Positions 1-64,000 of a stretch of DNA of 64,000 nucleotides are shown one piece after another (within the stretch, counting starts at the first letter, position 1; each line of letters opens with the position of its first letter). The stretch is from Rhizophagus irregularis (Eukaryota; Glomeromycota; Glomeromycetes; Glomerales; Glomeraceae). The DNA lies in the NCBI RefSeq assembly GCF_026210795.1, contig NC_089434.1:3658001-3722000 (forward strand). The letters are read 5' to 3'. The translations under genes and the position numbers were made by a program. The notes below the pieces were generated by a model. The model worked only from the letters and a program-made list of their open reading frames with translations. It had not been told where the DNA came from and searched no databases.

Positions 1-1059
1 TTTACGCCAATAGCTACAAAGCCTACAATGGGTTTATAGCTTTTGAAAACAAAAGAAAACATAAATCATTTACGAACGCCACAAAAAAAATTGATGAGAA
101 TTTTAATTTTCATTTAACCAAAATAAGCGGTTGATCGTACCAAATATAAATATTTCCCAAGAACAAAGGTCCTGCATGTGCAGGTCTTGTGGTCCAACAT
201 TTTCAGTTTAAATATAAATGCTATTTTATTTTTAACAATTGGTTATTTTCCCTTTTTTTTTTAAAATGAAATGAAATACATTAAAATTTGTGGCTAGCAA
301 AATCAATTACCTATCTAGTTAAATCATCTTTCTTCAACTGAACGAATATTCTAAATATTCCAAGAATATTTACCAAATGATCAGAGGTGATCAGCGTGTT
401 GCTTTATCGATACCGTTCTAGTCCCAATAATGATAGTTTAAACAACAAAGTTTGTCTTTCATTAACAAACAAGAACACGCTCTTAAATAACAAACTTCTA
501 ATCATGCTTTACGAATGGGAAGAGTGCTTCTATGTGTAGTCAAATTTAAACTCAGGGATGAATTGAGTAAACCATTGATAAAATTTATAACTGAATCGTT
601 TCATTTAAACTCAATATAATTCTTTATCAATATGTGAAAAATCCATAATAGTCACCATTATTTAGAGATAGCGATTCTTTTATTTCGAAAAATATTAATT
701 TAAATATTTGGTCAGTACCACCAAGGTAGAATAATAAAAGAAATTTCAGAAACGACAATCAAGATAATTTACTGAACCTGAAAAAATGATCAAAAAGTGT
801 AATGAACCAGATGAAATATCTTAATAGATACTATACAATTAACTTAATAACATTAAAGAAATTGATAAAGACAGTATATTCAGTAACGTGGAATTATTTC
901 ACCATTGTAAGTGAAGTTTAATCTTAAACTCTTAAGTTACAGTATCCGTATCAACCAATCTAACATATCTCTCTATAAGTTTGATATCCTTTTGGAACCT
1001 TAACTCGATGATCGATCAGTATGTAAAAGAAGAAATATTGGAACAAGTGAATTACCTTA
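1..1059. other. AT-rich stretch without a recognisable gene
   Basis: I see no sustained reading frame. The only local structure is a perfect 14-base palindrome at 171-184 (CCTGCATGTGCAGG). Nothing else is supported. Confidence 0.5.
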
Positions 1060-1205
1060 TTTCATGTTTTCTTTCATAACAAAATTCTCCTCTCATATCA
1101 ACCTCCGGTTTGGGATACTTCTCAAGAAAAATTAATTGTATACCCATGAAAAATAGAATCATCAGGATCAAAAGTTGCACGTGAACCAATTTGTTCTTTT
1201 AGGCT
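1060..1205 (-). pseudogene. decayed coding fragment, function unknown
   Basis: Read on the minus strand, this stretch gives two protein-like pieces in different frames. The first contains GSRATFDPDDSIF. The second, after an in-frame stop and a frame change, contains YPKPEVDMRGEFCYERKHE. Composition is less AT-rich than the surroundings, which supports former coding function. I do not recognise the family. It could instead be two exons of a gene whose other exons I cannot find; the in-frame stop argues for decay. Confidence 0.25.
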
Positions 1206-2961
1206 TCAGGAATATCCAAGACCAAGACTAACGGACCAACCGGTTCTAAAATTCTAAAAAAAAAACAATATATGATATTTCGTGGTATATATTGGTGTAT
1301 ATTAATTTTCAAGATCAACTAATTATCGAGGATCAATATATAAAAGAAGTTTGTTTATGAACTGAGCATTGAAATTAGAATCTGATAGTATGATAAGGTT
1401 CGAATGTTATCGTCCACCATTTAGAGGGGCATTTAAACATATGTGTTGACCAAAATTTAGATTTAAAAAATAGAAGGGGGTGGGGTACGTTAAACAAACA
1501 ACCATGTTGGAACGGCCTAGCAATATAGCAATATTTGTGGGTCAAGTAAAATACTCAAATTTAGAGATCTTACTACTCATAGATGCAGAGGCAATGAAAT
1601 CGTTTTACATATTTCGTCAAACTTATTTTAAGGGAAGACTACAATCACACTATTCAGAAATCGGCTCTAAAACAACTTCTATCGCCAACCTCAAAAATTA
1701 TCCAAGTAATCCAACGAATTACCTTTGTTAATAGAGTACTACATGCAAATCTCATGATATGAATTCCTTGGTGCGAGAATTTTTTATTATAATGAATTTA
1801 TTTTGTGATAATTAAAGCAGTGTCTCTTGTTGCCAAAGGTTTAACATCGTTTATACAAGATCGGCTATAATAAGTGAAGTTCATCCCATCAGTATTTCTT
1901 TAGAAAATTGGGCGATAGCACCACAATGTATATTAGGGATTTATTAATTAGAACAACCTTTCTAATTCATCTAATGGAAAAACTTTACGTGAGTGCATAT
2001 ATGAATGATGAATGGATTTTATATCAATATTATTCAAAATATGAATCATTTATTTCTAAATTTTTAGTATATGAATATTATTAACCATTCATTCTTTCCA
2101 CCTATGATGGCAGATTGGGCTATCAAAGATCTTTTGATCAAGCACGCATTTATGGCGTGATTATTGAACCAAAAAAGAAAATAGATCAAGAAATTTTATA
2201 GTCTTGCTGTCTTTATCAATGGGAATCAAACTTATGCTAGAATATATGAACCTATTGTAACATTGCTTTACGGTAACATGTGATTATAATTGTTATTAAT
2301 TTACAAATGTACTTTGTAAATATTTATCAAACGCCACATTAATTGTTTCTCTTTATTCTCCCATTTTAATAAAGGTTCAGTAACGACCGTAATCAAGTAA
2401 ATATATCAAAATGGATCTTATAATTTGGATGACAGGAAGTGCACATTGCTAACATAATTGTGATGTGTGCGATTAATCACTTCTTGCCAAAGTTATTAGG
2501 TAAGCATTATTAGTGGAATCGAGGTTCAAGAAAATATTATTATTATTATTATTCAACATAATTATTGATCTTTATTTTCCTTTAGTATATCAAAGCCCGC
2601 GTGCTAATAGGTATACCAATTTTCTTGCTCCAAAAGATTATGGAGATCCACTAGCATATTTACATTTATTAAAAATATCATTGGACAGATAGAAAATAAA
2701 GAACAGGATTAAGAAAAATTTCTTTTGGGGTACGTGATTTTTTTCTCTCGAAACTGTTGAATTTTTTTTTGAAGCAAGTTCCTCAACATGGCGATTTACG
2801 GCAATGAAACTTTTCTAATATTTCCTTATACAATATTCTTTCTTTTTCACGATTCTTTATCTAAATTAAACGTTCAAACTCCAGCTTCAAGATTTTCCTT
2901 CAAAAAAAAAAATAATAATAATACTGAGAGTGCACCACCTCTTCTTCAATAGTAATAGTAG
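1206..2961. other. no supported gene
   Basis: An 83-codon open frame at 1480-1731 begins at a non-ATG codon, matches nothing I know and has no splice context. The stretch at 2100-2660 has short protein-like runs broken by stops. I see no repeat structure beyond a short ATT tract near 2540. Confidence 0.4.
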
Positions 2962-3174
2962 ATATCTAAAGAAAACAAAAATTTACCTCAAGAAGAACAT
3001 GTGAAACCGATCAAGTATCTTCACAAGAAAAAGCCACATTACGTGATGGAGAATCACGAGGCATATGCTAACAAGCTCGCGCTAGTAAATACCAAATCTA
3101 GAAGTAATATTTCATCCGATATATTATTAAGTAACATGCCCAATTGCCCTATCATTCATGAAATACAAAATTAA
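2962..3174 (+). other. possible terminal exon or coding remnant
   Basis: This is an open frame of 70 codons running from just after a TAG at 2959-2961 to a TAA at 3172-3174. It has a charged, plausible composition (for example KYLHKKKPHYVMENHEAYAN) and is much less AT-rich than the desert that starts right after it. There is no ATG at the start, so if real it would be the last exon of a gene whose upstream exons I could not join. The family is not recognised. Confidence 0.25.
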
Positions 3175-3179
3175 ATAAA

Positions 3180-6100
3180 GTTTTGTGATGTAATTCAAAT
3201 TTCTTCTCTATTTAATATTTTTGTTCTAAACACAATGATTTTCAGAATTTGTTTGATAAAATGTATAAAATACTGTATGATCAATGAATGTATCAGATAA
3301 ATCTTTTGATCTTTATAAAAAAAAATATAACCATATATTTATTAAGTTCATCTTAATAACTTATTATAAAAGTATAAACTATATAATAATTTATATTAAT
3401 TGTTATCATTGGTAATTTTTACCAAACTGATTTTTTAAATTTTATAATATTAAATTAAATAATTACACATATTAAACAGTTATTCTATATATAAATTTAC
3501 AAGAAAAAATTTAAAAAGGCTATTTTTCAGATAATTTTTTCAAAATTTTGATTTTAATTTTTTACTTTAATAAAATTTTTTTTTAACAAAAATTTCAAAA
3601 TTTATTATAATAATTAATAAGATTTTGAAAAATATATATATATAACAGATAAAGGTAAAATCCAGTTAAAAAAAATTTACTATGAATTTTAACAATTAAC
3701 ATTTTAATACCAACTACTTTTTTTTAAAAAAAAAAATAAAAAAATTTATTCTAAATATTATATCAGATCTTAAAAATCTTATTAATTTAAGAATTTTCTA
3801 ATTATTATTTAAATTAAAATTTTTGTAATTAATATTTTTTAATTTTAGCTAAAATTAAAAACTAGTATTTTAATTTTGGCCAAATTATAATTTTTAGTTG
3901 AAATTAAGTGGTAATAATTACTAATTGAATAATAATTACTACGCAATATCCATTTATATATATATAATTATAAATAAAAAATTTATTAAAATTAAAAAAT
4001 TTTATTATTTGCATTAGTTAAAATAATTAATTAATTAAAATAATTAAAAACTATTAAAAAAAATTATTAGTAAAAATATAAAAATTGGAAAAATTTTTTT
4101 TTAAAAAAAGAAATACAAAAAAAAATACTAAATAGCTTTTGAATTAAAAATATTATATAATTAATAAAAAAAAACTGAAAAAAAATTTTATTAAATAAGT
4201 TAAAAATGATATTTAAAATTATTTTTGATACTTTAAATAAAATAAAAATTTGTATATTAAGAAATTTTTTTTACTTTATTATAAAATATAAAAATATAAA
4301 AATCTTAAAGTTGTAATATAAATTGCAAATTATATTTTAATTAATAGGAATTAATTATAATTATATTTTTAAGTAAAATATATATGAAAAAATGTATTTG
4401 TAACAGCCTGTTACATATCTTATTTGTAACATCCTTTTTTTATTTTTTTTTAATAATAAATTTAATATGTGTTTCACAAATAAAATTTTTATATGCAAAA
4501 TTTAATTTGGAAAACTTTTACTTAATGTATTTAAGACAGTTTCATAGACAAAATTTTAAGTTATAAGCAGTTTCTTGAAATTTTTTAAAAAATTCTTTTG
4601 TCTTAGTTACACGACTGATCTTTTGTTTTTGTTTACATTACGCCTGATCTTAAATTTTAATTGGATAAAATTGGGGGTTGTTACAAATAAGACGCGTAAC
4701 AGGCTTTTACAATTAGATTTATCCAATATATATTTATTTTTAAAATAAAATATTAGTAAATAAATATTAAGATTTGGATTTTTTTTTTTTATTTTTATAT
4801 ATATTTTAATAATTTAAAATTTAAATATTATATTAAAATAGCTCTATTTATAAAGTATAAAAAAATAATTTTTATTTTATTAAGCAATATTATTTAAATA
4901 TAAAAGTGATTTTATTTAATTAAAATAATAAAAATCTAAATAAATATTATTATAAAAATTATAATATAAAATATTATAATAAAATTTTTGAATATTTAAT
5001 ATATAGATTTTAAAATTATTTTTTTTGTTAAAATTTAAAAAAATTATTTTGCAAATTTCTTAGCATTCAAATTTAGTAATTCAATTTTAATGAATTTTTT
5101 TTTAAATAATAAAGATTAAAATTATAAAATAAAAAAAAAATTTTTTTTTTATTTAATTTTTTATTTATTATTAAATTATCTAAGCTGATTTTATTTATAT
5201 AATAATTATAATTCATTTTGCAATATTTCATTTTACAATATATACTTTACTATATATGCCACCCAAATTATTTTGGGCTGCCATAATTATAAGTAAAATC
5301 CCAAATTCAATTATAGCATCCCAAAGTAAATTATATATAAACTGAATGAATTACGGCATCCCAAATTATAATTATGGCATCCCAAAATAATTTGGGCAGC
5401 ATATATATACTTTACATATATTTTTTTTTATTTTTTATTTATATTTAAAAGAAGCAGTATATATAAAAAACAGAAAGAATTACAAAAAAACTAAAAAGAC
5501 TACAATTTAAATTTAATTAATAGTACCTTATCTGCTGAAAGCAAATTTATTCTATAATCTATATATTTTTATAAGTTTTTCAAAATTTTTTTTTTTTTTA
5601 CAATATTTGCAATATAAAAAAATAATTATTTTTAAAGTATTGAATAATTTTAATTAGTATAACTTATTTGGTTTAAATTATAGTTTTTTGAAAAAATATA
5701 TATTATAGTATTAAGTACTATTAATTATAAATATAAGTAGTATTATTTAATAAAGTTAAAAATATTTATATATTTATATAAGAATTCTTAATCTAAAATT
5801 TTTAATATTATTTTAATTGGAAATGCAAATTTTAATAAATATAATTTTTTAAATAATTTAAATTGGATAAAATTCTTTTAAATATATAATATATTGCTAT
5901 ATATAATAAATTATTTTGATTTTTATTTTGTAAAAAAAATTATATAATATAGATAAAAAAATATAAAAAAATTGCAATTTGCGTTTATTAATATTTAATT
6001 TAATTGAATATTTATAAAATTTACAGAAAGTAATTTATAATTAATAATATTAAAAAAATGGCCTATAAGTATTTGAATAAAAGTTTATAAATAAATTACA

Positions 6101-6480
6101 ACTAAATATTCAGAATTCTAAAAAAGTTTCAACTGAAAAAAATTTACTATTAGTTTTAAGTATTTTTTTTAGAGCTAGAATTATAATAATATCAGCCAAT
6201 AATTAAAAAAAGGAAATAATTTTCTTACTAGAATTACCATATAATTATTTTAGCCTATTTAGTTATTTCAATATTCTCTTTTTATAAAATTCATACGAAT
6301 ATGGTTTAATAACCTGCTGAATCAAAAAATATTCAAAATTTTATGATAATTTATTTTCCCGTCAGATGTACAAACTACGACAACAGCAGGTCCGTGAATT
6401 GTCATGTGACCAATGAGGGTTATCATAAGATTTATATATAATAAAGATAATAAAGGATAATTTATCAGAAATCTATATAT
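3180..6480. other. extremely AT-rich gene desert
   Basis: About 3.3 kb is almost entirely A and T, dominated by A/T homopolymers and short TA runs. A 60-codon frame at 4384-4566 is expected by chance in such sequence. Two short GC-containing patches stand out: copies of a TGTAACAGCCTGTTAC-like motif around 4398-4430 with a related GTAACAGGC at 4696-4705, and the inverted repeat at 5258-5400. No gene is supported. Confidence 0.6.
5258..5400. repeat. inverted repeat (foldback or MITE-like)
   Basis: The left arm at 5258-5292 and the right arm at 5366-5400 are near-perfect reverse complements of about 35 bases, centred on CCCAAATTATTTTGGG and flanked by GCC...GGC. The 73-base loop carries further GCATCCCAAA motifs. 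A TATATACTTTAC sequence lies outside both arms in direct orientation (5241 and 5404). This could be a small MITE or a recombination-prone hairpin. No target duplication could be fixed. Confidence 0.6.
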
Positions 6481-6960
6481 ATTAGTTAAAAAAGTTTAAT
6501 ATTTTAATGAAAATGGAATTCTTATTTTAAAAAATTTGTGGCATTTGGATTACAAATAATATTTTTTTTTAAATGTAATTTTACATGCTTTACAAGTTTA
6601 CTTAGGGTAATTTTTGGCTTTTTAATTTTTATATATATTTTTTCAAAAATGATGAATTTTGCAAAAATAGCATTTAAAACCCTCTTTGGTATTTTAAGTA
6701 AACTTGGCCATCTTGCAATTTTGGGGCTGTATAAAGTATATATTAAGTTTTATTTGAAATGTATCACCAAAATTAATTAGCTATTTTAGGAAATGATCAG
6801 CAAAAATTATCACGTGAACGAAGAATTTTCTGGCATTGGCCAGTTTATCACGTGACGTTAAACAAATTCTATATGCCGATCATATAATTCCAGCAACCAA
6901 TCCTGGTGCTTGTTCGGATATTAAAAAAAAAAGCCACCAATCCTGGTGCAACAAGTATAT
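6480..6960. repeat. decayed MITE-family copies
   Basis: The motif ACAAGTTTACTTAGGGTA at about 6593 and its inverted partner TTTTAAGTAAACTTGGCCAT near 6693 match the inner inverted motif of the MITEs at 30755-31165 and 38854-39114. Sequence 6838-6895 (TTTATCACGTGACGTTAAAC, then GCCGATCATATAATTCC) is a degenerate copy of the dispersed repeat described at 32868. The open frame at 6538-6780 is part of this repeat and is not a gene. CCAATCCTGGTGC is repeated at 6896 and 6936. Confidence 0.45.
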
Positions 6961-7539
6961 TATTAATAAAAAAAAAATATTAATATAAAAAAATTGTTAG
7001 GTTTAAATTCTTTGAATTTATTGATTTAATAATTTGCTTAACAAATTTCTATAAATTAAAAATTAAAGTGCCATGTCATTTTTTTTTATTATTGTTAATA
7101 AATAGACGAGATTGAACATTCTTTTTTTCTTTCGATTAATTAATTATTTATGCAATGCTAAACCTTGCTAACACATTTCCTGCATAAGATTATTCAACCA
7201 TTTTATGAAAGGCATTTTTGGCGTATTTCTGTTAATATTCTCAAATTGATTATTTTTTTATTTATGTTTAAAAAACCATTTTGATTGATGAAATCTGCTG
7301 GTACTAATTGCATGTGGATTCTTGTAATTAGAAAGTAAAGTCAGAATTAGCAAAAGGTAAATGATTTTGGATTTTAAAAATTTTTCTCAAGAAAAAAAAA
7401 ATTTTTTCTCAGCAATTTAGCATTATAGAGTATGTCAAAGTAAAATAAGTAAAATAACTTGCAATAGTTTCAAAAAAAAAAAAATCTAAATCATCAACAG
7501 AAACACTTTCATCAAAAAATTTAAAATGAAAATGAACTA
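6961..7539. other. no supported feature
   Basis: AT-rich sequence with homopolymer runs. I see no gene, repeat or RNA. Confidence 0.5.
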
Positions 7540-8040
7540 GCCCTTAATCTCTCCGTTTTGATTCTTCTCATAATCGTCTCCATTGAGAGTTCCCTTTCGG
7601 TTCTTGTTTCAATGAATTCAAAGTTAAGTTTTTGACCGCTAAGTCATTTTTTACTCTTGCTGATACAAATAGAAAGCAGATCGCAATTCGAAACGTTTAC
7701 TTTTTTTTGAGAACTTCAAGTTTTATCGTCATCATGGCATAAAGAACGTCCATATAAGAATGTTCGTTGTTTCCGAGTATTTGTTACCATATGTTTTTAA
7801 TAGCTTTGGTGTTTTGAATGTTTTTAAAAAAAATTTCCTTTTCTGCTCGTAATAGTGTGATGTAATCTTTCCATCTTTATTATAAGGTTCTATAAAATAT
7901 AAGCTTCATCTGCATGTCTTTTTTTGCTCTAGATGAAGCGAAATATCATACAATAATAATCCTCCACCGAATTTCCTCGATTCCCTTGTATCAAGCTCTT
8001 GCCCCAATGGAATGGCAAGAGTATTGGTAATATAATTTGA
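7540..8040 (-). other. coding-like minus-strand segment, unresolved
   Basis: Base composition rises here. The minus strand holds protein-like runs, for example GGGLLLYDISLHLE near 7930-7975 and a run ending KQEPKGNSQWRRL near 7570-7690, separated by stops and frame changes. I could not assemble exons or name a family. It may be a decayed gene lying head to head with the SRP receptor gene, about 540 bp from its start codon. Confidence 0.25.
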
Positions 8041-8578
8041 GAGCAATATAAAATATACTATTATAAGAATCAATATCCTAATTTATTCGAGTATCAGTAC
8101 AAACGAGGTCTTTATACTAAATAATCATAATTGACACATCCAAAGAATCCTTTCAATGACATTCATTACATTTGTTGACAAAGTGTTAACAAAATTTCTC
8201 GTTTTATGCTATCATCTAATTAATGAAAACCATGAGGTAGATGCAAAGATCCGTCTTATTTCTTCTTTCTTTATGATGGCGAACTTAAACTTTGATGTTT
8301 AAAATACTATTCTGCTATAAAAATCATTACAAATTATTTTTCTTTTATAATATTAAAGACGCTTGAATCACTAAGTGATTTTCTAAGATGAAAGTTAGGA
8401 GAAAAAACTGAACGGGGAAAGTAAAATTCATGAGGTTTATATATATGCAAAAGCGCGTGAAAACCAGAGTGTAGTACTTAATTATCAACATCCAATCAGC
8501 AATTGCCCCATTTAGATTAAATGAAGTAATAAAAAAAATAGACAGTTTAACAGTATTTTCATTCTTATTCTGCCAAAA
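8041..8578 (+). promoter_or_regulatory. upstream region of the SRP receptor gene
   Basis: No gene lies in these 538 bases, so any promoter of the downstream gene should be here. I see TATATATATGC near 8438 and a CCAATCA at 8492-8498, about 80 bases before the start codon. These are weak composition-level signals in AT-rich DNA, not proof of promoter elements. Confidence 0.3.
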
Positions 8579-11500
8579 ATGCTTGATTTCTTTACAATTC
8601 TAACGAAAGGTGGAATTGTTCTTTGGTCTAAATCTTTTACTCGTATTACTTCGTCACCGGTTAATTCTTTAATTGGAGATGTATTAATTGAAGAAAGGGC
8701 TGGAGAAAATAGTTATACTAAAGATTCTTATAGCTTAAAATGGACATTCGCAAATGAACTAGATCTTATTTTTGTGGTAAATGTCTAATAAAGTGAGTTG
8801 ACTTAGTGAGTTTGTCAACTACGGCCCTTAGTGTTTTTATTATATATACATATATATGTATATTTCGATACTTTAATTTATTATAACGAATATTTATTTA
8901 ACTAGGCTGCTTATCAAAAAATTCTTCAACTTGCATATATTGAAGAACTTCTTGCTACTGTCAAGAAATTCTTTTGTGATAAATTTGCCAATTTTATTAA
9001 AGACTCTGGTAAACTTCACAAATTCGATTTCGATGAGGATTTTGGCGCAATATTAAATAAAATCGAAGAAAAGGATTCCAAGGTTTAAAATATTCTTTAA
9101 TATTGTAAAATGAGGATAATTATTAATCTAATTATTTAGTTTATTATTATTTTTTTAGAGTCATGAGAAGTTATCTAAACCACGACCATTTGAAAAAACT
9201 AAAAAATTTAAAGAAACTGCAGAAGGATCGAAAAAACTTAGTTAGTAAATTCAACATAATATTATCTTATCGGTTTATTTTTTTAAGGGATAAACTTTTA
9301 TGATAAAAAAAAAAATCTTTTTTATTCAGGTGTGAGTGACATATCAAAACCTCCTACGAACCCAATTATCAGTGAAGACGAAATTGCTCGTAATATTGAA
9401 GAACTTCATCGATATAATGGAAAGCGTGGACGTGGTGGACGAAAACAGTCTGGAACTGGTAGACCTAATGTTTCATCAGAGTAAGTATAAGAACAAAAAC
9501 GGATTTATTTTAAATAAGTTTTATTTTGATTAATAATTGTTTATTATATAATAAAGCGAAAAGAAGCAAGCTAGAAAGAAAACAATGCGTGTATGGGATG
9601 ATAAAGTGTCAAAAGCAGAAATGGAAAGTTTGGATTATAGTGGAGATAAGGGTGATAGCGATAAATCGTCATCAGTAGATCCACAAAATTTGGTTGACCA
9701 AAATCAATTGGGTCAGTTTCAGGATGGGTATTATGAAGTACAAGATATAGGTCAAGATGACGACGAGGATGAATTTGAAGAGGATGATTATAATGAAACA
9801 AACGACACTTCAGTCGAAAATAATAGCGGATCTAGCATATTGTCATTTTTTAAAAGTATTACCGGACAGAAAGAAATTACAGAACAGGATCTCGTTCCAG
9901 TATTAGCGAAAATGAAGGAACATTTAATTAAAAAAAATGTTGCAGCTGATATTGCAGCTCATTTGTGTGATTCCGTTGCAAGAAATCTTGTAGGACAAAA
10001 GACCGGAAGTTTTAAGAGTACGTTTATGTTATGAATAAATTTTATAAAATTTCGTCATTAAATTAATCAAAATCTTCTCAACTCAAAAAGGCATTCAGTC
10101 AACTGTGAAACAATCCATGGAGATGTCATTGAAACGTATACTCACACCAAAGACATCGGTTGATTTGCTACGTGATATTGCGCAAGCTCAGTCCGATTCA
10201 CGTCCTTATACGATTTGCTTTATTGGAGTAAACGGTGGGTTAAATTTGTAAGATAGATAATAAAAATAATGATATGCTTATACGTTTATAATTTATATAG
10301 GAGTTGGTAAATGTTTTGCAAAGGGAACCAAAATTTTAATGTATGATGGTACACATCAAAATGTCGAAGAGCTCAATGTGGGAAATCAAATTATGGGAGA
10401 TGATGACAATCCGAGAACTATTCAGTCTACTACGAAAGGTGAAGGTATAATGTACCGTATTATCCCGAATGATAAGGGTCCAGCAAAATTTTTCGAATGT
10501 AACGATCAACATATTCTTGTACTTAAATTTGCTGCTGAACCATACATGCGAAGTGAAGAAATTCCCATCATAAATCGTAGTCCAAGGATTCGCCTCTTTT
10601 GGTATGAATATGACACACAGAATAACATGATCGTTAAAAAGAATGATTCTTTCTATTACGGCCCTGGCGAAGATTATCCTAAAAAAGAGGTAGCCAAGAG
10701 AGCAGCGATACGAGAAATGGCGAGAAGACCCAATCTTGTATCATCAGATTTCATTTGGGAGATACCAATTAAAGATTTCTTGACTGCGTCGGATGAAATA
10801 CAACGAAGTTGTCTTATGTTTAAGCCAAATCAAGTTATTTTTAAATCGGTACAAGGAAGGTTTCGCGTTATTTTAAGCAAAATTCTTGGAGTCAGCCCTA
10901 CTAATTCTCAAATTTCGGCTGCTTCATGGCTTGTTGGTGTTTGGATCGGTGGTGGAATTGTAAAATCACCCATTATTTATGTTAATGAAAATGAAAAGGA
11001 GATTTTAAGAGCTATAGAGCAATACAGTGAAATGTTGAATTGGAGATATATGAAAGAATTACATAAAGCTAAATTAGATGATTCAGAATGGAAAATTTCA
11101 TTTATGAGCGATAATGATATTGAAAACGGGTTCTATGTCCTTCTTCAAACGTTGGATATTTTGGACACTAAAAAAGTGACACCAGTTATTATGACTGATG
11201 AACTTGATCAGGTTTGATTAATTTTGTTTTTATATAATAATTAATTCGTTCAAGAGAAAAAATTGTGAATTAACTTTTTTTTTAATCTAATAGGTTCGCT
11301 TGCCTCTACTCGCTGGAATTTTAGACATTAGTAGCCATTTACTAGAAGAGAACAGAAATTACAGATATGTTTACCGGTCCCTTCACGAGCGATGTGAACA
11401 AATCTGTAATCTGGCAAATTTATCAGGGTTTTATTCTACAAACATAGTTTCAAACATGAAAGAGTGTTCAGATAATATAACGACCCCATCTTGTTGTACG

Positions 11501-12593
11501 ATTATCAGTGGCAATAAGTTAGAAAAACTTCCTTTAGTTATCTCACGTAAGAAAGTATTCAGAAATCGTGATCATCCCAAATTTAATCGCGATATGGTAT
11601 GGGGATTTAAAGTAGAAAAAGTTGGCCTTGGGTCATATTATGGGTTCAAGGTTGATAAAAACGAGCGTATTTTACTAGCAGATTTGACAGTGAGTCATAA
11701 TGTGAGTCTTTTTATTTTTTTTTAAAAAAAGCATGTGCTTTTTTTTGATTTATTATTAATTAATTATGTATATCCTCTCTTATTAGTCCACAAATTTATC
11801 AAAGACTTGTTTTTGGTTATTACAAAACGGATTAAAGGTCCTTATTGCAGCATGTGATACTTTTAGATCAGGTGCCGTAGAACAATTAAGAGTACATGTT
11901 AGGAATTTGAATGCTTTAGGTCAAAATTCAAATGTTGAATTATATGAACGTGGATATGGAAAAGATGCTGCTGGGATAGCAAAGGATGCTATTAATTACG
12001 GTATGTATAAAATTGACTACGGTGGAGACTTGTTGTTGACATATTTTTACATTTTTAGCCAAAATAAACAAATTTGAGGTTGTATTGATCGATACGGCGG
12101 GACGTATGCAGGACAACGAACCATTAATGCGAGCGTTAGCTAAGGTATGATACTGATCGTATTATATATATATTTTACGCGATCTTTTTGAACTAATTTT
12201 AATTTACACTATTAGTTGGTTTCGGTGAATAATCCCGACAAGATTATATTCGTCGGTGAAGCATTAGTTGGCAATGAAGCCGTTGATCAACTCACGAAAT
12301 TTAATCAAGCTTTGAAAGATTTTTCAGGGTTACAAAATCCAAGACATATAGATGGAATGATTTTGACGAAATTTGATACAGTTGATGATAAGGTTTGGCG
12401 GAAATGATATTAAAGACTAACATATGGTAATCAAACACTAACTAAAATTTTTTATTTGGAACAGGTTGGGGCAGCCTTATCAATGACTTATACAACCGGA
12501 CAACCGATTTTATTTGTTGGAACCGGTCAAACGTATACAGACTTAAAGAACATGAGAGTTGGACATATCATTCACTCTCTTCTTAAAGAATGA
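8579..12593 (+). CDS. SRPRA: signal recognition particle receptor subunit alpha, with an intein
   Basis: This GTPase of the ER membrane binds SRP54 and releases SRP-ribosome complexes at the translocon. Inferred exons: 8579-8776, 8906-9082, 9159-9240, 9330-9480, 9557-10017, 10091-10234, 10301-11211, 11294-11701, 11787-12000, 12059-12144, 12216-12392, 12465-12593. All joins keep frame and use GT...AG. The product is 1045 residues; without the intein it is 609, close to yeast and animal homologues. Visible parts: N-terminal SRX domain ([20 protein letters not shown]), acidic linker, helical N domain from about 9840, and the G domain with GVNGVGK/STNLSK (P-loop), [27 protein letters not shown] and a GTGQTYTDL closing motif. 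The intein lies between the P-loop Lys and Ser. The start is the only ATG that opens the SRX domain. Identification is firm. Confidence 0.95.
10312..11701 (+). other. intein (VMA1-like, decayed LAGLIDADG endonuclease) in the P-loop
   Basis: The 436-residue intervening protein is encoded by 10312-11211 plus 11294-11701 (82-bp intron between). Block A begins with Cys1 ([13 protein letters not shown]). Block B is CNDQHILVL with His67. The last block is [16 protein letters not shown], followed by LTVSHN; the next host residue is Ser (+1). These are the residues needed for splicing, and length and block spacing resemble the yeast VMA1 intein. The two endonuclease helices read [10 protein letters not shown] and [10 protein letters not shown]: the active-site Asp is Gly in the first and Ser in the second, so DNA cleavage is probably lost. 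The usual block F His is Glu. Protein splicing would restore GVNGVGKSTNLSK. A host intron starts directly after the final Asn codon (11702-11786). Confidence 0.93.
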
Positions 12594-13385
12594 AATTTGA
12601 GGCTCACAAATCAGTCTGATTTAATGATGAACGTGGTTGAACACTTTGAACATTTAATATTTAATCAAAAATCACATTATTACTAATAAGAAATTTTTTT
12701 TTAATTTAATTTTTATTTATTTAAAAATTTGGGGAACTGAGAAAATCAATAATTATTTTATTTTATTTTATATATGTTTTGATTGATTTATCATTATTAA
12801 TTTAACATCATTTCTGATCAAAATCAATGGTTTAATGATAGAGAATACATGTCAGAGAGAATACGCGTGATAGAGAGAACATTTGTGATAGAAGAATATG
12901 TATAGTAATGAGAATACGAATGTAGAGAATGTAGTACGTGTATTGAGAATACTTGCTGAATAAAAAAACATAAAAAAAAAATAACAACAGATATAATAAA
13001 TAAAAATAAAAAATCAAAATCAATCAGATCAAATCTAATAATCATTTCTCATTATTCAAGTTATTAGTAATTGGTCTTGAAACGTGTTTTTTTTTTAATT
13101 TAGTTTAGTTGTCTTCCCGCCGTCATAAAGATAGCACTTTGAATCTCCAATAATCCATTATTAAATGGAGTTCCTTCAGCTAATTCAGAATTTCATATAC
13201 TAGAAACTTAAATTAAGCATTGCTATTTGAATATTTATATACAACCTGAATTTGTAACAATAATGAATAAAATATATGTTTATTATATATGTTTATTAAA
13301 TAACAATTTATTTACAAATATAATTTAGTAGATTCTATATTAAAAAATAATAATAAAACATGAAATAAATAAAAAATAAACTAAC
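12594..13385. other. 3' flank of the SRP receptor gene, no other gene
   Basis: AT-rich sequence. A loosely repeated GAGAATACNNGT motif (about 12840-12950: AGAGAATACATGT, AGAGAATACGCGT, GAGAATACTTG) forms a short degenerate tandem array. Open frames on the minus strand here are translations of that array and of poly-A tracts. Confidence 0.5.
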
Positions 13386-14140
13386 TAGTTCGTAATAGAA
13401 TTTCTGGTAATGGTAATTTGACCCTGTATGAACCCTCCTGTATGAAACACAATATATGCGGATCAAGAAGGTAATATGCTAGTTATTGTGTAAAATAAAT
13501 AAAATAAACAGACCACCTTCATAAAAGGCGGTGGCACAAAAGTCAACTTTATCATCATCATCTTCCTCATCGCGAGACGCGCTAATTGGTAATACCTCTG
13601 CCAAGCTTCTATACCTCCAGAAAGGGATATAGAGTATAAAATGATCTGCTTATAGTAAGATATTGTAGAAATGATAATACTTCTCCATCGCCATTATACA
13701 GTACAAAGCCGTATCGTAATTTCTGATATCGATTTAAAAGACAGAACTGTAATTTCTGGTAACGGTCCTGTCCTGCGCAGTTGACACAACGTACATCTTT
13801 TTAAATTTCCGCGCCGAACTGTAGGATTAGGCCAGACCCGTAATTTCTGGAAGCGGATTAGGCCCAGCGTATATCTTTTTAAATTTCCGCGCATATGTTT
13901 GAAAGTAGATAGGCATAACATTTCATAATGACTCTTTCCGATAACCGTAATTTCTGACAACGGATTAGGTCCGAACTTGTCATTTTTTTTTGGTTTTTTT
14001 TTCATTTCACCTTTATAAATGGTAACGGTCTTGTTTCACTTTAAATTTCTGCGCGTGTGATTGAAAGTAAATAGGCGTGATATTTCATAATGGTTATATC
14101 TGCATATGGCTTCGTATGTTGCGCACAAACTTTTTTGAAT
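13386..14140. repeat. cluster of degenerate direct repeats
   Basis: The motif GTAATTTCTGGTAACGG and variants occur at about 13391, 13716, 13749, 13830 and 13945. A longer companion unit (TTTTTAAATTTCCGCGC, then GAAAGTAGATAGGC...ATTTCATAATG) occurs at 13797 (partial), 13877-13928 and 14040-14092. Copies share one orientation and are spaced roughly 60-160 bases apart. The minus-strand frame at 13694-14005 is a translation of the array. It may be an old tandem array or the remains of a repeat-rich transposon end. Confidence 0.5.
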
Positions 14141-14635
14141 AATGTGCGCTTTGTACGTATAAAGATAATCTGAATTTCCAACACTGGCGCCAAGTATTAG
14201 ATGTTTCTTTTAAAATATATATTCACGTAATAATTATTGATTTGGCGAAGGTGCGGTTGTTAAGGGTTTGAGATAATAAGGTTCTTGAAGTATTGTAATG
14301 TGAAGTTCAGAGGTTCGTGAGTTTTTTTATGAGGTTCGTGAATTTTTGTAAGGTGAAGCTCGGAGGTTTGTGAGGGTGAAAGAAACAATAAAAAATTTTT
14401 TTTGGGTTAAAAAGAAAGCAATGAAAACGAAAAAAAATAAACTCTTATAATTGATGGCACGACACGTCAACACGTCTACGTGCTATCTTATTGCACTTAT
14501 TGCACTTCTAAAAATAGTAAAATAATTAAAAAAACGCGTCCACCTGATCAACAATATTGCCTAGTATTTTCTGCACCCCCTTTTTTTTAGATGATCTGAC
14601 TTTTATTTTGATATACAGTATTATAATTTAGGTTA

Positions 14636-14719
14636 ATCACCGGGGGTTATCATCACCGTTGGCCGGAATTATCAATTTTGTCATAATTTTAGTCACCGGT
14701 GATCATTACCCCCGGTGAT
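14636..14719. repeat. inverted repeat with CACCGGGGGT arms
   Basis: The left arm TCACCGGGGGTTATCATCAC at 14637-14656 is nearly the reverse complement of TGATCATTACCCCCGGTGA at 14700-14718. About 40 bases lie between, including GGCCGGAATTA, a motif shared with the dispersed repeat at 32868. It looks like a minimal foldback element. I could not identify a target duplication. Confidence 0.5.
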
Positions 14720-15714
14720 AGTTAGGAAAATTCAATAATTAACACTATTTTAATAGTGATATTTCGTGATTGGTTGTTATGCTAATCGGCTATCCCAGAA
14801 AGGAAGGAAAAATTTGCTATATGAATTGATATTGAGTTGATAATTGATATCTGATATTGAGTTGATATTATATGATATCAATATTATGGACAATATAAAA
14901 AAAAAAAAATTTTGATCATGATCTGTGATCCGAGTTGATCAAAAATCTGAAAGCTAACCATATATTAACATCAAGGAATTATAAATTGGCTGGTCAAAAA
15001 TCTGTAAGCTAATCATATATTAATATTAAGAAATATTTATTATTCATATACATTGTTCAGGAGGCTGATTTTTTGTGATTAATTATAATATGAATTGAAG
15101 GAAGTTAAATATATATATCCGAATTTTATTAAAAAAAAATACTATATATATATCCAAATTATATATATAAATGATAATTTTCCAAATTTTATTTAATATA
15201 TATATATGTATCCAAAAAATATATCCGAATTTTATTGAAAAAAATATATACCGAATTTTATTAAAAATTTATTTATTAAAAAAAAACATTATATGAATTT
15301 ATTTATTAAAAAAAAAACATTACATGAATTGATTTATTTAAAAAAAATTATATATATTACATATTAATATTATAGGATATTTCAAATCAAATTTAGATGT
15401 TCCTATGTCCACATATTTTTTTTAATAAGTTTTTAATCTTGTGAAATAAATTTTATTGAATAATTTTATTTTGGATAGAAATGAAAAAATTTTTTTTAAA
15501 AAAATTAAATGTTGTTTTTTATAAATTTCAAAAAAAAATCTTCTTTTAAGACCAATTATAAGATTATTAAATCGAAACGTAAAAAACAATAAATTAAATT
15601 ATTTTAGATGAAAAAAAAATAAAATAAATTATTTATTTATTTCAAATGAAAATTAAATTATATCTTACCAATACTTTGTTTCTGCAAATAAGTGTTAAAA
15701 TTTATGGTATATAT
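14720..15714. other. no supported gene
   Basis: AT-rich DNA with short repeats built from TATCCGAATTTTATT and TTTATTAAAAAAAAACAT between about 15110 and 15350. No reading frame, RNA or element is recognised. Confidence 0.5.
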
Positions 15715-15740
15715 CATACTCTTTAGGGCCCTAGGGTATG
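15715..15740. repeat. palindrome around AGGGCCCT
   Basis: This imperfect 26-base palindrome has CATAC at one end, GTATG at the other and AGGGCCCT in the centre. It is isolated in AT-rich DNA. It may be the fused ends of a small element. Confidence 0.4.
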
Positions 15741-15787
15741 ACTCTAGTTTATATATGAAAAAATGATTTATTTTATTGTTATTGTTA

Positions 15788-16586
15788 TCACCGATTTGGT
15801 CTGGAGTGATAACTAACATCAGAGAAGACTGATCAGTTGTGGCAAAAGGTCAAATAATAAGATTATAGGTGTTTCAATAATTTGTAATAAAATATAAGAG
15901 TATCACTAATAATTCCTAATAGAAAATTAGCAATAAAGGTGTAATTCTGGTAGATAATGTAAGAGTCTCTTAAGAATAAAAATCTATCAAACAAATAATG
16001 ACAAAACACGCAGGTAAAACAAGTAAAACACGCAAAAAGTTTACTGTAAAAAAAAAGAAACTAACAATCAAATCAAACAATACTTCGGATAACACAATCT
16101 AAACTCTCTGTTAGATCTACTCAGATGTTAACCACTTTTATTCAAAAGAAAATATTGCCCTATATATGTTTACATTTTCATACATGACAGTTTGAACTTA
16201 TCAATTTTATCCTATTATACTAATATGATTAATCAATCAATTGTCCTTTTCTCATTGCAATTATCTGCAAAAACCTTTCTATTGCCATTTTGTATAAGTT
16301 TCCATATGTCTATATGATTCATCAACTATGTAAATCTCAAGAAACTTCTCTAGCTAACTAATAAAGCAATTTTACTAATGTTATAATAACTAAACTGATA
16401 CTTATAATTGATATTTATGAGTCAAAAGCAATAATAATACTAAAAGTGGTTAATTAATGTAAATAACCAATAAAACTAAAATATGTTATAGAAATGTAAT
16501 AAACTCAGCCATAATCATGGGATTTCTGCGCGCTACATCATGTGACTTGTTCGATCAACAACTATTTCCATGGGTAACCCTAACAA
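15788..16586. mobile_element. possible solo LTR
   Basis: The segment starts TGTTATCACC and ends GGTAACCCTAACA, giving TG...CA ends and a short inverted similarity (TGTTA/TAACA). It has an LTR-like length of about 800 bp and no coding potential. Composition is more even than in its flanks. I could not find a convincing target duplication or a second copy in this window, so this is a suggestion only. Confidence 0.25.
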
Positions 16587-17690
16587 TAATTTTAAATAAT
16601 TCTTTCTGCATTATACTATTAAATAAAATAAGCAATATATATATTTTTTCTTTTACTAAAAAATAGTAAAAATATTAATACAATTAATTCTGTTACAAAA
16701 TATAAATAACTTTTCCAGATTTACTGAACAACTTTTTCTAAATGCTCAAAACTGATTTACTTTGACCAAAGTATTCAAATTGTATTGTGAATTAAAAAAA
16801 GTGTATTGTGATTATTCTTTTGTAAAAAAATTCATAACTTTGCAAGTATCTACTAAAACTTTGTATGCAAGTAGTTTCAAATTTACTAAACAACTTTACC
16901 TAGATTTTGACTAAAGTGCTAAAATTTCTCTAGTTTTTACACAAAATTTAGAAAAAAATAAAATAAAAACAATACTATTAAAATATAAAATAAAATATAT
17001 GTATCTTGTTTACTAAAGTTTATTTATTATTTTAAATAATATAGTTTATGTTAGTTATAAAATTTTAATAAGAATAAACATCTAATAATATATATTGATT
17101 GTGTAATATAAATCACTGAGATTACATACTTAAGCTTTTTTGATGGTAATGCTAGGAAAGATTGGCTTTAGATAACCTTGTCTTAGTTCATTATAAGATT
17201 TTTTTACAAACAGATTTGTTATAACCAGTAGCAACTGTACTATTACTTTTTTGTAATTAATTTGATTATCTATAAAAATGTAAAATAGGTTATATTTCAG
17301 GAATAAGAATTTAAATCAAATATAAAATAATTATTTACTTGCTATTATTTGATTATTATAGCTTAAAAATCAGATGGCTATAAGTACATAAAAAAAACTA
17401 TATATTTAAAAATGTTGCAGTCAAGTGGTGTTATATTTAATAAGAACTCATAACTGACTTTTTGCCAAAATTGACCCAATTTGCTCTTTTTTTATTTTTC
17501 GTTTTTTGCAATTATCTCAGCATATAGTGATCCGATACAAATTAAAAACAAGTTTATCAAAATCGGATCACTGATGCTGGGAAAATCGCAAAAAACTGAT
17601 TTTTCAATTTTCTAAAAAGGGATGAGTTGTTTTAAAGATGTCTGGTCACTCACTCCTTAAGTTCAAACCACTAGGGGCGCTAACAACTAT
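16587..17690. other. no supported gene
   Basis: AT-rich sequence. Two related stretches about 120 bases apart (around 16720-16760 and 16876-16910, each with ATTTACT...AACAACTTT) suggest a small old duplication. At 17520-17580 ATCCGATACAAATT and its partner AATCGGATCACTGATGCTGG form a loose inverted repeat. Confidence 0.4.
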
Positions 17691-17889
17691 CCCTGTAAAA
17701 AATCTGATCCGTGTTTTATCTTTCCATGTTTTTTCCGTGAATGTATCATTTTCATGGAATTAATAGCCTTAAATCATGGAAATTTTCATCTCGCTAACAC
17801 GGATATCCGTGAATGTATCATTTTCACGGAATTTTTACGGAAGACACGGAGAAATAATGGAAATATTCGGATAAAAATTTTTTATAGGG
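17691..17889. mobile_element. short MITE with CCCTRTAAAAAAT ends
   Basis: The left end CCCTGTAAAAAATCTGATCC and the right end read on the other strand (CCCTATAAAAAATTTTTATC) are terminal inverted repeats of about 21 bases around a 199-bp unit. A TAT triplet flanks both ends, fitting a TA-type insertion. CCGTGAATGTATCATTTTCA occurs twice inside (17735 and 17809) in direct orientation. There is no coding capacity. Confidence 0.55.
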
Positions 17890-18548
17890 TATGGTGGTGG
17901 TGTATGAGAGTCGCAGGCTGTAGTGGCCTTTGAGTGAGCTTATATACCTAATATACGACCATAGAAGTGAGTGCTAGATGGTTGTAAGCCTGAATAGTTG
18001 GCATGCTTCAATTGCTTCATGACTAAAAATGAAAAATTATCAATAAATATTCCATAAGATTCGAGTGCATAATTGCATATAGGACAGATATAGGTGTATA
18101 CCATTCGGTATATAGTGTAACCATAACAGTTAACAATATATTGGCCAGTACTAATCCCATAAAGTTGGCCAAATTTATTTTATTTATTTTTGACTTAAAT
18201 TTACTATTAAATCTTAAAATTATATAACATATATAAATGGTATATACCGGCGGTATATACTCCTAAATATTATTTATCATCCTTACTAATTACATATAGT
18301 TAAATAATTTTCTTTTATAATATACTGTATATATATATTTAATAAAAATTATAAATAATTATAATAATTTGATAAGAAACATGGTTTTCTTTTAAAATTG
18401 TTATTTTATTTATTCCATAAATATTAGTTATATTTTAAATAAAAACCATTTTTTATTAAATTCTTTATCTTATATGTAAATTATGTAAATTTTGTAAAAA
18501 TAAAAAAAAATTAATTTTATAATTTTAAAAATAATAATTAAATATTTA
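17890..18548. other. no supported gene
   Basis: This is AT-rich sequence downstream of the Medusa-type gene (which is on the minus strand). I see no frame or repeat of note. Its 3' end signals would lie at about 18450-18548, where A/T runs make any motif unspecific. Confidence 0.4.
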
Positions 18549-19861
18549 TTATTTATTTCTTCTTTTTTTACCTGAATATTTTTTAATTATTTTATCTATG
18601 GCATGTAATAGATGCCTCCATTCATAAATCTTGATGTCTTTTTCCGCATTTCTTGGTTTTGCAAATGAATAAGACATCAAATCTTTATATATATCATCAC
18701 TATCATTCTTATTTTTACCAACTGTTATTGGTTTATATTCTTCAAGATTACGACGAATTCGATTCTTTTCATCTGAAGTAAGTCTAATTCCTGTTAGACT
18801 TTCAAGTAAATTTAGATAATCCGTTGAAGTGAAATACCATTTATCACATTGTGTTTTCTTATCATACCAATAAAGGCAGGAAACAAAAATACCATTTTTA
18901 GGCCGTTCAATTGGATCAACAGCTTTAAAAGAAGCCATAATTCGTTTTTTTGCTCTAGTTTTAAAAAATTGAACCACTCTTCGTCGAACATTCAACTCTT
19001 CTTGAGACCACAACTGTGTCATATCATTATGATTTCCATCAAAGGAAATTTGGACACCATTAAGCAAATCGGTCAAACTTTCCAAGGTAAAGATTCGAAT
19101 CTTGTGTTTACGATCTGTAGGATGGCTTGATGGTACTATGGGTTGTTCTGTGGATACATTAATAAAAGAAAAAAATAATAATTTAATAATGTACTATAAG
19201 ATAAATTATAAAACTTTTTTATACATACCAGGTTTGCAATCCAATGTTGCATCTGAAATTGCGTCTGAAATTGATGCATCTGAGATTGATGCATTTGAAA
19301 TTGATGAAATTGATGCATCTGAAATTGATGCATCTGAAATTGTTGACAAATCTGAAGTTATTGGATAATAACAATAATTATCGTAAGGAATCTTAGATGA
19401 ATTGTTATTATCGCTTAATGCATTCGAAATTGATGAAATTGATACATCTGAAATTGTTGACAAATCTGAAGTTATCGGATAATAGCAATAATTATCATAA
19501 GGAATCTCAGATGAATTATTATTATCGCTTAATGCATTCGAAATTGATGAAATTGATACATCTGAAATTGTTGACAAATCAGAAGTTGTTGGATAATAGC
19601 AATAATTATCATAAGGAATCTCGGATGAATTGTTATTATCGCTTAGTGCATTTGAAATTGATGAAATTGATACATCTGAAATTGTTGACAAATCTGTAGT
19701 TATTGGATAATAGCAATAATTATCGTAAGGAATCTCAGATGAAGTTAATGAATAATCTAAATAAAAAATTTTTTAAAAAATATAAATTAATTTTTTCAAT
19801 TTGAGAAGAACATAAATTTATATTACATAAAAAAATATATATATATACCAATTATATTCAT
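18549..19861 (-). CDS. Medusa/DUF7082-type regulatory protein with internal tandem repeats
   Basis: Inferred exons on the minus strand: 19861-19849 (start codon, Met-Asn-Ile-Ile), 19756-19229 and 19147-18549, all in frame with GT...AG introns, giving 379 residues. The C-terminal part, from about residue 205, carries the pattern I associate with fungal Medusa (DUF7082) proteins: WSQEELNVRRRVVQFFKT, then ASFKAVDP, then YFTSTDYLNLLESLTGIRLT, then EKNRIRRNLEEYKPITVGK, then PRNAEKDIKIYEW. In ascomycetes Medusa acts in developmental gene control; a role here is inference. The N-terminal half is a Ser/Asn/Asp-rich segment made of 38-residue repeats (SEIPYDNYCYYP...DLSTISDVSISSISNALSD). The upstream exons were placed by frame and splice fit. 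Confidence 0.8.
19240..19740 (-). repeat. in-frame 114-bp tandem repeat inside the Medusa-type gene
   Basis: The unit of 114 bp (38 codons) is present in about four copies, with the third to fourth copy near the 3' side degenerating into short ATTGATGCATCTGA repeats at 19255-19340. The period is a multiple of three, so copy number can change without breaking the frame. Units differ at only a few positions, suggesting recent expansion. Confidence 0.8.
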
Positions 19862-21819
19862 TGTTAAAGGAAAGAGAGAGACTTTATTACTTTTGTCAAC
19901 GGATAGGAACAAGGATAGGAAGGGATATCACGGATAGAAAGAGGTTTATTACAGATAGGAAGTAGGTTTTAATACTTTCACCATCACGAATAAAAAAGAA
20001 AAAATAAATAAAGGATAATGAACCTTTTTATATACATTATATAATCAAGCATTTTATCTATATCGATATATTATTATATGTTATATATTGTAATAATTAC
20101 AATATTGAAAAAAATGTTTGTGTGACTATAATTTCATCATGCAATATTTTACTCGAAATTACAAACCTAGGTTCATTAGATCAATTTAATACGTAAGCAT
20201 AAGCATATGAGAAAAATAAATAAAACGCTTACAACATCAAAATTTAATTAATAATATAATTAAATTAAAAACATAAAAAAAAAATAATATATTCATCCAA
20301 TAATTTTGAAACTTTGAAGAGATTCCGTAAATGGAATAATAACGACACAGACCATATAATTATCAAATAAAAAAAGTCAATTTTTTTTTTTTAAAAAAAA
20401 GAAGTTAGCCCTTTTTTCGATCTACGATCTGGTAAATCAAAAAATCCAAATTATTGTTTTACAAATTTAGCTTCTAACCGTATTACAAATGTAATCATTG
20501 CTGCACTTTGAATTTTTAATAGCAAGTTCATCTATAACAGAAAAAAAACTCCAGAAATTTTCAATAAACATTTGAATCGTGATTTATATAGATCAAGGGA
20601 GAATTATCTATTTTTTTTATTACTTGAAATGTTTTACAATCGAGAAAACGATAATAAAAAAAAAGATGAAAATATATGAAACTAACAAGCCACTTTTTTT
20701 TCCCATCTTTTACTAAGTAATAAAACCTGTTTGATGAAAAATGAGATGGAAACTATCCTAAAAGATATAAAGCTAAACTTAATTTATTAAAAATTTAAAT
20801 TATTATATACAATATGATATACATATTTATATATACATGACATATAAATATGAATATAACAAAATTTTCTGCGGTCATCTGGAATAATGAGTAGATGTTA
20901 TATTAACAATAGTTATGTAGACAATATGAATTACGAATATGAATTACGAGTAAAAATGACTAATAACAACAAATTCGCAATACATATAATAATTTGCATC
21001 AATCTTACTAAATATGATTAGATCTCATGGTGTGAGAGTTTTATTAAACTTCTAAATTGCGTATATTTAGTTAAAATGTTTAAGAATTTTATTTATTTTC
21101 TTTATTAAACAAATGTTTCTCACGTGATTAATATTTATAGCCAATTAAATTAAGTTAGATCACGTTTCTTAATTGTTTGTTCCTTTACGCGTTGAAATTT
21201 GAAAATTATTGTTTTTCATAAAAAAAATTTTTTAATGGTACGCTTCTCTGTTTACCTACAAATTATAAAAAAAATTTTCAACTCCCTTCGAATGCTGTAC
21301 TTTATCGTCTATATATTATGAAGTTGGATGATAGGGAATTTGTAACCATGTAGCGATTGTAGCGTGTACCAAGTTCACCATCACGGCGGACTATAGGGGG
21401 TCTCCTTATATAAATATACTAGTCCATTAACCTAAGTGATGGTAGTCGGCCATAGGTACAGCGATGCTACTTTGGTTGAGATATACCATTGCCATGGTTG
21501 GGTGTATTAGAGATGTCTGGGATCCTTATTTAGACTAGTTATATAAATAAATCTGTAGCACTATTTTCATTTGTTCAATAATCGAGCATCCTTAGTGTAC
21601 AGTAGGAATATATAATTAACATACAAGTTATGTGACAAATAGTGACAACAAATAAATTTTCAAATTTCAAGTGATCATTTTTATTTTATTTATTTTATGT
21701 AAAGTCGGAAGGACTATTCTAAGAGAGCATTAATTACAAGAATTGCGCCCAACTTTTAGTCCATCATCTATCCCGAGGGGCAATTTCAAGTGATCAAGTC
21801 CCAAGGATAAAGGGATGAT
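19862..21819. other. no supported gene
   Basis: The first 200 bases hold a loose repeat of GGATAGGAA (19898-19965) upstream of the Medusa-type start codon and may include its promoter. The rest is AT-rich. The stretch 21310-21800 is less AT-rich; its segment around 21695-21725 (TTTTATGTAAAGTCGGAAGG) resembles 39225-39245 (TTTTATGTGAAGCTGGAAAG), so it is probably part of a dispersed repeat. Confidence 0.4.
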
Positions 21820-22128
21820 ATGGATATTATCAAATCACATGATCGAACACGTTCCCCAAGTTATGGTGCGATTATCAGTGATTTTTTTGAAAAATTTGTC
21901 AAACGAAATTATAATTCTAGCCAGCACTATAACTTTAGTCTAAATTATCCAGAAGTTATACTGTATAACAAATTCATTATATACCGAATTAAACCTCCTG
22001 GAACAAAGGATTCATTATATCCGCCGGTGGTAACCGTATTTTCATATTACTTTTATGTTTTATATATACAGTATATTTGCAAGAGAAATGCCGGAGTTCT
22101 TGACGAAAATGTTATTCTGAAATATTAA
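21820..22128 (+). CDS. hypothetical protein, 102 residues, doubtful
   Basis: This is an open frame of 102 codons with fairly balanced composition in its first two thirds (SHDRTRSPSYGAIISDFFEK, PEVILYNKFIIYRIKPPGTK). The last third is hydrophobic and AT-biased and may be intron read-through: a donor-like GGTAACCG lies at 22028. I do not recognise the family. It could be an exon of a larger gene or a fragment. Confidence 0.25.
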   Translation: MDIIKSHDRTRSPSYGAIISDFFEKFVKRNYNSSQHYNFSLNYPEVILYNKFIIYRIKPPGTKDSLYPPVVTVFSYYFYVLYIQYICKRNAGVLDENVILKY

Positions 22129-22379
22129 ATATCATCATTCTTTTTTTTTGTTTCATTTTTTTTTAACATATCAACTATTATTATTATCAATAATAAATAT
22201 TCTTTTATCCAAATTTACGTTGAATAAATTTTTTTTACTTAAATTATAAAATTTTAAATTTTTATATTTTACATCCTCTCACTCCAAAATTAAATGATCC
22301 TTTCTCTTTTTTTATAAATTTTAGAGTATTCGATTGACTATTAGTGAAAAATGTGAGCAATTTTTATGTTCGAATTATT
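22129..22379. other. no supported feature
   Basis: AT-rich spacer with no recognisable signal. Confidence 0.4.
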
Positions 22380-23723
22380 AATGCAATTTACCTGCTGTCA
22401 GCAGATGCTCAGTAAATCTGCTTAGTGAAATTTTTGGATGTTTGTTTAAGACTTCTCATATATCAAATTATCCATCAATTTTCTGATCCGAATCTTTCTC
22501 TTGAAGTTCTTTAGTACGTGGATAATTATAAAGCGTAAGATGTAAATAATATTGCTTTATTTATTATTATTATTTATGTGATTTAACTAATAATGTTTTA
22601 GAATGTAGATATTAATTTTACATTATTATAATAGCATGCAAAAGTACTGTAAAATTATTTATTTATTTGAAGTTTAATAAATAAAGTTTGGCAAAATCTT
22701 TTACTATATTCTTACAAATTATGTCACTTATCAATCAAAACAAACAACCAATTTTTGAAAAAATTCGTTATTTCCAACTCAAACTTGATAAGTTATATTA
22801 TAAATTCAAATTCATACAAAGCAGAAAGTAATAAATAATTAAAAAAGTGAAAAAATCTAATTTCTCTTAGGTTAGTTAGTTGGTGCTGATTTAGTTATTA
22901 TTTTTGATAATTCTTCAGTTTTTTTCTTATCAATATATTGTAACTATTAGTAATGAATATTGATCTCAATTTTTGGCAAGCTTTTAATAATGAAATGTTC
23001 TAATAATAGTGATAAATTTTTAATCAAGATTTTCGTGGATTTTACAAATAAAGATGAGAAATTCTTCATTATAATCATTTTCAACAAACCAACCCCATAA
23101 CCGTCAAATCGTAATTAAATTTCTCTGAGGCGTCCACCACTATTTTCAATTATAATAGAAGCATCAATTAATGAAATGAATTAAATCAATTAAAGATGCC
23201 AACATTTGATACTTTTAATTTATGAAGTTTTGTGAGTAAATCTTGTATACAATAAATTAAGGGACATTATTAAATGATTAAGAACATGCTAATACAAGAA
23301 AAATTTCCTTGTAGAAATCAGATGAGCTTTAGCTTCTGGGAAATAAAACATTTCATGTTTGTTTGATTTAATATTCAAATATTTCAATTCACATTTACTC
23401 ATTAAAAGATTGTAAATTTCTTGTGCAAAAGAAATTGATTATATGAGTTTAAAGCTCCTATAGGAATTATAAAATTCATAAATATCTATATCAATATTCT
23501 TGCAGAACAAATAAAAATGAATTGTGTAAAATTTGGGGTACTAGAATTTTTAGGTATTCTTTACATTGACACAGCTTTTAAGTGCTCAGACATTCATATC
23601 ACCCTGTGTAGAATTATAAAGTCCTTCGTCACACTTCGGACTAATTAGGAATGAAAAGAGAGATTTTGAAACCTCTTTCAGTTCTTCTAAATCAAAAAGA
23701 ATATCTTTATTAAGCTTTGGCAT
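22380..23723 (-). pseudogene. decayed tandem duplicate of the F-box gene
   Basis: On the minus strand from 23723 the sequence begins MPKLNKDILF, like the intact neighbour at 26107. Further blocks match that gene in order: 23300-23470 matches 25640-25790 and 22860-22925 matches 24848-24915. Frameshifts, stops and about 0.55 kb of deletions separate them. The 3' flank is duplicated too: CAGCAGATGCTCA and GCGTAAGATGTAAATA at 22397-22550 recur at 24230-24350. So the duplication covered gene plus downstream DNA, and this copy then decayed. Confidence 0.75.
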
Positions 23724-24649
23724 TTTCTTCTATTACATTTTAACAAGGATATTTATAGAAGTGATATTTTATATGGTATTGAGACAGAAAAAAACTAAAA
23801 GGAACAAAAATTTGAAAATTTATAAAATCCTCACCTTCGTCGGATTATTCTGTGCGACTTAAAATGCTGTTCAAATAATGTTTAGCAACATTAATAGATT
23901 ATTTAATGATCATTGGTGGTGAGTGAGCGTTAAAATTATAATTTCTTTCTCTTTTTTAATTCATAATACATAATAATCTGCATATTTACATTTTTACATT
24001 CCACTCATTCTACCTTTTCACAAAAAAAAAATTGCTTAATAAATTAGATTGGGCACTGAAATTATTTATGCAGTTTTTCTGTACGATATTTGTTGAATGA
24101 AGTGTTAGTGGAATATGGTTTGACTTATGTATAATATATAGAAGTTATGTTATATTTGTAATATAACTTATGCAATCAAATTGAGAATAAAAATTCATAT
24201 AATAAAACAAGAAATCTATAAATCTTGATCAGCAGATGCTCAATAAATTTCCCATATATTATTATCCTAACAAAACTCTTTCATTTGAAGCACTTTATTA
24301 TTGTGATATATATGACCAGTATGACATATTAGAAAAAGGCGTAAGATGTAAATAGCCGTATTATTTCTCATTTACATTATACATTCGATATGAATATTTA
24401 TATATAGTTATTATTCCAAAATATAGAATTGTTAATGGAATATTAAGCTTTATCGCAAAAAGTTCAAATTCTCAATTTTACGTATATATATATAGATAAA
24501 ATTCTGGTAAACATTTTTTATTTGTAACTTATAATACGATTCTTACAAACTTAATATTACATACAACGCAAAGAAATAATACAAACATATTTAATAAATA
24601 TAAACATATGATATGTGATAAATTATGACTGAGCTATTTTACTTTAAAT

Positions 24650-26107
24650 TTAATAGTATATATTATTTCTTCCAGGATCACACCTAAATTCTCTAATTAC
24701 TCCATTTTCTTTATATTTATCGATCAATTTCATATAGTCATCTCCCTTATATATAGGATCAGATGTAAGTATAGTAAGTGCAGGCCGGTCCTTCCAATTT
24801 TTAAAGAATGTCTCCAAATTTTTCAAAGAAAATTGAAATTCTTTAAAAAATCTAATTTCTCTTAGGTTTTTCGGTGCTGATCTAATCAATATTTTTAATA
24901 ATTTTTCTCCAGTTTCTTCTTTATTAATACTTGGTATACTTAATAATAATGATTTCAAAGTTTGACAACTTTTTAATAACGTTTCAAATTCAGTGAAATG
25001 ATCCGCTGTTGATAGAAATAGTAATGATAAATATTCAACTGAAGGACAATTTTGATGGACTTTACAAATAAAATTAAGAGAATCTTCACCAAGGTTATCA
25101 TACCAATATCCGTAATCAATATATCTTAATAAAATTCCTCTGAGATGTCCTCCACTATTTTCAATTATAGCAGAAGCTTCATTTAACGAAGTGAAATCAA
25201 TATTAAAGGCCTCAAGTTCATGATATACCAACATTTTTAATTGGATTTCAGAAAAATAAACATAAACATTATTAATTATTAACGTTTTTAATTTATGAAG
25301 TTTTGTAAGTACATCTTGTATGATTGTGTGTTCATAACAATCAATAAAATCAAGGAACAATATTAAGTGATTAAGAGCGTCAGCTTTTTGTGCTAATGCA
25401 AGAAAAATTTCTTTATAAGGATCTTCTATAAAATCTTCATCGTCAAAATCATCCTTCAACTCAAAATATTTTAGATTTCTTTGATTTTCAATTAATTTGA
25501 CTAATCCATGATTAATTTTCATTTTTCTGTTTATAATAATAAGTCTTTGTATATTTTGACAAATACGGGCTAATCCATGAAAGTATGAAGAATCAATATA
25601 TGTATCACATTCTAATTCGCAAAGTGATTCAAGTCGAGTCTTAGCTCCTGGAAAGTAAAATATTTGATGCTGAAGTGATCTAATATTAATATACTTAAAT
25701 TGAGAACATTTCCTCATTAAAAGATTGTAAATTTCTAGTTGTAAAAGAAATTGATTATATGATTCTGAAGTTCCTATAGAAATTATATCATTCAATATGT
25801 CTACATCTATACTTCTGCAAAAAGATAAGTAATCAAATAAAAGAGGTTGATGTAAAATAGGAGGTAAGAAGATTTCTTGACTTATTAGAGATTCTTTAAT
25901 ATCATCTGATAGATAGGAAATGATAAAAGAGTATAATGAATTTTTATTACGATAATTAATATTATAGCACCAAGGGTTTTTCCATAAGATTGGAATAACA
26001 GTTTCGCACCAAAGCCTATTAACCATTAGGCATGAAAAGAGAGATTTGGAATCTTTTTTTAATTCTTCAAAAATTAAAAAAAGAATATCTTTGTTAAGTT
26101 CAGGCAT
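24650..26107 (-). CDS. F-box protein with leucine-rich C-terminal region
   Basis: Single-exon gene of 485 residues. Residues 1-45 form an F-box-like segment (NKDILFLIFEELKKDSKSLF, then CLMVNRLWCETVIPILWKNP), which in such proteins binds Skp1 of SCF ubiquitin ligases. The rest is Leu/Ile-rich with irregular repeats (LKYFELKD, LHKLKTLIINN, LRGILLRYIDYGYW, CQTLKSLLLSIPSI, LREIRFFKEF), a likely degenerate LRR substrate-binding region. This architecture is strongly expanded in Glomeromycotina; the substrate is unknown. The ATG at 26107 is the first in frame and directly precedes the F-box. A decayed duplicate lies downstream at 22380-23723. Confidence 0.85.
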   Translation of the reverse strand: MPELNKDILFLIFEELKKDSKSLFSCLMVNRLWCETVIPILWKNPWCYNINYRNKNSLYSFIISYLSDDIKESLISQEIFLPPILHQPLLFDYLSFCRSIDVDILNDIISIGTSESYNQFLLQLEIYNLLMRKCSQFKYINIRSLQHQIFYFPGAKTRLESLCELECDTYIDSSYFHGLARICQNIQRLIIINRKMKINHGLVKLIENQRNLKYFELKDDFDDEDFIEDPYKEIFLALAQKADALNHLILFLDFIDCYEHTIIQDVLTKLHKLKTLIINNVYVYFSEIQLKMLVYHELEAFNIDFTSLNEASAIIENSGGHLRGILLRYIDYGYWYDNLGEDSLNFICKVHQNCPSVEYLSLLFLSTADHFTEFETLLKSCQTLKSLLLSIPSINKEETGEKLLKILIRSAPKNLREIRFFKEFQFSLKNLETFFKNWKDRPALTILTSDPIYKGDDYMKLIDKYKENGVIREFRCDPGRNNIYY

Positions 26108-28019
26108 TATTTATTCAATAAATAAAGAAAAAACGTTTAATAATCTGTTATAACTAGAAGCCTGGGAATATATAATTACAGAAGTACAAAATAAAAGAAA
26201 CAAAAACCCCCTAAAATTTATGAATGGAACTAAATTTATATAACAAACCCGAACTCCGAACCAATTGGGTTTGTAAAAATAATATTTCACAAATGTACGT
26301 TAATTACCTGATTAGTCCGAAATGTAACAAAGGAATATATACTTCTACGCTTGATGACGACATGTCCATCCGACACGTGATGATGTATCAGCAATAAGAC
26401 TTTAAATGGCACCTCGGACTTTATAAAGGTTGCCCCGAAGAGAATATGCCCGCGATTGTGCGTGAAGATTTAGGCAGTTTAATATAATGAATTTCATGTA
26501 TTTGCATTTGCTTACTTGTAGCCAATTCATATAATTTCTTTAATAAAAAAAAAATAACGGTTTCCGCTTCCTAGTTTACTAATTATTAATAATAAATTAT
26601 ATTAAAACTTGTTCAAAAAAATAATAATATATGTAATTTTTATAAAAAAAGTAATGTTTTATATGAAATATAATTTTTCAAATTAAATGATAATCTAATT
26701 AAGGCATAATCCATCAAATCTCAAGTTATGAAAATTTGACAAGATTCTAACTTCTAAGCCAATCCCGTTAATAATAGCAATCGTCTAACATCTTAATAAC
26801 GCCAAAATCCTGATTGAGATTCAACCGGATAAATTTGAGATTGGTTAATTTTTAATTGAGTTATTTCTAATTTTAGAAAAACAATTGATGAACATTTCAT
26901 TCTTATGCTATGGCGTTTATTTACCTTTCATTTTACCTTCATAACTGCGTTTAATTAATATTTTAAAACCGAGAATACCTCCTAGTAAAGCGGATGTAGC
27001 TCAATGGTTTAAAGAAACTTATATTTATGGAAAATAGGACGAGAAATATGTAGTTCGCGATGATCACTATTTCCACCAGCATTATGATCAATTTCGTTAA
27101 TATTAATAAAATTTATTAATGATTTGTGTTTAGAAATAATTTAATATACAGTATGTGATAAATTACGACCCGTTACTGCACCATAACATTTTTAAAATTA
27201 TACGCTTAATTGGCTTATTTTTTTAAAAAAAAAAACTTCAAGAATTAGTTTGGCTGTCAAGATTTTTTAGTTGTCAGAATTTTGTGGTTGTAAAAGAACA
27301 AAAAATATCAAACATGGAACGATTGTGAATAAATTGATACCTTATGAGCATATAATGCATGGAACAGGAATTGTTGCCTAAAGGTTAACGTAACAAACGG
27401 CATCATTAAAATTTTTAATAAATATTTTCTATGCCATGATATAAATGTTGTTTTTATTATTATTTCTCTTCGTTGTACCTATTATTTCATTAATAATAAA
27501 TTAGTTCAATGCACTTATTTAAGAATCAAGCGAAAACATTTTGAATTATTTATTATATAATATGGATACATGAGCAGCGTGTGATTTTCAAACTTAAACA
27601 TGCGGATGGCGCACACCGTATGGGTGCGGTAGTACGCAAATGCCGCAAAGCGACACGAATAATTTTTTAACGATGCGCAAAAAATTTTATCTCCGTATTA
27701 TGTAAATTTAATTACTAAGTTCTTTTTAAAAAAGAGGTGCAATGTAATAATTATAGTTATACAATGCTTTTATTTTCTTATAAAATTGAATGTTCTTTAT
27801 TAATTGAATATTATATTAATTACATATTAATGAATTATGAATAAAATTATAAAATCCATAAAAAAATTATAAAAATGTTCAAGATATGAATATTTCTATT
27901 CATTAGCTCACCACACATATTGATTTACCCGTGTTATTCCAATCAAAATTATGAAAATCATTAGGTCCGTTTGGTTTGCAAATATCATTAAATGTATATT
28001 CAACGTGTCATAGTTCATC
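26108..28019. other. no supported gene
   Basis: The 26220-26480 part is less AT-rich and is the likely promoter region of the F-box gene. At 26991-27010 GCGGATGTAGCTCAATGG resembles the 5' half of a tRNA, but no matching 3' half follows. A GC-richer patch at 27600-27665 (GCGGATGGCGCACACCGTATGGGTGCGG) is unexplained. Otherwise AT-rich. Confidence 0.4.
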
Positions 28020-29545
28020 CGATTTTTTACCCGTTCATCATGGGCATTAGAAAGAGGAATTATTTAATAGGCTAGTTTAACAAGCTTAGAAATTAACGGA
28101 TAATCACTAATAAAATGAGGTTTCGTGTTCCAAATATGCTCCCATCCCTTAACAAAATCAAAATCACGGATTGATTTCATTATTTGCTTAACGATTCCCA
28201 TTTTTGATTTAATTCTGTTTCATTAAAATATGCAGAGAAATTCTCGCCAGTAGTAGTTGAAAAACGATCATTTACAAAATATTCTGCTAAAATTTTACTA
28301 TCGCCACAATATGCAATATCACTTTCTCTTTGAGGTAGAAATTTGGGATCAAAAATTCTAGTGAATTATAAATTTCTGAATCCGGAAATCGATTTTTTGG
28401 AGCATTAATAATTGCTTCAGATTTTAAAATAAAAGAAGGTAAATTTACAGGATCGATATTTTTTTACCATATATTTATATAAAATAGTTCCATATATTGA
28501 AAAAACTTCTTCAGTTCCAATAAATTATTCTTTGATAGCTGAAATTGTTGTTTCTAAAGAATGTTTCAATTCTGAAAGATCTATATAATCGCGTTGATCA
28601 TCTTTGATAAAATGTACATTAAATCTGCTAAGAGCATCGTTGATATAATAAATTCTGTATCGAGATTATTAATTAATTGAGTAGCCCAGATTCTATCTTT
28701 AGGATTTTCTGCATTGATTGCATCATCATTAAGAGCATCGATAACAGAAAATAACTTGATGGAGATTATGTACAACATTTGACATAGATAACCATCGGGT
28801 ATTAATAATACAGTCAACTCTTAATATAACGAAGTTGGCGATCAGGCCTTCGTTATAGGAATATTCGTTAATATGATGGGAAAATCTGGTATAACCCGGA
28901 AAATTTTTGTGTATTATGGTATATTGTCGTATAATAATTGTATCTTATAATGCAAAAACGCAAGTTACACAAAATATCTTCATTATATTGAAAAAAAATT
29001 CGGTATAAAAGAAAATTCGTTATTAAAAGGGGCATTTTTCATATACGGTTTATAAAATTTACTTCGTTAAACGGTATACAGCATTTAATTAGTAAAATTC
29101 GGTATAATGAGATTTTTTTCATATGTTAAAATCTGTACCATACTGAAGATCCGTTATATTGTAAAATTCGTTATATCAAAATTCGTTATAAGAAGAGTTG
29201 ACTGTATTCAATATTGTGGATCATTAATATCTTGCATAAGCTTCAGGTTTTGCATTCGTTTGTATGATCCTATAATTGTTTGCAAATAGCTTCATATTGA
29301 CATATTCTTTAAAATATACCACTTCTTTCGCAACATCTTGGCCAGCTAAATGAAGTCTATGAGCAATACAATGAACAGAAGTCATTAATAGATTTTTCTT
29401 CTTTAATTGTGCCACTACACTATTAATTTTTCCTAAATAAAAAAAAAAGTAATCAATACAGTTAACTATTAAATTATTTCTATTTTAATTAACCTGTCAT
29501 AACAGAAGTGCCATCGCTTCCAAAATGAGCAACTGAATGTTTTTA
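28020..29545 (-). pseudogene. hAT-transposase-like (ZNF862-type) pseudogene, split by a MITE
   Basis: Minus-strand blocks in order: SVAHFGSDGTSVMTG at 29545-29494; an intron 29493-29436 with intact splice sites; KINSVVAQLKKKNLLM, then SVHCIAHRLHLA at 29435-29300; the MITE 28811-29204; TRWLSMSNVVHNLHQVIF at about 28800-28745; FSVIDALNDDAINAENPKDR, then TMLLADLMYILSKM to about 28590; and, after several stops and frame changes, a C-terminal block with KLVKLAY and IIPLSNAHDE near 28030-28100. SDGxSVMTG, HCxAHRLxLA and the PLSNAxxER ending are typical of hAT-derived transposases with a C-terminal dimerisation region. Frameshifts at several points make this a dead copy. Confidence 0.7.
28811..29204. 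mobile_element. TA-flanked MITE (Tc1/mariner or pogo type)
   Basis: The ends CAGTCAACTCTTAATATAAC and, on the other strand, CAGTCAACTCTTCTTATAAC form terminal inverted repeats of about 23 bases. Both are flanked by TA (28809-28810 and 29205-29206), the insertion signature of Tc1/mariner/pogo elements, and the CAGTNNACTC terminus fits pogo/Tigger types. The 394-bp interior consists of ATTCGTTATA-like motifs in both orientations and has no coding capacity, so it depended on a transposase made elsewhere. It interrupts the hAT-like pseudogene. Confidence 0.8.
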
Positions 29546-30472
29546 ATTTGTAAATCTTATTTGGTTAAAAAACTTTTATTTGTATTGTAATATTATTAGC
29601 GCTAAACCGGCTATACTAATTTTCTCCCCTAGTTCCATTGATTCTGCGGGTCCGATTAATCAACATCTGGAATTTTTTGATTTGTAATCATTTGTAATAA
29701 TCCCGGACCCATCATTACATGGAATCCGAGCTATCATATGACCTATATGACTTGATTTGTCATAAGTCATTTGTCATTTGCCAATGACTTTGTCATAAGA
29801 TTCTTAATTCCGACCGACATTTATAAATTTGGCCAGAATTATTGTTATTAGATTGGATAAAATTTTAAATAGACTTTATTATTATCAAAAATAACTATTT
29901 TTCTTTACTTTCTATTCATTTATTAATTAACTTTACAGCGCTAAATTTTGGATCCCCTCCATCCATCATAATAAAAGCTTTTCACAGTTTCTCTCCCAAT
30001 CTTTTTTCCAGTGAGTGAGTTGGTGAATTTCGCATCTCACTGTTTTAAATACATAATCCATAGTATCCCCTTCCTCTTTATTTGAATTAATAACTTCCTT
30101 AAAACGAATACTAATTTCAATCGGACGATGGATAGCTACTGGTACTTCCACGTGATCAGTTTGAAGCTTTGGATTATTAGTTAGCCATAATCTCGGTCTG
30201 AAGTTTGCATGACTTCATTTCGGAGTAATGCTAGTTCAGCCTGTATTGATGTACTAACTACTAACTTTTTCGTGGCACTGAATTCAGATTTTATTCTTCC
30301 AAAATCATTATGGCATGCTTCTTAGAAATTATTTGTGGTCATTGACGTCACCATTATCTGCCATAGCAGCATCACGTGAACTAGTCATCACGTGAATTGA
30401 ATTTAGCAAATTTACTATTAATTTCATTTTTTTTTAGATAATAACGCTTGATATTTTTCATAATGTCAGTTA
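29546..30472 (-). other. coding-like remnant, unresolved
   Basis: The minus-strand frame at 29966-30151 (61 codons, with TMDYVFKTVRCEIHQLTHWK) extends upstream through TDHVEVPVAIHRPIEI. It may belong to the N-terminal part of the hAT-like pseudogene next door, but I do not recognise it and cannot join the frames. Around 29560-29930 and 30180-30460 I see only stops and short repeats such as CATCACGTGAA (30371 and 30388). Confidence 0.25.
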
Positions 30473-30754
30473 TAGAGATGGGAAGTAGCTCATCGGTTCA
30501 ACTCCGGCCCAATAGAGCCGTTAAACTGACTTGGAGCGGCTCAGTCTAAACCGACTTAAACCGACTTGAACTATACTTGCCGCCCATTTAAAATCCCATC
30601 CCCTCCCCTCCTCTCCCCTCCCCTCCCATCCCATATCCCATCCCATCCCAAATCCCAATCCCAAATCCCATCCCATCCCAAATCCCAAATACTTGTGTAA
30701 CATTTCTCCAATTGGCCAATTATCACGTGACGTTACACAAACTTCCAAAAAAGG

Positions 30755-31165
30755 AGGTCGTCTAAAGCGGGGGCAAATCACGTGATTCGGTGTAATTTTA
30801 ATTAGATTAATTTTTTATAAAGAAAGATTAATAGAAACTTTAAAATCATAATATAAGCGTATTTTTATCTGCTTTGCAAGTTTACTTAAGGAAAAAAAGT
30901 GGATTATGAATATTGTTTTTGACTTTACATATGAATGAACAAAACTTTGCCGATCATATCCAAAAATGGATAACGAAATTGAAAAAGTCAAATAAATCAA
31001 AAACAGCATTCAAAACCCTACTCTGCGCTCTAAGTAAACTTGCAGAGCAGGCAAAAATGCATTTAGAATGTGTGTTTAGAATGGTTGAATATATGGTGAA
31101 AAGTTTTATTTTATGAAAACAATTTTTTTCGAAGTCACGTGATTTGCCCCTGCTTTAGACGACCT
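30755..31165. mobile_element. MITE nested in the left arm of the hAT-type element
   Basis: Terminal inverted repeats of about 30 bases start AGGTCGTCTAAAGCGGGGGC on the left and AGGTCGTCTAAAGCAGGGGC on the right (other strand), both running into AAATCACGTGA. Flanking CCAAAAAAGG at 30745-30754 and 31166-31175 is a perfect 10-bp direct repeat. Duplications of 9-10 bp suggest a Mutator-like affiliation. Inside, TGCAAGTTTACTTAAGGA at 30877 is inverted against CTAAGTAAACTTGCAGAGC at 31029, a core shared with 6480-6780 and 38854-39114. The open frames here are repeat translations. Confidence 0.8.
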
Positions 31166-32270
31166 CCAAAAAAGGAAATTTTGCCTCCCGCAAAAAATGG
31201 GCAGATTTGGTTTCACAAGTATTCCAAAAAAGGAAATTTCTATGCCGATCACATAATTCCGGCCGTAATGTTTTAGTTTTCGAAGTCTAATGTTAATTCA
31301 GGTCAGAATTTAGTTTAAATCCTTATCTTACATACCCAATTTTTAAGAGATTTACCGATCAGATTTTAATGAAATTTATATCATTGGATTTGTCTCGATG
31401 CAAGGAATTTAATGGCAGTGAAATTATATTCCCAACATTAATATTGAATAAGTTATTATAAAAAATGTATTTTATAATATATATTATTAAATAACATGTA
31501 TAAAGCAAGCAATAATTGGTTACTTTTAATATAAAAAGTTTTTAAAATATATTTATTCAATTTATTATTTTATATTTTTTATTACAATTTAACTTTGAAT
31601 TAACTTAAACCTATCTATTAATTCATCAAAAAAAGTTTGATTATTTATTTCTAATATATATAATTTGATAGATATTATTATTATTGCATAAATATTTAAT
31701 AAAATAATATTTACAAACCAGGAATTAATTTACTGTTAATCTAAAAAAACAATATCAGCAGATATCATCAAAATTATTAATTCAAATAAAATAATCAATA
31801 TATTACTGAATACTAACTGCTAACATGTTACTTTCAAATAATATATAGTATAAAAATACATTTTTTATAATAAATCAGTCAATATTAATTTTAGAAATAT
31901 GATTTCACTACCATTTAATTCCTTGCATCAAGACGAATCCAAAGATATAAATTTCATTAAAATCTGATCAGTAAATCTCTTAAAAATTGGGTTTGTAGGA
32001 TAAGGATTTAAACCTTTATAATTTGTAATTCCGGCCGGAGTTAAAATATAAACTTCGTAAATCTGTTCGGGATCTTAATTTTGCTCATATTCTGGTAATG
32101 GATGCAATGCTGGCCAGAATTATATGATCGGCGTAAAAATTTCCTTTTTTGGAATACTTGTGAAACCAAAATCTCTCAATTTTTGCGGGAAGCAAAATTT
32201 CCTTTTTTGGAAATTTGTGTAACGTCACGTGATAATTGACCAATGAGATTATTTGGGATAAGGGATGGGA

Positions 32271-32534
32271 CAGGGACGATGATTTTTTGCGGCGGTATAA
32301 AGTAAATTTTGTGTGTGATAAAAGTAAATTTTGTGAAATTTTGTGATTTGGCCAGAATTATGCAAGGTTGGCCAACATTACGATTCGTAAATTCTGGCCA
32401 AATTTAGTGTCTGCCGGAATTATAATAATTTCAAATCCTAAATCAGGCCAAAAACTTGAAAATTATCAACATTTTATAGCCAAATTTTGTGATTTTCTGT
32501 GAAATTCTGTGATCACAAAAAATCATCGTCCCTG
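32271..32534. mobile_element. 264-bp hAT-type MITE nested in the right arm
   Basis: The left end is CAGGGACGATGATTTTTTG and the right end is its exact inverse (CAAAAAATCATCGTCCCTG), a 19-base terminal inverted repeat. Flanks carry the 8-bp duplication GGATGGGA at 32263-32270 and 32535-32542. CAGGG fits the YARNG hAT terminus. It inserted into the (TCCCA)n tract of the larger element. The interior is rich in TTTGTGATTTGGCCA-like motifs with no coding capacity. Confidence 0.85.
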
Positions 32535-32689
32535 GGATGGGATAAGGGATATGGGATATGGGTGGGATTGGGATTTGGGATTGGGATGGGATTTTGGCAA
32601 ATGGGAGGGGATTTTGGCAAAAGGGATGGGATATGGGATGGGATGGGATAGGGGATTCTCCTATCCCATTTAATATGGGTGGCAAGTAT

Positions 32690-33070
32690 AACTTGAACTG
32701 CTCAAACCGACTCAAACCAACTTGAGCGGTTCAAGCAGCTCAAACTGACTCAAACCAACTTGAGCGGTTCAAGCAGCTCAAACCGACTCAAGCGACTCAA
32801 ACCGACTTAAAGTGACTCAAACTAAGTTTTTTGTAACACTAACCGGCTTTAATAAATCCTTAATTCCGGCCGGAATTAAGTGATCGGCACGGGGGTTTCC
32901 TTTTTCGGAATACAGTACAACATGATTTTTCAAATTTTTCGCAGGTGACATTTTCCTTTTTTGGAAATTTGTGTAATGTAACGTGATAAAATGGTTCAAG
33001 TCGGTCAAGTCGGTTCAAAGTCGGTTCAAGTTTGTTCAAGTCGGTTTGAGTCGGTTTGAACCGAACCAAG
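32690..33070. repeat. subterminal repeat array of the hAT-type element
   Basis: Motifs of the type CTCAAACCGACTCAAACC and AACTTGAGCGGTTCAAGCAG recur many times at 32690-32825, with the inverse (TCAAGTCGGTTCAAG) at 32993-33065. One unit of about 50 bases is repeated nearly exactly (32727 and 32777 region). The matching left-end motifs at 30525-30575 (AAACCGACTTAAACCGACTT) are fewer. In hAT elements such subterminal repeats bind the transposase; that role here is inference. Confidence 0.65.
32868..32990. repeat. dispersed 130-bp repeat (GGCCGGAATTA...TCACGTGATAA)
   Basis: This copy reads AATTCCGGCCGGAATTA, GATCGGC, TTTCCTTTTTCGGAATAC, a variable part with TTTTTCGCAGG, TTTCCTTTTTTGGAAATTTG and TGTAATGTAACGTGATAA. 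Other copies: 32110-32245 (forward), 30705-31262 (inverted, split by the nested MITE) and a worn one at 6838-6895. TTTCCTTTTTTGGAAA is itself palindromic and occurs twice per unit. This may be an independent MITE family that was captured by the larger element. Confidence 0.55.
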
Positions 33071-33145
33071 CTGGGAACCATAAGCTGACTCCAAAACCAT
33101 ACTCGAGCTGCTCCTTTCTCAAGTTTTCCCATCTCTAGTCAGTTA

Positions 33146-34594
33146 TCTTGCGTAAATGCACCGGAAAAAAAAAGATTCTTTATATTTTATTACTACTGCG
33201 CGTGGAAATGGGAATTTAAATTTAAAGAATTACTTTTTCATAATTGTGAAACTTCGTAGGGAGTATTTTCCGCATACAGTACTGTAATTATTGAAACAAC
33301 AAGGCGAGCACCAGCATTATGATCTTTAGCAATACTCAATTATAAAATATTTGAGAAAGTTCTCTTTTCAAACATGAACAAAATTATTTTAACTGATAAT
33401 TTTAAAAAAGAGCGTGTAATTTTGCACTTATTGTATTATTAACGGAATAAAGAAAAATTCAGTCTATGTGTATGTTGAAATTTGAAAAAATAAATGAAAC
33501 TACAATTTTTGCATGACTACACATAAACTTTTTTTTTAAGTGTATCGTGTATCAAAATTTTATTTAAGATTTCTTGATTTCTTGATTTAACGTTAAATAT
33601 TTGAGAAAAATTTTCGGTAACATGACATGATAAATTTTATTGGTCAGATTTATTTTGTACAACCTTTTCAGAGAAAAAATTTCACATTTTAAAAAAAGCA
33701 AATAAACATTTATTTGAATATTTCTCATGATTATTGTTTGTTTGTTTTTTTCTAGTAAAATAAGTTGAATATACAATTTAACAAATTTGACGTCAAATCT
33801 TTATATTGTTTAATTAATATTTATATAAGTTGTAATAAAAAAGATAATTTTTTTAATTATATTAAATAAAAAAGTCTTTTCAAAACTTGATAGTTTTACT
33901 CCTAAAAAATCTTTCAATATTATTTATTTTTAATAAAAAAATTATATTTTTATTTTCAAAACAAAGTAAATTACAATAAAATTAAAAAATAAATGTAATA
34001 TGTAAGCCACTTATAAGCCCCCCGGCTTATTTTAATTAATCATTAGTATCATAAGTATTTGTCATCAATAAACATATAATGTAAATCTAATGCATAATAA
34101 ACAAGATTTTTAAATTTTTGGTGCTTTTATGAACACAAGCCATAAACTTTTATCATGTGGTAATATAGAGATAATTGTGTAAAATAAGAATGTTTTTGCA
34201 GAAAATATTTAATTTTTTCATAAGAGATTTGAACGCGAACTTCTCCAGTTACAGAAAATCCTTGATTTTCATAATCATGTATTAATAGTACTAAAGCCAC
34301 TTATAAGCCACTATCCAATGTTTTGTCACCAGATACCATGATAATTAAATGAAAACTTTGTGTTTATATTTGATTAAGACAAACACAAAATATGGTTTCC
34401 ATAATCTTATATGAAATTATTTTTTTTTTTGAATACTACATATCATCTTTTACACTGTACCAATGGATGGAATGATACTCACCAATTCAATTTCGGTTAA
34501 TAAAGCTTTTGATATTGTGGCCGTACTTTATTAAATATTCTTCGATATAAAGTTGTTTCGTTAGAAATTTGACTTGGTATGTATTGGTTGTATA
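33146..34594. other. no supported gene
   Basis: AT-rich sequence. The sentence-like repeat GCCACTTATAAGCC occurs at 34004 and 34296. The minus-strand frame at 33564-33776 is AT-driven. No gene or RNA is recognised. Confidence 0.45.
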
Positions 34595-34827
34595 AGGACC
34601 AAGAAATATATATATAGGGGTCAGGTGATGAAAAAAATTTTTTACCATGAGCTGTACGCATTTTTTCAGGGCCGGAATTATGATAATGTCAGTCGGTTAC
34701 TATAATAGGAAATAAAATTCTGACTGGAATTATCAAAAATTATCCAAAAAAGGAAAGATTTTCATGATTTTTTTAGTTCAAAATACGCAAACTCAAACCT
34801 GACCCTTTATATATATTTCTGGGTCCT
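34595..34827. mobile_element. 233-bp MITE with 8-bp target duplication
   Basis: Terminal inverted repeats AGGACCAAGAAATATATATA and, on the other strand, AGGACCCAGAAATATATATA continue into AGGGTCAGGT (about 33 bases). The flanks are GTTGTATA at 34587-34594 and 34828-34835, a perfect 8-bp duplication. Such a duplication fits hAT, though the terminus AGGACC is not a standard hAT end. The interior contains GGCCGGAATTATGATAATG and CCAAAAAAGGAAAG, motifs shared with the repeat at 32868. Confidence 0.8.
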
Positions 34828-35011
34828 GTTGTATATCGTTTATTTAAAAATTCATTATCATTCTGTTTATAATATCCAGTAAGTACAGTATAAACGGCTG
34901 ATGATGAAATATTTTCTAAGCGTGTTGAGCGAGCTGTTTTAAATAACAGTTATAAATGATAACACTTGGTCGATACGAACAAATTATTTCTTTTTTTTTT
35001 TTGTTTTTTCA

Positions 35012-35430
35012 ATGCGTCGTCTCCTTGCTGAAAATTTTTGTCCAACTGAAGTCGATCAAATACAGTGAGTGATCTTGTATAGTCTTATAACTTAACAACA
35101 AAAATATTCACAAATATTATAAAAGCCCTACGAACATTAACCTATTAAAACTTTACAATACTTTAAAACTTCTAAATCACTCTCATAACTCGCAAACTAT
35201 ATAATAATCATAAAATACTAATATTTATGCATTCAAGTTCAATTTTTATATCCGCCGAAAATGTGAAAATTCTTACTTTTATTGGATTTTTTTTTAAAAC
35301 GATGATATTTAAGTTATTTATCAGAATTCAATTTACTGAAGTTTGTTTACTCACTTTACTGCCACCTGCATCAATGCCAACAACTGAATTAAAAGAAAAT
35401 TATATGCAATCACCATCTGAATTACCGTAA
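35012..35430 (+). other. possible short coding exons, unresolved
   Basis: An ATG at 35012 opens MRRLLAENFCPTEVDQIQ, followed by a donor-like CAGTGAGTG at 35061. A second frame at 35227-35430 ends with SMPTTELKENYMQSPSELP and a stop. Both look more protein-like than the surroundings, but the phases do not join cleanly and no family is recognised. They may be the decayed ends of one gene. Confidence 0.2.
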
Positions 35431-36150
35431 AGACATCTTATTGAAATAAAGTTCTAGTGTTAACGTTCATGACAAAATTGAGAAGTTTCTTAAATCAACG
35501 ACATCATAAACTTTTCAACAATATATGTATGAAAATTAGATAAAAGCGAAATCCTATGAATCAGACTACTTTCGAATTTCAAGTGTAAATTTATACTTTA
35601 TGTTTTATCCCATATTCATTTCAAATTATCAAATGTTCCGTGGTCATTTGCCAGGTGGCTTTAACAATTTTATTTTCTTCATATATTTTATCAGTTCATA
35701 TTTTATATATTTTAGTAGAAATCTACGAAATTATATTTGTACGATAAAACAAAGTTGTTATTTTATATTGGTTATAATTATAACAAATTACTTGTCAATA
35801 AAAATAGCTGAATAAAGATAAAACTTTCAATCGTTAATATTAAACGCGCGTAATGATTATTTTAATTTTTGAGTGATAATATAGTTTATATCCTAAGGAA
35901 TGTTAAATTTTCGTTATCAATAAAAATCAGGATTGTTATGGATTAATCTAAAGGTTAGATATTTAATACTGGAATTAGTACGACGGATTAATAGCTGCCA
36001 AAAGTATAATACTTTACGATGATATATTATTATGAGTTTGTGCTGATGTTCGTCAAAATACACTCATATTCATATATTAATCCATTTGCCAATCGTGCGT
36101 TAAGGAAAATTTTGAGTCCAGATCACGTATGATTTTTGCCAAAATGGATT
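35431..36150. other. no supported gene
   Basis: AT-rich sequence. The frame at 35600-35815 is hydrophobic, Phe/Ile-rich and typical of chance translation of AT-rich DNA. Confidence 0.45.
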
Positions 36151-36355
36151 TTATTTTATTTTAAGAGACTGGTAGAATAAATTTAAGGTACAAAGACGTC
36201 GACTTGGAGCTTTGGTTTTGTCGCGTGAGTCCTTTTTACTCGAAGATGAAGATTTCTTTTTTTCTTTCGTAGGTCCGGAGGATAATTTTTTCTTTTGATT
36301 TCTCAGATTTCTGACGTTTGGATTTGCGATTAAAAGGGAGTTCAGGGGCGGCCAT
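36151..36355 (-). pseudogene. small Lys/Ser-rich basic protein gene with one frameshift
   Basis: ATG at 36355 opens MAAPELPFNRKSKRQKSEKS. After an A-run the next frame continues as SSGPTKEKKKSSSSSKKDSR, then DKTKAPSRRL, and ends at TAA 36151-36153. The total of 205 bases is one base more than 68 codons, so a single extra A in the run would explain the shift. A low-complexity, strongly basic product suggests a nuclear or nucleolar protein fragment; I do not recognise it. It may be a decayed gene, a sequencing error in a homopolymer, or the first exon of a lost gene. Confidence 0.4.
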
Positions 36356-36954
36356 TAATTTAATGACTTAATTCTTGGCTAGGGAAATGAACAATTTCTA
36401 GTAGAGTTTATGTTGATGATCACGTGTTTGCAGTATATCAAGTGCTCTTTAAAATTTGAAAGTGAAATAAAATAATCTTGAATTAAAAATGAAAGTTGGA
36501 AAATTGTGTAATTTGGCCGGTATATATTTTCATTGGTAAACATGAAATCAAATGAAATCAATTTTACTAAAAGTATAAATTTTTTTTTTTTACTTTAATA
36601 AAAAAATTATAAACAATTTGAATTGTATAACATGGAAACGCGTGATATGCCTGCGCCTGATCTATTCCGGCAGTGAACGGAAAGTTATGCATTACGGCCG
36701 CAGCAGATCGCATCAACAAAGCTGACTTTAAGAAAACATCCCTATTTTTCTGGTCCTTATATAAAATTTTTTTCACCAAAAAAAAAAATTGATTTATTTT
36801 TTTTCAATTACTCGAAAAAGAAAAATATTTTTATTTTTTCAGTTTTTTAAGTTGAATTTTAAGACAAAAATTTATGATTCAGATTAAATAAGTAATTATT
36901 CTTTCCATTCTTTTATATTTAACGAAAAATTACTCATTATTAAATAAAGATGCT
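36356..36954. other. no supported gene
   Basis: AT-rich DNA. The minus-strand frame at 36567-36779 includes a less AT-rich stretch (36630-36740) but no recognisable domain. Confidence 0.4.
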
Positions 36955-37332
36955 TAACGGTCCTGAAAGACCACGGTCCTAACGGTCCTACACCTCAAAA
37001 AAACGGACCAGTCCGTCTTAACGTAGGACCGCAGTCTTTCGGTCTCGCGTCACGTGACATAAAATGTGGAACCATAAAGACCGTTTAAATTTTTAGGCTT
37101 GAAGTGTCAAAGGTTTACTTTAAGTTTTTAATAAAAAACGCCAGTAGGTCTTTATAATTTTTTGCAAGTTGTGCAATAGTTATAAAACTTTATTTAGTAA
37201 ATATAAAATTTTCAATATAAAGACATGCTGTATGAGGACTGTATCGGTCCTAGGACCGGTACTAAAAAAAAAAAGGACCACGGTCCGGTCTTACAAAGTC
37301 CTAGGATCGGCCGGTCTAAGACCGTTATTCTT
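36955..37332. mobile_element. MITE-like element rich in GGACCGT palindromes
   Basis: The left end TTAACGGTCCTGAAAGACC and the right end read inversely (ATAACGGTCTTAGACC) are imperfect terminal inverted repeats. Both ends are packed with CGGTCC/GGACCG motifs (36958-37050 and 37225-37325). The middle is AT-rich. Flanking ATGCTT (36951-36956) and ATTCTT (37328-37333) resemble each other but differ by one base, so a target duplication is uncertain. Confidence 0.5.
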
Positions 37333-38853
37333 AAAGGAGGTTTTTTAATTCACTCAAAATCCTTTACATATAGTTAATCAATTAAAATCATTAAATATTT
37401 TAGCGAAGTTCAAAACAATGAAATTAATAAAGAAACAAGAAAAAGACAATAATAGTGAATAATATCAAAATGTTGTTAAAGAAAACGGCAAAAAGAATTT
37501 GAAAGATCAATGAAGATAAATAAAATTAATATTATTATATGTAATTGATATTTATGATAATACTGAATAAAAACATAAAATCCTGAAATCCTTTAAAATG
37601 GAAGGATATTTTTGCAAGCACATATAAAATTCAAAAAAGAAAAAAAAAGAAAAAAATAATGAATTGAAATAACAGATTATTAAAAATTAGCAAAAAATAT
37701 ATTTGTTACATATGATAATGGCGTAGTAAAATTTAATTAACGTGATTGTAGATCATCAATCATATGGTTTATTACAGGCGCCTATATCAGATATGTTTAA
37801 TGATACTGGATAAAAAAATAAGCCAATAGTTTATAAAGTAAATAAAGGTTATAAAAATATTTACCATTATTTCTAATACAGTATATGAAATATTATTATT
37901 AAATGCAAATTTTATTTATCACACGAAACAAATGTTGCAGTACTGTGAAATTTACAAATTCATTACAAAAACAATTTTGTATAAGTAGTTTGTTGTTATA
38001 TTGTTACGAAAAAAATCTTTTTTTTTTATCCTCTAGAAAAAAAATATCTTAATATTGTTACAAAAAATAAATAAATAAGTAATTATGTTAGTCTATTATT
38101 GAGCTTGATAAAAAAAACAATATTATTATTAATAATAAGAATCGGGAAAAAAGGCAATTTCCGTGTCGCCGCAACATTGATCTGATCACCGGTCTAAACC
38201 TAAAGAATGTATTCGAAAATAAGCCAACCCGAAAAAAGAAAGGGAAAAATTTTCGGATTGGAAAAAGTCAACTGAAAAAAAAAAGAAAAAAAAATTTGGA
38301 AGTATAAGAAAGAAATCAGTTTTAAAAAAAAATAAGTACCGAAAAAAATTCTGAAAAAAAAGGACAATAATAATTCGGTCCAAAAAGACCAAAAAAAAAT
38401 TTTTAAAAAATTAATAATATGGTCTAAAAAAAAGACCAAAAAAAAAAAAAAATATTAATAATTTTCGGTTTTGGAAAAAAAACCAAACCTAAACGGTGAA
38501 AAGAAAAAAAAAATGAGGAAAAAAATTTTATTAACCGGAATTGAATTAGATGTACAACATTGACTTGCCGATCAAGAGGGTCTTAACTATAAAGAATACG
38601 AATCAGCAATTCAAAATTAATTTATACAGGCTAATCTAAACGTTAGTATCAAAAACACTATTTTTTTAATTATATAGATAGATATAGATGTGGGCCAATT
38701 TTTAGATTTACATAATTATCTAATTATATAATTAAGACTTTCGTTAAAATAAATAATATTTAGCTTTAAATATATATATATATATATAATGAATTTTCTG
38801 AAAATTTGGATATGTAGTACATTAATATTTCATTTAGGATATTTTAAAAAGAA
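37333..38853. other. no supported gene
   Basis: AT-rich sequence. 38265-38520 is a purine-biased tract of A-runs broken by short words such as GACCAAAAAAAAA; minus-strand frames across it (38186-38439) are Phe-rich artefacts. A (TA)n run lies at 38768-38788. Confidence 0.5.
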
Positions 38854-39114
38854 AATTTCTAAGTTTACACGGGGTGTTTGTACACAGGTCATATAAATAT
38901 CATTTTTAATAGACTAATTTTTTGTTTTTTAATTTGAAATTGAATGCTACCGACATTATACTCTTTTATTTTTTATTCTTATTATATTACAGATAAATAT
39001 ATGTATTTTCACCTGCTCTGCAAGTTTACTTAAGGCATTAAAGGAGGGTTTGAATGCCGTTTTTAATCTACTAATATGACCCGTGTTTAAACACCCCGTG
39101 TACAAATAGAAATT
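38854..39114. mobile_element. 261-bp MITE with ACACGGGGTGTTT ends
   Basis: The left arm AATTTCTAAGTTTACACGGG, GTGTTTGTACACAGGTCATAT and the right arm read inversely (AATTTCTATTTGTACACGGG, GTGTTTAAACACGGGTCATAT) form terminal inverted repeats of about 41 bases. The interior has TCTGCAAGTTTACTTAAGGC at 39016, the same core as in the MITEs at 30755 and 6480. Composition and the absence of coding capacity indicate a non-autonomous element. Confidence 0.7.
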
Positions 39115-39592
39115 GCCTTTTAAAAAATAGTTTTTTGCTTATTAAAATAGTTTAGAATAAAAATTGATTATAATTCGTTATTTCAGAATTTCTTGTCATT
39201 GATCGACAATCTTTATTTATTTATTTTATGTGAAGCTGGAAAGAGTATCACAGAGAACATATGACTCTCCATAGGAAGGTACTCGTCCTACATTTAATCT
39301 ATCATCCATTACTAGAACGGACCCTAACTTCTAATTATATAGACTATTCCTAAACCACGACCGATAAAGGAACAGGTAGCCAAAAAAAAGAAAAAACTAC
39401 CTATCAAGAATGAAACAAAGCTATATATGTATAGAAGAAGTGGCGAACTGCACATTATAATATAAACAAATAGTAGAATTAGAGGGAGAAGAATAATCAA
39501 TAAAATATTGATCGACAATCATCAAATATCATTTAAGAACGTTTGCGTGTCACGACTGTCACGTGAATATTATGATGATCAGATTAATACAG
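39115..39592. other. flank of the retrotransposon insertion, no gene
   Basis: Sequence 39225-39320 resembles part of 21690-21790 and is probably a dispersed repeat. The minus-strand frame at 39324-39518 is hydrophobic and unsupported. The last four bases (ACAG, 39589-39592) are the target duplication of the element that follows. Confidence 0.4.
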
Positions 39593-40235
39593 TGTAACAC
39601 CTGAGCCCATAGAGAATTATGTTTGCCACCTCAGGTATTAACAAAATGACTCTTTATTAATAATATAAATAAATACAATAATATGCTTGGTTTAATAACA
39701 TTAAATAACAAAACAAATTTCGTCTAATTTTTCTCCCTTTTCCAAAAGTTGATCTTCACGCCTTTTTATGTTTGTTTTTGTGTAACTAAATTCATAATCT
39801 CGATTCATGGATTTAAATTATTAAAGTATTTCCATTGTTTTAAAGTATTTCCATTATCTTAATTTTGTATCCATTTGATCATCATAAACTCCTGAATTAT
39901 GATTTATAATATTAACGCAGTGATCAACAAATTAATCACTTGACACCTCGGATCACTTGATTTCATCCAATTTAGTATCTTACGGATCTTCATTTATCCT
40001 TAAATCTCGTGACTAATAGTTTAAGGTCATCACGGACCAATTACCTCAATCCATGTGATTATTAGTTTAACGACTTCTCGGTCCAATTATCCTTGATTCT
40101 CATGACTAATAGTTTAACGACTTTTCGGTCCAATTAAAATAAAAATAAAAATAAGTTAAAATTTTATACACTAAGACTAAATGTAATACTGCGCCTCACA
40201 ATTAATAAATTTACTAGATATACTACGGCATTACA
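39593..40235 (-). repeat. 3' LTR
   Basis: 643 bp, TGTAACACCTGAGCCC at one end and GGCATTACA at the other. It matches 49963-50605 throughout as far as I can read. Inside is a repeated phrase of about 60 bases (GTGATTATTAGTTTAACGAC, TTCTCGGTCCAATTA and variants at about 40010, 40060 and 40105). Confidence 0.95.
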
Positions 40236-40247
40236 ACTATCCCCCGC
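40236..40247 (-). promoter_or_regulatory. short polypurine tract
   Basis: On the coding strand GCGGGGGATA lies directly next to the 3' LTR, the expected place of the purine primer for plus-strand DNA synthesis. It is short, and the boundary bases are uncertain. Confidence 0.5.
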
Positions 40248-40270
40248 ATAAAAATTTAATGCCCACATTA

Positions 40271-40338
40271 AATTTATTCTAAGAATCGAACTCGTGTCTC
40301 GAAGTGGTAGGTGCGAATTATACCACTAAATCAAACAT
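40271..40338 (-). other. tRNA-Gly-like sequence inside the retrotransposon
   Basis: On the element's coding strand the run TTTAGTGGTATAATTCGC looks like a tRNA-Gly D-arm/A box. It is followed by an anticodon-arm-like CACCTACCACTTCG (an ACC triplet at the anticodon position) and by GAGTTCGATTC, a B box. The acceptor and T stems pair poorly, so this is a tRNA-derived relic or mimic and probably not a working tRNA. It lies about 35 bases from the 3' LTR. Confidence 0.5.
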
Positions 40339-40572
40339 GCATTGTCACTTGACTCAGCTGCATTTTAAATATTCCTTTTTGCTGCGTCTACATCTGCGGT
40401 TTATCATGTGTTTGTTAAGTCTACGGTTTTCCTGTACCGGATTTCACTTCGGTCTTTCTTAGGAAATTTTCATTAGTTTTTCCTATTTTCGAAAATTATT
40501 TTTATGTCATGTGATTTTATTTCACATGATTATAAATTATCTTTATTTTTCTAAGTCCATTGATGATAGTTA

Positions 40573-42354
40573 TCATTTACTCATCGGTGTATGGTAAGTC
40601 TTTAATAATTCTCCATTTACAGGTATCTTCTTGATGACACCTTTAATATTTTTAATTCTATAAGCTCCATTCGGTAGTATTTCATGAATGTAAAATGGTC
40701 CCAACCATTTTGATTCTAATTTTCCCGATAGTTGTTGTGCTTTGGCTTTATCATAGAGTAGTATTTTATCTCCAATTCCAAAGGTGTGTTCTTTGATTAT
40801 TTTTCTGTCATGATACTCTTTTTGTTTTGTTTGAGATTTCAGTATTTGTTCTTTGGCTTCATGTCGGATTTTTGGTAGTTCTTCTAATAATCCAACTATT
40901 CTATCACTTAGGTTAATTTCTTTGATATTTTCATCCATTATTGTCCGTACATTTCTTCCGTATGTTAAATAAAATGGTCGAATTCTTGTTGAACTATGCT
41001 TTTTATTTCGGTAAGCAAATAATATGGGTGCTATCCTTTGATCCCAATCATCTTTGGTTGATAATTTTGCTAATGCTTGACCTAATGTTCGGTTGAATCT
41101 TTCAACAAGTCCGTTTGTCTCTGGATGATAACTTGTAGAAAAATTCCATTTAATTTTGAATTTTTCCATTAATTCCTTAATCATTTCATTATTGAAATGA
41201 CTTCCTCTATCACTCAATATTTTCATTGGACATCCATGTCTACAAATGATGTCTTCATAAATAAATTTTGATACTTCTTTGGCAGTTGCTTCTTTTACTG
41301 CTTTGGCTTCTGGCCATTTTGTAAAATAATCCATTGCTACTATGATGTATTTATTACCATTTGTTGTTGTGTTCAATGGTCCCACAAAGTCAATCCCGAT
41401 TTGATACCATGGTTCTACTACTTTAATTGGGTGTAATTCATTTTTCCCTTGTGGTTTTCCTCTTCTTTGACATTCATCACATGTCCTTACATATCTTTCA
41501 ACATCATTCAGCATATTTTCCCAATAATATTTATCTTTTAAATTATCATAAGTACTTTTGATTCCCATATGTGCCGATAATTCATGACTGTGAGCTAAAT
41601 ATAGTGCTCCCATCTTTTCAAAGTCTTCTATTATTCTGATGTTTTTACCATTTTTCTCAATATGCTTTTTACCATCAGTTACTCTGATGTTATCCTTAAT
41701 CTCAACATTTTTAACCTCTATTGGTGGTTTATCTCCATCTAATTCTATTACTTTATTATATACTCTTTCCCAATCTGTGTCATTATTCGATATTTTAATA
41801 TTAGCATATTTTTCTCCTTCGTAAATATCTTGACATTCTTTAAATGATTTCACCATCTCCATATATCTTTCTTCATCTAATAATGGATATGATGTTTTAT
41901 GTCCTTGATCCTTTTTCGAATATTCTCTACCTTTGTAATTTTCCCAACATTTTTCATTTTCTAAAAATATCACTATTGATTCATCAATTATCCTTTTGTT
42001 CCTAAATACTTCCTTTTCTAATAGGTGGTTCTCATATCTTGTTATGTATCCTCTGTCGAATGATGGTGTATGTTGATAAAAGTACTCACTATAGGGACTT
42101 TTATCTAATATTAACCAATCCTCATTATCATGTTCTTCCATTCTCCTGTTGATTTGTTCGACAACTTCCTTCCTGAATTCCCATTCTATACCTTTCTTTG
42201 GTATTTTATACTTATCATTGTCCTCTCTTCTCCTTTTAAAGGTGTTAAACCTCACACTTTGTCCTACTTTTTCAAATTCTTTTATAAGTTTATTTACAAT
42301 GAATGTTTTTCCAGTACCATCAACTCCACATATGATTATTATTTTAGGTCCCAT
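40573..42354 (-). CDS. integrase with N-terminal nucleotide-kinase-like domain
   Basis: 593 residues. Residues 1-205 resemble thymidylate/deoxynucleoside kinases: hydrophobic strand IIIIC then Walker A GVDGTGKT (10-17), WLILDKSPYSEYF (80-92) at the place of the family's DR/S motif, VIFLENEKCWENYKGRE (128-143) as the strand plus LID-like segment. After a linker comes a gypsy integrase: zinc-binding H257/H262/C292/C295, catalytic core with D322 (IGIDFVGPL), D382 (SDRGSHF) and E418 (NGLVERFN) in D,D35E spacing, and a GPF-type C-terminal module (LGPFYIHEILPNGAYRI). No chromodomain is seen. The ATG overlaps the stop of the small upstream ORF. Integrase identity is firm; the kinase-domain call is from motifs only. 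Confidence 0.9.
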   Translation of the reverse strand: MGPKIIIICGVDGTGKTFIVNKLIKEFEKVGQSVRFNTFKRRREDNDKYKIPKKGIEWEFRKEVVEQINRRMEEHDNEDWLILDKSPYSEYFYQHTPSFDRGYITRYENHLLEKEVFRNKRIIDESIVIFLENEKCWENYKGREYSKKDQGHKTSYPLLDEERYMEMVKSFKECQDIYEGEKYANIKISNNDTDWERVYNKVIELDGDKPPIEVKNVEIKDNIRVTDGKKHIEKNGKNIRIIEDFEKMGALYLAHSHELSAHMGIKSTYDNLKDKYYWENMLNDVERYVRTCDECQRRGKPQGKNELHPIKVVEPWYQIGIDFVGPLNTTTNGNKYIIVAMDYFTKWPEAKAVKEATAKEVSKFIYEDIICRHGCPMKILSDRGSHFNNEMIKELMEKFKIKWNFSTSYHPETNGLVERFNRTLGQALAKLSTKDDWDQRIAPILFAYRNKKHSSTRIRPFYLTYGRNVRTIMDENIKEINLSDRIVGLLEELPKIRHEAKEQILKSQTKQKEYHDRKIIKEHTFGIGDKILLYDKAKAQQLSGKLESKWLGPFYIHEILPNGAYRIKNIKGVIKKIPVNGELLKTYHTPMSK

Positions 42355-42583
42355 TTTTACATAATTCTGATAATTCTAGCTTGTTTACTTTACTTAATAT
42401 CACCTCTATTTGTAATATTTCCTCTTGAGTTTCCAATATTAATGGTCTTTCTTCACTATCTTCAAAATTTTTGGCTTTGAATTTATAGTTATAATTTATC
42501 CTGTTTAATTCCTTTGTTATACCTTCTAAATTTTCGATTATATCCTTTATTTTATGATTTGTATTTCTTACCACTTGTTCCAT
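42344..42583 (-). CDS. small coiled-coil-like ORF between RT and integrase
   Basis: 79 residues beginning MEQVVRNTNHKIKDIIENLE, rich in Glu/Lys/Leu/Ile with heptad-like spacing, so probably helical. It begins 35 bases after the RT-RNase H stop, in a different frame. It ends with TAA at 42344-42346, overlapping the start of the kinase-integrase ORF by 11 bases. The overlap suggests stop-restart coupling or a frameshift that fuses it to the next protein. No known family. Confidence 0.55.
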   Translation of the reverse strand: MEQVVRNTNHKIKDIIENLEGITKELNRINYNYKFKAKNFEDSEERPLILETQEEILQIEVILSKVNKLELSELCKNGT

Positions 42584-42618
42584 TTTATTTTTGAAAAGTA
42601 ACTCTTTTACCCCTCTAT

Positions 42619-44100
42619 TTATATTATTCTTGATAAGGCATCTGCATTTTTATTTTCTTTTCCTGGTCTATGGGTTATTTCAAAATCATACTGTTCCAAT
42701 TCCATGACCCATCTTGATCTCTTTCCTTTTGGTACTTTTGCAGTCATTAATCCCTTCAAAGCTGCATGGTCTGTTACTACCTCAAATTTTCTATTGATCA
42801 AGTATTTATGGAAATGTTGTATTCCCCATACAATTGCATAACATTCTTGTTCGGTTATTGGCCATCTTTGTTCTGTCCTGTTTAAACTTTTACTGGCATA
42901 TTCTATTACATATTCTTGACCTTTATCATCTTTTTGAGCTAACACTGCCCCTAATCCTATTCCTGAAGCATCTGTGATTAATATAAATTTCCTTAACCAA
43001 TCTGGTTGTCTTAACACTGGTTCTTCGGTTAATTTCCTTTTTAATATTTCTAATGCTTCATGTTGTTTGATGCCCCATTCAAACTTTTCATCTTTTCTCA
43101 ATAAAGATGTTATTGGTTTTACTATTTTTGAAAAATCTTTAATAAATTTTCTATAATACGTACATAACCCCAATATTGACCTTACACCTTTTATATTTAT
43201 AGGTGCTGTTAATTTTTGTATCTTTTCAACCTTTCCTGGACTTGGTTTTAATCCATTTTTACCAACTACATGTCCTAAAAATTCTATTTCTGTTTTTCCA
43301 AATATACATTTCTTTAACTTTAGTATTAAACTGGCTTCCTTTAATTTTTCTAACACTAACTTTATGTGTTTTAGGTGGTCTTCAAAATTTTCCGAATATA
43401 TCATTATATCATCAATGTATACTATCACAAATTCATTTAGGTACTCCTTTAATACTTTATCCATTAACCTTTGAAAACTTGCAGGTGCATTTGTTAACCC
43501 AAATGGCATGACATTATATTCATATAATCCTGCTGAGCATATGAATGCTGTTTTCTCAATATCTTCCTCAGCCATTTCTATCTGATTAAACCCTGATGCT
43601 AAATCTAGACTGGTAAACCATTTTCCTGAACTTATCCTTTCTAATTGTTCATCAATCCTTGGTAATGGATATGCATCTGTTATTGTAACTTTATTTAATT
43701 TTCTATAATCGATGCAAAACCTATAATTTCCAGACTTTTTCCCTGCTAAAGTCACTGGTGAAGACCATGGACTTCTAGATTCTCTAATTTTTCCCAATTT
43801 TAACATCTCGTCAACCTCTTTTCTGATGAATTTACCTTTTTCATCATTTTCTTTGTACCTCTTTTGGGCTATTGGTTCAGTACCCCCTTTTAATCTGATT
43901 TCATGTTTTACTAGGTTTGTCCTATTATATTTTTCACCATCGTACTCAAATATATCCTTATATTTTTCTACTAATACTTTTAATTTACCTTTTTGTTCAT
44001 TGGTTATGTCCCCTACTTTAAATTTTTCAGTAAATTTTTCATGGTCACTTTTGTGCTTCTTTATCGTCTCTTCAGTATCATTCTGACCAAGACTTATACT
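42619..44100 (-). CDS. pol: reverse transcriptase-RNase H (pol)
   Basis: The frame is open from 44100 and reads to the stop at 42619. It holds an N-terminal connector (DITNEQKGKLKVLVEKYKDI), the RT domain with PLPRIDEQLERI, FTSLDLASGFNQI, MPFGLTNAPASFQ and the YIDD active site (VIVYIDDIMIYS), and RNase H with ILITDASGIGLGAVLAQ, TDHAALKGL and HRPGKENKNADALSR. There is no ATG before MLKLGKIRES at 43806, which is inside RT, so translation must come from upstream. The protease stop (44094-44096) lies just past the start of this open frame, in the frame that needs a one-base backward shift. All catalytic motifs look intact. Confidence 0.93.
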   Translation of the reverse strand, partial: SISLGQNDTEETIKKHKSDHEKFTEKFKVGDITNEQKGKLKVLVEKYKDIFEYDGEKYNRTNLVKHEIRLKGGTEPIAQKRYKENDEKGKFIRKEVDEMLKLGKIRESRSPWSSPVTLAGKKSGNYRFCIDYRKLNKVTITDAYPLPRIDEQLERISSGKWFTSLDLASGFNQIEMAEEDIEKTAFICSAGLYEYNVMPFGLTNAPASFQRLMDKVLKEYLNEFVIVYIDDIMIYSENFEDHLKHIKLVLEKLKEASLILKLKKCIFGKTEIEFLGHVVGKNGLKPSPGKVEKIQKLTAPINIKGVRSILGLCTYYRKFIKDFSKIVKPITSLLRKDEKFEWGIKQHEALEILKRKLTEEPVLRQPDWLRKFILITDASGIGLGAVLAQKDDKGQEYVIEYASKSLNRTEQRWPITEQECYAIVWGIQHFHKYLINRKFEVVTDHAALKGLMTAKVPKGKRSRWVMELEQYDFEITHRPGKENKNADALSRII

Positions 44101-44633
44101 TTAAAATTTTCATCTTCCTGACCTTCATGGTCATCTTCATATATGTTATACAATTCATCCTGGTATAATTCTTCTAATATTTCCTCTTCATCAAATGTTT
44201 CTTCAAACCCTTTAATGGTCCTTTGTGTGTATTTTACTGGTATATCCATAGTTTCATCATTCATTCTAATTATTATTGTTTTATCTGTGTAATCTATATT
44301 TGCTTTGAACATATCTAATACTCCATTTCCTAACACAATTTCGTTTTTTCCTGAATCAATTACTTCAACCTTAATGGGTATTTCTTTATCCCCAAATTGT
44401 ATGTATATTGTCGTGGTACCCCTAGATGCTAATTTATCCTCATTTATCATCACACATCTTACTGTACTCGGTTCCTCAATTTTTAGGTCCATTTCATCCA
44501 TTATCTGACTAGTTATTACATTTACTGCTGCTCCTGTATCAAACATTACGTCCTTTAATTCTTGGTTTATTATTAATTTACCTCTTAATGCAGTTAAATG
44601 CTCTGCTTCAATGTTGTTCATTGATTCTTGTAG
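44094..44633 (-). CDS. retropepsin-like protease, read through from Gag
   Basis: The segment continues the Gag frame after a single TGA (44634-44636). An ATG at 44621 is also available. The active-site motif is VMFDTGAAVNVIT, followed by the expected flap and hydrophobic strand region (IVLGNGVLDMFKANIDY). A long acidic tail follows (EEETFDEEEILEELYQDE type composition). The protein would mature Gag and Pol. The frame ends at 44094, where RT begins in another frame. Confidence 0.85.
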   Translation of the reverse strand, partial: LQESMNNIEAEHLTALRGKLIINQELKDVMFDTGAAVNVITSQIMDEMDLKIEEPSTVRCVMINEDKLASRGTTTIYIQFGDKEIPIKVEVIDSGKNEIVLGNGVLDMFKANIDYTDKTIIIRMNDETMDIPVKYTQRTIKGFEETFDEEEILEELYQDELYNIYEDDHEGQEDENFKV

Positions 44634-44636
44634 TCA
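44631..44636 (-). promoter_or_regulatory. UGA CUA stop-codon read-through signal between Gag and protease
   Basis: Gag ends ...ACA GAT TGA CTA CAA GAA TCA ATG, and the same frame stays open for the whole protease. UGA followed by CUA is the best known leaky-stop context in eukaryotic viral and cellular genes. The arrangement predicts a minority Gag-protease fusion. An in-frame ATG 15 bases after the stop leaves re-initiation possible. Confidence 0.6.
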
Positions 44637-47600
44637 ATCTGTTTGTGGATACCTTCTCATACCATCATAATATATTTTTCTTTGTTCTGGGCTCATATCT
44701 ATAATTTGTGAAAAAGTTGCATTTGCTCTGGTACTTTTCATATCCTCTAATACGTTATATTTTGGTATATTTCTTTGAAATGCGCTTGTCCTATGAATAC
44801 CTTCAACACGTTCATTTTTACATTGTTTTGCATAGTGACCTCTTTGTCCACAATTTCCACATGTATTATTATTTCTCCTTGCTTCTTGTGCTTTCCTCAG
44901 ACTTTCATCAGTGAATCCCCTTTTTGGTAATGCTGCTGCCCTTTCCTCTTGGCTTGCATATTTATTATTTCTTCTTCGTGTTTGTTCTTGGTCAATTTCC
45001 ATATCTATATCTCGATCACTTGACCTATTTTTTATGTTACTTCTCGTTTGTCTTTCACCTATATAAAAATCTTGATCAACATGGTTAAATGTTACATCAT
45101 TATCTTGATAATACGGGTCGTCATAACTATATCCTTGATCATAATTATCCTGATAATCCTGACTATCATAATCATATTGGTCATATTGGTCATTATAATT
45201 ATCATATTCCACTACATTGAATCCTCGATTATTGTTTTGGTGGTTTGGTGGTCTGTTATAGTTATTTGGTCTTCCATTATAGTTATTTGATCTTCTATTA
45301 TAATTTTGATTATTTGGTCTTCCATAGTTTCTTTGACCATTATTTACCCTACATTCATTTGCATAATGTCCTGGTTGTTTACAATTATAACATGCTCGAG
45401 GTGGTGGTCCTTGTCTATTATTATTGTTTGGTGGTCTCTTTTGCCCTCCAAGTTGATTTACTAGTTTTACCTCTAATTTTTTAAACATGTCGGCAAGGTC
45501 ATCCTCATAATTTTTCTCCAATGGTTTTTCAAATATATTCTTTGGTTTGTCATCTTGTATATCGATTCCTTTTCTTTGGGTACTAACTGATATACCATGT
45601 GTCTTTCTTATTAATTCATTAGTAGCTTCCTCTTCTCTTCTTGCTGTATTCACTGCATCATTTAAATTTGCTGGGTTTTGTCTTCTGACTTGATATCCCA
45701 ATGTTGGTGTTAATCCTTCGATATAATTATCCACTTGTAATTCATCATCTAATGCATGGCCTCTGGTAGCTATCCTTAATATTTGTCTAAACCTTATCGT
45801 ATATGCCTCAACATTTTCATTTACTCCTTGTGTTATTTTCCTTAATTCTAACATTTTCCTTTTTCTAACATCTTCCCTGGTAAATCTTTGTTTAATCCTA
45901 TGTTTTAAATCATTATCATTATCGTTATCTTGCCAATTTACCAAATGACCATTGTTTGCTTCCTTCTTTTCATTATACCATTGTGCTGCTGCACCTTTCA
46001 AACAGGTAGCTGCCATTGCTGCTTGTCTAGCTCCATTTACTCCTGCTGCTTTTCCTATAGCAGTAAATGCTGTTTCAAATTGTCTTACCCAATCGTTTAC
46101 GTCTTCTTCTTCCCTTCCATAAAATTGTGGCATACTAATTATTCCTCCAGCTACATTTCCTGCATCCTCAATTGCATTTGCTAATGGGTTGGCTGCGACT
46201 AATCCAGCCCAATTACCTCCTATATCATGTCCCGTTGCTGCTAGTAAAGCCGCTCTAAAATCTTCCCTTACTTCAGCTCTTGTTGCTCCCATAATTATTG
46301 GTACTATTGGTAGAATTGGTGGTATCGGTGGTGTTAAAGGTGTTTCAAATAAATTTTCTATATTATAATCAGATATTTCGCTTTTATTTTCAGAATTTGA
46401 TTCTGAACTTTCACTTGAGTCAAAACCAGGTCTATTTATAATGTTTTCTTCATAAGGTTCTTCAAAATTTTCATTGTTATCAGTATCATTTGGATTTAAA
46501 ATTTCTCCGTCTTTTCCAGATCCATCTGATTCTTTTTCAGATCCATCAGATTTTTCATTATCAGATTCATTTCCACTACTTTCACTATCCTCAATTCCAG
46601 CTTGCTGTTTTAGAAATTTATCTAATATTCGCCTTAAATTTTTCTCCATTTCATTTTTATTTCCTTGGAATATTTCAATAAATTCTTGATCCAATATTTC
46701 TCCATCAGTATATCCCATACTGATTAACCTCAATAACTCTCCATTAGTTATTCCTATTTTATTATCATCACATACTTGTTTCAATCTTTTAACCCTGATA
46801 TCAATTTCATTTTCGTCATTCTCACAATCCCTACACTTGGTTTTTCCTTCGTCAAATTTATTGTTCATCCATCTTATTCCACATTCATCACAAAATGTGG
46901 TATTTTCATTTATCCATTCATATAATTTTATCCTTAATTCTTTGTCATTCGTATTAATTTCCTGGAAATATTTTTCCATAAATTCCGTTGTTAATATTAT
47001 ACTATTGCTTATCCTGAATTCTCTTATTCTCCCTATTTCTGACACATTTAATTCGTATCCTAGTTTTTCTAAGTCATCCTTTAATTCTAATAACTCTTTT
47101 TGTTCACAATTTTTACATTGTCCAATGTCTGCTATCATATCAGGTAACTTTCTATTTCTACAATTTCCACATCTTAATGTTTCTTTTGTTAACCATTCAT
47201 TTATTTCATCCTTCAATTTTTCATCACTTAATCCCATTAATTCGGAAAATGTACCTAAAAAGTCCTCTGTTAATATCAATTCTATCCTTATCCTTAGGTC
47301 CCACATTCTTTGTATATCTTTGTCAGTGAACCCTCCACCCATTTCTTCAATTTTTCTTTTTAATGATTCTACTGTCCATTCGACATCATCCTCTATTTTT
47401 ATTTCATAATGTATACTACCATCACTGTCCTCCAATTCATAACTTTCAGGACTAGCACTTTCTGGGTCTTCAGGTTCCCTTGTAAATTGTTTGGTGTCAA
47501 TAAATCTTTGTAACACTTTCCGTATCAATCTTTCCCATTCTTGTTGTTTTGATTCTTCCTTTCCTAATGAGTTTCTGTAAACAATTGTATTCGTTAAATC

Positions 47601-48218
47601 AATTACTTCTCTTATTTTTTTAGTTATGGTTTCTTCCATGTATAATAATTTCCTGAATATTACTATCGTTTCTGGTGTCGCATGGATTACTTCCACCCCA
47701 AATTCTAATATTGAACCGTACCATTCCCAAAATTTTTGAAATCTGTTTTCAATATCCCAATCTTCCAAAATATATCCATGTTCCATTATTTCTGGACATC
47801 CAATTAACCGGTCAAATACTTCATTTTCCAAGTTTCCTTCAATACAATCCCTTACAATTACTACAATTATTATTCTCAATCCTTTTTCCTTCATTTTTGG
47901 TTGTTGTCTGTACCTTATTGATTCAATTATTCTATCTACTATATTCCTACATTTTCCCTTATGTATTGTATCCTCCCTTTCTCTATTGTCCATACTTAAT
48001 AAATTCAATAATTCTTTATGTGTTACATTATTGTACATTAGTATTGTATCCTCAAATTTAAATAAAGCATCCCAAAATTTCTTGAATGCCGCTGATACTT
48101 CTCTTTCTATTGGATTACATATTTCACATGCTAAACATTCCTCTGGTTCTATCACTCCTAGGTCATGTTCTTGTTTATGGTTTATATATTCAGCGTTCCA
48201 AACATGGTACCATTCCAT
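44634..48218 (-). CDS. gag: Gag polyprotein with long Cys-rich N-terminal extension
   Basis: 1194 residues, several times a usual gypsy Gag. The central part (about 640-880) is a standard retrotransposon Gag capsid-like region (AAQWYNEKKEANNGHLVNW, then LKHRIKQRFTREDVRKRKML, then VEAYTIRFRQILRIA). Two CCHC zinc knuckles follow: CYNCKQPGHYANEC and CGNCGQRGHYAKQC, with Asn/Tyr/Arg-rich stretches around them. The N-terminal 560 residues are unusual: CLACEIC near residue 28, then three related modules of about 80-110 residues, the first two ending in paired CxxC motifs (CGNC...CKNC and CDECG...CRDC), then an acidic Ser/Asp/Glu tract. The N-terminal part is not a family I know. Confidence 0.9.
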   Translation of the reverse strand: MEWYHVWNAEYINHKQEHDLGVIEPEECLACEICNPIEREVSAAFKKFWDALFKFEDTILMYNNVTHKELLNLLSMDNREREDTIHKGKCRNIVDRIIESIRYRQQPKMKEKGLRIIIVVIVRDCIEGNLENEVFDRLIGCPEIMEHGYILEDWDIENRFQKFWEWYGSILEFGVEVIHATPETIVIFRKLLYMEETITKKIREVIDLTNTIVYRNSLGKEESKQQEWERLIRKVLQRFIDTKQFTREPEDPESASPESYELEDSDGSIHYEIKIEDDVEWTVESLKRKIEEMGGGFTDKDIQRMWDLRIRIELILTEDFLGTFSELMGLSDEKLKDEINEWLTKETLRCGNCRNRKLPDMIADIGQCKNCEQKELLELKDDLEKLGYELNVSEIGRIREFRISNSIILTTEFMEKYFQEINTNDKELRIKLYEWINENTTFCDECGIRWMNNKFDEGKTKCRDCENDENEIDIRVKRLKQVCDDNKIGITNGELLRLISMGYTDGEILDQEFIEIFQGNKNEMEKNLRRILDKFLKQQAGIEDSESSGNESDNEKSDGSEKESDGSGKDGEILNPNDTDNNENFEEPYEENIINRPGFDSSESSESNSENKSEISDYNIENLFETPLTPPIPPILPIVPIIMGATRAEVREDFRAALLAATGHDIGGNWAGLVAANPLANAIEDAGNVAGGIISMPQFYGREEEDVNDWVRQFETAFTAIGKAAGVNGARQAAMAATCLKGAAAQWYNEKKEANNGHLVNWQDNDNDNDLKHRIKQRFTREDVRKRKMLELRKITQGVNENVEAYTIRFRQILRIATRGHALDDELQVDNYIEGLTPTLGYQVRRQNPANLNDAVNTARREEEATNELIRKTHGISVSTQRKGIDIQDDKPKNIFEKPLEKNYEDDLADMFKKLEVKLVNQLGGQKRPPNNNNRQGPPPRACYNCKQPGHYANECRVNNGQRNYGRPNNQNYNRRSNNYNGRPNNYNRPPNHQNNNRGFNVVEYDNYNDQYDQYDYDSQDYQDNYDQGYSYDDPYYQDNDVTFNHVDQDFYIGERQTRSNIKNRSSDRDIDMEIDQEQTRRRNNKYASQEERAAALPKRGFTDESLRKAQEARRNNNTCGNCGQRGHYAKQCKNERVEGIHRTSAFQRNIPKYNVLEDMKSTRANATFSQIIDMSPEQRKIYYDGMRRYPQTD

Positions 48219-48384
48219 TTTTAATAAAATTCTCTAAAAATTTTCACGTCTTTTACTTTTTATCCTTCTTTTATATTTTATTTGACCTATACTGGGCTTG
48301 CCTTTACCTCATTTGTTCATTACTGAGTATGGTAGTTTACAGGTTTGTACAAATAATTTTATATTTTTCCTTAAAATTCCCAAC

Positions 48385-49067
48385 CTAAGGTTGGAGTGTG
48401 AATCCATATTTGATTTGTCCGATTATTTGTTGTATTTCCGGATTTGTCAATTTTATAATAGTCGTTACAAATGTTTCCTTTACTCTATATATCTTATCTT
48501 GACCAATTTCAGTAAAAAGTTTATATATTTTTATAGCTCCTTGCATCCTTTTCCTTAATGCTTCCTTTTTCTTTCGTTTTTCATCAGTACTTTCATTAAC
48601 TATAAATTCCATCATTTCATCATATAATTCTTCTCTAGCTGTCTGGTCTGGCTTTGTTTGATTTATTCTTGCTTTAATTTCTCGTTCAAAAATTTGTCCA
48701 ATATTGTACCATATTAAGATGTTTTTACCATTTGTATTTCCAAGACTGATGTATCTTTCTACTAATTTTTCAACATCATGAATTTCTACATTTTGTATTT
48801 CTGGTATCAATAGGTCTTCCACATTTACCGGTGTCAACAATTCATTTATAAATCTTTCCACTTTATTCTCACTTTTGGTCCTTTTCACATGTTCTCTATT
48901 ATCACAGGTCAAACATCTCTTTTTTTTTTCTTGGGTGGTCTAACATCATAGATGGTCTTTAGACTGATGGCCTTATTATCTTCATTATAAATTTTTAATT
49001 TAATTCCTTTTCCTTTACACAAATATTTTTCTGAATCCTCTTTTGTTAAATTGATTTTGTATTCCAT
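48385..49067 (-). CDS. retrotransposon ORF1, two frames joined across an A10 run
   Basis: ATG at 49067 opens MEYKINLTKEDSEKYLCKGK and reads to PPKKKKRDV and a stop. The run of ten A on the coding strand (48920-48929) is followed, one base back in phase, by a frame that gives RCLTCDN and continues to 48385 (VERFINELLTPVNVEDLLIP, then KIYKLFTEIGQDKIYRVKET). A backward slip of one base, or one miscounted A, makes a protein of about 227 residues. PPKKKKR looks like a nuclear localisation signal. The product is unrelated to Gag or Pol, and I do not know the family. Confidence 0.6.
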
Positions 49068-49179
49068 TTTATGGGTGAGAGATCGAATTCCTCACCTTTT
49101 TATAACTTTCCTTGAATATATTTGTCCAGCAAATATTATTTTTAATAAAAATTTTTAATCATGATTTTTCTTGGGTACC

Positions 49180-49370
49180 CTCACACAGAATTGTTTTTGA
49201 AAGTTCACACAGAACTATTCTCAATTGATTACACAGAATACCTCAATTGAGTTCACACAGAAAAAGCTCACACAGAACTATTCTCAATTGATCACACAGA
49301 AAACCTCAATTGAGTTCACACAGAATTATTCTCAATTGATCACACAGAAAACCTCAATTGAGTTCACAGA
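49180..49370. repeat. tandem repeat with AATTGA palindromes in the retrotransposon leader
   Basis: About three copies of a unit of roughly 46-63 bases contain CACACAGAACTATTCTCAAT, TGATCACACAGAAAACC and TCAATTGAGTT. Each unit holds TCAATTGA twice in inverted setting, so the leader RNA can fold into repeated hairpins. It lies between the 5' LTR and ORF1, where packaging or translation-start structures are usually found. Confidence 0.75.
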
Positions 49371-49944
49371 ATTACCCTACCATCGTATTTATAGTGTCGG
49401 TTTTTGGGTACACTTTTTATCCTTAACTTAACCTCAATTATTTATAAAAATTATTTTTAATCCTTAATTCATGGAACTTATTTACAATATTCTATTAAAA
49501 CCCCTTCTAACTTGATTAGCCTCGCATTTCCCTTGATAATCAATTACTACCATACATATTTGGTTCATATGTATGAAAATTATTATAATAATAATTTTTC
49601 ATTGACTTATCAGCCGGTGGTCAAGTTAGATCAAAAATTTAGTTTTCAACATTATTTCTTCATACATTTATGGTCATACTTACCCAAATTAATACTTTTT
49701 ACATTGGTAACCATTATTTTCACGTATCCTTTAAAATATTTGACTTTATTTTATTAAAATTTAACATCAATACACCTTAAATTCTTTCCAACCAAGACTT
49801 AGAACTTTTAATTTTATAATTCCTTAACTTCGTCGATCCTTTATTTGTAACTTCTAATGATCACGTGGGGGTGATCATTTTCTTTTCTCAGAGATCCTGT
49901 ACTTATAACCTGTAGTGATCATGTGAGGATGATCACCTTCCTTT

Positions 49945-49960
49945 CTCGGAGCATGCACCA
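49945..49960 (-). other. primer-binding-site-like sequence
   Basis: On the coding strand TGGTGCATGCTCCGAG starts two bases after the 5' LTR. It begins with TGG, complementary to the CCA end of a tRNA, so it would pair with a tRNA ending CTCGGAGCATGCACCA. I cannot say which tRNA that is. Confidence 0.6.
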
Positions 49961-49962
49961 CT

Positions 49963-50605
49963 TGTAACACCTGAGCCCATAGAGAATTATGTTTGCCACC
50001 TCAGGTATTAACAAAATGACTCTTTATTAATAATATAAATAAATACAATAATATGCTTGGTTTAATAACATTAAATAACAAAACAAATTTCGTCTAATTT
50101 TTCTCCCTTTTCCAAAAGTTGATCTTCACGCCTTTTTATGTTTGTTTTTGTGTAACTAAATTCATAATCTCGATTCATGGATTTAAATTATTAAAGTATT
50201 TCCATTGTTTTAAAGTATTTCCATTATCTTAATTTTGTATCCATTTGATCATCATAAACTCCTGAATTATGATTTATAATATTAACGCAGTGATCAACAA
50301 ATTAATCACTTGACACCTCGGATCACTTGATTTCATCCAATTTAGTATCTTACGGATCTTCATTTATCCTTAAATCTCGTGACTAATAGTTTAAGGTCAT
50401 CACGGACCAATTACCTCAATCCATGTGATTATTAGTTTAACGACTTCTCGGTCCAATTATCCTTGATTCTCATGACTAATAGTTTAACGACTTTTCGGTC
50501 CAATTAAAATAAAAATAAAAATAAGTTAAAATTTTATACACTAAGACTAAATGTAATACTGCGCCTCACAATTAATAAATTTACTAGATATACTACGGCA
50601 TTACA
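49963..50605 (-). repeat. 5' LTR
   Basis: Same 643-bp sequence as 39593-40235. It should contain the element's promoter, firing leftwards. It ends about 105 bases from the start codon of the plus-strand kinase gene at 50711, so the two start regions are head to head. Confidence 0.95.
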
Positions 50606-50710
50606 ACAGTACGTACAGTACGATCACTGTCAAACTAAATAAATATGTTGTGTAAATTGTGGGCGTTTCAGCCGTTTCATCTTCGCTTTTTTTTTTGAAA
50701 TAATAAAAAA
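50606..50710 (+). promoter_or_regulatory. remaining promoter-proximal DNA of the kinase gene
   Basis: Only 105 bases separate the 5' LTR from the kinase start codon. They contain CAGTACGTACAGTACG and a T10 run followed by AATAATAAAAAA before the ATG. Any distal promoter is now 11 kb away on the other side of the element. Confidence 0.4.
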
Positions 50711-53700
50711 ATGTCACAAATTGATATAGATTGTGAAAAATGTGGCGACACATACACATATGTAGAAGATGGATGGTGTAGACCATGTCAAATAGATAAT
50801 TTTAAAAAAAATCTTACAAATTGGACAAGCGGAAATGAAATCATTGATAATTTAATTCAAAAAAAAAATCAAGATATTTATGGACCAAATGATATAATAT
50901 TTGAATGGATACCATACAATCAATTGAATGATATTAAAGAAATAAACAATGTTTTATATTTGGCAATATGGAAAGATGGTCCATTATACTATTGTCATCA
51001 CAAAAAGGAATATGTAAGGAAATCTAAGAATGAAAAAATCATTATTTTCAGTTTGTATGATTTACCAATTATTACCAATGAATTTTATGATAAGGTATGA
51101 AATGATTTTATTTAATCCAAAATTTTAATATATAAATATATATTTAATTGAAATATTTTTTTTTATTATTTATAATAGGTTAAATCATATTTTTCAGAAT
51201 ATTATTATTTATCAATACATGGAATATCTCAAAATCCAAATACAAAAGAATATTTTATGGTTTTTCAAGATGATCATTGTGAAAAATGTGGTAAAAAATA
51301 TACAACAGTGAAGTACAAATGGTGTGAATCATGTCAAATAAATTATTTAGAGAAAAATTTTACAAATTGGACTAGTGGAAATGAAATAGTTGATAATTTT
51401 ATTCAAGAATTTCAATTAAAAATTAATGATTACAATGATATAATAATCGAATGGATACCATATGACCAGCTTAATAATATTAAAGAAATAAGAAAAGATG
51501 GTTTTAGTACAATATATTCAACAATATGGGAGGACGGTCCTTTATATTATTGTCTTTATAAAAAAGAATATAAAAGAAAGTTAGGAAAAAAACAAGTTGC
51601 TTTAAAATATATGCATAATTCACAAAATATTACCAACGAATTATTAAGCAAGGTATGAAATTTAATATAAATATTTTTTTTTATATTGTTTTTTATACTA
51701 ATTAATTTTCAAATAAAGGGACGTAATAGTAATGCTCTTCCGATATATGGAATATCACAAAATCCAGATACAAAAGATTATATAATAGTTATTCAAGATG
51801 AATATTGTGAAAAATGTGGTGAAGAATATACAAACATATTTTATAAATGGTGTAAACCATGTCAAATAAGCAATTTAAAGGAAAATTTTATAAATTGGAC
51901 TAGTGGAAATGAAAAAGTCGATAATTTCATTCAAGATAGGCAACTAAATCATATTGATCGCTACAATGATCCAATACTTGAATGGATATCATACGAACAG
52001 TTTGACAATATTAAAGAAATAAGCAAAAATGGTATTATTACAATATGTACAGCAATATGGAAAAGTAGTCCATTAAATTATGATATAAATAAAAAAATAT
52101 ATAAGAGAGATTTTATAAATCAAAATAAAAAAGTTACTTTAATATGTTATAATACACAAGATATTATTGAATTTTTAAGCAAGGTAAGAAAGTTTCTTAT
52201 AAATTTCCTTTATATTATATTATTTTTTAGTAATGTTTTTTTCTTATTTTTAATAGGATAATTCAAAGTTATATAGGATTGATAATATATATGGATTAAC
52301 TCAAAATCTAGATACAAAAGATTATATAATGTTTCTTAAAGATAAATATTGTGAAAAATGTGGTGAAAAATATACAAATAAATTTTATAAATGGTGTAAA
52401 CCATGTGAAATAAATTATCTAAAGAAAAATTTTACAAATTGGACAAGTGGAAATGAAAAAGTCAATAATTTTATTCAAGAATTTCAACTAAAAATTAATC
52501 GTTATAATAATATAATAGTTGAATGGATACCATACAATCAGTTTGATAATATTAAAGAAATAGGTAAAAATGATTTATTTACAATATATTCAGCAATATG
52601 GAAAAATGGTCAGTTGATTTATGATAAAAATGAAAGAATATATAAAAGAAATTTAAAAAATCAGAATGAAATAGTTACTTTAAAATCATTTAATTCACAA
52701 AATATTACTGAAGAATTTTTTAATAAGGTATAAAATTTTTCTTTATTAATTTATTTTATTTTAATTATTTTGGTAATATTTTATTTTATTTTATTAGAGT
52801 AACAACTCTGTATACAGTAATAAAATATATGGAGTATCACAAAATCCAAATAATCCAAATACAAAAAATTATATTATAGTTATAAAAGAGATATATTGTG
52901 AAAATTGTGGTAAAGAATATACAGATACATTTCACAAATGGTGTAAACCATGTCAAATAAGCAATTTGAAGAAAAATTTTACAAATTGGACCAGCAAGAA
53001 TGAAAAAATTGATAAATTTATTCAAGAAATGCAATTAAAAAATTTTCATTTTACAAATATAATAGTTGAATGGATACCATATGAACAGTTTAATAATATT
53101 AAAAAAATAAACAAAGATGATTATATTACAATATGCTCAGCAATATGGAAAAATGGTCAGTTAAATTATGATCAATATAAAAAAATATATCAAAGAAATT
53201 TAAAAAATAAGAATCAAAAAATTACTTTAAAATTTTACAACTTGCAAGATAATGCTGATAAATTTTTTAATGAGGTATAAGATTCAGTTCTTTAATAAAT
53301 TATTTTATTTTATTTTCTAATGAAAATATTTTTCTAATAGGCTAATGATAATAAAATAATATATGGAATATCTCAAAATCCAGATACAAAAGATTATATT
53401 ATGGTTATTGAAAATATATATTGTGAAAAATGTAGTGAAATTTTGCATGATTCTTGGTGTAAATCATGTCAATTAGGTTATTTAAAGAAAAATTCTATAA
53501 ATTGGACCAGTGGAAATAAAAAAATCGATGAACTTATTCAAGAAATGCAATTAAAAATTAATGATAAATCTGATACAATATTTGAGTGGATACCACACAA
53601 TCAGTTTAATAAGATTGAAGAAATAGGTAAGGGAGGATTTGCCATAGTTTATTCAGCAATATGGAAGGACGGTCCATTATTTTACAAAGAAAAATTTAGA

Positions 53701-54715
53701 AGAATGAGTGGTAATAGTAGTAAAGTCGCTTTAAAATATTTGCTCAATTCATCACAAAATATTATTGATGAATTTTTAAATGAGGTAAGAAATTATATAT
53801 ATATATATATATACTGTATATAATTAAATTTTATTTTATATAAAATAATAAATTTTTTACACATTTTAATAGATTAGAGCATATTCTCTTAATTATAATG
53901 AAAATATTATCCGAATATATGGATTGTCTCAAGAACCAAATACAAAAGATTATATTATAGTTCTAGGCTATGCACGCGGAGGAAATTTATATTATCAGTT
54001 AAATAAAAATTATGATAAATTTAATTGGACGCATAAATTAGATTTAACATTGAATATTATTACAGGACTTATAAATATTCATCAAAAACAAATGGTTCAT
54101 CGTGATTTTCATGTAGGAAATTTATTAGTTGAACAAGAAACTGTATCCTTATTTAATAAAATATTTATTTCAGATATGGGATTATGTGGAGAAGTCAGTA
54201 ATATAAAAGATGAAAGCAAAATTTATGGAGTTATGCCTTATGTAGCCCCTGAAGTGTTAAAAGGTAAACCTTATACTCAAGCAGCAGATATATACAGTCT
54301 TGGCATGATTATGTATTTTATAGCAACTGGAAAACAACCTTTTGCCAATTGTGCACATGATGAGTTTTTAGTATTAAATATATGCAATGGAATTAGACCT
54401 GAAATAAACGAGTCAGAAATACCAAAAATTTACATTGATATAATGAAAAAGTGTTGGGATTCAAATCCAAATAATAGACCAAGAGCTATTGACTTAGAAA
54501 AATCAATTAGATCATTTTATTTTGGTATTGATATCTTTAATGATGAGGAAATTAAAAAGCAATTTGAAAAAGCAGAAGAATATAGAAAAGTAAATCTTTT
54601 ATCTATTAAAAGTAATCAATCAACTACTCATCCAGAAGCTCATTACACATCTCGATTACTTAATCCATTTACAAAAAATCTTTATTCAATGGAAGTTATT
54701 GACTTCACAAAGTAA
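50711..54715 (+). CDS. protein kinase (TKL-like) with six tandem N-terminal module exons
   Basis: Inferred exons: 50711-51094, 51179-51652, 51719-52183, 52257-52727, 52798-53274, 53341-53784, 53873-54715, all phase 0 with GT...AG introns; 1185 residues. Exons 1-6 each carry a CxxC...WCxxC ribbon (CEKCGEKYTN...WCKPC), NWTSGNE, EWIPYNQ and part of a kinase N-lobe. Exons 2-6 begin with a hinge-like piece (YGISQNPDTKDYIMV). Only exon 6 has a good glycine loop and lysine (EIGKGGFAIVYSAIW, SKVALKYL). Exon 7 supplies the C-lobe: MVHRDFHVGNLL, ISDMGLCGE, GVMPYVAPEVL, ADIYSLGMIMYF, NPNNRPRA. Such kinases are vastly expanded in Rhizophagus; substrates are unknown. The multi-module form could be one long protein or alternative exons. 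Confidence 0.8.
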
Positions 54716-55118
54716 GTTAGTTATGTTTATTTATTTATTTATTTTTTAATTAAAAATATTTAAAATTTATACATAACAAATTTATTTATTAATTTGTTTC
54801 CATTGTCTAAAATAAAAGACAAGCCTAAATCTAAAGGTTATACAATAATAAAGGTAAGTACATAATTTTGTTTTTAATAATAATAAAAAAATTATTTCAT
54901 AATCAATCTTTTTTTCTGTAAATTGATGTAAATTAGTAAATTATGATAATAATGAAGCTGAGTAAGTAAATAATTTTTTTCCTAATGATAATATTTATAC
55001 CTTCATAATCTTATTGGATAATAATTATATATAGATGATTATGAAACATATAATTCTTCAAACCTTCATTCAAAGGAGCAGGACGAATTAGAAATTCCCG
55101 AGATTCGGATGAATTAAA
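54716..55118 (+). other. possible 3' exon remnants of the kinase gene
   Basis: Three short pieces bounded by AG and GT look like the tail seen in related kinases: DKPKSKGYTIIK (54819-54853), NYDNNEAE (54937-54961) and DDYETYNSSNLHSKEQDELE, then IPEIRMN and a stop (55035-55118). A donor-like AAGTAAGT spans the stop at 54713. The phases do not join in one frame, so either they have decayed after a new stop arose or my boundaries are off. Confidence 0.35.
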
Positions 55119-58100
55119 CGTTAAAATAATGTATTTTTTATATAAAATATTTTTTTACTCAATTCTGAAAATCAAAATAATATTTATTTTTTTAACAGAT
55201 GTTTGCTACACTCATAATTATTAAATCAATATTATTTACTATAGTTTACTCATTATAAAATATTTTTCGTAAAATTTATCTTGCAATCTTGCAATTATTG
55301 AATAATTTTGCTAAATAAATGACAAAAAAATGGAATCATTAAATTTTATAACTAACAATGAATATCAAGTTCTGAATCATCAGTATTTTTATAAATTATA
55401 ATATACCTAAAAAAAATACAAATTCAAGCAATGATTAATTTAATATCGAAAAAATTGATTTTTGATATAAACTTAACTAGTTAGTAATTTGATTTTATTG
55501 TAATTATACCCACTATCAAATAATTTATACTAGCTTATTCAATAAACATATTATTAGTTTATTACAAAAGAACACTCTTTTAAATCAAAAATATTTTTAG
55601 ATTAAAACTAGATTATGGAAACTGCATCACAATTGTGTTTTTTTTTAATAAAGTCGCATATTTGATTTAAATTACATAATGTTTTGAGCAAATATCGTAA
55701 GAACCAAAGAAGTACATTTACTGGAATACATCCTTATCTTGTACACTGTAGTATAAACTCTGAATTAACACAACTTCCAGTTATAAACTAAAGTCCATAT
55801 TATATAATTTATTTTTACTTCTTGAAAATTTTTCTCGCATAAAGATAAAGAACCTTTAAAAATGTTGTTAATGATGAAATATGTAATATACCAGAAAATT
55901 AATAAATTATATTGCTACTACTTCGCTTAATAGTGATTGAGATTTTATTTAAATAAACTGCAATAAATTTGTATATCTCAATGAGCTAACATTCATTATT
56001 CTTTATTTGTAAATAGTATAATTATTTGTTAAGGTTTTGCTCTTATTATCATTACTAAATAAATTAGTCAACAACTCTATGTACCAATTTCGCTATAATT
56101 TAGAAAGTAGATTTGTAAATATATTTTTGCCTAATTTATAATTTATTATAGAATTTGTATTTCAAAATACATTCATCTAGCTAATACTGTAGTTGGGTTA
56201 TACTATATACTGATTTAATAGTTAAAACCATTTACTTAGTTGACATTTTTTTTTGTTCTTAATATATGGAATTTGGATTTACTAAATTCTACGCTCTATT
56301 GGAAAATTTGTCTAAACGTCATAGTAAAGAGTTAGACGCGATCATAGCGATAATTTTACTTTTTAGTTATCTTTAAATGAAAACATAATACTTTATTTAA
56401 ATCCAAGTAAGGTTCGGTAAAACTATTTGTTGTAGTTTTATGAACATTTGTTTTAATAATTTACGTCATTGACATGTTTAATAGCTTACATAAAGTGATT
56501 AGTGATTGAAAATGTAAATTTTAAAGTTTTTGTATTTTATGAATTTCGCATAACAGAACATATGATCGAAAAAAAGAACTCTTTACGCCTATCATTATGT
56601 ACACAAATTTTAGGACGGAACAAAGGTGGAAAGTTCACAAAGTCCTTGAGGAAAAGTTTTTTTTCAACACCAGACATAATACAAACTTATTTTTCACTCC
56701 TTTATCTTCGGTTTGAGACTTTTTTTGTGGGTTGTCGATAAGAAGAAAAGTATTTTAGGCCTTTTGCAAGAGTTTTACTTACCTACGGTCAAAACAGCGT
56801 TTTGAACCTATCAAAAGTTAAAGGTTTCGTTGAATCTTAAAGTACTGACGGTGAACTAGAAGTTTTGAACGGGGACTGACACTTTTTTTCCTTTAACTAT
56901 TTGCGGACTTGGACTGGACCATCTTTGAGCTTCGGGTTTCTTTGGCTTCCGGGATTTTTTTTTTTTTTTTTTGTTCTGTGGCGCAGTACAAATTCAACAC
57001 GTGCTTAGAACGAGTTATTGGGGTCGAAATTAGATTTATGGGATTTTTTTTCAGTTGGATCCAGCTCGCAATCCTGGATTTGGAATCAGGACGGGGAGAG
57101 AAGGAACAGGAGATGAATCCTGAGCGATATGGGGCGACACCGGGAATACGTCCACTAGTTATAAAATAAATTTATTTAATAATAAAGATCCTTGTTTTTG
57201 AATTATAAGAATGGTGAATGGGATATTGTATGATTTTGTTCTATTTTTTTAAAAAAGAATATTCAGCAATAAAAAAACATATTGCTTATATTCTTTCAGC
57301 TACAAAAATAAGGCTTTTGTACTATAAATATTTTAGTGCTACATGTAGCTGTTCAATAATAATTTCACTATTATCCGTGTAAACTTGTTCAATACTTGAA
57401 AAATAATAAATTAATTTTTCTTAACCAAAAAGTATAAACATTCTAACAAAAAGATCACCATAGGTATTTTCCATTATTGATATTATTATTTAGGTTTTTA
57501 TTAATCATTTTTCAAGCTGCTTATAAAGTCTTTTGTCAGAATTACCTTACTTGTAATATCTGACGAGTGACAACTAAGACATTAATTAATTAGAAAAAGG
57601 TTTACAGGTATTCATTCAGTTCAGAATCTGTTTTCAACGCCAAAGTATGTTTAATACTTAAAAGAAAATTTGAGTAATAATCTGATAGATACTGTATCTG
57701 ATGATTAACAAATTTTAATTTTTTTTTTCCTTTTTTTTAAGAGATTGTTATCTCTTAATTTTTCATATTAAAGAATCATGACCTGATGACAAATTTCAAT
57801 TGCAGTAAAACTAAATTAAAAAGAATTTCATGCATTCTAATTTTTGTTAATACAAATTATTGTTAATGGTTCTGTTTATATATTTGTTTTTTTTCATCCT
57901 ACTTCATTTAAGAATTTTTTTTTGATGTTTATTAAAGTGAAAAGAATGTAGGATACAAAGGACTCTGATATTTTATGATATCATATTACAAATAATTCAA
58001 ATTATTGTTACCACAAATTAAAGGTCTATTTAATAAAATGAATTTATGTATAATTGAAAGTTATAACTAAGATAATGTTGGCTAGTTATTCACTAACTTG

Positions 58101-58915
58101 ATTATTATTGATTAAGTTTTGGATAAAGCTTAGACTGCACCACAGGCTTATTGTTTATTTTTTCCTTTACACAGAATAATAAGCCACTTCAAAAAGAATG
58201 TTATGATGATCATATTATCAAGATATAAAATGCAATAGAATTATAGTCTATAAAGAAATAATTATTATACTTTTAATATAGGAAGAAGATTCTGTTCAGA
58301 GTGAGATTTATATTTTAAGTTATTATTAAAAATTAATTACAATTTAGAATTGAGTATATAAATTATTCCAGTTACCACAGTACATGTGGCTTTATGTGAG
58401 TACAATTAAACAAATCTAAGCCTAGAATTTTCTTTTTAATAGAAAATTTACACAGCCATTATTATTTTTTTTTATTTAAATACATTCATCAGAAGTTTCC
58501 CCTCACTAAATAGGGTTTATGGATCATTTTTTATATCCATCTTGATCAAATGATAAAACTTACTATAACCAATAAATAAGTATTTATTTATAATGCAAAC
58601 AGGGTCCAACATATTGACAAGTCATATACTCTTTACAGTAAATATAGAGATTTACCATAATATTTGAATAGAATTTTTACAAAATACTATGAATTCAATA
58701 ATTTGGGTTATAAAATTTGTAAATATTACTTTTACCAAAAATCATTGAATTGTATTAGAGAATATGCATTACTTGCAGAAAAATTGATAGTTTACTGAAA
58801 ATCTTATTTATCTCACACAATCAAAAATGTAAGAAGTATAAATGCAAGAAGCATAAAACTTTAAATAAAAGAGCTGCCTTTGACTCAACTCATATTGTTT
58901 ATACATGATATGATT
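55119..58915. other. no supported gene
   Basis: AT-rich sequence with stops in all frames. 56560-57165 is clearly less AT-rich and includes a run of over 20 T at 56954-56980 and GGATCCAGCTCGCAATCCTGG. The frames at 56502-56741 and 56909-57169 lie here but show no domain. This patch may be the end of an old retroelement. Confidence 0.4.
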
Positions 58916-59210
58916 TCAACCCAGAGAACTACTGGATGATGGAGCTATTGAAAGAATTATCACCAAAATATTTAACTATATATTATATAGTAATGAAGCT
59001 CATCTACTCCTACACGACCTACATCTGCAACAATTGCTGGTCGTTTTCAGATTTCTTATCAGAATTCCTTTCAACTTTTTCTGAGAATGCTAAAAGAAAT
59101 GATTTAAAAAATGTATCAGCATCGATTTTCATACCAAAAAATTCGATTTCATACATTATATTTGTAATATTTTATCATTATTACAAAATTATCATTAGTA
59201 ATTAATACTA
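58916..59210 (+). other. coding-like fragment, unresolved
   Basis: One frame gives MMELLKELSPKYLTIYYIVM, and an overlapping frame gives LLDDGAIERIITKIFNYILY and LLLHDLHLQQLL. Both look protein-like for about 30-40 codons and then degrade. It is probably a transposon remnant; no family is recognised. Confidence 0.2.
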
Positions 59211-60189
59211 GAAAGTACATAATTACATAATAGAAGAATAATAAAATAATATTAATTCTAAAATAATACTATCAATTCTGTAAAATCAACAATTCTCATA
59301 TCACAACTGCTTTTAAAAAATGTATTAGTTACTAATAAAACTTAAGGATTGATAGTAACATGACTGAATGACAAATATGACAGTAGTAAACACATACATG
59401 GCATATAGATCTTTATTTTACAGAATGCTCTAAATACAGAAATGCATAAAAAGTAATTAAATTGCTACTATGACTACCATTTTTGTATAAAACTAAATTA
59501 GCAATTGTTTGTAATTTATACAGTTTTATATCATAGAATCAGAATATTTTATGAATCCAGACATGAAGAAGAAAATATAGATAGACTTATTAGATATAGG
59601 AGGTCTATTACAGTCTAAATATATTAAATATTGAGTGGCTGGAGTTAATACTATAATTATTTGCAAATACAGTTTTACTATAGATTGAATATTCAAAACA
59701 TTTAACATTTACATATACAATAGAAATAAAATGTGAAAAACAAATAAAATTAAACTAGACTAAAATCAATATTATAAACTATTTTAAATAGACTGCTGTA
59801 GAGACAGTATAACAACTATCTGATGGAGACCAACCAGTTAGTTATAACAATATTTTTTTTGTCATAAAAATTTTTAATTCAATATAAAAATCATAAATTA
59901 TTTCAATATAAAGCAACATTATCATTATCATTGTTGCTATTATCTCAATTCTATTAACTTTCAATTAAGAATGGAAAAAAAGAATTGAAGAATAGATAGT
60001 GGTAGAGTAATTAATTTATAGTCTTCCTACTTTCAAAAATGATAAGAAGAGTCTTGATAATCTCAAAATTCAAGTAATTGATATTTCATCAAATATTAAA
60101 CTCCTTTGGTGGGATCTATTTTCTTTAGACTGACTACAGTAAACATCCAAACTGTTAAATATTTACAGAAAACTTGTCAAGATAAATAG
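59211..60189. other. no supported gene
   Basis: AT-rich sequence with stops in all frames. No repeat or RNA is recognised. Confidence 0.45.
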
Positions 60190-60350
60190 GAAATAAATCG
60201 GCGTGTTGAGCCTTTGCACCCAATTAAAGTTGGACAACCCTTCAATAGGATAGGTATGGATATCGCCTATGACAAAGAACAGCAATAGATATATAGTGGT
60301 TGCTACCGAAAATATAAATCATCCATAAGAACAAAGTTAATATAAAGATA
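60190..60350 (+). pseudogene. Ty3/gypsy integrase fragment
   Basis: The plus strand reads RRGVEPLHPIKVGQPFNRIG, then MDIAYD, and after a frame change NRYIVVATENINHP. This matches the start of the integrase core in the intact element (LHPIKVVEPWYQIGIDF and KYIIVAMDYFTKWP at about 41410-41340). Stops and indels are frequent, so it is a dead relic of a different gypsy family. Confidence 0.65.
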
Positions 60351-60428
60351 TAATAGGATAAGCTGTTAAAGAAGAAAAAGAAAAATAATAATTTGTAGAT
60401 TATTTACTGCTAATTTTTAGTTTTACTT

Positions 60429-60584
60429 AAATATTAATTAATCATAAAAGTTATATTAATGAGGCCCTTTTGGTTATAGAACAAGTTTAATCTAGAACTT
60501 ACAAATATTAATTAATCATAAAAGTTATATTAATGAGGCCCTTTTGGTTATAGAACAAGTTTAATCTAGAACTTACAAATATTA
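60429..60584. repeat. 74-bp tandem duplication
   Basis: A unit of 74 bases starting AAATATTAATTAATCATAAA and ending TTTAATCTAGAACTTAC occurs at 60429-60502 and 60503-60576, followed by the first 8 bases of a third copy. The two units look identical, so the duplication is recent or an assembly artefact. Confidence 0.9.
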
Positions 60585-61520
60585 TTCATACAAATAGATT
60601 ACAAGATGATGTAAAGGAAGAGGTTAAAGGGAATGGGAAGACAATTTACTAAACTGTTGCATACTGGATTTATAAAAATCAGGAGCTGACTATATTCCAC
60701 TATCTGACTATGTAAAATTATCAGATAAACACCATCAAAGGCAAAGATGACACTAGAAAGCCATAAATTGAAGGAAGAGCAAAAAGAAGCTACTTTTATT
60801 CAAGTCGATTCTTCAATTCGAAACCATGTTATTTCCCATGGCTTTTTCAAGGCTAAAATAGGAAGAAGCTATGATAATGATAGAATAAAGCTTTTGTCAC
60901 ATATGCTTTATTATTAATACTTATTTTTCAATGTTTCATGAGCAATGATTTTTTCTTTTACCCTTCTAAATTCAAAAACACTGGTTATTTCAACAGCCTA
61001 GATTCAGACAATGCAAATTGGTGTACTATCAAATACATTAGTACCTTTGGAAAAATCCACATTTAACTGAGTGAAAATTGGTTACATCATTTTGAGCATG
61101 ATAAATTTCAAAATCGTGGAGCAATTCATACACATGGTATTGCTTATTTATCCAAATCCATTCCAGAATCCAATGTTATTAGAGCAGATAGATTGGAGAC
61201 TTTATATTACCTAGATGAAGTTTTGATCTTAAAGCGATGGTTAAAGGCTAATATTTAGAGGATTAGAAAGGTATAAGAGTAAAGACAATGTAAATAAATA
61301 TACAGCCTTTAAATCTATAAGAAAAATATCACATAAAAATCTATTACTGTTACATTGCACAACTCTTACAGGACATGGTAATGAAGGCCTGCAAAAATTA
61401 TATTCTAATTATATAATAAAAAGTTGGAATAAGAAAATTTTAAAAGATATTGAAAAATATATACAGTATATATAAAAAAAAATCAAAAAAATAAAAATCC
61501 TCATCAAAGAAAATATCCTT
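60585..61520 (+). pseudogene. Helitron-like Rep fragment
   Basis: Around 61075-61250 the plus strand reads LHHFEHDKFQNRGAIHTHGI, then AYLSKSIPESNVIRADRLETLYYLDE. The NRGAIHTHGI part is the two-histidine motif of the HUH Rep domain found in Helitron-type elements. Upstream (60960-61060) is KNTGYFNSLDSDNANWCTIK; downstream (61270-61480) is KYTAFKSIRKISHKNLLLLH, then LQKLYSNYIIKSWNKK. Frame changes and stops separate the blocks, so it is decayed. The domain call rests on that one motif and its context. Confidence 0.5.
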
Positions 61521-62420
61521 ATTGGCAGTTCAATTGACCTTAATTCATATTTATAATATGTGAACTCTATATTGAATTAAAATATTTTGAAGGAAAAAAA
61601 ATTAGCTGAAAGATGAATAAGAGAAATGAATTACTTGCACCATTAATCAACATAGTAATGAATGAAGTAAAAATAAATGGAAAATATTTCTATATTTAAA
61701 CGTTTGGCTTATCTTCACTAGTAATAAAGGTCTAGAATTTTCAGCTAATACCTGTTTAAAGATGATGTTTCACAAGTGGGAAAGAAATACCCGGATTATT
61801 CTATTAATAGAACCATTCAGATGACTTCCACATTAATTCAACAATTGAGTCAAACTGAATTCCAGGATTTGGTGCTGAAATTGATTGAAATTTTCAACAG
61901 TGTTGAAATTTGGAAGGAATAATATTACTAGTATTTTGACAACTGATGATGAATTATTGTTAGGAAATAATAATATACATATTAGTAAAATCTTCCTATA
62001 GTTGTAATAGTGATTATTATTTAAATGAAAAAGGGTCTGTTTTCAGTATGTTAGAAATAGTGCCAAAAAAGTAAAAGCCAATTTTGCTTGGGAAGAAGTA
62101 ATTATTATTAAAAAAATAAATGCAAGAAGAAATTGAAAATGATAAGTATAAAGAAAAAAAATAGAAAAAAAGTACTACTATGTTTAGACTATTTGACTCC
62201 TTTGAAGAACTAAGTAAAGTGAAAGAATGGAATGATTCTCTTCTAGAAGAAAATCTTTGATATTTGAACGGAAATTAGAGGATCAAATCGAAGAAATGGA
62301 AGAGAAAATTAAAATTCTTGAACAAGGTTTCAAAGTACAATATCAGATCTTCGCTCCACTAAATTAAATCTTGGATGCTGAAATCTCAACATTTAGAATT
62401 TAATACATAACCACGAAATT
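61521..62420 (+). pseudogene. further transposon-derived remnant
   Basis: Protein-like pieces with stops between them: GLEFSANTCLKMMFHKWERN near 61735, NITSILTTDDELLLGNNN near 61920 and FERKLEDQIEEMEEKIKILE near 62260. They may continue the decayed element upstream. No domain is identified. Confidence 0.3.
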
Positions 62421-64000
62421 TTTTCAAACATAATTAGTTTGAATTTTTATGATACCAAAATATATTTTGTTACAGATGTTGTCTCGTATTTGGATTGATT
62501 ATGCCTTCACCAAAAAAATTTGTAACCAAGCCCATTAATTTATTTATATACTATAACAATAGATATATTTCTCTTAATTAAAAAAATAATATAAAAAATA
62601 AAACAACTAATAATTGAACTACGCATATTTTTTTTTTTACTTTAGTTTATATGATATATGTATATAATATCCCTCATATATTTTATATATGATATATATA
62701 ATTTAGAACAATATTTAATTATTTCATACACTAATTAACTCTAGTATACATTTTAAAACTCAAGAAGAGAAAAAGAGAACTATATATTTTAAAAGTTAAA
62801 TTTCATTGGAAAAATAATTTCAACTTTCAAAGACACTGGCTGTATATTAGTAATAGTAGTCAACCAACATACACATTTGTTCTGTTGGGAATTGCATACT
62901 CTTTATTATCTAATTAATTATATAGACTTTATTGATATCCTTCAAAAAAAATTTTTCAAGATTGGCTTACAAAACAAAGCATAAATAAAGTAATACTGTA
63001 AATACATAGAATATATAAGATGGATTTAGTTTTCATGAGGAAATGTTAAATAGAATTGATGCATAAGTTTTTCAACCTTTTTATTTAATTGAAAAATTAT
63101 AATAGAACAAATAATTAAAAGAAATTTATTAATAAATTTAATATAGTTTAGATAAATAATAGAATTATAGTCAAAATAGCAAACATGAGGAAAGGAAAGA
63201 CATTAAAAATTTAGACCTAAGTGAATGCCACTTGACGATGAAAAAAGTCTTGAGAAGTAGAATATAAAACTTAAAGTTGAAGAAGATTCCATAATAAACT
63301 TTTGGAATTATAGAAACATAAAGTGGCCTTAACTCATTGCAGACTTTGGTGCTCAAACTTTCCCTCAAATATGGAACGAAATTTTTTATAACATCCTCTG
63401 TATCATGGGAGACGATCCTACTGTCCAAAAAGTTGTAGTAATAGTTTAAGATTATGAATCTGATTTATTATATATATTCTTAAAAACTTGATATTTCAAG
63501 TCAGGCATAATTAAGAGTAAAAAATTAGACCAATGTTTTTCCTAAATGAAAAAGTAAATTTAGTAAATAATATATTATCCTAATCCTATGTCCATACCTT
63601 AACTATGGTATTATATTAGTTTAGTTAATCAATAAATTCTTCAACAGCTATTCCTTCATTTAATTGAAAATATAATAGAACCAAATAACTGAAGGAAAAA
63701 TTATTAATATATATATTTTTAATAAATAATATAGTAAAAAATATATATACAATTACAAACCTCAGTAAAGGAAAGAGATTAAAAACAAAGAAATAACCTA
63801 AGATTATAGTTCTAGAAGAATTGGTTATGATAGATATTCTTTTATTTTGACTATAAACTTAAATAATATACAATTATAAATATTATTGTTAAATCATATA
63901 TATTTCTTTATTATTAAGATGTCTTATAACAATATTTTGAGAAGTTTCAATCATTATAGTAATAATAGCAAATATACTCCATATATATAGATTATATACA
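62421..64000. other. no supported gene
   Basis: AT-rich sequence. A minus-strand frame at 63171-63428 begins MDSRIVSHDTEDVIKNFVPY and then turns hydrophobic; I cannot assign it. A phrase of about 60 bases around 63050-63130 (TTTAATTGAAAA...AATAGAACAAATAA) resembles 63655-63720, suggesting an old duplication. Confidence 0.35.

Follow-up and report, generated by a model that had tools for sequence, protein, structure and literature searches.

A predicted class-1 intein in the P-loop of the SRP receptor alpha subunit of Rhizophagus irregularis

The SRPRA gene and its insert

The window, by which we mean the whole 64,000-nucleotide stretch of DNA analysed here, lies on contig C6 of the 146.7-Mb, 32-contig Rhizophagus irregularis assembly. 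It contains a gene for the alpha subunit of the SRP receptor (SRPRA) in which twelve exons (8579-12593, forward strand) separated by eleven GT-AG introns encode a precursor of 1045 amino acids (Table 1). The precursor has the same length as the public R. irregularis protein OCT59_026542 (P0001), and residues 400-850 of the two are 100% identical. The domains occur in the expected order, an SRX N-terminal domain followed by an N domain and a GTPase domain (PF04086, PF02881 and PF00448), and the joined extein, 609 amino acids when the insert described below is omitted, aligns over residues 1-608 with residues 1-637 of the SR alpha chain 5l3q_B. These Pfam matches in the flanks (SRP-alpha_N, SRP54_N and SRP54) confirm the host identity proposed in an initial annotation of this DNA, a eukaryotic SRP receptor alpha subunit. 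An intein-independent search of the genome with the SRP54 domain, in which all 46 candidates were scored, recovered SRP54 itself on contig C2 with an unbroken P-loop, the SRPRA gene of the window, and decayed copies on C1 and C17. The window gene is the sole intact SRPRA found in the genome, the exclusion of a second intact gene depending on this SRP54-domain search.

Table 1. Features of the SRPRA gene in the window and of related copies elsewhere in the genome.
Feature	Position	Strand	Remarks
SRPRA exons 1-6	8579-8776, 8906-9082, 9159-9240, 9330-9480, 9557-10017, 10091-10234	+	N-extein up to GVN-G; Pfam SRP-alpha_N 1.6e-50, SRP54_N 4.2e-13
SRPRA exon 7, start	10301-10311	+	Final 11 N-extein bases: remainder of Gly, then P-loop V-G-K
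Intein residues 1-300 (SRPRA exon 7)	10312-11211	+	Cys1, block A, block B NxxH, degenerate LAGLIDADG motif 1 (WIGGG)
GT-AG spliceosomal intron, 82 bp, within the endonuclease part of the intein	11212-11293	+	Precursor without this intron matches P0001 in length
Intein residues 301-436 (SRPRA exon 8)	11294-11701	+	Degenerate LAGLIDADG motif 2 (GILDISSH), C-terminal splicing block, penultimate His, terminal Asn
Phase-0 spliceosomal intron exactly at the intein/C-extein bond	11702-11786	+	AAT/GTGAGT...TTAG/TCC; alignable in five decayed copies spanning the junction
SRPRA exons 9-12	11787-12000, 12059-12144, 12216-12392, 12465-12593	+	C-extein GTPase domain from the P-loop +1 Ser; Pfam SRP54 2e-43
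Decayed SRPRA and/or intein copies (L019-L028)	Contigs C1, C11, C17 (seven, within ~0.5 Mb) and C18		From the genome search with the intein

Elsewhere in the window, the reverse strand carries the ORFs of a Ty3-type retrotransposon (40573-48230), comprising a gag with a zinc knuckle, RT/RNase H and integrase. The integrase ORF is an odd fusion, starting with a P-loop domain that contains a GVDGTGKT motif and matches AAA_28 and AAA_22 weakly (E 5e-5 and 3e-4; neither match reaches its Pfam cut-off). The forward strand at 51179-54715 holds a series of similar short ORFs (CEKCG..., NWTSGN...) which is perhaps a tandem kinase gene family; the domain scan covered the last ORF, in which a protein kinase domain was found (PK_Tyr_Ser-Thr, 1e-33).

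The reading frame of SRPRA contains an in-frame insert of 436 codons (precursor residues 409-844) located between the Lys and Ser of GVNGVGK/STNL. The Pfam family Hom_end_hint spans insert residues 1-435 (E 1.9e-21), with a PF05203 profile score of 77.6 bits against a curated cut-off of 32.1, and PI-SceI matches the whole insert (E 3.6e-16); such matches lie well outside what chance would give. The residues associated with splicing are C409 (Cys1), N472-x-x-H475 in block B, the C-terminal pair H843-N844, and S845 at the +1 position. A structure model built from an alignment of intein-bearing proteins only (A2, 40 rows) is good within the intein, and the predicted Hint fold brings both splice junctions together. 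Scores for the exteins in this model are mostly below 50 (overall mean 57.9, pTM 0.52), and no reading of the extein fold was taken from it; an earlier model, whose alignment (A1, 50 rows) also took in proteins lacking the intein, was dropped, with the splicing blocks at 404-482 and 792-845 scoring below 50. Judged by its sequence and predicted fold, the insert is a full-length class-1 intein of the PI-SceI/VMA1 (Hom_end_hint) type. The start, end and 436-residue length given by the initial annotation were exact (the interval 10312-11701 also holds the 82-bp intron), all four elements of the splicing signature that it listed (Cys1, block B His, C-terminal His-Asn and +1 Ser) are in place, and its reading of an intein at the Lys/Ser bond is borne out by the Hom_end_hint and PI-SceI matches, by the splicing residues, and by the same bond being occupied in five SRPRA proteins.

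Distribution of the intein and state of its endonuclease

A protein search with the intein region returned 103 proteins, the top five of which are SRPRA proteins carrying the intein at the same bond: two R. irregularis clusters (one tagged RhiirC2), R. diaphanus, R. clarus and F. caledonium. A search with the joined extein, for which 7,994 candidates were scored, found the Pfam intein domain in those five only among the best 120 listed. SRPRA without the intein is present in nine named Glomeromycotina proteins (two each from Diversispora and Entrophospora, and one each from Ambispora, Gigaspora, Dentiscutata, Paraglomus and Acaulospora). Together with P0104 and P0105 these make up the eleven listed intein-free entries that were examined; GVNGVGKSTNL is unbroken in seven of them (P0105, P0106, P0108, P0109, P0113, P0115 and P0200), and the gene model is broken near the P-loop in P0107, P0111 and P0114. 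The SRPRA inteins form one clade in the tree (support 100/100), and their branching order is what we take to be the order expected for the hosts. The simplest reading is a single gain of the intein in the Rhizophagus/Funneliformis ancestor, followed by vertical descent.

The endonuclease of the SRPRA inteins appears to have decayed. At the two catalytic Asp positions, which we take to correspond to D218 and D326 of PI-SceI, the five inteins contain G/S, G/N, G/S, G/S and N/G, with Asp at either position in none of the five. Asp in both motifs, the mark of an active LAGLIDADG homing endonuclease, is therefore absent from them; across the alignment it is found in 18 of 40 rows, with no eIF5B row (of 16) among these. 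When R. irregularis is compared with F. caledonium, identity is 78% in the splicing blocks but 58% in the endonuclease part (p 3e-4), using hand-drawn region limits and excluding a 113-residue middle part (69% identical in this pair). The corresponding values for R. clarus, 85% and 77%, do not differ significantly (p 0.09), and the comparison with R. diaphanus shows no contrast between the two regions. Since both Asp are replaced and the splicing blocks are the better conserved against F. caledonium, homing is very probably over while the splicing residues are kept, which would make this an immobile intein. A homing endonuclease that is very probably dead in turn implies that the intein has been inherited vertically since the Rhizophagus/Funneliformis ancestor.

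Further copies of the element are scattered through the genome. Searching the genome with the intein gave 31 matches. SRPRA and eIF5B account for two each, and the other 27 fall at ten further places. All ten of these copies are broken by stops, frame shifts or a missing start; extein remnants accompany nine of the ten, and the copy on C11 consists of intein sequence alone. As they were found with the intein as the query, the presence of the intein is by construction and has no bearing on empty copies. Introns are included in the alignments of the decayed copies, which marks these as copies made at the DNA level. The copy on C1 begins inside the intein and is 94% identical, and its codon-position pattern against the window is flat within the intein (7/333, 5/333 and 8/334). 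This pattern fits a pseudogene and carries no signal of selection for the intein.

Proposed removal of the insert at the protein level

The proposed path to an active receptor follows the standard class-1 splicing mechanism by homology. The spliceosome would take out the introns, leaving an mRNA that still encodes a 118-kDa precursor whose P-loop is divided, with Lys408 on one side of the insert and Ser845 on the other. Once the Hint domain had folded, Cys1 would attack the Lys408-Cys1 bond in an N-S shift, after which the N-extein would pass to Ser845, Asn844 would cyclise, and an O-N shift would link Lys to Ser. The expected products are a 68-kDa SRP receptor containing GVNGVGKSTNL, whose junction peptide would read IGVNGVGKSTNL, and a free intein of 50 kDa. 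Ser+1 would have a double role, acting as the splicing nucleophile and afterwards as the P-loop serine. We infer that SRPRA is transcribed, that the intein does splice, and that the precursor is unable to bind GTP. The secretion receptor would then, very probably, become active only after self-excision of the intein, and SRP-dependent secretion would be reliant on intein splicing.

Might the insert instead be spliced out of the mRNA by the spliceosome, as an intron with an open frame, making protein splicing unneeded? One intron does end 11 bases upstream of the insert and another starts precisely where the insert stops, and one public gene model (P0104) bypasses it. However, none of 13,581 single introns tested (GT-AG, GC-AG or AT-AC; 10,321 starting from 10302 onward and 3,260 from exon 6/intron 6, all ending before or just within exon 9) restores GVNGVGKSTNL in the mRNA, and an mRNA lacking exons 7 and 8 would be out of frame. 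As no single intron tested restores the P-loop, removal very probably takes place at the protein level. P0104 (Srp101p of DAOM 197198w), the one R. irregularis public entry without the intein among those examined, reads GVNDLTSTNL and so offers a route that lacks the P-loop Lys. An 8-nt pseudo-exon at 11682-11689 in the window DNA yields the same odd junction and abolishes the P-loop; on this evidence from the window DNA we rejected P0104 as a true intein-free allele, and it is probably a gene-model artefact or annotation error. Removal from the mRNA would, moreover, leave the intact splicing residues unexplained. We consider it very improbable, and the insert-free mRNA with a restored P-loop that the initial annotation had raised as a counter-case is accordingly disfavoured.

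It is no more plausible that the intein has itself decayed and lost splicing, with the receptor supplied by another gene or nucleus. The endonuclease residues have gone and, with ten decayed gene and/or intein copies in the genome, decay is evidently common. Against this, all splicing residues are retained in five of five SRPRA inteins, the other four intein-bearing proteins match the C-terminal GTPase part at 95.5-99.0% identity, and the SRP54-domain search yielded, from its 46 scored candidates, SRP54, the window gene and the decayed C1 and C17 copies. Still further from likely, to the point of being negligible, is an origin of the insert by chimeric assembly or contamination, the other counter-case in the initial annotation. 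The same insert occurs at the same bond in all five public SRPRA proteins from the two R. irregularis clusters, R. diaphanus, R. clarus and F. caledonium; the contig that bears the locus is 5.7 Mb long, and the genome has older copies of gene and insert at other places. No support was found for this origin. We are highly confident in the reading of a class-1 intein in the sole intact SRPRA found, released by protein splicing, with an endonuclease that is very probably dead, and vertically inherited.

Junction introns and inteins of other proteins

A PF05203 search of the genome identified two inteins of the Hom_end_hint family, in SRPRA and in eIF5B. The eIF5B intein (L029, on C30) is likewise inserted at GK/T of the P-loop, and both genes contain a phase-0 GT-AG intron that starts after the terminal Asn codon of the intein and ends before the +1 codon (AAT/GTAAGT...GCAG/ACC in eIF5B). 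The chance of an intron at one given SRPRA bond is ~0.0035 (11 introns over 3,135 coding bases). Two such coincidences are unlikely to be accidental, but the pattern was spotted post hoc and n is 2. Five of the decayed copies extend across the junction; the SRPRA junction intron is alignable in every one of them and is therefore older than those copies. Of these five, L019 and L026 retain both splice sites, L023 and L024 lack the acceptor, and the donor of L025 is disturbed by an insertion. In F. geosporum the eIF5B model P0223 passes from HN straight to TNVQ, a jump which hints at the same junction intron in that gene; the other Funneliformis and Rhizophagus eIF5B models read HN-TKLL with no jump and are uninformative on the intron either way. 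Retention of the junction intron leads in both genes to a stop just after the intein, one reading being THN-VSTNDFSVYIIIYLF-stop. Retention could act as a switch, because this stop leaves an N-extein-intein stump that would be unable to splice. A tentative and rather doubtful proposal is that the meeting of RNA and protein splicing at one bond is not accidental, the intron having either arrived together with the intein or arisen when an endonuclease cut was repaired, and that it could also serve as such a switch.

Green et al. 2018 (PMC5784728) counted two inteins in R. irregularis and listed eIF5B inteins for Glomeromycota and Chytridiomycota. The main text of that paper does not name the SRP receptor (neither 'SRP' nor 'signal recognition' occurs in it). 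The SRPRA intein is probably already counted in its supplement, because the Hom_end_hint search here also gives two. Among the matches listed for literature on inteins with the SRP receptor or arbuscular mycorrhizal fungi, no title or abstract opening describes an SRP-receptor intein. The initial annotation knew of no intein in this receptor, but public entries already carry both domain sets. What is new is the host protein, SRPRA, whereas the element itself is of a well-known kind. With it the SRP receptor, the gate of co-translational secretion, joins the short list of intein-containing nuclear proteins, in a host that is a major plant symbiont and where failure of splicing at the P-loop bond should abolish GTP binding. 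It is also a clean case in which to ask what keeps an intein in place across genera once its endonuclease is dead, whether the improbability of precise loss or a role of splicing in regulating secretion, and the junction introns are a concrete clue to how inteins enter intron-rich genes.

The eIF5B inteins belong to the same Pfam family and also occupy a GTPase P-loop, at GK/T, in a different host gene. They occur across many early fungi (Glomeromycotina, Coemansia, Dimargaris, Mycoemilia and Cokeromyces, among the best 120 of 911 matches; proteins include P0219-P0227, P0008, P0230 and P0292), and the same 120 include Gigaspora rosea and Acaulospora colombiana, whose SRPRA proteins have no intein. 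The R. irregularis eIF5B and SRPRA inteins each have a phase-0 intron at the junction and are 43% identical over residues 1-219. In the tree, from which P0220, P0223, P0024 and P0030 were omitted for want of a clean intein cut and which P0227 entered with a shortened start, eight Glomeromycotina eIF5B inteins form a separate clade (100/100). A joint clade of eIF5B and SRPRA inteins is not rejected (AU p 0.108), and neither is one of the SRPRA inteins with the AAA inteins P0006 and P0228 (p 0.223). The free tree places the SRPRA inteins elsewhere than with eIF5B, at low support (80/75), and descent of the SRPRA intein from that of eIF5B in this genome is unsupported.

The best match outside SRPRA is P0006, one of the metagenomic/viral AAA ATPase/helicase P-loop inteins (35% identity over 99%). 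Most of the AAA ATPase/helicase inteins cut for the tree sit at GK/[ST], like that of SRPRA, in different host proteins; unlike the SRPRA inteins, P0006 and P0228 retain Asp at both endonuclease positions. IMG/VR holds at least 536 relatives, from 536 of 600 candidate stretches. PI-SceI, the VMA1 intein of S. cerevisiae, is ~20% identical to the SRPRA intein and differs in host gene and site; both catalytic endonuclease Asp are replaced in the SRPRA intein, and the +1 residue is Cys in VMA1 and Ser in SRPRA. RFC site a falls at a P-loop bond, unlike the site in yeast VMA1, and to that extent the likening of the SRPRA site to VMA1 in the initial annotation was loose. What stands is that VMA1 sites a and b, 20 residues apart, lie in the catalytic nucleotide-binding site, according to the passages on these sites in PMC2814812. 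The same passages place RFC site a at Lys51/Thr52, a Lys/Thr bond in a nucleotide-binding protein, which is a site comparable to that in SRPRA but in another host protein.
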